Assembly (NCBI GenBank): GCA_963281255.1
Contig: OY725489.1
Span: 4,836,001-4,900,000, forward strand
Length of the DNA: 64,000 nt
Direction: 5' to 3'
Source: Aphrocallistes beatrix
Taxonomy: Eukaryota; Porifera; Hexactinellida; Sceptrulophora; Aphrocallistidae
Numbering within the stretch: position 1 is the first letter of the stretch; every line of letters begins with the position of its first letter. Of this stretch, positions 1 to 64,000 are shown in pieces. Made by a program: the position numbers and the translations under genes. The notes under the pieces are model-generated. The model ran no database searches, was not told the origin of the DNA, and saw only the letters and a list, made by a program, of their open reading frames with translations.

Positions 1-649
1 CAAAAAGTGCCAATATCACCAAAATGAGGTTTCGTGCCACGATGTAATACCCAGATAACTTAAAAATAGGAGCGGTTTTTTAACCTTTTCGAAAAAATTA
101 CATGTATGTGACTAACTTCAAATGCGATGCCATCTAGTTGAAAATCATTTTTTTCATATACTACTGATGTCATCTTTGAAGCCTATTTTTAAAGAACATA
201 AAGTATCATATTGTCCACTTTACCAATGGCTTAGTATCTCAAAAGTCATGCTCCTACTCCGAAATTAATATCAAAAGTCAATGCTTGGCGAAACCTGTTC
301 GCCCTTAAGGTCTTTATAGAAGAAGAATGTTGTCTCTAACAATTTATTTTGATCTAACTATTCTTAGTTGATTCCAAATGTGTACCATGCATGTATCAAC
401 GATACAATGAGATCATCATCGCTAAACGTCAATAGCACAGTAAATCTAAGTACTGAAGGCGTTCAAAGGACACAGTACCCGATACGCCTGTGTGGACATG
501 GTTTCGCAGTTGCCTTAACAGATACCGCGAAGACATGGATGGCGGACAAATGTTCTGAAAGGAAGTTATCGGACGACAACGGCAGATCCTTCATGGCAAA
601 TATCCGAGACTTTTCGTACAAAAGGGCGTAGCCACGAACGAAAATCAAA

Positions 650-2620
650 GTCCCTGGATCGAATTTGCGCCTGTACCAACACGAATTAAGGCTTGAGCCA
701 GCGAAGAGCCGATCCTCCTACTCGGTCGCGATTTCCTTCAATCAATTTGTAAGTATCACATTCGACTGGGAAAATGAGAGTATCCGCCTAGACTCGACCT
801 GGATGCCGATCAATGCTACGATAACCAGGGGAACACCCTTGTTCAAGGCGCGAACAGTTAACTAGGGGAATTAATTAGCATATGTTGGAACCCTACTGGA
901 TAACCCGAGAATCAATGAAAAACTTGAGGAAGATTAAAAGAGCAAGCTAAAACACATCTGTCAAGTTTTCGAAGATCGGTTTGCAGAAAATCCGAAGCGC
1001 CCGGAAGCGACGGGGAAAGAGAAGCACTATGTACACACAGGAAGACGTCCACCCATAAAGCAAAGGGCTCGGAAGTACCCCCGGGAATGGGAGAAAGAGA
1101 TCGAACATCAAGTGATTGAAATTGTCGAAAATGGTATTTGTCGTGCATCCAAGTCGCCATGGACAAGCAATGTCGTCCTGGTGAAAAAACGAGATCGGTC
1201 CCTTCGGTTTGCAATTGATTATCGCCAACTAAATGACGTCACCAAGAAAGATGCTTACAGTTTGCAAACCCGCAGCACATTTTAGTTAAGCTGAAGGGGC
1301 TAAATACTTCACAAACCTAGATGTCTCCTCGGCCTATTGATGTGACCCGTTCACCTACCCGACATCGGATATGAGATGTTGGTATTGCCGTTCAGCCTCT
1401 GCAACTCTCAAGCTCGTACCAGCGGCTTAAGGACCAGACGCTGAACGGATTGGAACGTGTTGAATCATTTATGGATGATTGTCTGATATATTCGGAGTCT
1501 TTTGATCAACACTTGCGGGATATCGAATCAGTTTTGAGAAGGCTTAATGAAGCAAAGATCCAACTTCTGCTAGTGAAATGTCTTGGTTACACAGAAGTAG
1601 ATTTTCTAGGCCATCGCACAACTGCCGAGGGAAGGACCCCCCTTCAATCCTATGGATTCCCTGCTGCACTTTCCTCGCCAGACGTCTCTAAAAGTGCTGC
1701 AGAGATTCCTAGGAAGTATCAACTACTACCGATGTTATATACCTCCAAATGGCCCAGACGGCACAACCCTTGTATGAGTTAACGCGAAAAAGTGTACTGT
1801 TCGATTGGAGTGAAAGCTGTGAGTCAGCTTTCAACTCCTTAAGGCGTAAACTAACCGAACAACCCGTGAAATTGAGCTACCCTAGGTGAGAAGAAGATAT
1901 GTACGTAGATAGAGACGCGAGTGGGATGGGTATAGCCACCGTTCTATCTCAGAAGGTTGACCAGACGGGCATATTACAACCCATCAACTGTTTCTCCTCG
2001 GCATTCAACGAGTCACAAAAAACTATTCTGCGGTGCAGCTCGAGACTTGGGCCTTGGTGGCAGCCTCACGGGGATTGCAACTATACCTCAGGGGCGCTAG
2101 GAAGGTCCATTTGATGAATAAATGGCAATACGTTGAAGTGGCTGAGGGGTCAACGTGATCCGCGTCACATCTACGCACGATGGTCGATAGAGCTGGAGGA
2201 ATTTCCGTGCGAGATTCATTTCCGACCGGATTCACCTGAACCGTTGCAAGCCCTATGGGATCAGCACAATTACAGGGTATACTTGGAACAGAAGAGGCTT
2301 TGTTAGGTCACGAGTCCTTCCCAAGGAACCGGACACAGAGCCCGAGGATGAGGAAAGGGAAAAAGAAGAAGAAGGAACATGTTAGACGGGGCAAAGTTGA
2401 GCCGAACCTGGATTTGGCCTCTTCACCGTTAGAGGTGTCCACCTTAGAGAGCGAGGGGAAGGTACCCAGTGATGAGGCAGGTTTTAGATGGTATCCCTTG
2501 AGGAGCCCGAAGCCGCGGGAGTTCTACGGGGAGTGCGTCACGTCGTTTCAACTCAGCAGAGAGGAAGGAAGTCGGAACGACCTCCCGTCTATTAGTTGCG
2601 GGTGATGTGAAGATTATGAT
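650..2620 (+). mobile_element. Ty3/gypsy LTR retrotransposon fossil (block A copy)
   Basis: Pol-type remains in order: a protease-like stretch (about 650-860), reverse transcriptase (about 1000-1790, with a gypsy-type active-site FMDD and an FLGH motif) and RNase H (about 1890-2220). No integrase, gag or LTR was recognised. The element is broken in several places (roughly half a dozen or more) and appears old. The preceding 650 bases contain nothing I recognise. Confidence 0.85.
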
Positions 2621-3256
2621 GCTCCGCTGCGATGCAGCGCATAGTACTTTCTTAGAAGTTAGTCAACCATTTGTATCTGGGTATTTAGCGTAGTTCTAGT
2701 CTTCGTGATACTTCTAGGGAATGCTCACGACTTATTTTGATGTTCTCATGCTACGTGGTTCTCATACGCGGATCAATAATTCACTTAGCTGCGAGCAGTG
2801 TATTCGCTTAACCGTTGCAACATATTTTTGTAATTCAGTTTAAGCTACTTTCGAAAAGTTGGAATCTTTTCATTGGAAATGGCTTAAACCAAATTTGTAG
2901 ATTCAAATCAAAATCGTAGAATATGCACATTAAAAAGTAAGAAGCAACGTTGAAAACTAAACTGGAGTTCTGTAGAATTACTCGTGATGCGAATATATCA
3001 TGCTGCTTTTAGTTCAGACCAATTTTTCCATATAAACAGGGGGACCAAGGTGGTAGTAAACACTATAATACATTATTACTCCACCCCAAAACGGAAAAAG
3101 TTTGCATTTATATTTGTTCTGAACTGAAATAATTCTAATGAGAAGCCTAAAACCACGTTAAAAGTGACTACCCTAAGCCGATGTACATTAAATCGAGTTT
3201 CCGAACCACAATAATTATCCTATCAAAATAAATCAATTGGCATATTAGAAGCATTT

Positions 3257-3480
3257 GCTTAGGTGGTGCAGTGGTTAGGGCGTTTCAATACCAAGACTTA
3301 GGTCGCTGGTTCCAACCTCGCTCTAGTCATTTGAATTTACTCTCAATTACATTGCATCTGCTATGTAATCTGAGCCTACACTCTTGCAGAACCTTGAGTG
3401 AGCTGAAAGCACTAAGGATGTCATCTCGTTTAAATGTAAAGTTAAGTCAGGTCCTATTCTACTGTTAGCCTACTGTTAGC
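3257..3480 (+). repeat. tRNA-derived SINE-like element (block A copy)
   Basis: The first about 70 bases resemble a tRNA-derived pol III promoter. An A-box-like stretch (GGTGCAGTGGTTAGGGC) lies near 3264-3280 and a B-box-like GGTTCCAACCT at 3308-3318. The 3' limit is uncertain; a short direct repeat (CCTACTGTTAG) follows near 3470. No clear target duplication was found. Confidence 0.6.
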
Positions 3481-4425
3481 CGAGTTTTTCTCTGTAACAC
3501 TCTATCATATGCATCCATACATTCCGCATACACCACAGTCAGCAACTATCAGTAGGTTTAGCACCTCACCCAGATTGTAAACCCCCTGAGAACATATCAG
3601 CATGGATTCGGGGGGTATATAAATCTATAAACTTTTTAACTTTAAAATTTTGATATCCCAAACCAATACTTAGCCACTCAAGAGATCATTTTTAAAGAAT
3701 ATTTTCCTCAATCACTTTGAAATACAAGCGTATCTCCCACTATATACCTCCGTTTAGAATCGTTCTCATTTTTTGTTATTTTTAAGCCTGGGTCCTTTTG
3801 AATTTGTTAGAAGCACAGATTAGAGAATATAGTATATCTAACAATGTCAACTAAATTAGCAATTAGTGAAGAATGTTTCAGCGCACTTGAACATATTAAT
3901 ATGGAATCTGCGCTATATAAATGTATATTATTATACAAATAATGATCACGTATACGGACAAAATTAGCCTATTTAGCATTCCTTTGAAATACGATAACTT
4001 TAAAACTATAGGTGTTGGAGGTTAGCTTTAGTGTTTAAAAACTGTAGAAACTGCAGTTTGCGATACTTTGATAATACTATATTTAGATTAAAAACCGAAT
4101 GGATTATGAGGTTAACCCTTACCAAAAGCAAAAAATGGCCGAAATGAAGGAATTTTTTGAAATTTCTCAAAGAAAATTTCAGCATCGTGTCAAAATAAAC
4201 CTCCAAGTTCGAAAAGTATTGTCGCGTTTTATTATTGATTTTAATGTTCATTCATAGCCTATATGTATATACACACAATATATACGAGTGCTTAAATCAG
4301 TAATCAAAATGTGTGTAATCACCTTATATTGCTATTATAACGACTAATTTAACCAATTTTCACAGTAAGACAGACCTATATTAGCGATGTTCTCTACCTT
4401 AAAATTAATCAATATTAGCATAGGC
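3481..4425. other. AT-rich stretch, nothing recognised (A; same in B at 16035-16979)
   Basis: No open frame with recognisable domains, no RNA gene and no clear repeat structure. The open frames here are short and low in complexity. Confidence 0.6.
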
Positions 4426-4430
4426 TCCAT

Positions 4431-4500
4431 TGGGCGCTTCATGCAGACACAAAGTGTCCGCTGGCCGAGCGTTGGAAGCAAGTGAAGCACTTGTCAATAA
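4431..4500 (-). repeat. GC-rich multi-hairpin dispersed repeat (block A)
   Basis: Inverted copy of a family seen at several places in the window. It contains the hairpin GGACACTTTGTGTCC (here read on the minus strand) next to GCGCTTC/GAAGC alternations. It stands out as GC-rich in very AT-rich surroundings. It is not a tRNA and has no coding capacity that I recognise. A B copy lies at 16985-17054. Confidence 0.6.
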
Positions 4501-4969
4501 TGAAACGACAGTACATTTTCGACTTTAGAGGTTTATTTTGTCGCGATTCTGTAATTTTTTTCACAAACGAAAAAAACTCCAACCTATTTCGGTGATTTTT
4601 CTGCTTTAGCCAAAGGTTATCTCATAATACATCTGTTTTATACTAAATATAGTCTTATCAAGGTATAAGAACTGCTCTTTCTACAATTTTTAAATACGCT
4701 ATGCTTAAACACATCGTTTGAATTTATTTTATTTAAACAGCGCTAAATAAGGTAATTTTGTCCGTGCTGCTTTATCATTTGTTTATAACTTTGAACTAAT
4801 TGTCCGATTTGAAATCTTTATCGTCGTACTTGACATTTTTTTATGTATAGAATCTGTATAGTTAGTTGATATCTCCAATTCCAAACAATTCTGAAGAGAA
4901 GAATCGGATTTTCGGAATTCAGAAGTCAAAAATGTCTTCCGAATCGTGAACTTTCTTTATGGGTGTTAC

Positions 4970-7791
4970 CATAGCATTCTATACACTAAGGCAATGGTGC
5001 TGATTGGTGGACTTGGACTAGGGATTGGTTAGATCAGTTAGTTTACTTTTTTATCAAAATTCTAATACAACTGTAAATTTGCTGTAACTACCCATATTAA
5101 GTAAATAATTAATAACCTCTTCCCTTTTATGAAATCATGAATGGTCTGGAGATAATTTTATATATAGTGGACATATAATAAGTAAATTAATAAATAATCA
5201 AGCAGAAAATATAAGTATGATTGGTAAGATATGTGATTCAGATAAAATGAGCATAGAGGTAGTTTAGAAAGTCGAGTAGAAGCGAGATATGATTATAGGT
5301 GTAGAATGTAACTCCGATGCGTCTTGAATAAGTGTTATTGTAGCTGTTAGTGGAGTTCCTCGATACTGATAATGATAAAGTAGAGATTTCATTCAGACGG
5401 TTGTAGATACAGGAGTGATAGATCATGTCGGAGGATTTATCTATAAAAATATAATACAATAATTAGGTACTAAATTTGGTTCGAAATAATATTTGTAACG
5501 GGTATATAATAGATAATTATCGGTACATAAAGCCTCAACAAATAGATAACAACTCTCGATATCACTGATTGGTTTAGTCATAATTAAATAAATCAACCGC
5601 GGAGGAAGGCCCTAACGAAATTGGACGAACAATGGTTGGAAATACAATTGTGGAGGATCTCTTGGATTGTCGATTGCCCCGAAAACTTTACTTCATTTAT
5701 AAGATGCCACACTACCAATGTGAACTTGATCCATTCGAAGTATCACATGGCGTCCACTATGGCTAAATTTGGAAGTTAATTTCCCTTCGAATTTGAAAGT
5801 ACGTAATCACCTCCAATACCCATCGTATTGTTTATACTAATGAAATTTCTCTCATGTGGTAAGAAGCAATGAGATGACTGAATAAGTCAGTAACAAGCAG
5901 GTGATATTCTATGTATTTTTAATGAAAATACATGCATTAAGATTATATATATAACGACAACGACTTTTAGAATTCATCAAATTTCTAAGTTGCCCAACTA
6001 AAAAGTTGAATGAAATATTCAAAGATTCACTGTTAAAATGTAATTCACCTATGTCTAGGTCTGATGAGTCAATAAGCTTAATTAATTGCACTCTCGAGTT
6101 CATGGATATCAAATTTTGAATGATTTTGAATAGAACATTCAGGTTGAGAGCTATTAAGCTGAAATATTGGTAAATACTTATCAACCTCATTGAGGATGGT
6201 CTCAACTTGTCGAGTGTGTCATTTATAGAAATTCGTTAGGTCGGAATTGTGACGTTTTTATTATAAAATGCTTTTATATATAATTCACCGTTATTTGACA
6301 TGGATCGGTCATGAAAGATCCGGTTTCTGAATTAGCTATCTTAATAAAAAATAAAGAGTTGTTATCAGACACATGAGCTATCCAGCCGTTTCGTAGGTCG
6401 ATTAAATCCAGTTTAGAAAGATCTGGAAATAAGCTAATTAACAACTTATCTACCTTTTCTTCATTGTCAGTTATGCTCTTAGATTAGGCAGACTCCATCA
6501 GCGAACGTTCTTTGTGATCCAAAGATAGTCTCTTAGCTTGGAATTGGATTCACATACAGTTGAAACTGGGTTTTTTTGACACCCCATTTGCACGAAAAAA
6601 TGTCAAAAAAAACCAGTGTTGCGCATCCCACTACGAAGAAAATATATTTTAGAGGTCATAGTAAGAATGTAAAAGTTAATTTCTTGACTCCGTAGTCGTT
6701 GGCAATTGCCGTCAGAGGGTGACCCTTGTCGAGACGCAGGACTATCTCGTGCCTTTCCGTCAGTGTCAGACGTTTCTGTTTTGTTATGGATGTCATGAAC
6801 TAATTGCTGAAAATTGGGTGTCAAAAAAACACGGTGTCAACTGTACATAAAACTCAGATTTTTACACCACCAATTGTCAAAAAATACCGATTGTCAAATA
6901 AACCCAGTGTCAAAAAAACCCGATGGAAATTCTATAGTAGATACATGAAAAAAACAATCTGCAGCAAAATATGTCAAAAAAATACGATTGTCAAAAAAAC
7001 CCAGTGTCAAAAAAACCCGGTTTCAACTGTAGTTAGGAAGGAAGGTTGGGGAATGTACTGGGTACTGCAGTTTATTAAGAGCTATTCTATCTCCGGAAAC
7101 TGTAACAGTACGAAGCCCGTCATTGTAGGTAATAGTTCTCTCGAATCTCGATGTAATCTGGTTTGAAATGATGTACACATATCTAAACTGGTGAGTAGAA
7201 GTGTAAATGTGGCAGTCAGTAAATGAAACATAATTATAGAAACTTACTCTCATTTGCTTGTTGCATAGTCCTTCCGTGGGTGTGGAATTGCTCTAAACCA
7301 TTCTTCACGTAGTTTCAGATTTTCAGAGGTAGATTCTGCTTAACTTCTATAACTAGACTTGAAGTCTGGGGCAACACATGACATCGTCAGTCCGAAAGAG
7401 TAATAATAATTTGATATGTATTGAGGAGTGTTTCAGATTAGGTTTGATTCGTGTATATGAAAAGACAGTGATTTGTAGAACTTTACAACAAGGTAGTATA
7501 AATATATAATTAATGTGGTGGATTTTAAAACAATAAAATAAGTAGTATGTTAATGTATATAAGTAATGTGGTTGGTTTAAATTAGTTTAACCACAAATTC
7601 TCTACAGTGCAATTCTCAAAACATTTTGATGTAAATCGATGTAGAATTCATGAAAACGATCAGTATATACTGTACGAAGCTATATACCAGCATAATCAAA
7701 CCATTTTAGGAAATCAAATTTGACTGATCTAACTAATCCCTAGTCCAAGTCCACTGATCAGCACCATTGCCTTAGTGTATAGAATGCTATT
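4970..7791. mobile_element. 2.8-kb TIR element, non-autonomous DNA transposon (block A)
   Basis: The ends are inverted repeats of about 67 bp (4971-5037 and 7724-7790) with only a few mismatches, sharing ATAGCATTCTATACACTAAG. Both are flanked by the direct repeat GTGTTAC (4963-4969 and 7792-7798), a likely 7-8-bp target duplication. The interior has short unrecognised open frames and a nested pogo MITE, but no transposase that I can identify. The insertion site is inside the palindrome repeat family, because the joined flanks resemble 27585-27625 in reverse. Confidence 0.7.
6557..7029. mobile_element. Pogo-type MITE, KDZ-free allele (block A)
   Basis: Ends CAGTTGAAAC..GTTTCAACTG, flanked by TA on both sides (6555-6556 and 7030-7031), as in Tc1/mariner/pogo elements. 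The minus strand near 6690-6790 still encodes a piece of a CENP-B/Psq helix-turn-helix (KQKRLTLTERHEIVLRLDKG), so it is an internally deleted relative of a pogo transposon. Its right part is a short array of TGTCAAAAAAACCC-like repeats. The empty KDZ target AAAAAAAC lies at 6993-7000. Confidence 0.8.
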
Positions 7792-8128
7792 GTGTTACTT
7801 TAGCAGCAGATTCAGCAGCGGATTCGCCGTGTCGCACTTAAATGTTAATAACTCAATGAATTTAGGTCCGATTTGAAATATAATCATATTAGCGTGTAGA
7901 AGAGGTCTGGACGTTTCATAAACTAAGTTCAAAATTATGAAATATCCAGTGATCACTTAGCAATTGACCTTTTAATTTTTGTCGCGGTTTTTCTTGAATA
8001 TCTCAAAAATTATATAAGCTATCCAATCTATCTTAGGCACATATGTGCTCCAGGTCTGGACGTTTATGTGGTAAAATTTTGAAGTTGATAAGTTAAGATT
8101 TAGTGAATCTACAGGCGATTCAATTTTT
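7792..8128. repeat. Remnant of the palindrome repeat family (block A)
   Basis: Starts GTGTTACTTTAGCAGC and includes GGATTCGCCGTGTCGCAC, matching the arm of the palindrome at 26598-27605. In A the sequence jumps at 8128 straight to the coiled-coil ORF region. In B the whole palindrome and 228 further bases lie in between. Confidence 0.75.
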
Positions 8129-8213
8129 AACCTTAGATTTTCTATATTTAGGAATCAAACGTTCATGTCGCGCAAAGTCAGTCTCAATTATTGCGAGAGA
8201 ATGCTCTGCTGTC

Positions 8214-8519
8214 ATGTCCGAAAGACTTTCACCGATGTATATTGAATATCAGAAAAGGATCGAACATCTCGAAAGGAAGATCAGAAATTTCGAAGACGAA
8301 TGCGAAAGACTTCGTAAGGAAATTGACCAAAAAGATATTGAGTTGCGGAAAGTTGATATTGAATACAAAGTCGAAACAAAATTCCTTAAAGAACGCATTA
8401 CTAACCTGGAGAATTCCTTTGAATCAAAACTTGATTCCATCCAAAACACTATCACCAACCATATTTCAAACAATTCATCAAAATCTACTCAAAATTCCTC
8501 GAATAATCCTAACTGGTGA
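8214..8519 (+). CDS. 101-aa coiled-coil protein or exon (block A)
   Basis: Starts MSERLSPMYIEYQKRIEHLE. It runs as a nearly continuous charged coiled coil (about residues 8-75) and ends in a Ser/Asn-rich tail. The TGA stop overlaps a good splice donor (GGTGAGTAC), and an acceptor-like CTATATTTAG lies upstream near 8150. It may therefore be an exon of a longer gene. The product is not recognised. The 1,248 bp upstream seen in B are missing here, so this copy may have lost its promoter or first exon. Confidence 0.45.
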   Translation: MSERLSPMYIEYQKRIEHLERKIRNFEDECERLRKEIDQKDIELRKVDIEYKVETKFLKERITNLENSFESKLDSIQNTITNHISNNSSKSTQNSSNNPNW

Positions 8520-8945
8520 GTACATACTTTTTAAAATTGTAGGTCATATAGGTATTTATATTTGCACCAAATTGTTAATATGATTCAGGAGATAAACGGT
8601 AATGGTTAAATCTCAATTTCGGGTCGAAATAGAAAAGGGTCTGAAGGTTTAAATCAAGAAAAACGGTTTACCTTTGTTTGGGAATGAGTTTGAAATGTAC
8701 TTTTGGACAAAAAGTATAAAAAGTACCCTTTAGTGGCGTTTTTTTACCTAAAGTGCTGACTCCAAACCTTGGTGGCAGCAAATCACAAAAGCTATTCATT
8801 ATATTAAAATCATTTGATTTAAAATACTCTACATGCTCTCCTCTAAAAATTGACTCATTTCTATTTATCAATTAATGCCTTCTAAGATAGTAAAGTAAAG
8901 ACATTATTAATAGTCCATTCAATCTATGAAATTGTTTTTATCCAA

Positions 8946-10596
8946 TTGGAGCCAATTGCAACAGATTTATTTCAGTGGTAAATTAACGAGGGAAGCTAGT
9001 GAGGAACATACTAAAAATTCCCTAGAAACATTTAGTGGAACATTCCTAAAATACTACTCTAAGTACCACATTCGGTCTCATTTTGAAGGTGCTAAAATGC
9101 ATATCATTCCTACAGTTTTAAACTATTACAATTTGTATATTCGTAATCATCGGGAAATTTCCTTCGCTTAAGTGGTCACTGATTATATTTGAAAATATTT
9201 TCCTGGCAAAGCAGGAATGTATCAAAATGTAACAACATTCCTTTCTCAAATTTTGTTCTAACCCTATCAAGCTGCTCCTTGTTCGATTCTGCTCAGCCAT
9301 CTGAGTATAGTTGTGCATATATTGACCCTCTAAACTGTCTTTTAACACGATCTTTCGAGATTCACTTAACACATACGTAGCTATGATTCATTGAATATCC
9401 GACATGCTATGTGATTATGTTGTAATGTTTCATTTTATTCGACCTAATTATACTAGTCCAGCCAAGATGTCGTTTAGTCAGCACAAATTGCAGGACAATT
9501 TATTCGAAATTTTATACAAGAGAAGCTATCTAATTGATATAGTAAACATCCAAAAGATCCAATTTCTAGAACATCCCGAAAGTAATAAAATTACTAGTTA
9601 TGATCAGTTATCAGTTCAGGGACTGAATAATTCATCTAACTTTGTCCTTTACCCACTTCACACGTAGGGAATATTCAAAACTCTGCTTCCTACTGGTTCA
9701 CCTCTGCGTTCAGCAATCAGATTTGCAGTTGCACCTGATGATATCCGAGAGGGATCATGAGCTAGTGGCTGCCAGAAAACGTTCCCCCATCAACAACAGC
9801 TGAATACCACAGTTTCAGTCTTATATCAAGTTAAATAGTGGAAGGGGGCCCAGGAACTGCGGTCTTCGACTGAGGCTGGAATCCAACTGATGGGAAATTC
9901 CTTCAATTGATGACAGATCTGCTATCAGCTTATGAATCCCTACTAGATATCATCAGGTGCAACTCCAAATCTGATTGCTAAACGAAGAGGTGAACCTGGA
10001 GGAAGCACAGTCTTGAATATTCGCATGCGTGAGAAAGTGTGTAAGGATAAAGCCTCATGAAAACGTCAGTCCCTGAACTAATCAATAAAGACTTGTAATT
10101 TGGATTCTTTCGGAATATTCTACCATAGGATTTGGGGTGTTCACTTTGTCACTTAGGTAGCTTTTCTTGGATAAGTTTTTGAATAAATTATGTTACAATA
10201 AGTGCTAACAGAAACCGCAGATTGAGTGAACTAGTATAATTAGGTAGGCTAAAGTAAAATATACTACTTAATTGTATACTTAGCATGTTCATCAGCTATG
10301 AGTTAAGTACATCTCTAAAAATCGTGTTAAATAACAGTTTAGAAGGTCGATATATGCATTAACTATACCCAACTAGCTTTACACAATCGAACAAGGGGTC
10401 AATCGATAAGGTTAGGACAAAATTTAAGATTGAATTGTTACTACGTTCTTGACATTCTTGTATTACTAGGGAAAAAAATGTTTTAAATATAGTCAAGTGA
10501 CCACTCAAACGAAAGGAAATATTTCAAATTAGAATCCAGTAGTCTAAAACTCAAGAAGTGATATACAATTTATCTTCTTCAAAATGTGTCTGAAAT
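8946..10596. repeat. Diverged 1.8-kb palindrome (block A, cut by the gap)
   Basis: Same palindrome as 28651-30434. Its right arm is cut off by the N gap after 10596. Confidence 0.85.
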
Positions 10597-10796
10597 NNNN
10601 NNNNNNNNNNNNNNNNNNNNNNNNNNNNNNNNNNNNNNNNNNNNNNNNNNNNNNNNNNNNNNNNNNNNNNNNNNNNNNNNNNNNNNNNNNNNNNNNNNNN
10701 NNNNNNNNNNNNNNNNNNNNNNNNNNNNNNNNNNNNNNNNNNNNNNNNNNNNNNNNNNNNNNNNNNNNNNNNNNNNNNNNNNNNNNNNNNNNNNNN
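10597..10796. other. Assembly gap, 200 N
   Basis: Exactly 200 N. The break falls where the right arm of a 1.8-kb imperfect palindrome would continue, as the B copy at 30301 shows. Confidence 0.99.
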
Positions 10797-10994
10797 GTTG
10801 CGAGTTAAAACTTTGATGTTGTATTATAGGATAGTCGATTTTGAATGAAATAAAATGGATTCCAGCTATACCCAAGTTTACCCAAATACCCATTTGAATG
10901 TTTTTTTTTTCCAATCGACCACCGTTAAATCCATCAAAAATAGGCAGAAAATTTTCTGCATTTTATTTTATGTCTGATTAGCAATTATATAGTA

Positions 10995-11070
10995 CAAGCG
11001 CGCTTCGCTTACTTGCGCTGCGCGGCTTGCGGACACTTTGTGTCCGCAGAGTCGCCCTACGGGTGCCTGG
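10995..11070 (+). repeat. GC-rich multi-hairpin dispersed repeat
   Basis: The best-preserved member. It starts ACAAGCGCGCTTCGCTTAC, continues with the hairpin GCGGACACTTTGTGTCCGC and ends with a GCCCTACGGGTGC stem followed by CTGG. Function and class are unknown. Confidence 0.65.
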
Positions 11071-11094
11071 AGTTACTCAATCTAGCGTATTGTG

Positions 11095-11660
11095 GGAATT
11101 TGTTTACTTTATATAAATATTGTAAACAAAACTTAAGAAATAATTTCGCATATAGACCCGAAAATATAATATTCTAAATTTACACCCCTGAAAACCCCAT
11201 GTAAACCGTTGGAAGCCAGTCTCTAGCCCTTTTTTGTAATTTGTTTACTTTATGTATCTATTGTAGACAAAAGTAAACAAATAATTTATCATATTGATCT
11301 GAAAATATGATATTCGGACTCTGCATCCCTGAAAACCCCATGTCAACCGTTGGAAGCCAGTCTCTAGCCCTTTTTTGTAATTTGTTTACTTTATGTATCT
11401 ATTGTAAACAAAAGTAAACAAATAATTTATCATATTGATCTGAAAATATGATATTCGGACTCTGCATCCCTGAAAACCCCATATCAACCGTTGGAAGCCA
11501 GTCTCTAGCCCTTTTTTGTAATTTGTTTGCTTTATGTATCTATTGTAAACAAAAGTAAACAAATAATTTATCATATTGATCTGAAAATATGATATTCGTA
11601 ATCTATACCCATGAAAACCCCATGTCAACCTTTGGAAGCTAGTCTCTAGCATGTTTTTCA
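11095..11660. repeat. 141-bp tandem repeat, four units
   Basis: Units containing CCCTTTTTTGTAATTTG recur at 11227, 11368 and 11509, a period of 141 bp, with a more diverged first unit from about 11095. Each unit ends with GTTGGAAGCCAGTCTCTAG. Because 141 is a multiple of three, a minus-strand frame stays open across units, which I take to be incidental. Confidence 0.9.
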
Positions 11661-12554
11661 AAATTCGTCAAATGGTGTCAAAATATGTATATAAAGGTGT
11701 GAAAATATACACAAAACCTTTTTGATTGCTATACACTATAATATAATGGAGACATCTATATAAGTTATTGTTTTGAAGTATTAATAACATGACAGCCTAC
11801 AATAGTGTCGTACAATGATTTCTATTGTGAGAGTGAAGCCGTAGATAGTATTGTATAGTAAAGGTGTGAAACATTGTTTTCCATTTTTTTTGCAGAGGTG
11901 TGAAAATTTCGCTTAGATCTTAGAGCTTAATCGTAGTCATATCATTTGACACCTACGTGCCAATTTTCATATTTCTACGACTTGCCAATTCTTCAATCAA
12001 TTCGGACAAACAAAAAAACAAACAAAACAAAAAAAATCCTAGCGTTTTAATATATAAGATATAACACTAGCACAGGCAGGCCCCAGATATAATTTCAAGT
12101 TTCAATAATGGATTAGAGTTGGAACAATTATCGGAAGAAAGTCTTGCAGCGAGTATTAAGTTAATCCGTCGATTAGAGAAATTTACCTCATAAGTTCAGC
12201 CTTGAAGATAACATTAAGGATGTTTTTCCCGATTGCTGTGTCGAAGCGATCCACTCCTCTTATTTAATTAATGGTAAATAAATCAGTCCCAGACGCTAGT
12301 GGGTTTAATTGAGGATATCAGTGACCACGAATACTTGTAAATTCACTTATCTTGCCAGAAGATGCTTAAACATCTCATTATCTTGGATATATTTTAATTG
12401 ACAAATATTTTGTAATTTGTAACATAACTGCGATAACATCATACTTTGTGAATCTGGAGCCTTACAAATATTCTGAATATCTCAATCGAACTAATAGGTT
12501 CGATAACCCATAGGTCAATAAAACTTTTGTATATCCTATCATCAATCCTATCAT
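11661..12554. other. AT-rich stretch with an A/C-rich simple repeat near 12011-12040
   Basis: No gene recognised. At 12008-12060, runs of CAAACAAAA are followed by AAATCCTAGCG and TTTTAATATATAAGAT, which could be the 3' tail of a non-LTR retroelement, though nothing else supports this. Confidence 0.4.
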
Positions 12555-13203
12555 CAAAAAGTGCCAATATCACCAAAATGAGGTTTCGTGCCACGATGTA
12601 ATACCCAGATAACTTAAAAATAGGAGCGGTTTTTTAACCTTTTCGAAAAAATTACATGTATGTGACTAACTTCAAATGCGATGCCATCTAGTTGAAAATC
12701 ATTTTTTTCATATACTACTGATGTCATCTTTGAAGCCTATTTTTAAAGAACATAAAGTATCATATTGTCCACTTTACCAATGGCTTAGTATCTCAAAAGT
12801 CATGCTCCTACTCCGAAATTAATATCAAAAGTCAATGCTTGGCGAAACCTGTTCGCCCTTAAGGTCTTTATAGAAGAAGAATGTTGTCTCTAACAATTTA
12901 TTTTGATCTAACTATTCTTAGTTGATTCCAAATGTGTACCATGCATGTATCAACGATACAATGAGATCATCATCGCTAAACGTCAATAGCACAGTAAATC
13001 TAAGTACTGAAGGCGTTCAAAGGACACAGTACCCGATACGCCTGTGTGGACATGGTTTCGCAGTTGCCTTAACAGATACCGCGAAGACATGGATGGCGGA
13101 CAAATGTTCTGAAAGGAAGTTATCGGACGACAACGGCAGATCCTTCATGGCAAATATCCGAGACTTTTCGTACAAAAGGGCGTAGCCACGAACGAAAATC
13201 AAA

Positions 13204-15174
13204 GTCCCTGGATCGAATTTGCGCCTGTACCAACACGAATTAAGGCTTGAGCCAGCGAAGAGCCGATCCTCCTACTCGGTCGCGATTTCCTTCAATCAAT
13301 TTGTAAGTATCACATTCGACTGGGAAAATGAGAGTATCCGCCTAGACTCGACCTGGATGCCGATCAATGCTACGATAACCAGGGGAACACCCTTGTTCAA
13401 GGCGCGAACAGTTAACTAGGGGAATTAATTAGCATATGTTGGAACCCTACTGGATAACCCGAGAATCAATGAAAAACTTGAGGAAGATTAAAAGAGCAAG
13501 CTAAAACACATCTGTCAAGTTTTCGAAGATCGGTTTGCAGAAAATCCGAAGCGCCCGGAAGCGACGGGGAAAGAGAAGCACTATGTACACACAGGAAGAC
13601 GTCCACCCATAAAGCAAAGGGCTCGGAAGTACCCCCGGGAATGGGAGAAAGAGATCGAACATCAAGTGATTGAAATTGTCGAAAATGGTATTTGTCGTGC
13701 ATCCAAGTCGCCATGGACAAGCAATGTCGTCCTGGTGAAAAAACGAGATCGGTCCCTTCGGTTTGCAATTGATTATCGCCAACTAAATGACGTCACCAAG
13801 AAAGATGCTTACAGTTTGCAAACCCGCAGCACATTTTAGTTAAGCTGAAGGGGCTAAATACTTCACAAACCTAGATGTCTCCTCGGCCTATTGATGTGAC
13901 CCGTTCACCTACCCGACATCGGATATGAGATGTTGGTATTGCCGTTCAGCCTCTGCAACTCTCAAGCTCGTACCAGCGGCTTAAGGACCAGACGCTGAAC
14001 GGATTGGAACGTGTTGAATCATTTATGGATGATTGTCTGATATATTCGGAGTCTTTTGATCAACACTTGCGGGATATCGAATCAGTTTTGAGAAGGCTTA
14101 ATGAAGCAAAGATCCAACTTCTGCTAGTGAAATGTCTTGGTTACACAGAAGTAGATTTTCTAGGCCATCGCACAACTGCCGAGGGAAGGACCCCCCTTCA
14201 ATCCTATGGATTCCCTGCTGCACTTTCCTCGCCAGACGTCTCTAAAAGTGCTGCAGAGATTCCTAGGAAGTATCAACTACTACCGATGTTATATACCTCC
14301 AAATGGCCCAGACGGCACAACCCTTGTATGAGTTAACGCGAAAAAGTGTACTGTTCGATTGGAGTGAAAGCTGTGAGTCAGCTTTCAACTCCTTAAGGCG
14401 TAAACTAACCGAACAACCCGTGAAATTGAGCTACCCTAGGTGAGAAGAAGATATGTACGTAGATAGAGACGCGAGTGGGATGGGTATAGCCACCGTTCTA
14501 TCTCAGAAGGTTGACCAGACGGGCATATTACAACCCATCAACTGTTTCTCCTCGGCATTCAACGAGTCACAAAAAACTATTCTGCGGTGCAGCTCGAGAC
14601 TTGGGCCTTGGTGGCAGCCTCACGGGGATTGCAACTATACCTCAGGGGCGCTAGGAAGGTCCATTTGATGAATAAATGGCAATACGTTGAAGTGGCTGAG
14701 GGGTCAACGTGATCCGCGTCACATCTACGCACGATGGTCGATAGAGCTGGAGGAATTTCCGTGCGAGATTCATTTCCGACCGGATTCACCTGAACCGTTG
14801 CAAGCCCTATGGGATCAGCACAATTACAGGGTATACTTGGAACAGAAGAGGCTTTGTTAGGTCACGAGTCCTTCCCAAGGAACCGGACACAGAGCCCGAG
14901 GATGAGGAAAGGGAAAAAGAAGAAGAAGGAACATGTTAGACGGGGCAAAGTTGAGCCGAACCTGGATTTGGCCTCTTCACCGTTAGAGGTGTCCACCTTA
15001 GAGAGCGAGGGGAAGGTACCCAGTGATGAGGCAGGTTTTAGATGGTATCCCTTGAGGAGCCCGAAGCCGCGGGAGTTCTACGGGGAGTGCGTCACGTCGT
15101 TTCAACTCAGCAGAGAGGAAGGAAGTCGGAACGACCTCCCGTCTATTAGTTGCGGGTGATGTGAAGATTATGAT
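13204..15174 (+). mobile_element. Ty3/gypsy LTR retrotransposon fossil (block B copy)
   Basis: The same fossil as at 650-2620, carried in the duplicated block. Family, order of parts and state of decay are the same. It is not an independent insertion. Confidence 0.85.
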
Positions 15175-15810
15175 GCTCCGCTGCGATGCAGCGCATAGTA
15201 CTTTCTTAGAAGTTAGTCAACCATTTGTATCTGGGTATTTAGCGTAGTTCTAGTCTTCGTGATACTTCTAGGGAATGCTCACGACTTATTTTGATGTTCT
15301 CATGCTACGTGGTTCTCATACGCGGATCAATAATTCACTTAGCTGCGAGCAGTGTATTCGCTTAACCGTTGCAACATATTTTTGTAATTCAGTTTAAGCT
15401 ACTTTCGAAAAGTTGGAATCTTTTCATTGGAAATGGCTTAAACCAAATTTGTAGATTCAAATCAAAATCGTAGAATATGCACATTAAAAAGTAAGAAGCA
15501 ACGTTGAAAACTAAACTGGAGTTCTGTAGAATTACTCGTGATGCGAATATATCATGCTGCTTTTAGTTCAGACCAATTTTTCCATATAAACAGGGGGACC
15601 AAGGTGGTAGTAAACACTATAATACATTATTACTCCACCCCAAAACGGAAAAAGTTTGCATTTATATTTGTTCTGAACTGAAATAATTCTAATGAGAAGC
15701 CTAAAACCACGTTAAAAGTGACTACCCTAAGCCGATGTACATTAAATCGAGTTTCCGAACCACAATAATTATCCTATCAAAATAAATCAATTGGCATATT
15801 AGAAGCATTT

Positions 15811-16034
15811 GCTTAGGTGGTGCAGTGGTTAGGGCGTTTCAATACCAAGACTTAGGTCGCTGGTTCCAACCTCGCTCTAGTCATTTGAATTTACTCTCAA
15901 TTACATTGCATCTGCTATGTAATCTGAGCCTACACTCTTGCAGAACCTTGAGTGAGCTGAAAGCACTAAGGATGTCATCTCGTTTAAATGTAAAGTTAAG
16001 TCAGGTCCTATTCTACTGTTAGCCTACTGTTAGC
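15811..16034 (+). repeat. tRNA-derived SINE-like element (block B copy)
   Basis: Duplicate of 3257-3480 at offset 12554, with the same A-box-like and B-box-like motifs. Confidence 0.6.
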
Positions 16035-16984
16035 CGAGTTTTTCTCTGTAACACTCTATCATATGCATCCATACATTCCGCATACACCACAGTCAGCAAC
16101 TATCAGTAGGTTTAGCACCTCACCCAGATTGTAAACCCCCTGAGAACATATCAGCATGGATTCGGGGGGTATATAAATCTATAAACTTTTTAACTTTAAA
16201 ATTTTGATATCCCAAACCAATACTTAGCCACTCAAGAGATCATTTTTAAAGAATATTTTCCTCAATCACTTTGAAATACAAGCGTATCTCCCACTATATA
16301 CCTCCGTTTAGAATCGTTCTCATTTTTTGTTATTTTTAAGCCTGGGTCCTTTTGAATTTGTTAGAAGCACAGATTAGAGAATATAGTATATCTAACAATG
16401 TCAACTAAATTAGCAATTAGTGAAGAATGTTTCAGCGCACTTGAACATATTAATATGGAATCTGCGCTATATAAATGTATATTATTATACAAATAATGAT
16501 CACGTATACGGACAAAATTAGCCTATTTAGCATTCCTTTGAAATACGATAACTTTAAAACTATAGGTGTTGGAGGTTAGCTTTAGTGTTTAAAAACTGTA
16601 GAAACTGCAGTTTGCGATACTTTGATAATACTATATTTAGATTAAAAACCGAATGGATTATGAGGTTAACCCTTACCAAAAGCAAAAAATGGCCGAAATG
16701 AAGGAATTTTTTGAAATTTCTCAAAGAAAATTTCAGCATCGTGTCAAAATAAACCTCCAAGTTCGAAAAGTATTGTCGCGTTTTATTATTGATTTTAATG
16801 TTCATTCATAGCCTATATGTATATACACACAATATATACGAGTGCTTAAATCAGTAATCAAAATGTGTGTAATCACCTTATATTGCTATTATAACGACTA
16901 ATTTAACCAATTTTCACAGTAAGACAGACCTATATTAGCGATGTTCTCTACCTTAAAATTAATCAATATTAGCATAGGCTCCAT

Positions 16985-17054
16985 TGGGCGCTTCATGCAG
17001 ACACAAAGTGTCCGCTGGCCGAGCGTTGGAAGCAAGTGAAGCACTTGTCAATAA
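16985..17054 (-). repeat. GC-rich multi-hairpin dispersed repeat (block B)
   Basis: Duplicate of 4431-4500. Confidence 0.6.
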
Positions 17055-19557
17055 TGAAACGACAGTACATTTTCGACTTTAGAGGTTTATTTTGTCGCGA
17101 TTCTGTAATTTTTTTCACAAACGAAAAAAACTCCAACCTATTTCGGTGATTTTTCTGCTTTAGCCAAAGGTTATCTCATAATACATCTGTTTTATACTAA
17201 ATATAGTCTTATCAAGGTATAAGAACTGCTCTTTCTACAATTTTTAAATACGCTATGCTTAAACACATCGTTTGAATTTATTTTATTTAAACAGCGCTAA
17301 ATAAGGTAATTTTGTCCGTGCTGCTTTATCATTTGTTTATAACTTTGAACTAATTGTCCGATTTGAAATCTTTATCGTCGTACTTGACATTTTTTTATGT
17401 ATAGAATCTGTATAGTTAGTTGATATCTCCAATTCCAAACAATTCTGAAGAGAAGAATCGGATTTTCGGAATTCAGAAGTCAAAAATGTCTTCCGAATCG
17501 TGAACTTTCTTTATGGGTGTTACCATAGCATTCTATACACTAAGGCAATGGTGCTGATTGGTGGACTTGGACTAGGGATTGGTTAGATCAGTTAGTTTAC
17601 TTTTTTATCAAAATTCTAATACAACTGTAAATTTGCTGTAACTACCCATATTAAGTAAATAATTAATAACCTCTTCCCTTTTATGAAATCATGAATGGTC
17701 TGGAGATAATTTTATATATAGTGGACATATAATAAGTAAATTAATAAATAATCAAGCAGAAAATATAAGTATGATTGGTAAGATATGTGATTCAGATAAA
17801 ATGAGCATAGAGGTAGTTTAGAAAGTCGAGTAGAAGCGAGATATGATTATAGGTGTAGAATGTAACTCCGATGCGTCTTGAATAAGTGTTATTGTAGCTG
17901 TTAGTGGAGTTCCTCGATACTGATAATGATAAAGTAGAGATTTCATTCAGACGGTTGTAGATACAGGAGTGATAGATCATGTCGGAGGATTTATCTATAA
18001 AAATATAATACAATAATTAGGTACTAAATTTGGTTCGAAATAATATTTGTAACGGGTATATAATAGATAATTATCGGTACATAAAGCCTCAACAAATAGA
18101 TAACAACTCTCGATATCACTGATTGGTTTAGTCATAATTAAATAAATCAACCGCGGAGGAAGGCCCTAACGAAATTGGACGAACAATGGTTGGAAATACA
18201 ATTGTGGAGGATCTCTTGGATTGTCGATTGCCCCGAAAACTTTACTTCATTTATAAGATGCCACACTACCAATGTGAACTTGATCCATTCGAAGTATCAC
18301 ATGGCGTCCACTATGGCTAAATTTGGAAGTTAATTTCCCTTCGAATTTGAAAGTACGTAATCACCTCCAATACCCATCGTATTGTTTATACTAATGAAAT
18401 TTCTCTCATGTGGTAAGAAGCAATGAGATGACTGAATAAGTCAGTAACAAGCAGGTGATATTCTATGTATTTTTAATGAAAATACATGCATTAAGATTAT
18501 ATATATAACGACAACGACTTTTAGAATTCATCAAATTTCTAAGTTGCCCAACTAAAAAGTTGAATGAAATATTCAAAGATTCACTGTTAAAATGTAATTC
18601 ACCTATGTCTAGGTCTGATGAGTCAATAAGCTTAATTAATTGCACTCTCGAGTTCATGGATATCAAATTTTGAATGATTTTGAATAGAACATTCAGGTTG
18701 AGAGCTATTAAGCTGAAATATTGGTAAATACTTATCAACCTCATTGAGGATGGTCTCAACTTGTCGAGTGTGTCATTTATAGAAATTCGTTAGGTCGGAA
18801 TTGTGACGTTTTTATTATAAAATGCTTTTATATATAATTCACCGTTATTTGACATGGATCGGTCATGAAAGATCCGGTTTCTGAATTAGCTATCTTAATA
18901 AAAAATAAAGAGTTGTTATCAGACACATGAGCTATCCAGCCGTTTCGTAGGTCGATTAAATCCAGTTTAGAAAGATCTGGAAATAAGCTAATTAACAACT
19001 TATCTACCTTTTCTTCATTGTCAGTTATGCTCTTAGATTAGGCAGACTCCATCAGCGAACGTTCTTTGTGATCCAAAGATAGTCTCTTAGCTTGGAATTG
19101 GATTCACATACAGTTGAAACTGGGTTTTTTTGACACCCCATTTGCACGAAAAAATGTCAAAAAAAACCAGTGTTGCGCATCCCACTACGAAGAAAATATA
19201 TTTTAGAGGTCATAGTAAGAATGTAAAAGTTAATTTCTTGACTCCGTAGTCGTTGGCAATTGCCGTCAGAGGGTGACCCTTGTCGAGACGCAGGACTATC
19301 TCGTGCCTTTCCGTCAGTGTCAGACGTTTCTGTTTTGTTATGGATGTCATGAACTAATTGCTGAAAATTGGGTGTCAAAAAAACACGGTGTCAACTGTAC
19401 ATAAAACTCAGATTTTTACACCACCAATTGTCAAAAAATACCGATTGTCAAATAAACCCAGTGTCAAAAAAACCCGATGGAAATTCTATAGTAGATACAT
19501 GAAAAAAACAATCTGCAGCAAAATATGTCAAAAAAATACGATTGTCAAAAAAACATA

Positions 19558-19670
19558 TATTGAAAAGTCGAGTGCGCATGCGCACTGGGTCGAGTGCGCA
19601 TGCGCATAGGGTCGAGTGCGCATGCGCACAGGGTCGAGTGCGCATGCGCACTGAAAAAGGTCGAGTGCGC
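19558..19670. repeat. KDZ left terminal inverted repeat with phased NRF1-type sites
   Basis: TATTGAAAAGTCGAG is followed by four perfect TGCGCATGCGCA palindromes at 19573, 19595, 19617 and 19639, exactly 22 bp apart. A half site TGCGC follows at 19666, 27 bp after the fourth. Each unit is preceded by GTCGAG. The matching right end is 25325-25446. Confidence 0.95.
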
Positions 19671-19885
19671 TTTGTTAGCTCTTACTTTAGACAACATAGC
19701 AACCTATATGAACCATTAAAATCTTAACTACCAATTTAATTATTAGCCATTTGACTAGATTCAAAAGACCACAAAAGAAATGCTGAAATTGTACTATATT
19801 ACAAGAACAAATTGCTTCGAGTGAGTATCTACCACAAATAATTCCCAGAGTGCTACTAGTGTAATTCATGATTCACTACTAGGGG

Positions 19886-19893
19886 TATATATA
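19886..19893 (+). promoter_or_regulatory. TATA box of the KDZ transposase gene
   Basis: TATATATA in the context GGGGTATATATAGACAC, about 100 bp before the ATG at 19986 and about 220 bp inside the terminal repeat. Confidence 0.55.
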
Positions 19894-19985
19894 GACACAT
19901 CCTGGCACAAGTATTGGTTTATTGAAGCTATCACAAATTGTAACAATTGATTACATTTTATAAATTTTTTTGATATACAAGTAGT

Positions 19986-22900
19986 ATGTCCGACGAGATA
20001 GCTTATAGAATTGTCAACATACCCAATTCAAAGAAGAGACAACGAAAAGATGAATTCGAAGAAACACATATCTCCCATCTAACCTTAAGTTCAGAGACGA
20101 GTAACGTACATGTTTTCGATGAATCTCTAACCAGAATTGAAATCAATCAGCAAACAGGTAAATATATGATGGATAAAGCATTTTGTTTTGTGTTAGATTT
20201 TGTTCTGTTGTTAATAGAATATTGCAAGCATATAATTTCCAAAGTAATGTAGGGTTGGTATATACTGGCAAATAATTTTATTATGTTTAACAAAACATAT
20301 TGAGATATTTTGGGGAAATGTTGTCTTTTTAATTCAATTTAATATACACTAGTAATATATTCATCTTAGAGTAAGCTCCGCCGTTCTGGTTAGCTCAGTA
20401 GATATGTAATGCTTAATTAATGCTCTTTTATAATCATAGGCACCAATCATGGTTCGGACTTATCCCAATCTGATGATGAAGAAATATCAACTTTACCAAT
20501 ATCAACCTCTGACCAATATACAGCCCTCTTGATTGTAGAATCTAAGGCATGGCTATTGTGCGAGACAGTATTCGCAGTTGTATCAGATTTCGAATTGACT
20601 AAGACAGGTATGTGTTCTATTCACATTCTGCGTAATTTGAAATCGAAATGTTATTTAATGAGCTCCTTAACTAAACATTTGTATATTTTAGAAAAAGTCA
20701 AACTAACGAAAAGAATGGTTGTGATCGATACAGTCGCAGAATCATGTTTGAAATGTTGTGATCACAATTGTATTCACGTTCAAGCCTTCGAGCAATGCTT
20801 AATTAACGAGTATCTAATTCAATGCCAACCCAAATATGCCAATATTTCTACGTTTTTTACTCTCTCTTTGTCAACAATATTTCTAATTGACAATATGGAT
20901 TTTCATATCTTCTACAAGAAGGAAATGAAGTGGTTCTGTGATACATGTTTGGGTAAGTGTAGTAAGTCAGCCACTATGAAAAAGATTTTACCTGAAAACA
21001 ATTTCAACGAACTAACAGCAGATCAGAAAGAAATTCAATATCCAGTAGTATCCAATATATCAATACCTGTCTCATTTGATGAAAGCATGTCCAATCTCTA
21101 TGAAGAGCAACAACTATGTAACAACCTGAATTTACCGATAGAACTACTTCCGGAAAAGGAACTTTGTGAACATAACTATAAATTTAGCAAAGAGAAGATT
21201 TCATTGGAGAGAAGAGGGCTCATTCTATATACAGCAAAGACTGTTGTTGAGCTAGCTGAACATAAAGGTAAGATTATAACCAAATACTTGCTTCACAACT
21301 GCTCATAGTTCATGTTATTATATATTTGTTCAGTTTATAGTTCTATATGCGAAGGTACTTGCAAGTGTAGAGCATATTTTGATGGCAGTTCAAGACTTTT
21401 GCTGAACATTAACAACAGATACTTCTTACATTATGACTTGCTCTATGAGTATAGCGAATTTATGACTTCATCTAGAAACACACTACACGGTTATCTAAGG
21501 TAAGAATTGCTCCCGAATTACTAGAGAACTCGGGTAGTGCGTGCTTGCATAGGAGACATAAAAATGTACGCACTAACCGAGTGTAATAATAATACCATTA
21601 TTTAGTATGTAGTACATGAATCTAATTGAATTTTTTTCTAGTGCAAAGAATAATGTTATGAAGAGGCTAGGAAGGAAAACTAAGTACCTGTATCACATTC
21701 TTAAACACGGGTGGAATGCATACTTAAGGATGGTCAGAATTGACTACAAAGCGAATTTCACTTGTCCTATGTGCAAGGATAACCCAGAAGTAGTAATAAT
21801 GGATGGTGTAACACTGGGAACTCTGAAACATATCCCTGAAATCTCTCATTCGAAGGATAAAGAACAACGTTTTAATCTCATCCCAACTAGTGATCGCGTA
21901 TTCATCTCTAATTCTGCGACAAGAAAAAAGTTAAAAGACTATAGTTTGATGGGTTTGACGAAAACCAATTTTTTTGAAATGTTGGATTTTATCAGTAATA
22001 AGGAATTCGTGGACTATATATTGTATAGTAGCGTGGAAACAGACGGATGGAGGAAAATTCATGACGACTTCCCTGGCGTAAGTAATCTTATAAGTTTACT
22101 AAGCTATCCCTCACCATTATGTGGAATCTTTCAGTGCTCAATACTCACTAAAAGGGAGCGAGAAATGCTAGTATTATTGTCTAAGGGGGGATATATTCCT
22201 AAAAATGAACTTCAACAAATATTTCTTAAAAGCAATTCCATGAAACAGTTATTCAATTCACTTCCAGCCAGAGCAAATGATGATGGAATGGCGTTACATC
22301 AAATCGTAGCTCCCCTTTTAACAGTGATTCTAACAAAAATTGATCAGCTATTCAAGAGACCTACTCGTCAGCTTGTAGTGTATCCAGTTCCTGACAATGA
22401 TTACTTCATGTATTTTCCTGCATTTTCCACCACTTACTACAAGTAAGTTATTTTATTACTTATTGGTATATGATAACTCATATTAAGGTACTACTACTTG
22501 TACACAGAGGCGTAGCTTACACCTATGTCGTGGGGGGCGGATGTATTTCATGCCGCCCCTCAACACATATTTCTGGAAAAATTCTGAGTTTACCAATATA
22601 TATTTTATGAAACACAAGGTCAAGTGCCGCCCCCTATTAAGCGCCGCCCGGGGCGGTCCGCCCCCCTCGCCCCCCCTTAGCTACGCCACTGCTTGCACAT
22701 ATTAAATTCAAGGATGCTTTTGCATTTATTTCAATTTTTTATAGAATACCTATTTATGAGCAGTCAAAAAAAGCTCAATCAAGTATGAAATGTTCCAAAA
22801 TATACCCAAAGCACAACAGATTTTCTCCAGGGATGCTTGTAATGGCGTGCAAACATAAAATTTGCTATGGATTTGAGATCCTAAGAGAACGGGAATCTAC

Positions 22901-23349
22901 TGAAGTAGTCTACAATATGCTGATTAGTATTTTCAAGCAACCACCAAAGATTATTATCTATGACAACGCGTGTAATTTGCATACTACGTGTATAATGAGG
23001 TAAGGTTGATACTATGTATTGATATTGTATGTACGTATATTCCAATACTGAATGGCTATCATATTCTAGGGATCCTGCACTTTTTCGGGACACAACCTTT
23101 TTAGTGGATAGATTTCATTATTCGAACCATAAATGCAGTACATCATACTCCATGAAATCTATTCAAACTGAAGAAATCAAGCGTATCAACTCCCAAACTT
23201 GTGAACAAATATTCTCAGTTTTAAGGCGAATCTCAACTCAAATTGCATATATGAGAATTGAAAATGTTTTCTACAACACAAGATACTTTTTGGCTACTCT
23301 AAATGAACAAATTATGGAAAATATGAATAAAACTAATGAAAACTATTAA
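19986..23349 (+). CDS. KDZ-type transposase, 805 aa, seven exons
   Basis: Predicted exons are 19986-20157, 20440-20607, 20692-21267, 21334-21499, 21642-22442, 22745-22999 and 23070-23349. All introns are GT..AG, all phases agree, and the total is 2,418 nt, so the frame is whole. The N-terminus has a basic stretch (KKRQRK), a likely nuclear signal. Cysteine-rich segments follow (CLKCCDHNC in exon 3; CEGTCKC in exon 4; CPMCKDNP in exon 5). The catalytic part has the family pattern VVIMDG, then IIYDNACNLH, then DRFHYSNHKC, then INSQTCEQ; the D, D and E in these are the likely acidic triad (inference). I know this pattern from KDZ/Zisupton-type transposases and the related part of HMGXB3-like proteins. 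Intron 5 holds a hAT-like MITE. Confidence 0.85.
22505..22691. mobile_element. hAT-type MITE inside intron 5 of the KDZ transposase
   Basis: 187 bp, GC-rich, with ends CAGAGGCGTAGCT and AGCTACGCCACTG. It is flanked by CTTGTACA (22497-22504) and CTTGCACA (22692-22699), an 8-bp duplication with one mismatch. It lies wholly within an intron, so the coding frame is untouched. Confidence 0.85.
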
Positions 23350-23362
23350 ACTAAATTTGAAA

Positions 23363-25178
23363 TTATTGTTTGACTGGTGGGCATATTGGGCACGAAAATT
23401 TAGGTATTTCTTTGTCGTCATCAGGAATGCCAACACATGGTTTGTGAAACCATCTATTGCAATTTGAGCATTCGACAAAGTAGTTATAAGCAAACTGTGG
23501 CAGCCTACAAACACACCACAGTTCAATGACAAATGAGGTCATGGGATGGGGGAAGTCTTCATCAGGTCGTGTGCTGGTCTTTCGAATCGTTTTAAAAGGC
23601 GTCAGGACTTCGGTCTCTATGCATGTTTTAGATGTCTACGCATATTCGATTGGCGCCATCTAATTTTTGCTGGATCATCTCCAGAAACTAATGCTAGGCA
23701 TACTGCCGCAGCAAAAATCCCGCAATCTGCACCCCCTCGCTGTTGCTGCATTGCTGGAACATAGATTTTAAGCTTTGACTCGTTGTGAGCGTATAAAAGC
23801 GCGAGTTGTATATCGATTTCTTCACTAGTTTTTCCAGAGAAGTAGGAGTCATAAAGAAATATTCCATCTGGGGTGATCCTAGAGCAGACCCAGTGCAAAT
23901 TCCCGTCGTGGTGCATCTGGATGCTATTCATCGGGGCCTTAAGAAATTGTCGATTCTATAAAAGGTGATATAAATAGATAATTAGAGATGTCTAAAGTAC
24001 ATACTGTTAAGGTATAAACACTGAGCTACAAGTAATAAGATAGTCTAAATATTTACCTTCGCAAGAATTGTGTCCTGCAGGCCAAGTGTACCAGGAAAAG
24101 ACATCCTTATTAGATCCTAAAAACTCTTAATGTAAAAAAAGGTCATGTAAATTATAGATACTATAGAAATACTACTATTTACCATGAAACTGTTTATGCA
24201 AATTCCTGAGAGGAATGTGTTGGGATTAGAAAGGAGCTTACAAAATTCGGTCTTGACTTTATCTTCGATTGTTTTGAATTTTACCCTTAGTGGGGATATA
24301 GTCTGCGCATTAGCAAGGACAGCGATGGAAGATGTTGGTGGGGCGCAGTCAAGAACGAAAGTGCTTTCGGGTTGCTTTTCATTTTGAAATTGAGAAAGAC
24401 CGGGCAAAAAAACATCATCTGTCATGTCATAGGTCTCAGATGCATCTGGCATGTCAGAGGTCTTAGATGGTGGACATATATCGTAAATGACATCACTTAG
24501 CTCGCTCACAAGGTCTTCTGATGACAAAAATATGTCTATTGGATCAGCTCTCAATGAATGTATAGGAGATCTATCTCGAACATCCTCTTGCAATAATGTT
24601 GCATCCTCTTGCAATAATGTTGCTCCCCCTCCAGAGGTGTATTTATTGTATGATTGGATTATCTGAATGAGGATAGAGCGTTTAAAATTTTTCTTGGTGA
24701 CATTTTGGAAGGGGATGTCAGTTGGCCACCAGATCGGCTTTTTAGAAACGTTGTCCCAGAAATGTCGCGTCGTTCCTAAAATAATAAATACATATATTCA
24801 TATACTTAGAGATAAATCTAAAGTGCGAGTGGAGTATTCCCACCTAAATGCTTTAAACCTACCGACAGACTTCTGAGTGATCCAAGAAATCATCCTTCTT
24901 AGAGACATTACGTTTATTTTCTTTAGGTCACCTTTTATGCAAGCAACCATCTCAAATTCCTGAGCCGGAATAGAAGAAGTAATATTGGGGCATGCCAAAC
25001 TCTCCCACATTTCTGAAGTATGCTCGTTTATTAAATCCGTGAATAAGCTATTTCCCAATACCGATAGGCCCCCTTCCCACGTGTAGACTACACCTACCCG
25101 CTGTCCTGTTACTTGCTTGAAGCGAGTTAATGTCCTCTGCAGCATAACTCTTGCGTTCGCCATGGTCATTTGAGGCAT
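23363..25178 (-). CDS. NRF1-like DNA-binding domain + Ulp1-type protease + PHD finger protein of the KDZ element
   Basis: Predicted exons on the minus strand are 25178-24863, 24775-24183, 24116-24057 and 23955 downward; the first three join in phase. Exons 1-2 read like the NRF1/Erect wing DNA-binding domain: residues 10-50 (RVMLQRTLTRF..TGQRVGVV..VLGNSL), then KPIWWPTDIPFQNV, against KPIWWPEDIPWANV in human NRF1 as I remember it. An acidic, serine-rich linker follows. Exon 4 is a C48 (Ulp1/SENP) protease with LHWVC (His), FLYDS (Asp), QQQRGG (Gln) and DCGIF (catalytic Cys). The frame then ends at 23617, but a one-base shift at an A-run near 23625 leads into a C4HC3 PHD finger (WCVC, ECSNC, WFHKPC, SCPIC) ending at 23363. 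The shift may be a sequencing error or a true lesion. Confidence 0.85.
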
Positions 25179-25316
25179 AATTATATAAAATGATTGAGAA
25201 GTTCGGAAGATATTGAAAAATACTGGGAAATGCTAAAGATACTGAAAAATACTGAGAATGCGGAATATACTTAGAATGTATACATATATGTAAACAAAGG
25301 GTGTGCCTGTTGTGCC

Positions 25317-25324
25317 TATAAATA
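25317..25324 (-). promoter_or_regulatory. TATA box of the NRF1-like/Ulp1 gene, abutting the fifth NRF1-type site
   Basis: TATTTATA read on the minus strand, about 139 bp before the ATG at 25178. The weak NRF1-type site 25325-25336 is immediately upstream with no gap, so a bound protein would sit next to the TATA complex. Confidence 0.5.
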
Positions 25325-25446
25325 TGAGCATGCGCACTCGACCTTTTTCAGTGCGCATGCGCACTCGACCCAATGCGCATGCGCACTCGACCTAATGCGC
25401 AAGCGCACTCGACCCAGTGCGCATGCGCACTCGACTTTTCAATACC
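25325..25446. repeat. KDZ right terminal inverted repeat with phased NRF1-type sites
   Basis: Mirror image of the left end. Sites start at 25418, 25396 (one mismatch, TGCGCAAGCGCA), 25374 and 25352, at 22-bp steps. A weaker fifth site (TGAGCATGCGCA) at 25325 is 27 bp further in. The spacing 22-22-22-27 is the same as on the left. Confidence 0.95.
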
Positions 25447-26597
25447 TCCAAAAAAACCCAGTGTCAAAAAACCCCGGTTTCAACTGTAGTTAGGAAGGAA
25501 GGTTGGGGAATGTACTGGGTACTGCAGTTTATTAAGAGCTATTCTATCTCCGGAAACTGTAACAGTACGAAGCCCGTCATTGTAGGTAATAGTTCTCTCG
25601 AATCTCGATGTAATCTGGTTTGAAATGATGTACACATATCTAAACTGGTGAGTAGAAGTGTAAATGTGGCAGTCAGTAAATGAAACATAATTATAGAAAC
25701 TTACTCTCATTTGCTTGTTGCATAGTCCTTCCGTGGGTGTGGAATTGCTCTAAACCATTCTTCACGTAGTTTCAGATTTTCAGAGGTAGATTCTGCTTAA
25801 CTTCTATAACTAGACTTGAAGTCTGGGGCAACACATGACATCGTCAGTCCGAAAGAGTAATAATAATTTGATATGTATTGAGGAGTGTTTCAGATTAGGT
25901 TTGATTCGTGTATATGAAAAGACAGTGATTTGTAGAACTTTACAACAAGGTAGTATAAATATATAATTAATGTGGTGGATTTTAAAACAATAAAATAAGT
26001 AGTATGTTAATGTATATAAGTAATGTGGTTGGTTTAAATTAGTTTAACCACAAATTCTCTACAGTGCAATTCTCAAAACATTTTGATGTAAATCGATGTA
26101 GAATTCATGAAAACGATCAGTATATACTGTACGAAGCTATATACCAGCATAATCAAACCATTTTAGGAAATCAAATTTGACTGATCTAACTAATCCCTAG
26201 TCCAAGTCCACTGATCAGCACCATTGCCTTAGTGTATAGAATGCTATTGTGTTACTTTAGCAGCAGATTCAGCAGCGGATTCGCCGTGTCGCACTTAAAT
26301 GTTAATAACTCAATGAATTTAGGTCCGATTTGAAATGTAATCATATTAGCGTGTAGAAGAGGTCTGGACGTTTCATAAACTAAGTTCAAAATTATGAAAT
26401 ATCCAGTGATGACTTAGCAATTGACCTTTTAATTTTTGTCGCGGTTTTTCTTGAATATCTCAAAGATTATATGAGCTATCGAATCTATCTTAGGCACATA
26501 TGTGCTCCAGGTCTGGACGTTTATGTGGTAAAATTTTGAAGTTGATAAGTTAAGATTTAGTGAATCTACAGGCGATTCAATTTTTCATAGTTCATAA

Positions 26598-27605
26598 GTG
26601 TTACTTTAGCAGCGGATTCGCCGTGTCGCACTTAAATGCTAATAACTTTCTGAATTTGGATCCGATTTGAAATCTAATCATACCAACGTGTAGGCTAGGT
26701 CTGGACGTTTGTGTTTTTAAATTTTGAAGCTATTAAGTTAAAATTTGTTGAATTTATGATCGATTAAATTTTTCACTGGTTTGGCTCGTTATCTAAGCGG
26801 CTCTATCAATAGTATCTTCTTTTGATCACGCCAGATCATATTTTGATTTCGTATCCAGCACTAAATTTCCAGCGATTTGATATATATATTGACCATATTT
26901 GGAGAATTATTTTGATTGGCCGTTCCTAGCAACAGCCAGGAATGTTGAAAAATTCCAATCTCCAAATTTTCGAGTAACCATACCGAGTGACCCCTTATTC
27001 TTCTCGGCTAGGTTCAGCGAGTACGAATATACTAATTAGAACGCTCTAATATATCATATGTGGAATGTATGACGGTTTTAACACATTGAACTATACCTAC
27101 CACTATGACATACCACAAAACCTTCATATATTCCACATATGATATATTATAGCGTTCTAATTAGTATATTCGTACTCGCTGAACTTAGCCGAGAAGAACA
27201 ATGGGTCACTCGGTATGGTTACTCGAAAATTTGGAGATTGGAATTTTCCAACATTCCAGGCTGTTGCTAGGAACGGCCAATCAAAAAGATTCTCCAAATA
27301 TGGTCAATATATATATTAAATTCCTGGAAATTCAGTGCTGGACACGAATTCAACAATCAAAATATGATCTGGTGTGATTAAAAGAAGATAATACTGATAG
27401 ATCCGCTAAGATAACGAGCCAAACCAGTGAAAAATTTAATCGATCATAAATTCAACAAATTGTAACTTAATAGCTTCAAAATTTAAAAACACAAACATCC
27501 AGACCTAGTCTACACGTTGGTATGATTAGATTTCAAATCGGATCCAAATTCATTGAGTTATTAACATTTAAGTGCGACACGGCGAATCCGCTGCTAAAGT
27601 AGCAC
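26598..27605. repeat. 1-kb palindrome (foldback element)
   Basis: Two arms of about 480 bp are inverted copies around a loop of about 36 bp (27081-27116). The outer ends are GTGTTACTTTAGCAGCGG and CCGCTGCTAAAGTAGCAC. A further direct copy of the arm's outer part lies just upstream (26249-26585). No protein is encoded. The palindrome is truncated in block A. Confidence 0.9.
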
Positions 27606-27918
27606 CCATACTTTCTTTTACTTTTGGTATATTTTCAAGGATGCTTTGACTAACTTTACTGATATTTTGGCCTTATCGGATTTTTTTCTGGGTTTTTCGT
27701 CGATTATATCTAGCTACATGCTTTAACCAGCATAATAACGGACATTACGTGAGAATGACAAATTGTATGTCCAGTGAGCATGTGACCAAACTTAATTGAA
27801 AGCCTTTTGCATTCCAGAGCTTACGAACTTGCTAACCTTAGATTTTCTATATTTAGGAATCAAACGTTCATGTCGCGCAAAGTCAGTCTCAATTATTGCG
27901 AGAGAATGCTCTGCTGTC

Positions 27919-28224
27919 ATGTCCGAAAGACTTTCACCGATGTATATTGAATATCAGAAAAGGATCGAACATCTCGAAAGGAAGATCAGAAATTTCGAAG
28001 ACGAATGCGAAAGACTTCGTAAGGAAATTGACCAAAAAGATATTGAGTTGCGGAAAGTTGATATTGAATACAAAGTCGAAACAAAATTCCTTAAAGAACG
28101 CATTACTAACCTGGAGAATTCCTTTGAATCAAAACTTGATTCCATCCAAAACACTATCACCAACCATATTTCAAACAATTCATCAAAATCTACTCAAAAT
28201 TCCTCGAATAATCCTAACTGGTGA
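27919..28224 (+). CDS. 101-aa coiled-coil protein or exon (block B)
   Basis: Same frame as 8214-8519. Here the upstream sequence is kept: 228 bp (27606-27833) between the palindrome and the point where A and B rejoin. The protein is a charged heptad-rich coil (KRIEHLERKIRNFEDECERL and onward) with an Asn/Ser tail. The stop codon overlaps GTGAGT, so the last exon boundary is unclear. It is the best candidate for a host gene in this part of the window, but the function is unknown. Confidence 0.45.
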   Translation: MSERLSPMYIEYQKRIEHLERKIRNFEDECERLRKEIDQKDIELRKVDIEYKVETKFLKERITNLENSFESKLDSIQNTITNHISNNSSKSTQNSSNNPNW

Positions 28225-28650
28225 GTACATACTTTTTAAAATTGTAGGTCATATAGGTATTTATATTTGCACCAAATTGTTAATATGATTCAGGAGATAA
28301 ACGGTAATGGTTAAATCTCAATTTCGGGTCGAAATAGAAAAGGGTCTGAAGGTTTAAATCAAGAAAAACGGTTTACCTTTGTTTGGGAATGAGTTTGAAA
28401 TGTACTTTTGGACAAAAAGTATAAAAAGTACCCTTTAGTGGCGTTTTTTTACCTAAAGTGCTGACTCCAAACCTTGGTGGCAGCAAATCACAAAAGCTAT
28501 TCATTATATTAAAATCATTTGATTTAAAATACTCTACATGCTCTCCTCTAAAAATTGACTCATTTCTATTTATCAATTAATGCCTTCTAAGATAGTAAAG
28601 TAAAGACATTATTAATAGTCCATTCAATCTATGAAATTGTTTTTATCCAA

Positions 28651-30434
28651 TTGGAGCCAATTGCAACAGATTTATTTCAGTGGTAAATTAACGAGGGAAG
28701 CTAGTGAGGAACATACTAAAAATTCCCTAGAAACATTTAGTGGAACATTCCTAAAATACTACTCTAAGTACCACATTCGGTCTCATTTTGAAGGTGCTAA
28801 AATGCATATCATTCCTACAGTTTTAAACTATTACAATTTGTATATTCGTAATCATCGGGAAATTTCCTTCGCTTAAGTGGTCACTGATTATATTTGAAAA
28901 TATTTTCCTGGCAAAGCAGGAATGTATCAAAATGTAACAACATTCCTTTCTCAAATTTTGTTCTAACCCTATCAAGCTGCTCCTTGTTCGATTCTGCTCA
29001 GCCATCTGAGTATAGTTGTGCATATATTGACCCTCTAAACTGTCTTTTAACACGATCTTTCGAGATTCACTTAACACATACGTAGCTATGATTCATTGAA
29101 TATCCGACATGCTATGTGATTATGTTGTAATGTTTCATTTTATTCGACCTAATTATACTAGTCCAGCCAAGATGTCGTTTAGTCAGCACAAATTGCAGGA
29201 CAATTTATTCGAAATTTTATACAAGAGAAGCTATCTAATTGATATAGTAAACATCCAAAAGATCCAATTTCTAGAACATCCCGAAAGTAATAAAATTACT
29301 AGTTATGATCAGTTATCAGTTCAGGGACTGAATAATTCATCTAACTTTGTCCTTTACCCACTTCACACGTAGGGAATATTCAAAACTCTGCTTCCTACTG
29401 GTTCACCTCTGCGTTCAGCAATCAGATTTGCAGTTGCACCTGATGATATCCGAGAGGGATCATGAGCTAGTGGCTGCCAGAAAACGTTCCCCCATCAACA
29501 ACAGCTGAATACCACAGTTTCAGTCTTATATCAAGTTAAATAGTGGAAGGGGGCCCAGGAACTGCGGTCTTCGACTGAGGCTGGAATCCAACTGATGGGA
29601 AATTCCTTCAATTGATGACAGATCTGCTATCAGCTTATGAATCCCTACTAGATATCATCAGGTGCAACTCCAAATCTGATTGCTAAACGAAGAGGTGAAC
29701 CTGGAGGAAGCACAGTCTTGAATATTCGCATGCGTGAGAAAGTGTGTAAGGATAAAGCCTCATGAAAACGTCAGTCCCTGAACTAATCAATAAAGACTTG
29801 TAATTTGGATTCTTTCGGAATATTCTACCATAGGATTTGGGGTGTTCACTTTGTCACTTAGGTAGCTTTTCTTGGATAAGTTTTTGAATAAATTATGTTA
29901 CAATAAGTGCTAACAGAAACCGCAGATTGAGTGAACTAGTATAATTAGGTAGGCTAAAGTAAAATATACTACTTAATTGTATACTTAGCATGTTCATCAG
30001 CTATGAGTTAAGTACATCTCTAAAAATCGTGTTAAATAACAGTTTAGAAGGTCGATATATGCATTAACTATACCCAACTAGCTTTACACAATCGAACAAG
30101 GGGTCAATCGATAAGGTTAGGACAAAATTTAAGATTGAATTGTTACTACGTTCTTGACATTCTTGTATTACTAGGGAAAAAAATGTTTTAAATATAGTCA
30201 AGTGACCACTCAAACGAAAGGAAATATTTCAAATTAGAATCCAGTAGTCTAAAACTCAAGAAGTGATATACAATTTATCTTCTTCAAAATGTGTCTGAAA
30301 TTGGCACTTAAAATTATATTTAGGAATGTTCTACCAAAATGTGGTTTTGTGATTTATAGTATGTTACTTAAGTAGCTTCATTCCTTCAATTACAACTGAA
30401 ATAAATTGTGTTCGCAATTTGTTGCAGCTCCGAA
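28651..30434. repeat. Diverged 1.8-kb palindrome (blocks B/C)
   Basis: The left arm from 28651 (TTGGAGCCAATTGCAAC) can be followed, base by base with gaps, as the inverse of the right arm ending at 30434 (GTTGCAGCTCCGAA). The centre is near 29551. Arms are about 890 bp and roughly three quarters identical by eye. Sample pairs are TCAGGGACTGA near 29320 against TCAGTCCCTGA near 29771, and TGGTCACTGATTATATTT near 28878 against its inverse near 30200. Short open frames in the arms look incidental. Confidence 0.85.
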
Positions 30435-30499
30435 CATATATTTACTGGGCTATAAATATTCAGCTACTGTTGCCGCTGAGAATTTTCAGTTTAATGTAA

Positions 30500-30590
30500 A
30501 CAAGCGCGTTTCGAATGCTTGCGCTGAGCAGGCGGCGAGCACTTTGTGTCCGCACTAGTCGCCCTTAGGGTGTAGGTGTAGGGTACCTAG
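30500..30590 (+). repeat. GC-rich multi-hairpin dispersed repeat (block C)
   Basis: Same family, more diverged: CAAGCGCGTTTCGAATGC, then ACTTTGTGTCCGC, then a GCCCTTAGGG stem. It lies just beyond the right arm of the 1.8-kb palindrome. A D copy lies at 40478-40568. Confidence 0.6.
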
Positions 30591-31146
30591 GCTCACTTGA
30601 TTAATTATGACGTAGATAACATATCTAAATAATTGTACATTCGTCTGACTTACTGCTATATTCGATATCACCTGATTATTCAAACTTTTCAATTTTTCAA
30701 TTTTTAATGCGTAATGATAGCACCATAACAGAATGATGAGTCATCATTTTTGATGATATTTATATCTGCAAATATTATATGCACAGTCTCTTAAAATAGC
30801 AGCCCTCCATCACTTAAAATGTCTGAGTTATAAGTCGAAACCTTGAATTTCTATTATCAAACAAGTCGCTTTGACATCATAGTTCCAAGATGAGTAGACA
30901 ATTCCACCTGAAATTAACTTTGTGGAGCCATAGCCAAACGACTCCCACATGCCAAAAATCAGCCTTCCTTGCCTAGCAGTTTCTTCAATTAATTCGTAAC
31001 AGATAGATAGCTATATGCACACACAGTAATCATGCTTTAATAGCAAGGATATCCCTAATTTTATGGCTTGCTCATTTAAAATGACCTAAACCGGATTGAC
31101 AGGACACATTCTGGGTACAACTGCAAGTTAATCCCGAACTGACTTA

Positions 31147-33001
31147 CCGTAAACTGGGGTGACATTGTCCCATTATTCCACGTTTATCAATGTATTTCTT
31201 TAAATAATTTTGAGAATATTTTATTTTTCAATTAATTTTATTGGTGGCACATAAAATGTTCAAATAATGTGATAGCTAAACTTTGGGGTACTTCAAACCT
31301 ATTATTCTTAACTTATATCCTGGGTCAAAGCAACCTCTATCTTGGGGTTGAAATTGGCCCATAAGGTTAAACACGTTAAATAAGAGAGCATTTCATAAGA
31401 AAACGAGAATAATACGTACTAAGGAGTAATAATTGTAATGGAAATACATTAGTGTTCAAATACACATCCTAATCTAATCTAATCTACCCGTCGGTGTTCT
31501 AATTCCGGGACCTTGTATATCCCTCTACTATTAACTAGGTCTGGGTCTTGAATCGTCATTTTTATTTCGCTCCATGGATAAAATATTTCATCTTTTCTAT
31601 CCGGCCACTTCCAGCACTTTCCAGATTTTACCATAACGTTTACCACTGCACCTTTTACGTCTAATACCTCTACTCTACCTGGAAAAAGTTCGCCTTCATG
31701 TCCAACAATTACTTGAGAGCCGACTCTGGGTTTCAAATGTTTTGTGGGCGATATAGTAACTTCTTCTAGTTCAGTATCTGAATCCGAAATTTCTTCGTTC
31801 CTTACATTTCTCTCTACATGATCCTTTATCACTTCATCAAGAATATTATCTCCACAATCTTTTTCTCCTCCGACTTTGATACATTCCTCTACACTCATCC
31901 CAGGTGTAACATTTAATCTCCTTTTTTTCCTTTAAGATTCTTTAGCTGTATCAGTTCGGAGCTCACTTAGTTTGTCTGAAAAACTAGAACTAATCAATTC
32001 AAGATCATTCCTTTTATGAGGGAGTCTAGTTAAAACCTGACCTCTATCTAATGGGTAGATTCCTGCCTTTCTAAAACCTGAAATTAGATTATCAGCTGCT
32101 TTTTCGTCAATAGCTTCGTGAAGTCGTTTTAACATCCTGGGAAATTGATCCTTGGACAGCACTGAACATTTGGTTGATCGTGTGCTCAATTTCCACGCTG
32201 TTAGAACTTTCCTCCAATTTACCTTTAAGGGTTTATAGAAAGCAATATCCAATGGCTGTGTGCGATGTGTTGAGTTCGGTGGGAGACACACAAAAGCGAT
32301 TTGGTTTTCATTGCAGGACTTTATTACTTCCAGACTCATATGTGATGATAAATTATCTCCTATTAAGACTTTTTTTCCCTTCCTGCTTCTTGGGATCTTA
32401 AAATACTTAACTGCATTGCGCTGAGTCATCCTTTTTGTCCGAATGCTTTTTAAAGCTGACTCTAATTTTTCTGTTGAGTAGTCTCGATATGTTCTACTTC
32501 CTGGAGTCCGTATATATTCTCTAGGCATTGCTAATTGTGTTTAATAAGGTATAAAACATGCTGATAATACATTACAAAGTGGGCCAAGCCCACCCCGAAT
32601 TTCTCCCAAAAACAAGGTTTCTCAATATAATGTATAAATGACAAATCTTACAGTATGCCCTTATTGATTGGTTTTAAAAAAATCTTACTTTATAATGGAA
32701 TCTACTGGAAAACTTGGTGAACTATGTGCATATTGATGTATTTCCTCGAAAATTCCAAGGAAGTTCTAAATATAAAACCTTCGTTGACATATTATACTCT
32801 AAATACTCAAATGAATAAAACATGATTAATAAAATTCCAAATTATGAATCAATGTAATCACATTGATAATGTGTTGAATGAAACTTTCAATATATCCCAA
32901 AGTATTTAAACCGCAATACTTCTAAGTTTGAGTATATTTTATTAAAATTGCTATTGTGGGACAAAGCAACCTCTTAGGGCCAAAGTCGCCCCAGTTTACG
33001 G
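31147..33001 (-). mobile_element. Pogo/jerky-type DNA transposon, internally deleted (block C)
   Basis: 1,855 bp with ends CCGTAAACTGGGG..CCCCAGTTTACGG and TA on both sides (31145-31146 and 33002-33003). It encodes on the minus strand a shortened pogo-family transposase (31479-32528). The remaining interior is AT-rich and non-coding. Confidence 0.9.
31479..32528 (-). pseudogene. Pogo/jerky-like transposase, deleted and with an in-frame stop (block C)
   Basis: The first 198 codons begin with a Psq/CENP-B-type helix-turn-helix (residues about 10-48, MTQRNAVKYFKIPRS). They pass directly into the C-terminal half of a DDE_1 domain at about residue 50 (VLIGDNLSSH, then LPPNSTHRTQPLD). The first catalytic aspartate and the second DNA-binding helix region that should lie between are missing. 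A TAA at 31932-31934 is followed in the same frame by the C-terminal domain (31479-31898: GSQVIVGHEGELFPG, KCWKWPDRKDEIFYPW, GIYKVPELE). It is a deletion derivative that can no longer catalyse transposition. Confidence 0.85.
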
Positions 33002-33003
33002 TA

Positions 33004-34631
33004 CTTTAAACTTTCTAAATAAAATAAAGTCATTTTATAAAACAAAATATTTCATTTAATGTCTAGAGGACACCGCATCTTCTAATGAATATCTTTTGTA
33101 TCATCCTGCCACCAAGAGTCTAAGTTGAGAATTTTTTCAAAATCTTTAGAAACTTGTGTGCATTTTAGGTCACAGAAAGCTTACAAAATTCAAACTCGTT
33201 CTCAGACTTTTTTTTCTCTTTAATTTTTCAATTTAACATTTATCCCGTTATTCAGACTTAATTAGAAATTGGCATTGTTTCATTTTTTATAATTATGATA
33301 ATTTTAATCATTGTTAGAGGTTCTTTCTTTTACAAGCTTCATTTAAAATGCCATTAAGCGTTTTGCAACTGTTCTCTATCTACACACGATGCTGGATTCA
33401 TTCAAACTAATTATTTACTGTGCTACTTTTAGCCGTCTAATTTGGGTATATATGTGTTAATTAATCATTATATCTCTCTATATCATTTGTCCTGGACATG
33501 CCGTTCTAGATAGACATATAGTTGGATTAAGTTATAATGTGTCTATTGTTAGGAAATTCCTTTAATATCAATTTACCGTCAATCAACTAATTGGGTAAAC
33601 GATTATAATTGGAAATTTACCAATTTGTTCCTCCTCCTTTGTTCTATGAAATTCTAGTGCTAGCAAAGGTTTCCCTGGAAAATTCCAAAACATATTGAAG
33701 GAAGAGTTGGATGTTATTAATGCCTTATTTCTTGTAGCTATTTTAGAGATTAGGGGGAAAATATACTAATTCAACACTTCCGATCTAGAGATTTTCACTT
33801 CTTCAGGTATCAAAAGGCAGGGAAGCAAAGAAACAACAATATTTTAGAAAATATTATTTAACCATACCCCAAACCTGCTGCTTCTGTTGGCGCAAACGTA
33901 CCATACGCAATATAATAATTTAGGAAATTTAAGTATATAATTGTGAATTGAGGACAACTGGAAATAACAAGAATAAAATATCATATGCCTAATTTGAGAA
34001 AGGCTTAAAATCAGATGCCAAAAGGAGCTTCTCGCGCTCCTAGATAGTCCATTGCATTCATATAACTTTGAAACATCAGGAACTTTTTTACTATTGATAA
34101 TTCACGCTCCGTAGAGATAGTAAACAAAGATTCGATACCTAGGTAGAATCGATCATATAATTAAGACTTAATATATAAATCATTTTTAATTTGTGCGAGT
34201 TGGACTGCTCCGATTTAGAACATATTAGTAGTATATTAGTAGACTTCAAATTTCAAACATCTATACTTAGTAATTTTATTCATTTAATTCTGAAGTTTAA
34301 TCCATTGCCAAAGAGTTTAAAAAAGAGATTTTAGAACCTGATTTTCCTTAACTGCAAGAGGGGATTTTCTAGGGAAGATTGTCTTATAAACTTGTGTAAA
34401 TAAAATTTCGAAATGTTGTTCTCTATAGATCAACGGTTTTTACTTCACGAAAGATAGTCGTAATACTTTAATAGTTCAAAAAATAATCCTGTCCAGATGC
34501 ATAACTTTTCAAGTATTTATAGTATTTTTTATCACTTACAATTAATTATTAAGTCTCCCAATTCGATTCACACTAGGATGGCTATTTTATGTTTTATTGG
34601 ATCACTTTCATCTTTCTTCGAAAATGCCATG
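33004..34631. other. AT-rich stretch, nothing recognised (C; same in D at 42982-44609)
   Basis: No domain-bearing frame, RNA gene or repeat structure could be supported. Confidence 0.6.
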
Positions 34632-34869
34632 TTCTAAGTCAGCGGTTCTTAACCTTTTGTGTGTAATTTCCCCTTTAGACTATTTCACTGTATCCGATTT
34701 CCCTTCGTTTAGTAATTTTAGCTAGATAAGGGAAAGTAGCCTTGAACACACTATTTATTAGTGCTAATTAGCTAATACATTGCATTATCAAAATTATGCT
34801 GCATAATATGATTATTGAATCGATAATTAAGAAATAATCAAAAATAATAATCACTACAAGCACGTTTTC

Positions 34870-37682
34870 TTCAGTGGGATGGCTGGAATTGCTTGTTGTC
34901 CACCAGTGCATCAATGTCAGGAGAAGTAATAGAGATCGCGCAGCGCATGTCGCACTCCACTTGGAGCCGGTTTCGTGCTTTAAACTTGATGGTAAGCATA
35001 GCTGAATTTCCTGACTCACACAGATACGTCGAGGAAAAAATGAATTAGGATTTTTAAGGCATTGATACTCAGTCGTGGGTAGGATATGCGCAAATTGATC
35101 CAGAATTTCTCGAGGTCTTGAACATGTAATTCATCCTTTGCAGAGGAATCTTGTTTGAGCTCCACAAACTCGTCTTGAAGTTCGTCAAGAACATCATCAA
35201 GCTGGCACAAAAAATGGGTTACTTGTTAAAATCATTGATATGCTCGCAGTGTCGATTCCAGGGAAATAACGTTTAAACTCATCCCCCAAATGTTCAAGGT
35301 GATCGATGATTTCATCCTTCAACTGGTCCTCGATGTTGTCCTCATCATGTATGTCGCTCAGTCGCTGAAAAGATGTAACATTACCATCTCTCATTCGTTT
35401 TCCCCAAAGCTGGAGTTTTGCCATGAATGCACTGATGGCGTCAGTGTGCATAATCACGTTGCTTCCTCGCTCCTGCATTTTCTTGTTTAGTTCATTCAGA
35501 GCTTCATAGATATCGGCAAGATAAGCCAGCCGTGCTTCGAAACCTTCCTTTTTGAAGGCAGAAAACATATCCATCTTCTCTCCAGCACCTAAAAATTAAT
35601 TAACTTCGCGCAGTTCGAAGACTCGAGCAAGCATGTTTCCCGCAGTGGTTTATTTGGACCACCATTCACAGGGAGTAGGTATTTCCAGACCAAATAGACA
35701 TATGAAATGTATTATAGATATATAGGTTATCCATATCTAGAAATCGAATGATGGACTCGGATAACTCATATGGCTTCGAATTTTGAAGTTATGACGTCAT
35801 TATATTTTTTGCACAACCACACTTTCTATATATTTTTGTTACATGACTTAATTTTTCCATGAACATCAATGATTTTATTGAAATAGACACGCTATACATG
35901 CATGTAGACACTAAATAAACACTGTTCAATACAAATGTCCATGCTAAGATCCTTTTTAATCAAATAGCAAGTTTTTAAAACATCAAGGAGTCAACAAGTG
36001 TTTCTTGATTTATGACTAGCACTTTTTCTATCCTGCATTTTTCATTCCTAATGTGCCCTATTTCTCCACAATGTCTGCACACTAAGGTTATGTGGTAACT
36101 AGCAAGGAACAGCAGCCTCGCGTATTGATTCTTTATTGGCAAGGTATCCCAAGCTACTCGACAGTTCATTTTGATGAATAAATGCTAAAAGTCAAATTTT
36201 CAAATATCGCAATTTTATAGCAATTATTGGGAGTTAGTCACTTATATACTCAGATGTGTTCATGTGTGCGGGATCGTGCAGGGCTGGAGAGTGGTTAATG
36301 CATAAGTTAATCAACAAGTAATTGATAAAAATAGGTTTGCAGTAACGGCACGAGACTGCACCATAAGTTTACGTAATTCTAATACAAGGAAAGTACCTGA
36401 TCGAACTCTTCCAGCGAAATAGATGTTAGGATGAGCAGTCACAGTAAAAATAGATCATTTCTATTTTAAGTTTCAACTCTTTTAGGAAGATCTAATGTTT
36501 AATAAAATAGATTAGAAACCTGTGTAGGAGGTAGGCATGATCTAGGCAAGATTGCGAAGCCACAAATTTTATAGAATATATTTAGTCATTCAACTATGAT
36601 ATGATTATCATATTTCATATTTTACTTGGAATTGTGGAACTGAAAGAAAGTTTACCTAGGTTTTAGACAATGCTGAACACGATTAAAATGTTTTGGCGAG
36701 ATCTGGAAAACTAGAAAATTTGCCCTACTGTCAATAAACCACTGTGAATTTCCTTTGGAAAGCCAACGAACGAGTTTCTAATAAAAGAGCAGTGTGGCCG
36801 GCGTCCATGTCTTTGCAGAGCTCGCGGAAGAGGCGAGTGTTGAGGGCTGACCCTTTCACGTAGTTCACGATCTTTATGGTGAGGACCAAGTTTTCGTGAA
36901 GGTTCTTCGGAATTGTCTTCGAAGCGAGAGCCTCTCTGTGGATCATGCAGTGCGTTCCTTCCACATCATGATTCTTATGCTTTACGAGAGTAACAAACCC
37001 TAATCGTGACCCAAGCATTGCAGGAGCACCATCCGTACAAACCCCAATAAGTTGTTCCAACTAATCTTCGTCTCTTTGACAAAATCGGTTAGTACTTCCA
37101 TAACATCGGCCACCTTCGTTGTCATTTGTAAAGGATGGCTATAAAGAACTGCTGCTCGATTACTTTGATGATAATGTAGCGGCAGAATACTAGTAGTTGA
37201 GAAATGTTGGCCACATCCGTTGACTCGTCCAGTTGAAGGGCAAAGAAAGGCGATGGCAATATATTTGATACCACTTGTCCCTTGATGTTGCCAGACATTT
37301 TATCCACTCTGGTCTTGATGGTGTCGTTGAACATGGAGATCAGCTTCATCTTGTTCGATGCCTTCTCCCCTAGTACAAGCCTCACGATCTCCAAAATACA
37401 CGGTTTCAAGAGGCTCTCACCAATTGTGTGTGCCTTCTTTGCCTTGGACACTTGAAGAACGATGACATATGACGCATACAGGGTGTTCTTGCTAGTTTGC
37501 TGATAAGTCCCAGTTTCGTCCAACTTCACTCTCTTCAAGCTAGTTAACTTAGACTCAAGGAAAGTGCGGTCCCTCTCTCTGTTTTGCGGATAAGCATTTA
37601 TCAGATGCTGTTTCAGTTGAAAGGGTTTCCATCGGTTATTACAAACTCCGCTTATAACTGAGTAAACCGAGGTCCCAAGCAC
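34870..37682 (-). pseudogene. hAT transposase, ZBED5/SCAND3-like, several breaks (block C)
   Basis: Pieces in order: 37682-37122 (HLINAYP, then ASYVIVLQVSKAKKAHTIGE and FALQLDESTDVA), 37060-36731 (GVCTDGAPAMLGSR, GTHCMIHREALASK, NTRLFRELCKDMD), an inserted element, then 35640-35190 (RVFELRE; YLADIYEALNELN; KRYFPGI) and 35210-34870 (FVELKQDSSAK, FWINLRISYPRLS). It ends with a hAT dimerisation-like tail in another frame near 34990-34870. The N-terminal BED zinc finger is largely gone. At least three frame changes or stops plus the insertion separate the pieces. It is inactive. Confidence 0.88.
35643..36744. mobile_element. Non-autonomous hAT-like element inside the hAT transposase (block C)
   Basis: 1,102 bp with ends CAGTGGTTTATT and AATAAACCACTG. 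The host transposase reading resumes on either side (VRWLSKGN before, MLARVFELRE after, on the minus strand). No clean 8-bp duplication could be read at the borders. Inside is a 64-codon frame with a CRHCGEIGHIRNEKC stretch that resembles, but does not match, a zinc knuckle. Confidence 0.7.
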
Positions 37683-38094
37683 TTCCTTATAACGAGAGTT
37701 TACTTATTTTGTTGTGATAATTTTTTTCTCCAAAGTAAATTTGCCCCAGGTTAAGAATCGCTGTTTTAAGTAGTGGGTTTTTGGTTGCACATTAGACGCA
37801 GTTCTTATGGAAACCTCATTGAAAACGATCTTGTTAATTTGAATTCTCCAGCTTTAGCTAAAATCATCATCATATTTTGTGATCTAGTTGCACCTCTTTT
37901 TGGCGCCCGACTCTCTGTCTTTCCCTGCAGCGAGTATACTATAGCTTATTTCATTTGTCTATTAATTAATTACATTTATTAATGTTAGTTTCGATAGTTT
38001 CTGTGGAAATAGAGTAGACATGCTGATTCCGAATATGATATTCTAAGTACCTTATTTTGAATATACATATTAATCTTTAAATTTCAACTCGGTG

Positions 38095-38294
38095 NNNNNN
38101 NNNNNNNNNNNNNNNNNNNNNNNNNNNNNNNNNNNNNNNNNNNNNNNNNNNNNNNNNNNNNNNNNNNNNNNNNNNNNNNNNNNNNNNNNNNNNNNNNNNN
38201 NNNNNNNNNNNNNNNNNNNNNNNNNNNNNNNNNNNNNNNNNNNNNNNNNNNNNNNNNNNNNNNNNNNNNNNNNNNNNNNNNNNNNNNNNNNNNN
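38095..38294. other. Assembly gap, 200 N
   Basis: Exactly 200 N, separating the two identical blocks C and D. Confidence 0.99.
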
Positions 38295-38628
38295 CTCAAT
38301 TTCGGGTCGAAATAGAAAAGGGTCTGAAGGTTTAAATCAAGAAAAACGGTTTACCTTTGTTTGGGAATGAGTTTGAAATGTACTTTTGGACAAAAAGTAT
38401 AAAAAGTACCCTTTAGTGGCGTTTTTTTACCTAAAGTGCTGACTCCAAACCTTGGTGGCAGCAAATCACAAAAGCTATTCATTATATTAAAATCATTTGA
38501 TTTAAAATACTCTACATGCTCTCCTCTAAAAATTGACTCATTTCTATTTATCAATTAATGCCTTCTAAGATAGTAAAGTAAAGACATTATTAATAGTCCA
38601 TTCAATCTATGAAATTGTTTTTATCCAA

Positions 38629-40412
38629 TTGGAGCCAATTGCAACAGATTTATTTCAGTGGTAAATTAACGAGGGAAGCTAGTGAGGAACATACTAAAAA
38701 TTCCCTAGAAACATTTAGTGGAACATTCCTAAAATACTACTCTAAGTACCACATTCGGTCTCATTTTGAAGGTGCTAAAATGCATATCATTCCTACAGTT
38801 TTAAACTATTACAATTTGTATATTCGTAATCATCGGGAAATTTCCTTCGCTTAAGTGGTCACTGATTATATTTGAAAATATTTTCCTGGCAAAGCAGGAA
38901 TGTATCAAAATGTAACAACATTCCTTTCTCAAATTTTGTTCTAACCCTATCAAGCTGCTCCTTGTTCGATTCTGCTCAGCCATCTGAGTATAGTTGTGCA
39001 TATATTGACCCTCTAAACTGTCTTTTAACACGATCTTTCGAGATTCACTTAACACATACGTAGCTATGATTCATTGAATATCCGACATGCTATGTGATTA
39101 TGTTGTAATGTTTCATTTTATTCGACCTAATTATACTAGTCCAGCCAAGATGTCGTTTAGTCAGCACAAATTGCAGGACAATTTATTCGAAATTTTATAC
39201 AAGAGAAGCTATCTAATTGATATAGTAAACATCCAAAAGATCCAATTTCTAGAACATCCCGAAAGTAATAAAATTACTAGTTATGATCAGTTATCAGTTC
39301 AGGGACTGAATAATTCATCTAACTTTGTCCTTTACCCACTTCACACGTAGGGAATATTCAAAACTCTGCTTCCTACTGGTTCACCTCTGCGTTCAGCAAT
39401 CAGATTTGCAGTTGCACCTGATGATATCCGAGAGGGATCATGAGCTAGTGGCTGCCAGAAAACGTTCCCCCATCAACAACAGCTGAATACCACAGTTTCA
39501 GTCTTATATCAAGTTAAATAGTGGAAGGGGGCCCAGGAACTGCGGTCTTCGACTGAGGCTGGAATCCAACTGATGGGAAATTCCTTCAATTGATGACAGA
39601 TCTGCTATCAGCTTATGAATCCCTACTAGATATCATCAGGTGCAACTCCAAATCTGATTGCTAAACGAAGAGGTGAACCTGGAGGAAGCACAGTCTTGAA
39701 TATTCGCATGCGTGAGAAAGTGTGTAAGGATAAAGCCTCATGAAAACGTCAGTCCCTGAACTAATCAATAAAGACTTGTAATTTGGATTCTTTCGGAATA
39801 TTCTACCATAGGATTTGGGGTGTTCACTTTGTCACTTAGGTAGCTTTTCTTGGATAAGTTTTTGAATAAATTATGTTACAATAAGTGCTAACAGAAACCG
39901 CAGATTGAGTGAACTAGTATAATTAGGTAGGCTAAAGTAAAATATACTACTTAATTGTATACTTAGCATGTTCATCAGCTATGAGTTAAGTACATCTCTA
40001 AAAATCGTGTTAAATAACAGTTTAGAAGGTCGATATATGCATTAACTATACCCAACTAGCTTTACACAATCGAACAAGGGGTCAATCGATAAGGTTAGGA
40101 CAAAATTTAAGATTGAATTGTTACTACGTTCTTGACATTCTTGTATTACTAGGGAAAAAAATGTTTTAAATATAGTCAAGTGACCACTCAAACGAAAGGA
40201 AATATTTCAAATTAGAATCCAGTAGTCTAAAACTCAAGAAGTGATATACAATTTATCTTCTTCAAAATGTGTCTGAAATTGGCACTTAAAATTATATTTA
40301 GGAATGTTCTACCAAAATGTGGTTTTGTGATTTATAGTATGTTACTTAAGTAGCTTCATTCCTTCAATTACAACTGAAATAAATTGTGTTCGCAATTTGT
40401 TGCAGCTCCGAA
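38629..40412. repeat. Diverged 1.8-kb palindrome (block D)
   Basis: Same palindrome as 28651-30434 at offset +9978. Block D starts only 334 bp before it. Confidence 0.85.
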
Positions 40413-40477
40413 CATATATTTACTGGGCTATAAATATTCAGCTACTGTTGCCGCTGAGAATTTTCAGTTTAATGTAA

Positions 40478-40568
40478 ACAAGCGCGTTTCGAATGCTTGC
40501 GCTGAGCAGGCGGCGAGCACTTTGTGTCCGCACTAGTCGCCCTTAGGGTGTAGGTGTAGGGTACCTAG
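40478..40568 (+). repeat. GC-rich multi-hairpin dispersed repeat (block D)
   Basis: Duplicate of 30500-30590. Confidence 0.6.
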
Positions 40569-41124
40569 GCTCACTTGATTAATTATGACGTAGATAACAT
40601 ATCTAAATAATTGTACATTCGTCTGACTTACTGCTATATTCGATATCACCTGATTATTCAAACTTTTCAATTTTTCAATTTTTAATGCGTAATGATAGCA
40701 CCATAACAGAATGATGAGTCATCATTTTTGATGATATTTATATCTGCAAATATTATATGCACAGTCTCTTAAAATAGCAGCCCTCCATCACTTAAAATGT
40801 CTGAGTTATAAGTCGAAACCTTGAATTTCTATTATCAAACAAGTCGCTTTGACATCATAGTTCCAAGATGAGTAGACAATTCCACCTGAAATTAACTTTG
40901 TGGAGCCATAGCCAAACGACTCCCACATGCCAAAAATCAGCCTTCCTTGCCTAGCAGTTTCTTCAATTAATTCGTAACAGATAGATAGCTATATGCACAC
41001 ACAGTAATCATGCTTTAATAGCAAGGATATCCCTAATTTTATGGCTTGCTCATTTAAAATGACCTAAACCGGATTGACAGGACACATTCTGGGTACAACT
41101 GCAAGTTAATCCCGAACTGACTTA

Positions 41125-42979
41125 CCGTAAACTGGGGTGACATTGTCCCATTATTCCACGTTTATCAATGTATTTCTTTAAATAATTTTGAGAATATTTT
41201 ATTTTTCAATTAATTTTATTGGTGGCACATAAAATGTTCAAATAATGTGATAGCTAAACTTTGGGGTACTTCAAACCTATTATTCTTAACTTATATCCTG
41301 GGTCAAAGCAACCTCTATCTTGGGGTTGAAATTGGCCCATAAGGTTAAACACGTTAAATAAGAGAGCATTTCATAAGAAAACGAGAATAATACGTACTAA
41401 GGAGTAATAATTGTAATGGAAATACATTAGTGTTCAAATACACATCCTAATCTAATCTAATCTACCCGTCGGTGTTCTAATTCCGGGACCTTGTATATCC
41501 CTCTACTATTAACTAGGTCTGGGTCTTGAATCGTCATTTTTATTTCGCTCCATGGATAAAATATTTCATCTTTTCTATCCGGCCACTTCCAGCACTTTCC
41601 AGATTTTACCATAACGTTTACCACTGCACCTTTTACGTCTAATACCTCTACTCTACCTGGAAAAAGTTCGCCTTCATGTCCAACAATTACTTGAGAGCCG
41701 ACTCTGGGTTTCAAATGTTTTGTGGGCGATATAGTAACTTCTTCTAGTTCAGTATCTGAATCCGAAATTTCTTCGTTCCTTACATTTCTCTCTACATGAT
41801 CCTTTATCACTTCATCAAGAATATTATCTCCACAATCTTTTTCTCCTCCGACTTTGATACATTCCTCTACACTCATCCCAGGTGTAACATTTAATCTCCT
41901 TTTTTTCCTTTAAGATTCTTTAGCTGTATCAGTTCGGAGCTCACTTAGTTTGTCTGAAAAACTAGAACTAATCAATTCAAGATCATTCCTTTTATGAGGG
42001 AGTCTAGTTAAAACCTGACCTCTATCTAATGGGTAGATTCCTGCCTTTCTAAAACCTGAAATTAGATTATCAGCTGCTTTTTCGTCAATAGCTTCGTGAA
42101 GTCGTTTTAACATCCTGGGAAATTGATCCTTGGACAGCACTGAACATTTGGTTGATCGTGTGCTCAATTTCCACGCTGTTAGAACTTTCCTCCAATTTAC
42201 CTTTAAGGGTTTATAGAAAGCAATATCCAATGGCTGTGTGCGATGTGTTGAGTTCGGTGGGAGACACACAAAAGCGATTTGGTTTTCATTGCAGGACTTT
42301 ATTACTTCCAGACTCATATGTGATGATAAATTATCTCCTATTAAGACTTTTTTTCCCTTCCTGCTTCTTGGGATCTTAAAATACTTAACTGCATTGCGCT
42401 GAGTCATCCTTTTTGTCCGAATGCTTTTTAAAGCTGACTCTAATTTTTCTGTTGAGTAGTCTCGATATGTTCTACTTCCTGGAGTCCGTATATATTCTCT
42501 AGGCATTGCTAATTGTGTTTAATAAGGTATAAAACATGCTGATAATACATTACAAAGTGGGCCAAGCCCACCCCGAATTTCTCCCAAAAACAAGGTTTCT
42601 CAATATAATGTATAAATGACAAATCTTACAGTATGCCCTTATTGATTGGTTTTAAAAAAATCTTACTTTATAATGGAATCTACTGGAAAACTTGGTGAAC
42701 TATGTGCATATTGATGTATTTCCTCGAAAATTCCAAGGAAGTTCTAAATATAAAACCTTCGTTGACATATTATACTCTAAATACTCAAATGAATAAAACA
42801 TGATTAATAAAATTCCAAATTATGAATCAATGTAATCACATTGATAATGTGTTGAATGAAACTTTCAATATATCCCAAAGTATTTAAACCGCAATACTTC
42901 TAAGTTTGAGTATATTTTATTAAAATTGCTATTGTGGGACAAAGCAACCTCTTAGGGCCAAAGTCGCCCCAGTTTACGG
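41125..42979 (-). mobile_element. Pogo/jerky-type DNA transposon (block D copy)
   Basis: Duplicate of 31147-33001, with the transposase remains at 41457-42506. Confidence 0.9.
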
Positions 42980-44617
42980 TACTTTAAACTTTCTAAATAA
43001 AATAAAGTCATTTTATAAAACAAAATATTTCATTTAATGTCTAGAGGACACCGCATCTTCTAATGAATATCTTTTGTATCATCCTGCCACCAAGAGTCTA
43101 AGTTGAGAATTTTTTCAAAATCTTTAGAAACTTGTGTGCATTTTAGGTCACAGAAAGCTTACAAAATTCAAACTCGTTCTCAGACTTTTTTTTCTCTTTA
43201 ATTTTTCAATTTAACATTTATCCCGTTATTCAGACTTAATTAGAAATTGGCATTGTTTCATTTTTTATAATTATGATAATTTTAATCATTGTTAGAGGTT
43301 CTTTCTTTTACAAGCTTCATTTAAAATGCCATTAAGCGTTTTGCAACTGTTCTCTATCTACACACGATGCTGGATTCATTCAAACTAATTATTTACTGTG
43401 CTACTTTTAGCCGTCTAATTTGGGTATATATGTGTTAATTAATCATTATATCTCTCTATATCATTTGTCCTGGACATGCCGTTCTAGATAGACATATAGT
43501 TGGATTAAGTTATAATGTGTCTATTGTTAGGAAATTCCTTTAATATCAATTTACCGTCAATCAACTAATTGGGTAAACGATTATAATTGGAAATTTACCA
43601 ATTTGTTCCTCCTCCTTTGTTCTATGAAATTCTAGTGCTAGCAAAGGTTTCCCTGGAAAATTCCAAAACATATTGAAGGAAGAGTTGGATGTTATTAATG
43701 CCTTATTTCTTGTAGCTATTTTAGAGATTAGGGGGAAAATATACTAATTCAACACTTCCGATCTAGAGATTTTCACTTCTTCAGGTATCAAAAGGCAGGG
43801 AAGCAAAGAAACAACAATATTTTAGAAAATATTATTTAACCATACCCCAAACCTGCTGCTTCTGTTGGCGCAAACGTACCATACGCAATATAATAATTTA
43901 GGAAATTTAAGTATATAATTGTGAATTGAGGACAACTGGAAATAACAAGAATAAAATATCATATGCCTAATTTGAGAAAGGCTTAAAATCAGATGCCAAA
44001 AGGAGCTTCTCGCGCTCCTAGATAGTCCATTGCATTCATATAACTTTGAAACATCAGGAACTTTTTTACTATTGATAATTCACGCTCCGTAGAGATAGTA
44101 AACAAAGATTCGATACCTAGGTAGAATCGATCATATAATTAAGACTTAATATATAAATCATTTTTAATTTGTGCGAGTTGGACTGCTCCGATTTAGAACA
44201 TATTAGTAGTATATTAGTAGACTTCAAATTTCAAACATCTATACTTAGTAATTTTATTCATTTAATTCTGAAGTTTAATCCATTGCCAAAGAGTTTAAAA
44301 AAGAGATTTTAGAACCTGATTTTCCTTAACTGCAAGAGGGGATTTTCTAGGGAAGATTGTCTTATAAACTTGTGTAAATAAAATTTCGAAATGTTGTTCT
44401 CTATAGATCAACGGTTTTTACTTCACGAAAGATAGTCGTAATACTTTAATAGTTCAAAAAATAATCCTGTCCAGATGCATAACTTTTCAAGTATTTATAG
44501 TATTTTTTATCACTTACAATTAATTATTAAGTCTCCCAATTCGATTCACACTAGGATGGCTATTTTATGTTTTATTGGATCACTTTCATCTTTCTTCGAA
44601 AATGCCATGTTCTAAGT

Positions 44618-47600
44618 CAGCGGTTCTTAACCTTTTGTGTGTAATTTCCCCTTTAGACTATTTCACTGTATCCGATTTCCCTTCGTTTAGTAATTTTAGC
44701 TAGATAAGGGAAAGTAGCCTTGAACACACTATTTATTAGTGCTAATTAGCTAATACATTGCATTATCAAAATTATGCTGCATAATATGATTATTGAATCG
44801 ATAATTAAGAAATAATCAAAAATAATAATCACTACAAGCACGTTTTCTTCAGTGGGATGGCTGGAATTGCTTGTTGTCCACCAGTGCATCAATGTCAGGA
44901 GAAGTAATAGAGATCGCGCAGCGCATGTCGCACTCCACTTGGAGCCGGTTTCGTGCTTTAAACTTGATGGTAAGCATAGCTGAATTTCCTGACTCACACA
45001 GATACGTCGAGGAAAAAATGAATTAGGATTTTTAAGGCATTGATACTCAGTCGTGGGTAGGATATGCGCAAATTGATCCAGAATTTCTCGAGGTCTTGAA
45101 CATGTAATTCATCCTTTGCAGAGGAATCTTGTTTGAGCTCCACAAACTCGTCTTGAAGTTCGTCAAGAACATCATCAAGCTGGCACAAAAAATGGGTTAC
45201 TTGTTAAAATCATTGATATGCTCGCAGTGTCGATTCCAGGGAAATAACGTTTAAACTCATCCCCCAAATGTTCAAGGTGATCGATGATTTCATCCTTCAA
45301 CTGGTCCTCGATGTTGTCCTCATCATGTATGTCGCTCAGTCGCTGAAAAGATGTAACATTACCATCTCTCATTCGTTTTCCCCAAAGCTGGAGTTTTGCC
45401 ATGAATGCACTGATGGCGTCAGTGTGCATAATCACGTTGCTTCCTCGCTCCTGCATTTTCTTGTTTAGTTCATTCAGAGCTTCATAGATATCGGCAAGAT
45501 AAGCCAGCCGTGCTTCGAAACCTTCCTTTTTGAAGGCAGAAAACATATCCATCTTCTCTCCAGCACCTAAAAATTAATTAACTTCGCGCAGTTCGAAGAC
45601 TCGAGCAAGCATGTTTCCCGCAGTGGTTTATTTGGACCACCATTCACAGGGAGTAGGTATTTCCAGACCAAATAGACATATGAAATGTATTATAGATATA
45701 TAGGTTATCCATATCTAGAAATCGAATGATGGACTCGGATAACTCATATGGCTTCGAATTTTGAAGTTATGACGTCATTATATTTTTTGCACAACCACAC
45801 TTTCTATATATTTTTGTTACATGACTTAATTTTTCCATGAACATCAATGATTTTATTGAAATAGACACGCTATACATGCATGTAGACACTAAATAAACAC
45901 TGTTCAATACAAATGTCCATGCTAAGATCCTTTTTAATCAAATAGCAAGTTTTTAAAACATCAAGGAGTCAACAAGTGTTTCTTGATTTATGACTAGCAC
46001 TTTTTCTATCCTGCATTTTTCATTCCTAATGTGCCCTATTTCTCCACAATGTCTGCACACTAAGGTTATGTGGTAACTAGCAAGGAACAGCAGCCTCGCG
46101 TATTGATTCTTTATTGGCAAGGTATCCCAAGCTACTCGACAGTTCATTTTGATGAATAAATGCTAAAAGTCAAATTTTCAAATATCGCAATTTTATAGCA
46201 ATTATTGGGAGTTAGTCACTTATATACTCAGATGTGTTCATGTGTGCGGGATCGTGCAGGGCTGGAGAGTGGTTAATGCATAAGTTAATCAACAAGTAAT
46301 TGATAAAAATAGGTTTGCAGTAACGGCACGAGACTGCACCATAAGTTTACGTAATTCTAATACAAGGAAAGTACCTGATCGAACTCTTCCAGCGAAATAG
46401 ATGTTAGGATGAGCAGTCACAGTAAAAATAGATCATTTCTATTTTAAGTTTCAACTCTTTTAGGAAGATCTAATGTTTAATAAAATAGATTAGAAACCTG
46501 TGTAGGAGGTAGGCATGATCTAGGCAAGATTGCGAAGCCACAAATTTTATAGAATATATTTAGTCATTCAACTATGATATGATTATCATATTTCATATTT
46601 TACTTGGAATTGTGGAACTGAAAGAAAGTTTACCTAGGTTTTAGACAATGCTGAACACGATTAAAATGTTTTGGCGAGATCTGGAAAACTAGAAAATTTG
46701 CCCTACTGTCAATAAACCACTGTGAATTTCCTTTGGAAAGCCAACGAACGAGTTTCTAATAAAAGAGCAGTGTGGCCGGCGTCCATGTCTTTGCAGAGCT
46801 CGCGGAAGAGGCGAGTGTTGAGGGCTGACCCTTTCACGTAGTTCACGATCTTTATGGTGAGGACCAAGTTTTCGTGAAGGTTCTTCGGAATTGTCTTCGA
46901 AGCGAGAGCCTCTCTGTGGATCATGCAGTGCGTTCCTTCCACATCATGATTCTTATGCTTTACGAGAGTAACAAACCCTAATCGTGACCCAAGCATTGCA
47001 GGAGCACCATCCGTACAAACCCCAATAAGTTGTTCCAACTAATCTTCGTCTCTTTGACAAAATCGGTTAGTACTTCCATAACATCGGCCACCTTCGTTGT
47101 CATTTGTAAAGGATGGCTATAAAGAACTGCTGCTCGATTACTTTGATGATAATGTAGCGGCAGAATACTAGTAGTTGAGAAATGTTGGCCACATCCGTTG
47201 ACTCGTCCAGTTGAAGGGCAAAGAAAGGCGATGGCAATATATTTGATACCACTTGTCCCTTGATGTTGCCAGACATTTTATCCACTCTGGTCTTGATGGT
47301 GTCGTTGAACATGGAGATCAGCTTCATCTTGTTCGATGCCTTCTCCCCTAGTACAAGCCTCACGATCTCCAAAATACACGGTTTCAAGAGGCTCTCACCA
47401 ATTGTGTGTGCCTTCTTTGCCTTGGACACTTGAAGAACGATGACATATGACGCATACAGGGTGTTCTTGCTAGTTTGCTGATAAGTCCCAGTTTCGTCCA
47501 ACTTCACTCTCTTCAAGCTAGTTAACTTAGACTCAAGGAAAGTGCGGTCCCTCTCTCTGTTTTGCGGATAAGCATTTATCAGATGCTGTTTCAGTTGAAA

Positions 47601-47741
47601 GGGTTTCCATCGGTTATTACAAACTCCGCTTATAACTGAGTAAACCGAGGTCCCAAGCACTTCCTTATAACGAGAGTTTACTTATTTTGTTGTGATAATT
47701 TTTTTCTCCAAAGTAAATTTGCCCCAGGTTAAGAATCGCTG
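44618..47741 (-). mobile_element. hAT DNA transposon (block D copy)
   Basis: Duplicate of 34640-37763 with the inner element at 45621-46722 and the broken transposase at 44848-47660. Confidence 0.93.
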
Positions 47742-48072
47742 TTTTAAGTAGTGGGTTTTTGGTTGCACATTAGACGCAGTTCTTATGGAAACCTCATTGA
47801 AAACGATCTTGTTAATTTGAATTCTCCAGCTTTAGCTAAAATCATCATCATATTTTGTGATCTAGTTGCACCTCTTTTTGGCGCCCGACTCTCTGTCTTT
47901 CCCTGCAGCGAGTATACTATAGCTTATTTCATTTGTCTATTAATTAATTACATTTATTAATGTTAGTTTCGATAGTTTCTGTGGAAATAGAGTAGACATG
48001 CTGATTCCGAATATGATATTCTAAGTACCTTATTTTGAATATACATATTAATCTTTAAATTTCAACTCGGTG

Positions 48073-48608
48073 CTAAATTGAATGAATAATCGATACTAAC
48101 TACAAACCTTGGCGTGTGTGTGGAACGTGTTGTATCTTGAAAATCTACAATATCAAAGCAAAATATGTATTACCCTTTGAGTAAAATTTGAGTAAAATTT
48201 ACACTAATCAGATTTGAAGTTTTGTTAATTTTGTGCATGTCTAACAGACTCTAATTTATTAGTACGATTTAAGTAATAGTTTCCCGTTACTTTCTTCTGA
48301 AATATACTTGATTATATCTTCGAATGGTATCTCTGTAATTGTACTCGATCCCCAAGAGGAGAGTGAAATGTTGTTTTTTAAAATTTTGACGCGAGAACGG
48401 CAGCGATTAAATTAGAAATATTCTCCATATCCACGAAGCGTGTTTGTTTTCGCATGTAATAGAGAATAGAAATTCTTAATATATCAGGGTTTGCGACCTA
48501 GTACCCTCAACACCTGTAGGTGAAGGGCGGTCTCTATATATGTAGAAAATATTTTGTATACTACCATATTTCACGAGCGTTTGATACTAAATGGGTGTAT
48601 TCAATAAG
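48073..48608. other. AT-rich stretch, nothing recognised
   Basis: First sequence after the end of block D. No gene or repeat could be supported. Confidence 0.5.
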
Positions 48609-48675
48609 ACAAGCGCGGTTCGCTTGCCTGCGTTGCGCGGCTTTTGGACACTTTGTCTCCGCCAGAGGCTTCATT
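48609..48675 (+). repeat. GC-rich multi-hairpin dispersed repeat
   Basis: ACAAGCGCGGTTCGCTTGCC followed by a GCGCGGCTT segment and GGACACTTTGTCTCCGCC. Same family as 10995-11070. Confidence 0.6.
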
Positions 48676-48755
48676 TTCATGGCAGGTACTACGGCGACAG
48701 TTGGACCCCTTTTTTTATCGATCAAGGCCTCAAAGTCAATACTCAAAAGTATATA

Positions 48756-49231
48756 CGCTAAGCGGACAAAAGTATTACAACACTTGATTCTTTCCCATAC
48801 AAATAATACTAAATCTGATTTTTTCATGAAGGGCAATACGTTCAAATTCAAAGAGATACTAAAAATCTGATTTCAGATTCGAAATCTACACATTCGAATT
48901 AGTCATAGTTGAACATATCTAATAAATTACTCAACTCAATGAATAATCTTATCAGCCTAAGCCACCATAGGTAATTCATTGCCATCATGTATAGTGGTCA
49001 AATAGGTGTATGTGGCATAAGGTGGCACTGATTGATAATTACAAAAAGTTAGGAATTAATGATTAATTAGAAAAATTAACCTGTATAATTTGAATGCGTA
49101 TTATTCAAATCTGGAATCCGATTAGCTGTATCCCATACCGTTTAGAAGTAACCCTCTTCATGAATATACCCATTTTAGTATTATTTGTATGGGAAAGAAT
49201 CAAGTGTTGAAATACTTTTGTCCGCTTGGTG
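48756..49231 (+). mobile_element. Tc1/mariner-type MITE, copy 1
   Basis: 476 bp. The left end (after TA at 48754) reads GCTAAGCGGACAAAAGTATT; the right end mirrors it (AATACTTTTGTCCGCTTGG, then TGTA). TA target duplications lie on both sides (49232-49233 on the right). The interior shares long stretches with the copy at 55354-55822, in the opposite orientation. No transposase. Confidence 0.88.
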
Positions 49232-49366
49232 TAGAGGACATATTAGATTGTACTTTAATGCCTTAGGCTACTAGACTCTTTCAAGGATGACATTGTGTTT
49301 GTTGCCAACAGGACTCTGCTCCGGTACACAAGGCTAAGGCACCCAGAACTGATTGAGATCTCATGT

Positions 49367-50440
49367 TCAAGACATAATTTTCTCTTTGGAATGACCAACC
49401 TCATCCCCTGATTTAAATCCAATGGACTTTAGTATTTGATCTATTTTGGAAAGCAGAGTCTGTGTTAAATCCCACAGATATTTACAGTCTGTAAAACTTA
49501 TTAGAGATGGAATGCCATCGATTATTCCAAGAAGTGTTGTCTTTCCCGCAGACAATTTTTATAAACTCCTGAGTCTATGTATTAAGGCAAAAGGCGATAT
49601 CTTTGAAGTCTTATATAGATAACCTCAGGAACTATCTGATGAACATATTTAAAAACAATCATTGACATCTATCCATGATTCTGTTCAATATACAACTGTA
49701 TACTAGTTGCAAAACTTATTCCTAACATTTAAGTAAAGACTGTAGGCGTTCATTCTCGGGTCCTGGAACTATCGTGGATTATTAATAATTCGTAATCCAT
49801 TAAAGTTGGACGTGGGGAATGTATTTTTCTAAAAAATCGAAAAGAGATAAAAATTTGTCAGTCGAGACTCGCTTTTTTATTGTATACGTAGCCAAAATCT
49901 CCCTCATAAGCTATCGTTTTTGATACCTTAGCTACATGACGTTTATCTTTTTGATTGGAAATCAATTGTAAAACAAGAGCTGCAGTTGAGATTTCATAAA
50001 CGTCTTCAAATTCTGCAGTTTCTTTGATACATTCAAATTCTTTAGAAAGACGGACTCGTTGTTGCTTCAAGAAATAGTAGTAGGACTCTTTCTATGCTAA
50101 TTTCACTAGCTTCATACAATATACCCTCAGGCACATCAGATAAACCTTGGTCAGCTGGAAGAGAAAGACAGCTCTCTTTCAATCGTATTAAAGAGAGTTC
50201 AGCATTCCTCCATTCTCCATCCAATTCGACAACTGATTTTCCTTCCTTACATTATTCCGAATTCTCTAGAAGAAAGATTGAAATGCATTTGTTTGAGGAT
50301 TATCTAAGCTCATCAAAATGCTTTAATTCACCCATTGCTGCCAGAATACTAAAATCGTATGACTTTAATATCTTGGCCGAATCAATTCTGGTCTTAAGGA
50401 TCTCACTATCGTCTCCCTTTATGAACAAATCTCGAACTTA
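49367..50440 (-). pseudogene. Decayed coding region of unknown origin
   Basis: Minus-strand pieces read like once-coding sequence without low-complexity bias: near 50430-50300 (RDLFIKGDDSEILKTR, SYDFSILAAMGELKHFDEL), 50224-50042 (ELSLIRLKESCLSLPAD, GILYEASEISIERVLLLF), continuing in another frame 50070-49858 (RLSKEFECIKETAEFEDVYE, STAALVLQLISNQKDK) and ending in a stop at 49858. A shorter piece at 49555-49367 may belong to the same or another sequence. At least two breaks separate the first three pieces and no introns are obvious, so a processed pseudogene is possible. I do not recognise the parent. Confidence 0.4.
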
Positions 50441-51499
50441 TGTATGAAGGAATAATTTTAAGAAAATGATATTCCTTTTTGCATGTTATCAGCCATATAT
50501 TCGACATAGCAAAGTGGAACTGGATACTGTAATTTTGCACACTCATTTAAAATACAATAATTTATTATTTGAAATGACCATCCCATTGCATTTGTCTGTG
50601 AAAATATTATTTCAGCTTGTCTTATTGTATCTAAAAAGAATTCAATTTCACAAATTCGTTGTTTTAAAATCAATATAAATTTCAATATCGCCGAACTGCA
50701 AATGAGAATAAATTTTTTTGAGATTTTGAATGCACTTTTCAAATATTTATAAGCTTTAAGTGGATTTAATAATTCAAATTTATTCAAAAACGACCGACGA
50801 AGCAGAAGTAGTCACATTTTTCGGTAGTGCATACATAGTAAGGGCATTGATAATATTTCATGCAACAGCATAGTTCTCGTCACACTCAACTGTGTTGGAA
50901 ACTATCAAATCGCTTTCACTTATTGAGAATATCTGTGGATTTAATTCGCAGTGCTTGCTTAACAACTTATCTAATCTAAGGAACCTAGATTAAATGCCTA
51001 CAGACATTACTTAAAGGAGTCTATGAATGCAAAAAAATGGGTTTATATTATGTCAGAATAAATATGATAAGCAAAATATCTCATTTCGTAATATAGCAAA
51101 ATTCTGATCATCTCTAATTGATTTATTGTTTTGCACCATCGGAAATCTCATGATATGAGATTACCCTCTGAAATTTTCAACCCTAATACATTTAGTAAGC
51201 CACATTTGGGGCTAGACAAAGTCTTCACTTTGTCATCTTTCAATGAAATGGTCTTGTCCGACATATCATCAATTCAAATAGATCCATTCCATTTTGTATA
51301 TCATTTTCATTTTCTAAATAAAATCCATATCCCACAAAATTCTAATTTTTCATTAGCCCTGCTATAAACTATCTTCAAGTGACTAAAACTTGTAGTTCTT
51401 GCTACTAAACTCAATTGAAATAGCCTAAAATATTTTCTTGCCGTATTATATTCCCGTTTAGAGTAGGATCAAGTGAAGGAAGCGCTTGGATCATCATTC

Positions 51500-51790
51500 A
51501 TCTCTGGTAGTACAATTTGCCATCAAAACCACGAGGTCTATGCAAATATTATGTAGCATCATTATCATGTCTTCATAATGCACGCCCTTTCTTGAAATAC
51601 AGCACCTCCTATCCTATAAATGGATTTCCATCGACTTTTCCTGATGCCAAACGTACATTCAATCGTCTCTCCTGTTTTTCAAAATGATTAATTGTACCTC
51701 CTCTCGCCTGGTGTAGCTAGAGAGAAGATTGGAGTTAACAATTTAGGTCGTAGCAGGTAGCCACTGTGGCCTAGAAACCATCCATTTATT
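51500..51790 (-). pseudogene. PIF/Harbinger transposase remnant
   Basis: On the minus strand GWFLGHSGYLLRPKLLTP (near 51785-51730) matches the Harbinger pattern in which GDSGYPL..LLTP is usual. It is followed by ERRYN, then, in shifted frames, RETIECTFGI (the conserved E-containing FG motif) and MLHNICI. Several stops and frame changes make it clearly dead. No ends were identified. Confidence 0.7.
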
Positions 51791-52874
51791 GTTGGTAATT
51801 TATCAAGTATTATTTTTTTATTTATTCCTAATTGTCTCCAAATATAGCATCATAAGCACTCATTTCGCAGCAAAATTAATTAATTTCAAATTGTTGCCAC
51901 AAATGGCTTGTATGTTGATAGAGTGAAAAGACCGTCCAATTGTAAGTATGGAAAAGGTTGAAGTATATTGGTTGGTACTCGATAATGGACTGCTCCTAGA
52001 AATAATAAAATCTCATGATGTATTCTTTTGCAAAAAAAAGCCTGTGACACAAGGCAATACATCTTGGACCTGATGTTTGAGATATGTTATGTTTTGTTGT
52101 CACCACGGATTAACTCGAACGTGTAGCAATAAACTGTAAAACAAAGGCGAATAAGATGATGTTAAATATTGATTGAAAAATGAAGAAATAGGAATTTGAT
52201 AGAAAAGTTCTCCAAGGTTGGAAAAATGATTGAAAGCTATTTCCATCGAAAAATGCCTGCTACCTTTGGACCTTGAACCCATTGCATCACCTTAAATCCC
52301 TCGCTTTCGTTTTGGCAGCTAGGAAAAGCCTCTCTCGACCTCCTTAATTTCCCCTTTATTCTCTTTAGATCATTTCCCGATTGTTGGAGAACTTTCAATC
52401 AAATTTCTTTTTCAACAATTTTCAGATATCCAAAAACTTTTGATCAAATTCTTCTTTCTTCATTCTTCACTTTCGTCCATTTTTCGATCAAATCCCGCTT
52501 TCCCATTTAAATTGGTGTTCATAAACACACATATATTGAAAATTACTATTCGCATGCGAATATGCTTTTATACCATTTGCGAATAATTTACTATTCGCAT
52601 ATGGGAATAATAATTAATTACGAATCAGATTCAAGGAACTATCACACAAAGTAAATTTAGAGACCCTTGGAATGGTTCCAGCGATATATGTATTTCGAAA
52701 TATTTGGACGAGACCTCTGAACTAATATTTCAGTAATGATAACCTTATTGAAATATATATAGTCCACCATTACACAGAGGTCATTTGTAATAAGAAATTC
52801 GACAACGGGATTATTTTTAAGCGGCTGTTATGTACAGGTGATCGCAATATTGATTACCGTAATTGCAGGTTCTA

Positions 52875-53070
52875 CTCAGTAGTGGCGCCAAGAAATTCCC
52901 GACAAGGAGGCCAAGGTCCCATACAGGGCCGGGGAGGGGGGATAAATTAGAGTGTCTTTTCTAAATTTCTTGCATTTCTTTCCTCGACAGATTATTAAAT
53001 TTTCTCTGACGGTGGGCTACCACTCCCCGACTGGTAGGCCTTAATGCCCTAGTGCCATCCCTGGTTCTGC
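52875..53070. repeat. Possible hAT-type MITE
   Basis: GC-rich island in AT-rich sequence, starting CAGTAGTGGCGCCAAGAAAT and ending near GTGCCATCCCTGGTTCTG. The ends are only loosely inverse and no target duplication is clear. Confidence 0.35.
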
Positions 53071-54840
53071 TATATTCCTCTTTGGTTTTGATCATCTAAT
53101 TATTAATTAATTCAAATTTCCCCTTGTTTTGAATCAACAGTTAGCGTCTTACCACATTAAAGATAGTTTTTATGTAAGGCCATTATGTACAATGTAATCT
53201 ATATATTATCGTCATGGATTTCAGTGGAGTTTGACAAGCATTGAGGTGTACCACTTTTACATCATGTGTAATGGCTTCGTTTTCGCACGAGTGATGCACC
53301 ATATCGAAAATGAATAAATTTGGGACCCACCAAGGAATATGCAGTCGGCAGCCATTAATTTGAATACCCGTTAATTGGACTTTCACAAATTCGAACAAAT
53401 ATTACTTTCCCTTGAAAGGTATTATACTATAAATTCCTTTCGATAAATCGTACTTTTAGAATTGTTAACAAATTTTGTCTTTTAATTGTAATGAATTCCA
53501 TATAAATCGATCCGAGATAATTCGAACATCAATATATGGAATTTTATGACATGTCGGATATAGCGACCTTTTTAACCTGCTCAAAAAGAATCGATCCAAA
53601 GTTTACTGTGTAAACACTTTTGTTTCACAATGGATACAATGACCGTAATTGCGTACTAATGTTGGGTTGTATTAAATAAAATTCGGACAGTAGCGAGACA
53701 GCTCCAGGATATGCCGGTTTTGTCTCAAATACGGGACACGTGCCAATAGACCCACGTTTACTGGATTTAATATATCTAGGTGCCAAAACACAATTTATAA
53801 CCCCAAGGTGCGGGACCAGAGAGGGAGAGATTTTCTAAATTTGATGCATTTAATGGATATTATTTTCGAGTACGTATATATTTGCTCAATGTAATTTAAA
53901 GATTCACTATTAGACTTTTCTGCAGTTTCAGAATTAACCAAAATGTGAAAGTGAAGAAACAATATCTAATGTAGTTAATTTGTGAATTATACGTGGATCA
54001 GGAATAAATTTGAAAGTTGAACTAGGAATGTCAACTAAGAATAAGTTAGAAGGGCCTCAAAGTAAAATAAGTCAGAAAATATTATAAAGTAGGAATAAGA
54101 TTGAAAACACCAATGAAAGTCTCAAATTGGTGCTGAAAGTGACATTTTACTCGGAGGGGAGATGGCAAAGATTTTTTTTGCAGTGGAATTTCCATTGACG
54201 TAGGAGGGAGAATGGCATTTTGAATAGAGATAAAATCATAGCATAGAGCAGAGAGGATTTTAATCTTAAGAATGAAAAAACAGGATTTTATGTCTCAATT
54301 TGGAATATTTCTAAATAAATCCTACTTGGCGACCTTTCAAATTTATTTGTACTTTGGAAACATTTTAACTAATTCCTACTTCATATGTTTTCGGACTTAT
54401 TCTGACGACCCAATTACACTCAGAAACCCCTTATTGGAGTGTTGTTGAAAAATTAGTATACTATTCATTCGAGTATACGTATTCATTCCCGGAAGAATAT
54501 ATGCCAGGATCCCATGAGTAATTTCCCTAGGTATCATTTATACTAATTATCAAGTGAGAACAAATCAAAATTTCGTACGCGCGCTTTGCGCACACGCTAA
54601 TGTTTTTACTGAATCTCGTATACTTCGTCTCTGAAATTTGTAACAGCCATTGATTAAGTGTTGTTATGTACTAGAAAGAGTTACTTCTTAGTGTAATATT
54701 ATCAAATCCATAACATTGCAGTATTAGTATGTAAAAGTATCTTCAGGAACTTTGAGCATCTGAGCATTGTCCATTCAATGTATGCCTCGGTGACTTCCCT
54801 AATGCCATTCTGACACACAATAGTATTTAATTGTTGCTTT
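53071..54840. other. AT-rich stretch, nothing recognised
   Basis: No domain-bearing frame or RNA gene. A short GC-rich spot at 54576-54600 (CGTACGCGCGCTTTGCGCAC) may be a scrap of the multi-hairpin repeat family. Confidence 0.5.
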
Positions 54841-55057
54841 ATATCTTTGCGCATAATCGAAGACCTGAAGCATATTAGTATTAGTCCTCCCTCGGCCTGT
54901 AGAGCGAATAGAATTATTATTATTTGTCCTCCCCCAACGCGGCCGTTTGGTGCCTATGAACCCTCAAATGTTATTAATAATATTGCAAAACCCAATGAAG
55001 TTATTGAACAAGGATATAATGAGAATAATCAACAATCATTATCTATGTACTTTCGAC

Positions 55058-55123
55058 GATCATGATCTTCGTACCATAGGATCATGATCTTCATACCTTA
55101 GGATCATGATCTCCACACTCACA
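55058..55123. repeat. 22-bp tandem repeat, three units
   Basis: GATCATGATCTTC-type units start at 55058, 55080 and 55102. Each contains the self-complementary GATCATGATC. Short and probably neutral. Confidence 0.85.
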
Positions 55124-55353
55124 CTTAAAAGGGAGACCGATTATTTAAGAGTGGTCTATGTATATTCCAGGATGACTCTGAAATATTGGTCCGGGGGTCC
55201 ACATATTTCGAATTGTATGAACCGGGGTATACCATTCCAGAGGCGAATGGGGATTGGTAGGCCCTTAAAGTTAGGACTCATTATTTGTAGGGCCATTTTA
55301 GACGAATCGTAGCATGGCTGATAGAAGATAATAGCCTGAATCATAGCCTTCTA

Positions 55354-55822
55354 CACCAAGAGGACAAAAGTATTTGAACACTCCATTGTTTCACATAGAA
55401 ATTAACTAAAATTGATATATTCATGAAAGCAGCACTTCTAAATGGTCTGGGATGCAGCCAATCGGATTCCAGATTCGACTGATGCACATTATAGTTAGTC
55501 ACAGCTGAAATTTTCTAATCAAACGTCCATGCCTAACCTTTTATAATTATCGATCAGTGCCACCTTGTGCCACATACTCCCATTTTAACCACTATATATG
55601 ATGGCAAGTAATTACCTATTGTGGCTCGGGCTGATGAGATTATTCATTGAGTTGAGTAATTTATGAGATATATTCAACTATGACTAATTCGAATGTGTAG
55701 ATTTTGAATCTGACTTTTAGTATCTCTTAGAATTTGAACATATTTCCCTACATGAAAATATTTAATTAAGTACTATTTGTATGGGGAAGAATCAAGTGTT
55801 CAAATACTTTGTCCGTTTGGTG
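55354..55822 (-). mobile_element. Tc1/mariner-type MITE, copy 2 (inverted relative to copy 1)
   Basis: 469 bp, ends CACCAAGAGGACAAAAGTAT and ACTTTGTCCGTTTGGTG, with TA at 55352-55353 and 55823-55824. The interior includes GATCAGTGCCACCTTGTGCC, matching copy 1 in reverse. Its right end directly abuts the palindrome starting at 55825. Confidence 0.88.
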
Positions 55823-55824
55823 TA

Positions 55825-56866
55825 TATACAAAGCCATTTCTTTGACCGATTTGCACCCGTACCAGGGATAAGATAAAGTCGAAATGATAATCAGTATTAA
55901 GGTAAATGTTCATTATTTGTCAAAAGAATATATTAATACCGTATATAAACATAATATCAAGGTGCCCATATCCGTTGTCAGAATTAAGATTAGTCCTCAT
56001 ACTATTACGCAGTAGCTATATTTGGGACAAATTCTACTGAGTTCTGGCCTGTTTCAAACACACTCTTAAGCATTATTAGTGTATGATTTTCACACAGAAC
56101 CAAGTTTAGGACCAGTTAATGAGAAAATTATTGAAATTTTCAATGGAATGTTAGTACATTCCGGCGTTGCTAAGGATATCCATTTTCATCAATTAAGGCT
56201 TTATCTTAAAAGTATAGCAGTTATACAATCAAATTTGATCTAATGCAATGAGAAACACCCTACTTCTCATTAGCTGACAATACAATTTGTTCTTCGAAAT
56301 TCGGTGGTTTTCGAATTATTAGACAATTTACAAAATGTTACGATTGTCCAATAACTCGAAAACAATCGAATTTACAAGTACAAATTGTATTGTCAGTTAA
56401 TGAGAAGTTGGGTGTTTCCTATTATATTCGATCAAATTTGATTGTCTAACTGCTATACTTTTCAAGATATTGCCTTAATTGATGAGAATGGATTACCTTA
56501 CCAACAACGCTGGAATGTCCTTGCACTCAATTGAAAATTTCAATAATTTTATTAACCTATTAACTTCCCTGAACTTGGTTCTGTATGAAAATCATACACA
56601 AATAATGCTTAAAAGTGTTCCTTAAAACAGGCCAGAAAATCAGTATAATTTGTCCCAAATATAGCTATTGCGCAGTAGTTTGATGACTAATCTTAATTTT
56701 GACATCGGAGATAAGCAGCTTGATATCATCATGTTTATATATGTTATTAATATATTCTTTAGACCTATAATGCATATTTCTCGAGATTTACTTTAGTACT
56801 GATTATCGATATCAACTTTATCTTATCCCGGGTTAAAACCAGTGAAATAACCTTGTATATAGAAAT
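55825..56866. repeat. 1-kb imperfect palindrome (foldback element)
   Basis: Left arm 55825 to about 56325, right arm about 56345 to 56866, centre near 56335. Matching pairs are GACAATACAATTTGT (56277) with ACAAATTGTATTGTC, TTTGGGACAAATTCTACTGA (56022) with its inverse near 56665, and GGGATAAGATAAAGT with ACTTTATCTTATCCC at the outer ends. No protein is encoded. Confidence 0.88.
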
Positions 56867-57032
56867 CATTGCCTGAATTCAACTAATTAATGGTAAGGCC
56901 ATGGCCCTACCAACCCTACTTCAGCCTACGCTTATGCATTCTATCAGAGTCCTCATTTTTTGTGAGAATTACTTGAATCTGATTCTTAATTATATCTTAT
57001 TCGTATGCAAATAGTAACTTTTTCGCATGCAA

Positions 57033-57108
57033 ATAGTTGTTTTAATACTTCCAAACACAACCAAATTACAAGCCTTTTAATCTGGTTGTGTTTGGAAGTA
57101 ATGAAAAC
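57033..57108. repeat. Short hairpin, arms about 27 bp
   Basis: ACTTCCAAACACAACC and GGTTGTGTTTGGAAGT face each other across about 20 bp, with flanking GTTGTTTT/AAAACAAC continuing the match. Not at a gene end that I can identify. Confidence 0.75.
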
Positions 57109-57787
57109 AACGTTTTTGCGATTTTTTTAATGAACAAAGACTATGATTTTATTTAATAATTATAATGAGAAGTATCTCTATTAATTAATTATATTGGCAA
57201 GATCATGGAATTACTGTCATTAAAACGGAGTTTGCGTCGTTTTATTCATATTATCTATTAATTATGATAATATTTCACTGAAACTAGGGTTTTTCTCACA
57301 TTTTTGTCCTTAATGTGGATCGAAACTAAATTCTCCATAATATCAATTAATAATCCCCAAATATTCCATTTTAAAATATTATTTCTTGTTATTAATGAAA
57401 TAGTAAATCATATTTCGCACTATAAAGATAGCATCTAATTCGATTGCAGGGTCGTAGAACTATAAACGTATAAAATTTAATTGCTAATTTTGCTAATACT
57501 CTACCTACTTTCAAACACATAATACCAGGATTTATTTAAAACGAGTTGAAGTTTTAGATTTCTTGTGAATATATTAATACCCTTGTTTAACTTTATTAAG
57601 ATATCATACTGGTCGAATTCATTTTATTCCGAAATATATGTTTTCTTTTCTATTAAGTTTCATATTCCACTGTAACACACACGTAGGGCGTCAAATATAT
57701 AATCCTTGCAGTTTGTAGCAGTTTACCAAATCTTCAAGCATTGACTGTGTTATTATTTAGAAAACTTTTATCCCTTTTATTATTTAG

Positions 57788-60567
57788 ATTCACAATTTCT
57801 GAAATCGAGAGTCTTATGTCAGGTCTGCCAGCAGTATAAACATTATAATAAATATAAAAGACATCTTCTCTTACATAAAAAACGTGGACAGATTTCTTCT
57901 GATGAAATTGGAATATTTTTATTTCAAACAAAATGTTCACGTTTTGATTCTAGAGACCGTCCTAATTCTATTAAAACTGGCAGCAGGTGCTATGTTAGAA
58001 GTAACGATGAATTATGTTCTAGAATTGTTTTAGATTTGCATTCACATTTAACACGTATACATGGACTTAGTCCAACCGACCAGATATATATACAGGCCTT
58101 CAAGGACGTCTCCACTCATGAAAAATATGTCTCTTTCAACAGAGATATCCCTAGGAGTAATCCTATGTTTGACTTTAGAAATGATAAACCTTACCTTACC
58201 CCAAAACTAGTCAACGCGCTGCATACTAACTTAGTACCAGAGAAAAATTTAGAAGATTGTTTTGAGGATGATGTCTACGAATTTCCAACATTTGATGACA
58301 GTAACGTTGCTAACACCAAAATATTTATTCCTCCACGAACAAATGAAGTAATTTCAGAAGATTTTGTCAATGCCATTACTCAATTCCGTGAGCATTTATG
58401 GACTGTTTCTGGAGGGTTCCGCTCAGATGCATTTTCTCAAAAGGATTTTCGAAACATAATACATTTTCTTAATAATGTGGGCGAGGATTCAATTTTTCGT
58501 GCTAAAGACATCAATTCTTATCTTTCTTTACAACTAAAATGTCGGAGTTCACCTTCAACATTATCGTCTAGGGTTTTGTCTTTATCACGATTTATAGACT
58601 ACCTGAAGGTCAATGATGCTAAATTCTTGCCCAATGAAGGGGAACTGCAGAAACTCACTTCCATGCTCACTGGAGTAAAGATTTCTCTGAACAAACTTGT
58701 GAAAAAGAGACAGCGTGTAGTAATGCAAAAAAATAGAGAAACGTATGGTGGTACAATCCAAGTTCTGAAGGAATGGCGAGACAAGCGTAAACGCCTCGAT
58801 TATTCGTCTCTGTTCGGAAGGTATGCGAGAGATGATACAATTAACCTAACTCGACCTGACTATGTGAAAATGAGAAATTTTCTCATCGCTGAATTGATCA
58901 TACCTAATGGGCAACGCCCAGGAGTCATCTCTGGTGTTACCATAGGGGAAATGCATGACGCCAAAAAGAATATCACTGATTGCTACCATAAACTCATGGT
59001 CTCATGCCATAAAACAGGATATCTACAATGTGCAGTTCTCTTCATCTATCCTGAAATTTATGGGTTTTTTGAAATTTTCGTAACAACCATCCTCAGTAAA
59101 CTACCATCTTACATAAGTTCTGATACCCTCCTCAATAATAAGTCTCAGGTTTTTCAAACCTTTAATGGCGATCCCATTCCTTCTTCTAGAATCACACCCA
59201 TTTTAAGAAAATTTCTTTCCGAGATGTCTATAAACTTTGTCGGCACGATAACTGATTTACGTAAAGCTGCTGCTACGTTGACGGGGAAATATAATCCCGA
59301 GTTGCACGATCTAATGGCACTTTTTATGTGTCACTCTAGAGTGGCCCATGACAAATATTATCGAGTAAATATTGGGCACGATGGTTTAGTTGATGCTTTT
59401 AAAAGTCTAGAAAATTTTCAATGTTCCTCACGCTGTACTAGTCCTAAGATATTTAACAAGACAATTGAAATCCCTACAGATGATGAAAGTACAACACTGT
59501 CTCAGATCGATAAAAATAGATTATTTTCTAGTTCCTCCAGAAATCATTCTCCTGTCCAACTAACCGAAAAAAATTCACCTGATGAATTGAATTTTTATGA
59601 TGAATTTTCTACTAATAATGAATGTACTTCACACTGTACTACCTCTGAATTCTCTAACCAATCAATTGTTGGAGTTGAAGAAATTATAACATCGAATCAG
59701 GTCCGAAACAATATAATATTTCCTAGTTCCTCCACACATTCACCACCGATTCAGTTTAGCAATATTGAGTGTGCTAATGAATTGAGTAATCTTCCATCCA
59801 ATTCTAATTCCTTAATTGAACAAACTGACTCAAGGAGTATAGCATCCAGAGGATCCACAAGCAATTGTATTGGAAACGAATACTTTCCCAGGAGCATTTC
59901 ACCAATAACGTCAGCCTCAAATAAAATTGTGTTAAGGGATTTCCATATCCCTTTGATCGATGTGGTATCTCATCGCAAGAAAGATATAGCAGCAATGAAA
60001 CCTTCCCAAGTAAAGAATTCCTTTTTTAGTATTCGTAACGAAAATATATTTTTAGATGCATTTTCGGATATTATTAATAAAATTAGACATAAATTTCCCA
60101 TTACTAGAAGAGAAATTCTGGATACTGCTCTTACAAGTTCATTATTTTCACCGCATCTCAGAATTTTGAATAATCTTTTTTGTAAAACTGATGTAGAAAA
60201 GAGGATAGTGAATAAAGTTCGATATATTGGATCAAAGCTGTCAAAAAAGGAACATTTGTCTCAATCATCCTCACAGATACTATTAAATGTTTCTACTAAG
60301 ACAAAAGAATATATTTCTCACAAAAAACGTAATAAAAGTATTTTTTTCCTACGAAAAGACGAGTTATTATTTCGTCATATTTTTTCTGATTTAATTTCTC
60401 GGGTGACTAACCACCAAAGAGTATACAAACATGAAATCCTCAAAAGGATAGAAGATATGAGATTTAACGATGTATTGACAAGGTTGAAAGAAGTATATTC
60501 ATTTGATGTTTACCCAAAACTTCTTGCTAAAGTCCGTACTGTCGGCATTTCAAAGCGAATTTTATGA
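57788..60567 (+). CDS. Tyrosine recombinase-like protein (Crypton-type), last exon
   Basis: The frame is open from 57745 to the stop at 60567 and has no ATG near its beginning. A splice acceptor (CCCTTTTATTATTTAG, ending 57787) suggests one or more upstream exons that I could not find. Near the start is a C2H2-like finger (CQVC..HLLLH, 57817-57876) and then HSHLTRIHG. The recombinase core shows the tyrosine-recombinase signature: NGQRPG (Arg) near 58913-58930, CHKTG (Lys) near 59003-59017, DLRKAAAT (second Arg) near 59254-59277, then MCHS and DKYYR (His and nucleophile Tyr) near 59326-59367. A Ser/Asn-rich linker follows. The C-terminus holds two related segments of about 70 residues, both with FSD(I/L)I and KVR(Y/T)(I/V)G. 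No stop interrupts this exon. A Crypton transposon or a domesticated relative are both possible. Confidence 0.75.
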
Positions 60568-60682
60568 TTTTTTATACGATTAATATGCAAGTATATTTGC
60601 CTAATTATTAATAATAATTCTTTTCCATCATCAGTAATATTAATACTGATCTATTTTTGATCATTATAAATTTCTGTAATTA

Positions 60683-60763
60683 CAAGCGGGCTTCGTTTGC
60701 TTTCGCTACGCGGCTTGTAGACACTTTGTGTCTGCGGAGGCTCCCTTTGGACGCCTGGGACCC
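60683..60763 (+). repeat. GC-rich multi-hairpin dispersed repeat
   Basis: ACAAGCGGGCTTCGTTTGC, then GACACTTTGTGTCTGC, then a GCTCCCTTTGGACGC stem. It lies about 115 bp after the stop of the tyrosine-recombinase gene. Confidence 0.65.
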
Positions 60764-61837
60764 CTTTGATAAAAAAGGTTTTGCATTGTATATCGCACAA
60801 TAGTAGAAAAGCTCACAACATATCAGAATTTAAAAAATTTTAAAAGCCGACAATGAGGTCATTATCAATGCTGGTAGGTATTTTCAACATAATTAACTCT
60901 TTTTACATAAGATACTAATGTAGGATTGTTGTTATGGGTCCATGCATCAATATTAATCTCTCTATCACTCATATTTACAAATAAAAATTATGGAATTTAC
61001 AGCTTTTGGTGACCAAAATGAATTTCCAATCTGATCATTTAATGACCTTAAAAGATATGCAGACTCCCTAACCCGTCCCTATCAAATAGGTTGCTTAACC
61101 CAGAGTTAATTTAGTGTTATTAAATTAATTAACAAATAGGTTCATAGTTTATTAATTTGTCTTTTCATGATTACAGTCGATTGGTTGAAATAATATAGAA
61201 ATAAACACATGAATATTAATGCTCAAATAAGATGTCCATAGAACATCTGGTGTATTGATTTTGCGAGTTGGTCTCATCTGTTTCATCACTGCAGTAATCG
61301 AGTAGATCCATCTGTTTCACCACTTCAGTAATCGATTATGTACATGTCATTATAATAATTACCCCAGTATTCAAAATATCTATTGGATCATGTAAAATTG
61401 TATCGCTTTAAATTAAAGTATTTAAATATTATTGAAATGTTACTTGAATACTCCCTGAACTTATTAAAATCATCAACTGTACCATTTATATTATGCAAAA
61501 CTATTGAAAACATTAGTATAAATGTCAATATAGACAACGAAAGAGACATAAGCTCACTTAACTTCTTGTCAATCTTTCTTAAATTCATGTCTTCATCAAT
61601 CAATACTGAAAAATAATGAAAAGACTTATTTTCACGATTTGAAAATTAAGCTTACCTAATTATATTTTGAATTCTAAATTTATTTCGGTAAATTGTGGTA
61701 CTGATTTTCCCTAAAGTATATGTTTTGTATAATATACCTGAATTCACTATATAAAGGTTATAATTATTATACAAAAACTTGCTGCTATATAATGCCTTCA
61801 AGCAATTTTATTTTATGAAGTTGATTCCGATCTCTGC
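60764..61837. other. AT-rich stretch, nothing firm
   Basis: A partial repeat CATCTGTTTCA(T/C)CACT occurs twice near 61276 and 61309. Both strands have a short open frame at about 61383-61616, neither recognisable. Confidence 0.4.
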
Positions 61838-61915
61838 ACCTTTTCCCCTTTCTTTTCCTCCTCTTTTTCTTATATTATCCTCTTTTCTTTCCTTATCTCC
61901 TTCAGGCTTATCATT
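61838..61915 (+). repeat. Polypyrimidine tract
   Basis: About 75 bases almost wholly C and T (CTTTTCCCCTTTCTTTTCC and onward). Low-complexity sequence. Confidence 0.8.
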
Positions 61916-62425
61916 AGGCTTCATTATGATGTTCTCGTGATCCTGGTTGATTGTAATTGAAATGAATTATATTAAATTTCTTTAGGTTATATGTGTATTT
62001 ATACAATTTATACACGAGTGTATTGATATATTAGTAATTCTAATTACATATCTAGAATATTGAGACGCTTTAGGCTAATTCATTATTTCAACAAAATTAT
62101 CTCTTTCAAAAATAGCATTATAGGCTAATAGTAGTTCAGCATATATCAGTCAAAAGACTGATTTTAGCTGTTGAGATTAACATCACCATATATATTTACA
62201 ATATATTTAAAATATGAGGATTAAAAGAATCAGCATGACAATTTTCAATGCCCTACTACCACAATAATATCTCATTGATTTGAAAAGAATTGAGTTGTGC
62301 TGATTCAGGAATAATTCACTTTATATGGTTGTTTCATTTTAGCAGTTCATCATTTAAATATAAACATTAAGCATATGTGCATAAAGAGTTCTAATAACAT
62401 TGTGTAAAGATCTTAATCGTCTCAC
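61916..62425. other. AT-rich stretch, nothing recognised
   Basis: No gene or repeat structure that I can support. Confidence 0.5.
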
Positions 62426-62640
62426 AGTATATCTGCATTTAAAAGATTACATATTCATATGTGGTATATCTGCATGTAAGAGAGTGTACATTCATCTGTG
62501 ATATATCTGGATGTGAGAGAGTACACATCCATCTGTGGTATATCTGCATGTAGGGTAGAGTGCACATCCGTTTCGTGGCATATCTGTATGTAAGAGAGAG
62601 TATACATTCGTTTCGTGGTATATCTGCATGTAAAAGTGTG
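62426..62640. repeat. Minisatellite, units of about 37-41 bp, five to six copies
   Basis: Each unit begins GT(G/A)(G/A)(T/C)ATATCTG(C/G/T)AT and ends ACAT(T/C)C(A/G)T. Unit length drifts upward to the right through small GAGA and TTC expansions. Confidence 0.85.
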
Positions 62641-63112
62641 GATTTGCTTAGTATTATCTCCTACACCTTATCCTCAGTATTATATAAGTATTATATATCT
62701 AGTTTTTCGTATTTCGTGGAAGGACTCTGCTGGTAGCTGTTGGTAGATTATGACTTACCTACCTGGACATTCTTGATTCAATTACGCTACATTAAAGAAA
62801 TGCATCGAAATTTGGACTTTGATCTTACTATTCAATTAATTAATTAATTAATTAACCCGCGGATGCATTGGGCTAGATCCTATTTATAGTAGCTACTCCA
62901 ATTTTTATATGGCTCCCCTACTGAGAAGAGCTTAAACCGGAAATGAGGCAGCAGCATTCCTAGGCGACGATGGGTTTTAAGTTATATTAATAATATTATT
63001 CCTAATTAATCATGGTTTCAAAAATAATTCAGTTTAAATGAAATTAACATTGCAATTTCAATCAAGGCTGAAAATAGATTTGAAAAAACTTAGTAATCAT
63101 GTTTAAAAGATA
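62641..63112. other. AT-rich stretch, nothing recognised
   Basis: Includes a short TTAA-type run (ATTAATTAATTAATTAATTAA near 62836). No gene seen. Confidence 0.5.
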
Positions 63113-63114
63113 CT

Positions 63115-64000
63115 TAGGGCGTTCAATTAGTTCCAGGAATGAATGAGTCTATATCTCTTTTCTAATACAACCTTTCTATCTAATTCTCTGTTTCTAAAAT
63201 CCTCCAAGTGTGTACTATCGGATTGTATACCGAGTGATTTATCTACTGTAAATATTTTTTCTATATTACCTTGCCTTTTTTGCGGGCACTTTTGACCATT
63301 TGCCAAAATATGGCTTCATAATTGGATGGTTTGCATTACGATCAACGAGTGTTCATCAAATATCGAACATTATTAGGGAGTTTGCCAAAGGACATCCATT
63401 CTGACCTGGTTACGATACATGGATGATGCTCTTTCATCTTCACAGGTCTACGAATGGGCGAAGTGATTCCGTGAAGGACGTGACTCATGTGGAGATGACC
63501 CTCGATGCGAGCCTCCGAAGACGTCCGTCAATGACAGTAACATTGCTCACATTGCGCAAATAATAGAGGATGATGCCCCATTCAACTGTGGAGACTGTAG
63601 CTATGGAGGTTGGCATTTCAACGGGAAGTGCTCAGACTATTCTGACTCAATCTCTGTAGATGAAAAATATTTCAGCTCGATGGGTGCCTCATAGCCTATC
63701 AAAAAAGAACATGCAGGACCGGTTGAGAATCGCGAAAAATACACTCAATAAATACAAATACGCTGACTATCGATGCTTGACGGAGATAGTAAGTGGCGAT
63801 GATACTTGGATTCGCTATGATGAACCACTTCGTAAAGCTCAATCTAGGAGTTGGAATGGAAAAGATCGGGATGGGATCCGGTTGTCCCCATTGAAAAAAC
63901 CGAGGCCCGATAGGTTCAGAAAGAAGATAATGTATTCTATTTTCTTTGATGGGATGGGAAACGTAACTCAAATAAGTGTTCCTCGTGGGAAGACAGTAAC
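63115..64000 (+). mobile_element. Mariner-family DNA transposon, broken, runs off the window
   Basis: The probable left end is near 63115 (TAGGGCGTTCAATTAGTT, following ATACT). Mariner transposase pieces follow from about 63309 in more than one frame: QRVFIKYRTLLG and PKDIHSDLVTIHG, then SSQVYEWAK and REGRDSCGDDPRC, then SIS-type helix-turn-helix remains, and from about 63780 to the end SGDDTWIRYDEP (first catalytic Asp), KPRPDRFRKKIMYS and IFFDGMGNV. Several frame changes make it inactive. The remaining third and the right end would lie beyond 64000. Confidence 0.85.

Follow-up and report, generated by a model that had tools for sequence, protein, structure and literature searches.

A two-gene KDZ transposon of a glass sponge encodes an NRF1-like protein that probably reads phased NRF1-type palindromes in its own ends

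The 64,000-nucleotide stretch of the Aphrocallistes beatrix genome analysed here (the window) contains a transposon whose second gene encodes a relative of the DNA-binding factor NRF1 and whose ends carry evenly spaced NRF1-type sites. The best explanation overall, to which we assign a probability of about 0.75, is a two-gene DNA transposon of the KDZ (Kyakuja-Dileera-Zisupton) type with an element-encoded NRF1-like dimer on phased palindromes. Most likely, a DNA-reading module familiar chiefly from an animal regulator also marks the ends of a transposon. We demonstrate the homology of the protein, the arrays, their fixed geometry, and recurrence across diverged families. The initial annotation had proposed that the protein recognises the ends of its own element; our analysis supports this proposal, with binding and role inferred from sequence.

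The element spans positions 19554-25448 of the window; the element as first annotated stands, with its limits corrected from 19555..25449. The 8-bp target-site duplication CAAAAAAA is present at both flanks (19546..19553 and 25449..25456); read strictly at 7 bp, the length in other copies, it has one mismatch between the sides. The two ends are near-perfect inverted copies of each other over about 115 bp, the left terminal repeat lying at 19554..19677 on the plus strand (terminus CATATATTGAAAAGT) and the right one at 25310..25448 on the minus strand (terminus GAGGTATTGAAAAGT), both with approximate inner limits. Inverted repeats with a 7- to 8-bp target duplication are a KDZ hallmark, and the window element has both; in the accessible text of PMC12730594, the duplication is 7 bp in Kyakuja and 8 bp in Zisupton. 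By eye, TGTCAAAAAAACC-type units in the same orientation occupy both flanks (19374-19545 and 25457-25500), and the element seems to sit inside a simple repeat.

Both ends contain arrays of sites. The left array (19573..19650) consists of four TGCGCATGCGCA palindromes 22 bp apart, and the right array (25325..25429) consists of five NRF1-type palindromes, also 22 bp apart except for the innermost, which is spaced at 27 bp. Exact copies of TGCGCATGCGCA lie at 19573, 19595, 19617, 19639, 25352, 25374, and 25418, and two sites have one mismatch (TGCGCAAGCGCA at 25396 and TGAGCATGCGCA at 25325). Ten sites had been annotated, of which seven fit the NRF1 consensus exactly and two more do so with a single mismatch; the 22-bp spacing was confirmed at both ends, and of the weaker fifth sites placed 27 bp inward, the right one exists (25325, one mismatch), whereas its left counterpart near 19666 is, by eye, a TGCGC half-site only. 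With one mismatch allowed, the nine sites give 18 strand-hits in the window (GC content, 35%); 100 dinucleotide shuffles averaged 0.15 and reached at most 4. Across the genome (100.5 Mb in 28 contigs), the exact 12-mer TGCGCATGCGCA occurs 125 times versus 2 for its reversed control, which is richer in CpG and thus imperfectly matched. The distance from the end of the left array to the transposase start is 336 bp, and that from the innermost right site to the start of the NRF1-like gene is 147 bp.

The element has two converging genes, each starting beside one end. The plus-strand gene (19986..23349, limits approximate) encodes a KDZ transposase in about seven exons, which were pieced together by eye from open reading frames and whose tried limits are partly out of frame. 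The pieced protein scores 38.4 bits against PF18758 (cut-off, 26.6), which identifies the KDZ domain, and 23.4 bits against the CxC4 profile, below the cut-off of 26.9. A GC-rich stretch seen by eye at 22510-22710, within an intron of this gene, looks like a separate small insertion. The minus-strand gene (23363..25178, start codon at 25178) encodes NRF1-like dimerisation and DNA-binding domains, a Ulp1/SENP-like stretch, and a PHD finger. Exon 1 (24863..25178, minus strand, donor placed by eye) covers a dimerisation-domain-like part and a helix with LRR, which holds the equivalent of NRF1 residue R206; exon 2 (24183..24775, minus strand) covers the remaining DNA-binding domain, including KPIWWPTDIPFQNV, and a linker. 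The Ulp1/SENP-like stretch (23617..23955, minus strand), with HWV, YDS, and QQQRGGADCG, scores 15.1 bits against PF02902, under the cut-off of 20.7. We assign it to the Ulp1/SENP proteases by its H-D-Q-C motif and by its fold, the latter taken from the predicted model of a relative in Oopsacas minuta (P0005), which shows a SENP/Ulp1 fold. The PHD finger (23363..23635, minus strand) matches PF00628 with an E value of 7.9e-9. The final two frames of the gene overlap at 23617-23635, and the window copy has a frame change.

Profile and sequence comparisons tie the second protein to NRF1. With its exons joined by eye, it scores 27.5 and 29.4 bits against PF10491 (Nrf1_DNA-bind; cut-off, 23.5), which bears out the NRF1-like domain of the initial annotation, and it matches the human NRF1 chains 8k3d (E, 1.2e-5) and 8k4l (E, 2e-5); the profile alignments extend into the dimerisation domain. 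The segment likeness first noticed also holds, although at 11 of 14 identical positions between KPIWWPTDIPFQNV and NRF1 KPIWWPEDIPWANV rather than the 10 of 14 then counted. All 11 diverged families of the same genome match Nrf1_DNA-bind at an E value of ≤0.1, a criterion other than the 23.5-bit cut-off. Ten of the 11 have R as the R206 equivalent, with a stop codon there in the decayed copy that represents the last, and the N242 equivalent is N in 9; the window protein retains both. At the R244 position, the window protein has T despite its ideal NRF1 site, in a column that varies among the 11 families and is uncertainly aligned. A five-sequence MAFFT alignment shifted the R206 position by one residue. 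A protein search with residues 1 to 170 of the window protein returned 203 candidates, none at an E value of ≤0.01. A single-sequence model of exon 1 (pLDDT, 58) gave 335 fold matches at an E value of ≤10, with none at ≤0.001 and with NRF1 absent from the best 50 of the 335. Five of the 11 NRF1-like domains (alignment A1) weakly match PF11001 (YDR124W-like helical bundle; best E, 0.016). The host has its own NRF1 gene (C1:8494049-8494699, 167.7 bits); around it (L005:1207-2661) runs a single 485-aa open frame, intronless across the dimerisation and DNA-binding domains. A recent capture of host NRF1 by the element was considered and judged unlikely because the identity to host NRF1 is only about 20%.

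A protein search of the genome yielded 79 matching stretches, which were manually assigned to 53 places other than the window; a duplicate at C20:2022452 was left out. End regions were examined at 30 loci with retrieved flanking DNA, including the window's own end; by our own reading they represent about 14 families, so the loci are not independent. Outside this set lie L013, L027, L028, L030, and every other NRF1-like place; the L013 stretch carries a GAGCATGCTC array. The 30 end regions were scanned for perfect 10-bp palindromes repeated with at most one mismatch at 15 to 30 bp, with no requirement for CATG. This gave 71 hits, of which 69, spread over 19 loci, were centred on CATG; the spacing was 22 bp in 50 of the 71 and 24 bp in 16. 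Downstream controls had hits solely in L057, where the control stretch overlaps the array of the duplicate L056. The case that would count against the initial annotation, relatives whose ends lack the motif, is mostly contradicted by these 19 loci; in the remaining 11 of the 30 end regions, a repeated perfect CATG palindrome was not found. Single, imperfect, or decayed sites occur in L033, L036, L038, L050, L052, L053, and L058; L014 has an AATT-centred palindrome only, and L051, L055, and L011 have no CATG palindrome in the stretch examined. Palindromes of some copies (L033, L035, and L036) show CpG decay, for example, TGTGCATGCACA in L035. Under a stricter test for phased pairs, 14 of 23 loci qualified, L058 among them only by virtue of a CATGT microsatellite; none of 2,300 shuffles did so, and the downstream controls yielded a single positive among 23 stretches.

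A terminal box accompanies the arrays. Of 29 end regions, 12 contain the box, 14 times in all; in 12 of these 14 instances CATG follows it after exactly 8 nt, and the box never lies on the opposite strand of these 29 regions. The pattern AAAAGT-N8-CATG-N15..19-CATG, which was written after the ends had been seen, has 148 + 166 = 314 matches genome-wide versus 1 + 3 = 4 when reversed; the 314 are not a count of elements, and a few look like chance. The subsets starting with AC and CC number 53 versus 0 and 61 versus 0, respectively. Besides the window element, such matches flank nine NRF1-like elements, drawn from four families, on both sides in inverted orientation (C2:4671682, C6:3082902, C7:2705576, C12:3691045, C13:4003970, C16:3100451, C18:1096971, C18:2303276, and C20:739847). 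Among nine nearest-end pairs, four have target duplications that are perfect at 7 bp, and the window, with one mismatch, is among the other five; pairing L065 with its other end shows, by eye, a further 7-bp duplication. The element at C2:4671682 (L037), read to its far end, has converging genes as in the window element, with an NRF1-like part about 50% identical to the window's and one transposase piece that shares 45.6% identity across 270 aa. It carries two TGCGCATGCGCA per end, 21 bp apart, and CAATTTG at both flanks (by eye), and its transposase scores 16.2 bits against KDZ, below the cut-off. An exon-wise KDZ scan of the genome gave eight hits, none above the cut-off; six lie within 4 kb of an opposite-strand NRF1-like gene, the exceptions being C2:2540873 and C19:838605. 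Non-autonomous relatives in high copy number were also seen, their CGAGAGAGCATGCTC ends separated by about 500 to 700 bp (e.g., C1:728345-728940).

Between families, the outer half-sites of the array unit vary while the CATG centre is constant. The unit is TGCGCATGCGCA in the window, L037/L038, and, once, L058; AGCGCATGCGCT in L054; GCACATGTGC in L040; CACATGTG in L039; AAGCATGCTT in L043/L044; GAGCATGCTC in L006 to L010 and L048; GATCATGATC in L045 to L047 and L056/L057; TTCGCATGCGAA, as a single site, in L050; and TGCGCATGTCCA, which is asymmetric, in L052/L053. Individual units deviate from that of their family, as TGCGCAAGCGCA at 25396 does. According to the accessible text of PMC10810270, the DNA in the NRF1 crystal was ATGCGCATGCGCAT, within which the window array unit is found, and R206 reads the central CA/TG, with the outer bases left to N242 and R244. 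A retained R206, a mostly retained N242, and a variable, uncertainly aligned R244 column fit a fixed centre with changing flanks. Across nine families, a Mantel test found no correlation between protein and half-site distances (r, -0.05; p, 0.57), and a simple code from linker residues to half-sites, sought by eye, was not found. CpG methylation blocks NRF1 binding, so CpG-free half-sites might escape host methylation.

Full-length homologues are present in a second glass sponge, Oopsacas minuta (best, 40% identity over 99% coverage; E, 6.4e-103). The L037-element protein as a query retrieved two Oopsacas proteins, and P0002 retrieved six others besides itself, P0008 over just 10% of the query. 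Three Oopsacas homologues bear an NRF1 name in UniRef. The PF10491 cut-off is exceeded by three of six Oopsacas relatives (P0004, P0006, and P0007), with P0002, P0005, and P0003 below it at 23.0, 21.6, and 14.8 bits. NCBI names P0005 a calcium-responsive transcription factor, perhaps a misnomer for a transposon protein. The pairing of protein and array was observed in one genome. A search of viral contigs with alignment A1 gave 19 pattern matches and no relative. Among the open-access literature matches listed, no paper joins NRF1-type domains to transposons; the main text of the Oopsacas and Aphrocallistes genome papers has 0 mentions of NRF1 and Zisupton, and a tunicate paper naming Nrf1_DNA-binding merely counts that domain in its accessible part.

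Probably, the arrays are occupied by the element's NRF1-like protein and not by host NRF1 or the transposase. Host NRF1 would be the reader if the arrays were promoter elements that recruit it for the transposon genes, leaving the element's protein another job; the host gene exists, each array lies upstream of a gene, and the window family bears an ideal NRF1 site. However, other NRF1-like families have AAGCATGCTT, GAGCATGCTC, GATCATGATC, or CACATGTG units, and paired outer-base changes weaken binding by human NRF1, though a site of the CACATGTG form is still bound at about 4 uM (accessible text of PMC10810270) and the specificity of the host protein may differ. We consider recruitment of host NRF1 improbable.

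It is likewise quite improbable that the arrays are bound by the KDZ transposase, in the manner of hAT transposases at their subterminal repeats, with the NRF1-like protein not a reader. The Hermes transposase does contact its left end via several BED domains (PMC10368747, accessible text), and the transposase here has a weak CxC4 cysteine cluster, but this leaves unexplained that the unit is an NRF1 site whose centre is the contact of the conserved R206. Moreover, families have the terminal box in common but differ in their array unit, a pattern that fits a pair of readers. Coincidence, with the CATG palindromes as structural repeats and the NRF1-like gene as a passenger, might be argued from the ability of palindromes alone to form hairpins and from outer sequences that vary without following protein distance; the fixed 8-nt and 22-bp geometry, the recurrence of arrays beside most NRF1-like genes read, and the 314-versus-4 pattern matches make it highly unlikely.

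With the element's own NRF1-like protein as the reader, its NRF1-type dimerisation and DNA-binding region would read each CATG-centred palindrome as a dimer. Stacked at 22 bp, or about two helical turns, the palindromes lie on the same helix face, and the stacks adjoin the terminal box at both ends. By analogy with En/Spm TnpA and the Harbinger Myb-like protein, we lean slightly toward a role in preparing or pairing the ends or in recruiting the transposase. The odds that the protein also controls transcription seem about even, a role proposed because each array lies just upstream of one converging gene. The SENP-like protease and the PHD finger could, more speculatively, target SUMO and histone H3 in the vicinity of the ends.

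Known two-protein transposons offer parallels. In the accessible text of PMC2613891, TnpA of En/Spm (CACTA) is a second element protein, needed for transposition, whose binding sites are diverging subterminal repeats, and the anatomy of the window element fits an accessory protein of this type. Unlike the window element, En/Spm has a 12-bp motif of other sequence and a transposase of another superfamily, and that text mentions no NRF1-type domain. PIF/Harbinger elements likewise have two proteins, the Myb-like one binding a 9-bp subterminal motif in Harbinger3_DR (PMC9710019, accessible text), but they have a Myb/MADF instead of an NRF1-type domain and 3-bp duplications. The window element resembles KDZ transposons in its transposase, above the Pfam cut-off, and its 7- to 8-bp duplications, and differs from them as described in its NRF1-like second gene and phased palindromes; NRF1, Ulp1, and PHD have 0 occurrences in the accessible text of PMC12730594. 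With NRF1, Erect wing, and P3A2, the element protein shares a homologous DNA-binding region, probably also the dimerisation region, the R206 and N242 equivalents, and, in the window family, the palindrome itself. Unlike them, it is transposon-encoded, about 20% identical to host NRF1, and fused to a SENP-like stretch and a PHD finger, and other families use other half-sites.

The authors of the NRF1 structure called its DNA-binding mode novel, with SRF as the closest fold and no apparent evolutionary relation (PMC10810270, accessible text). A tentative and rather doubtful possibility is that NRF1 arose from a protein that bound the ends of a KDZ-type transposon; the two-part reader and its GCGCATGCGC preference would then have been shaped first for transposon ends, and living glass-sponge elements would retain this original pairing, along with half-sites that change. 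Two-protein transposition would gain a new type of partner in an NRF1-SENP-PHD protein. Diverged NRF1-type readers with candidate sites at their own ends amount to many natural protein-site pairs, and through these elements the recognition code and the origin of NRF1 become directly testable.
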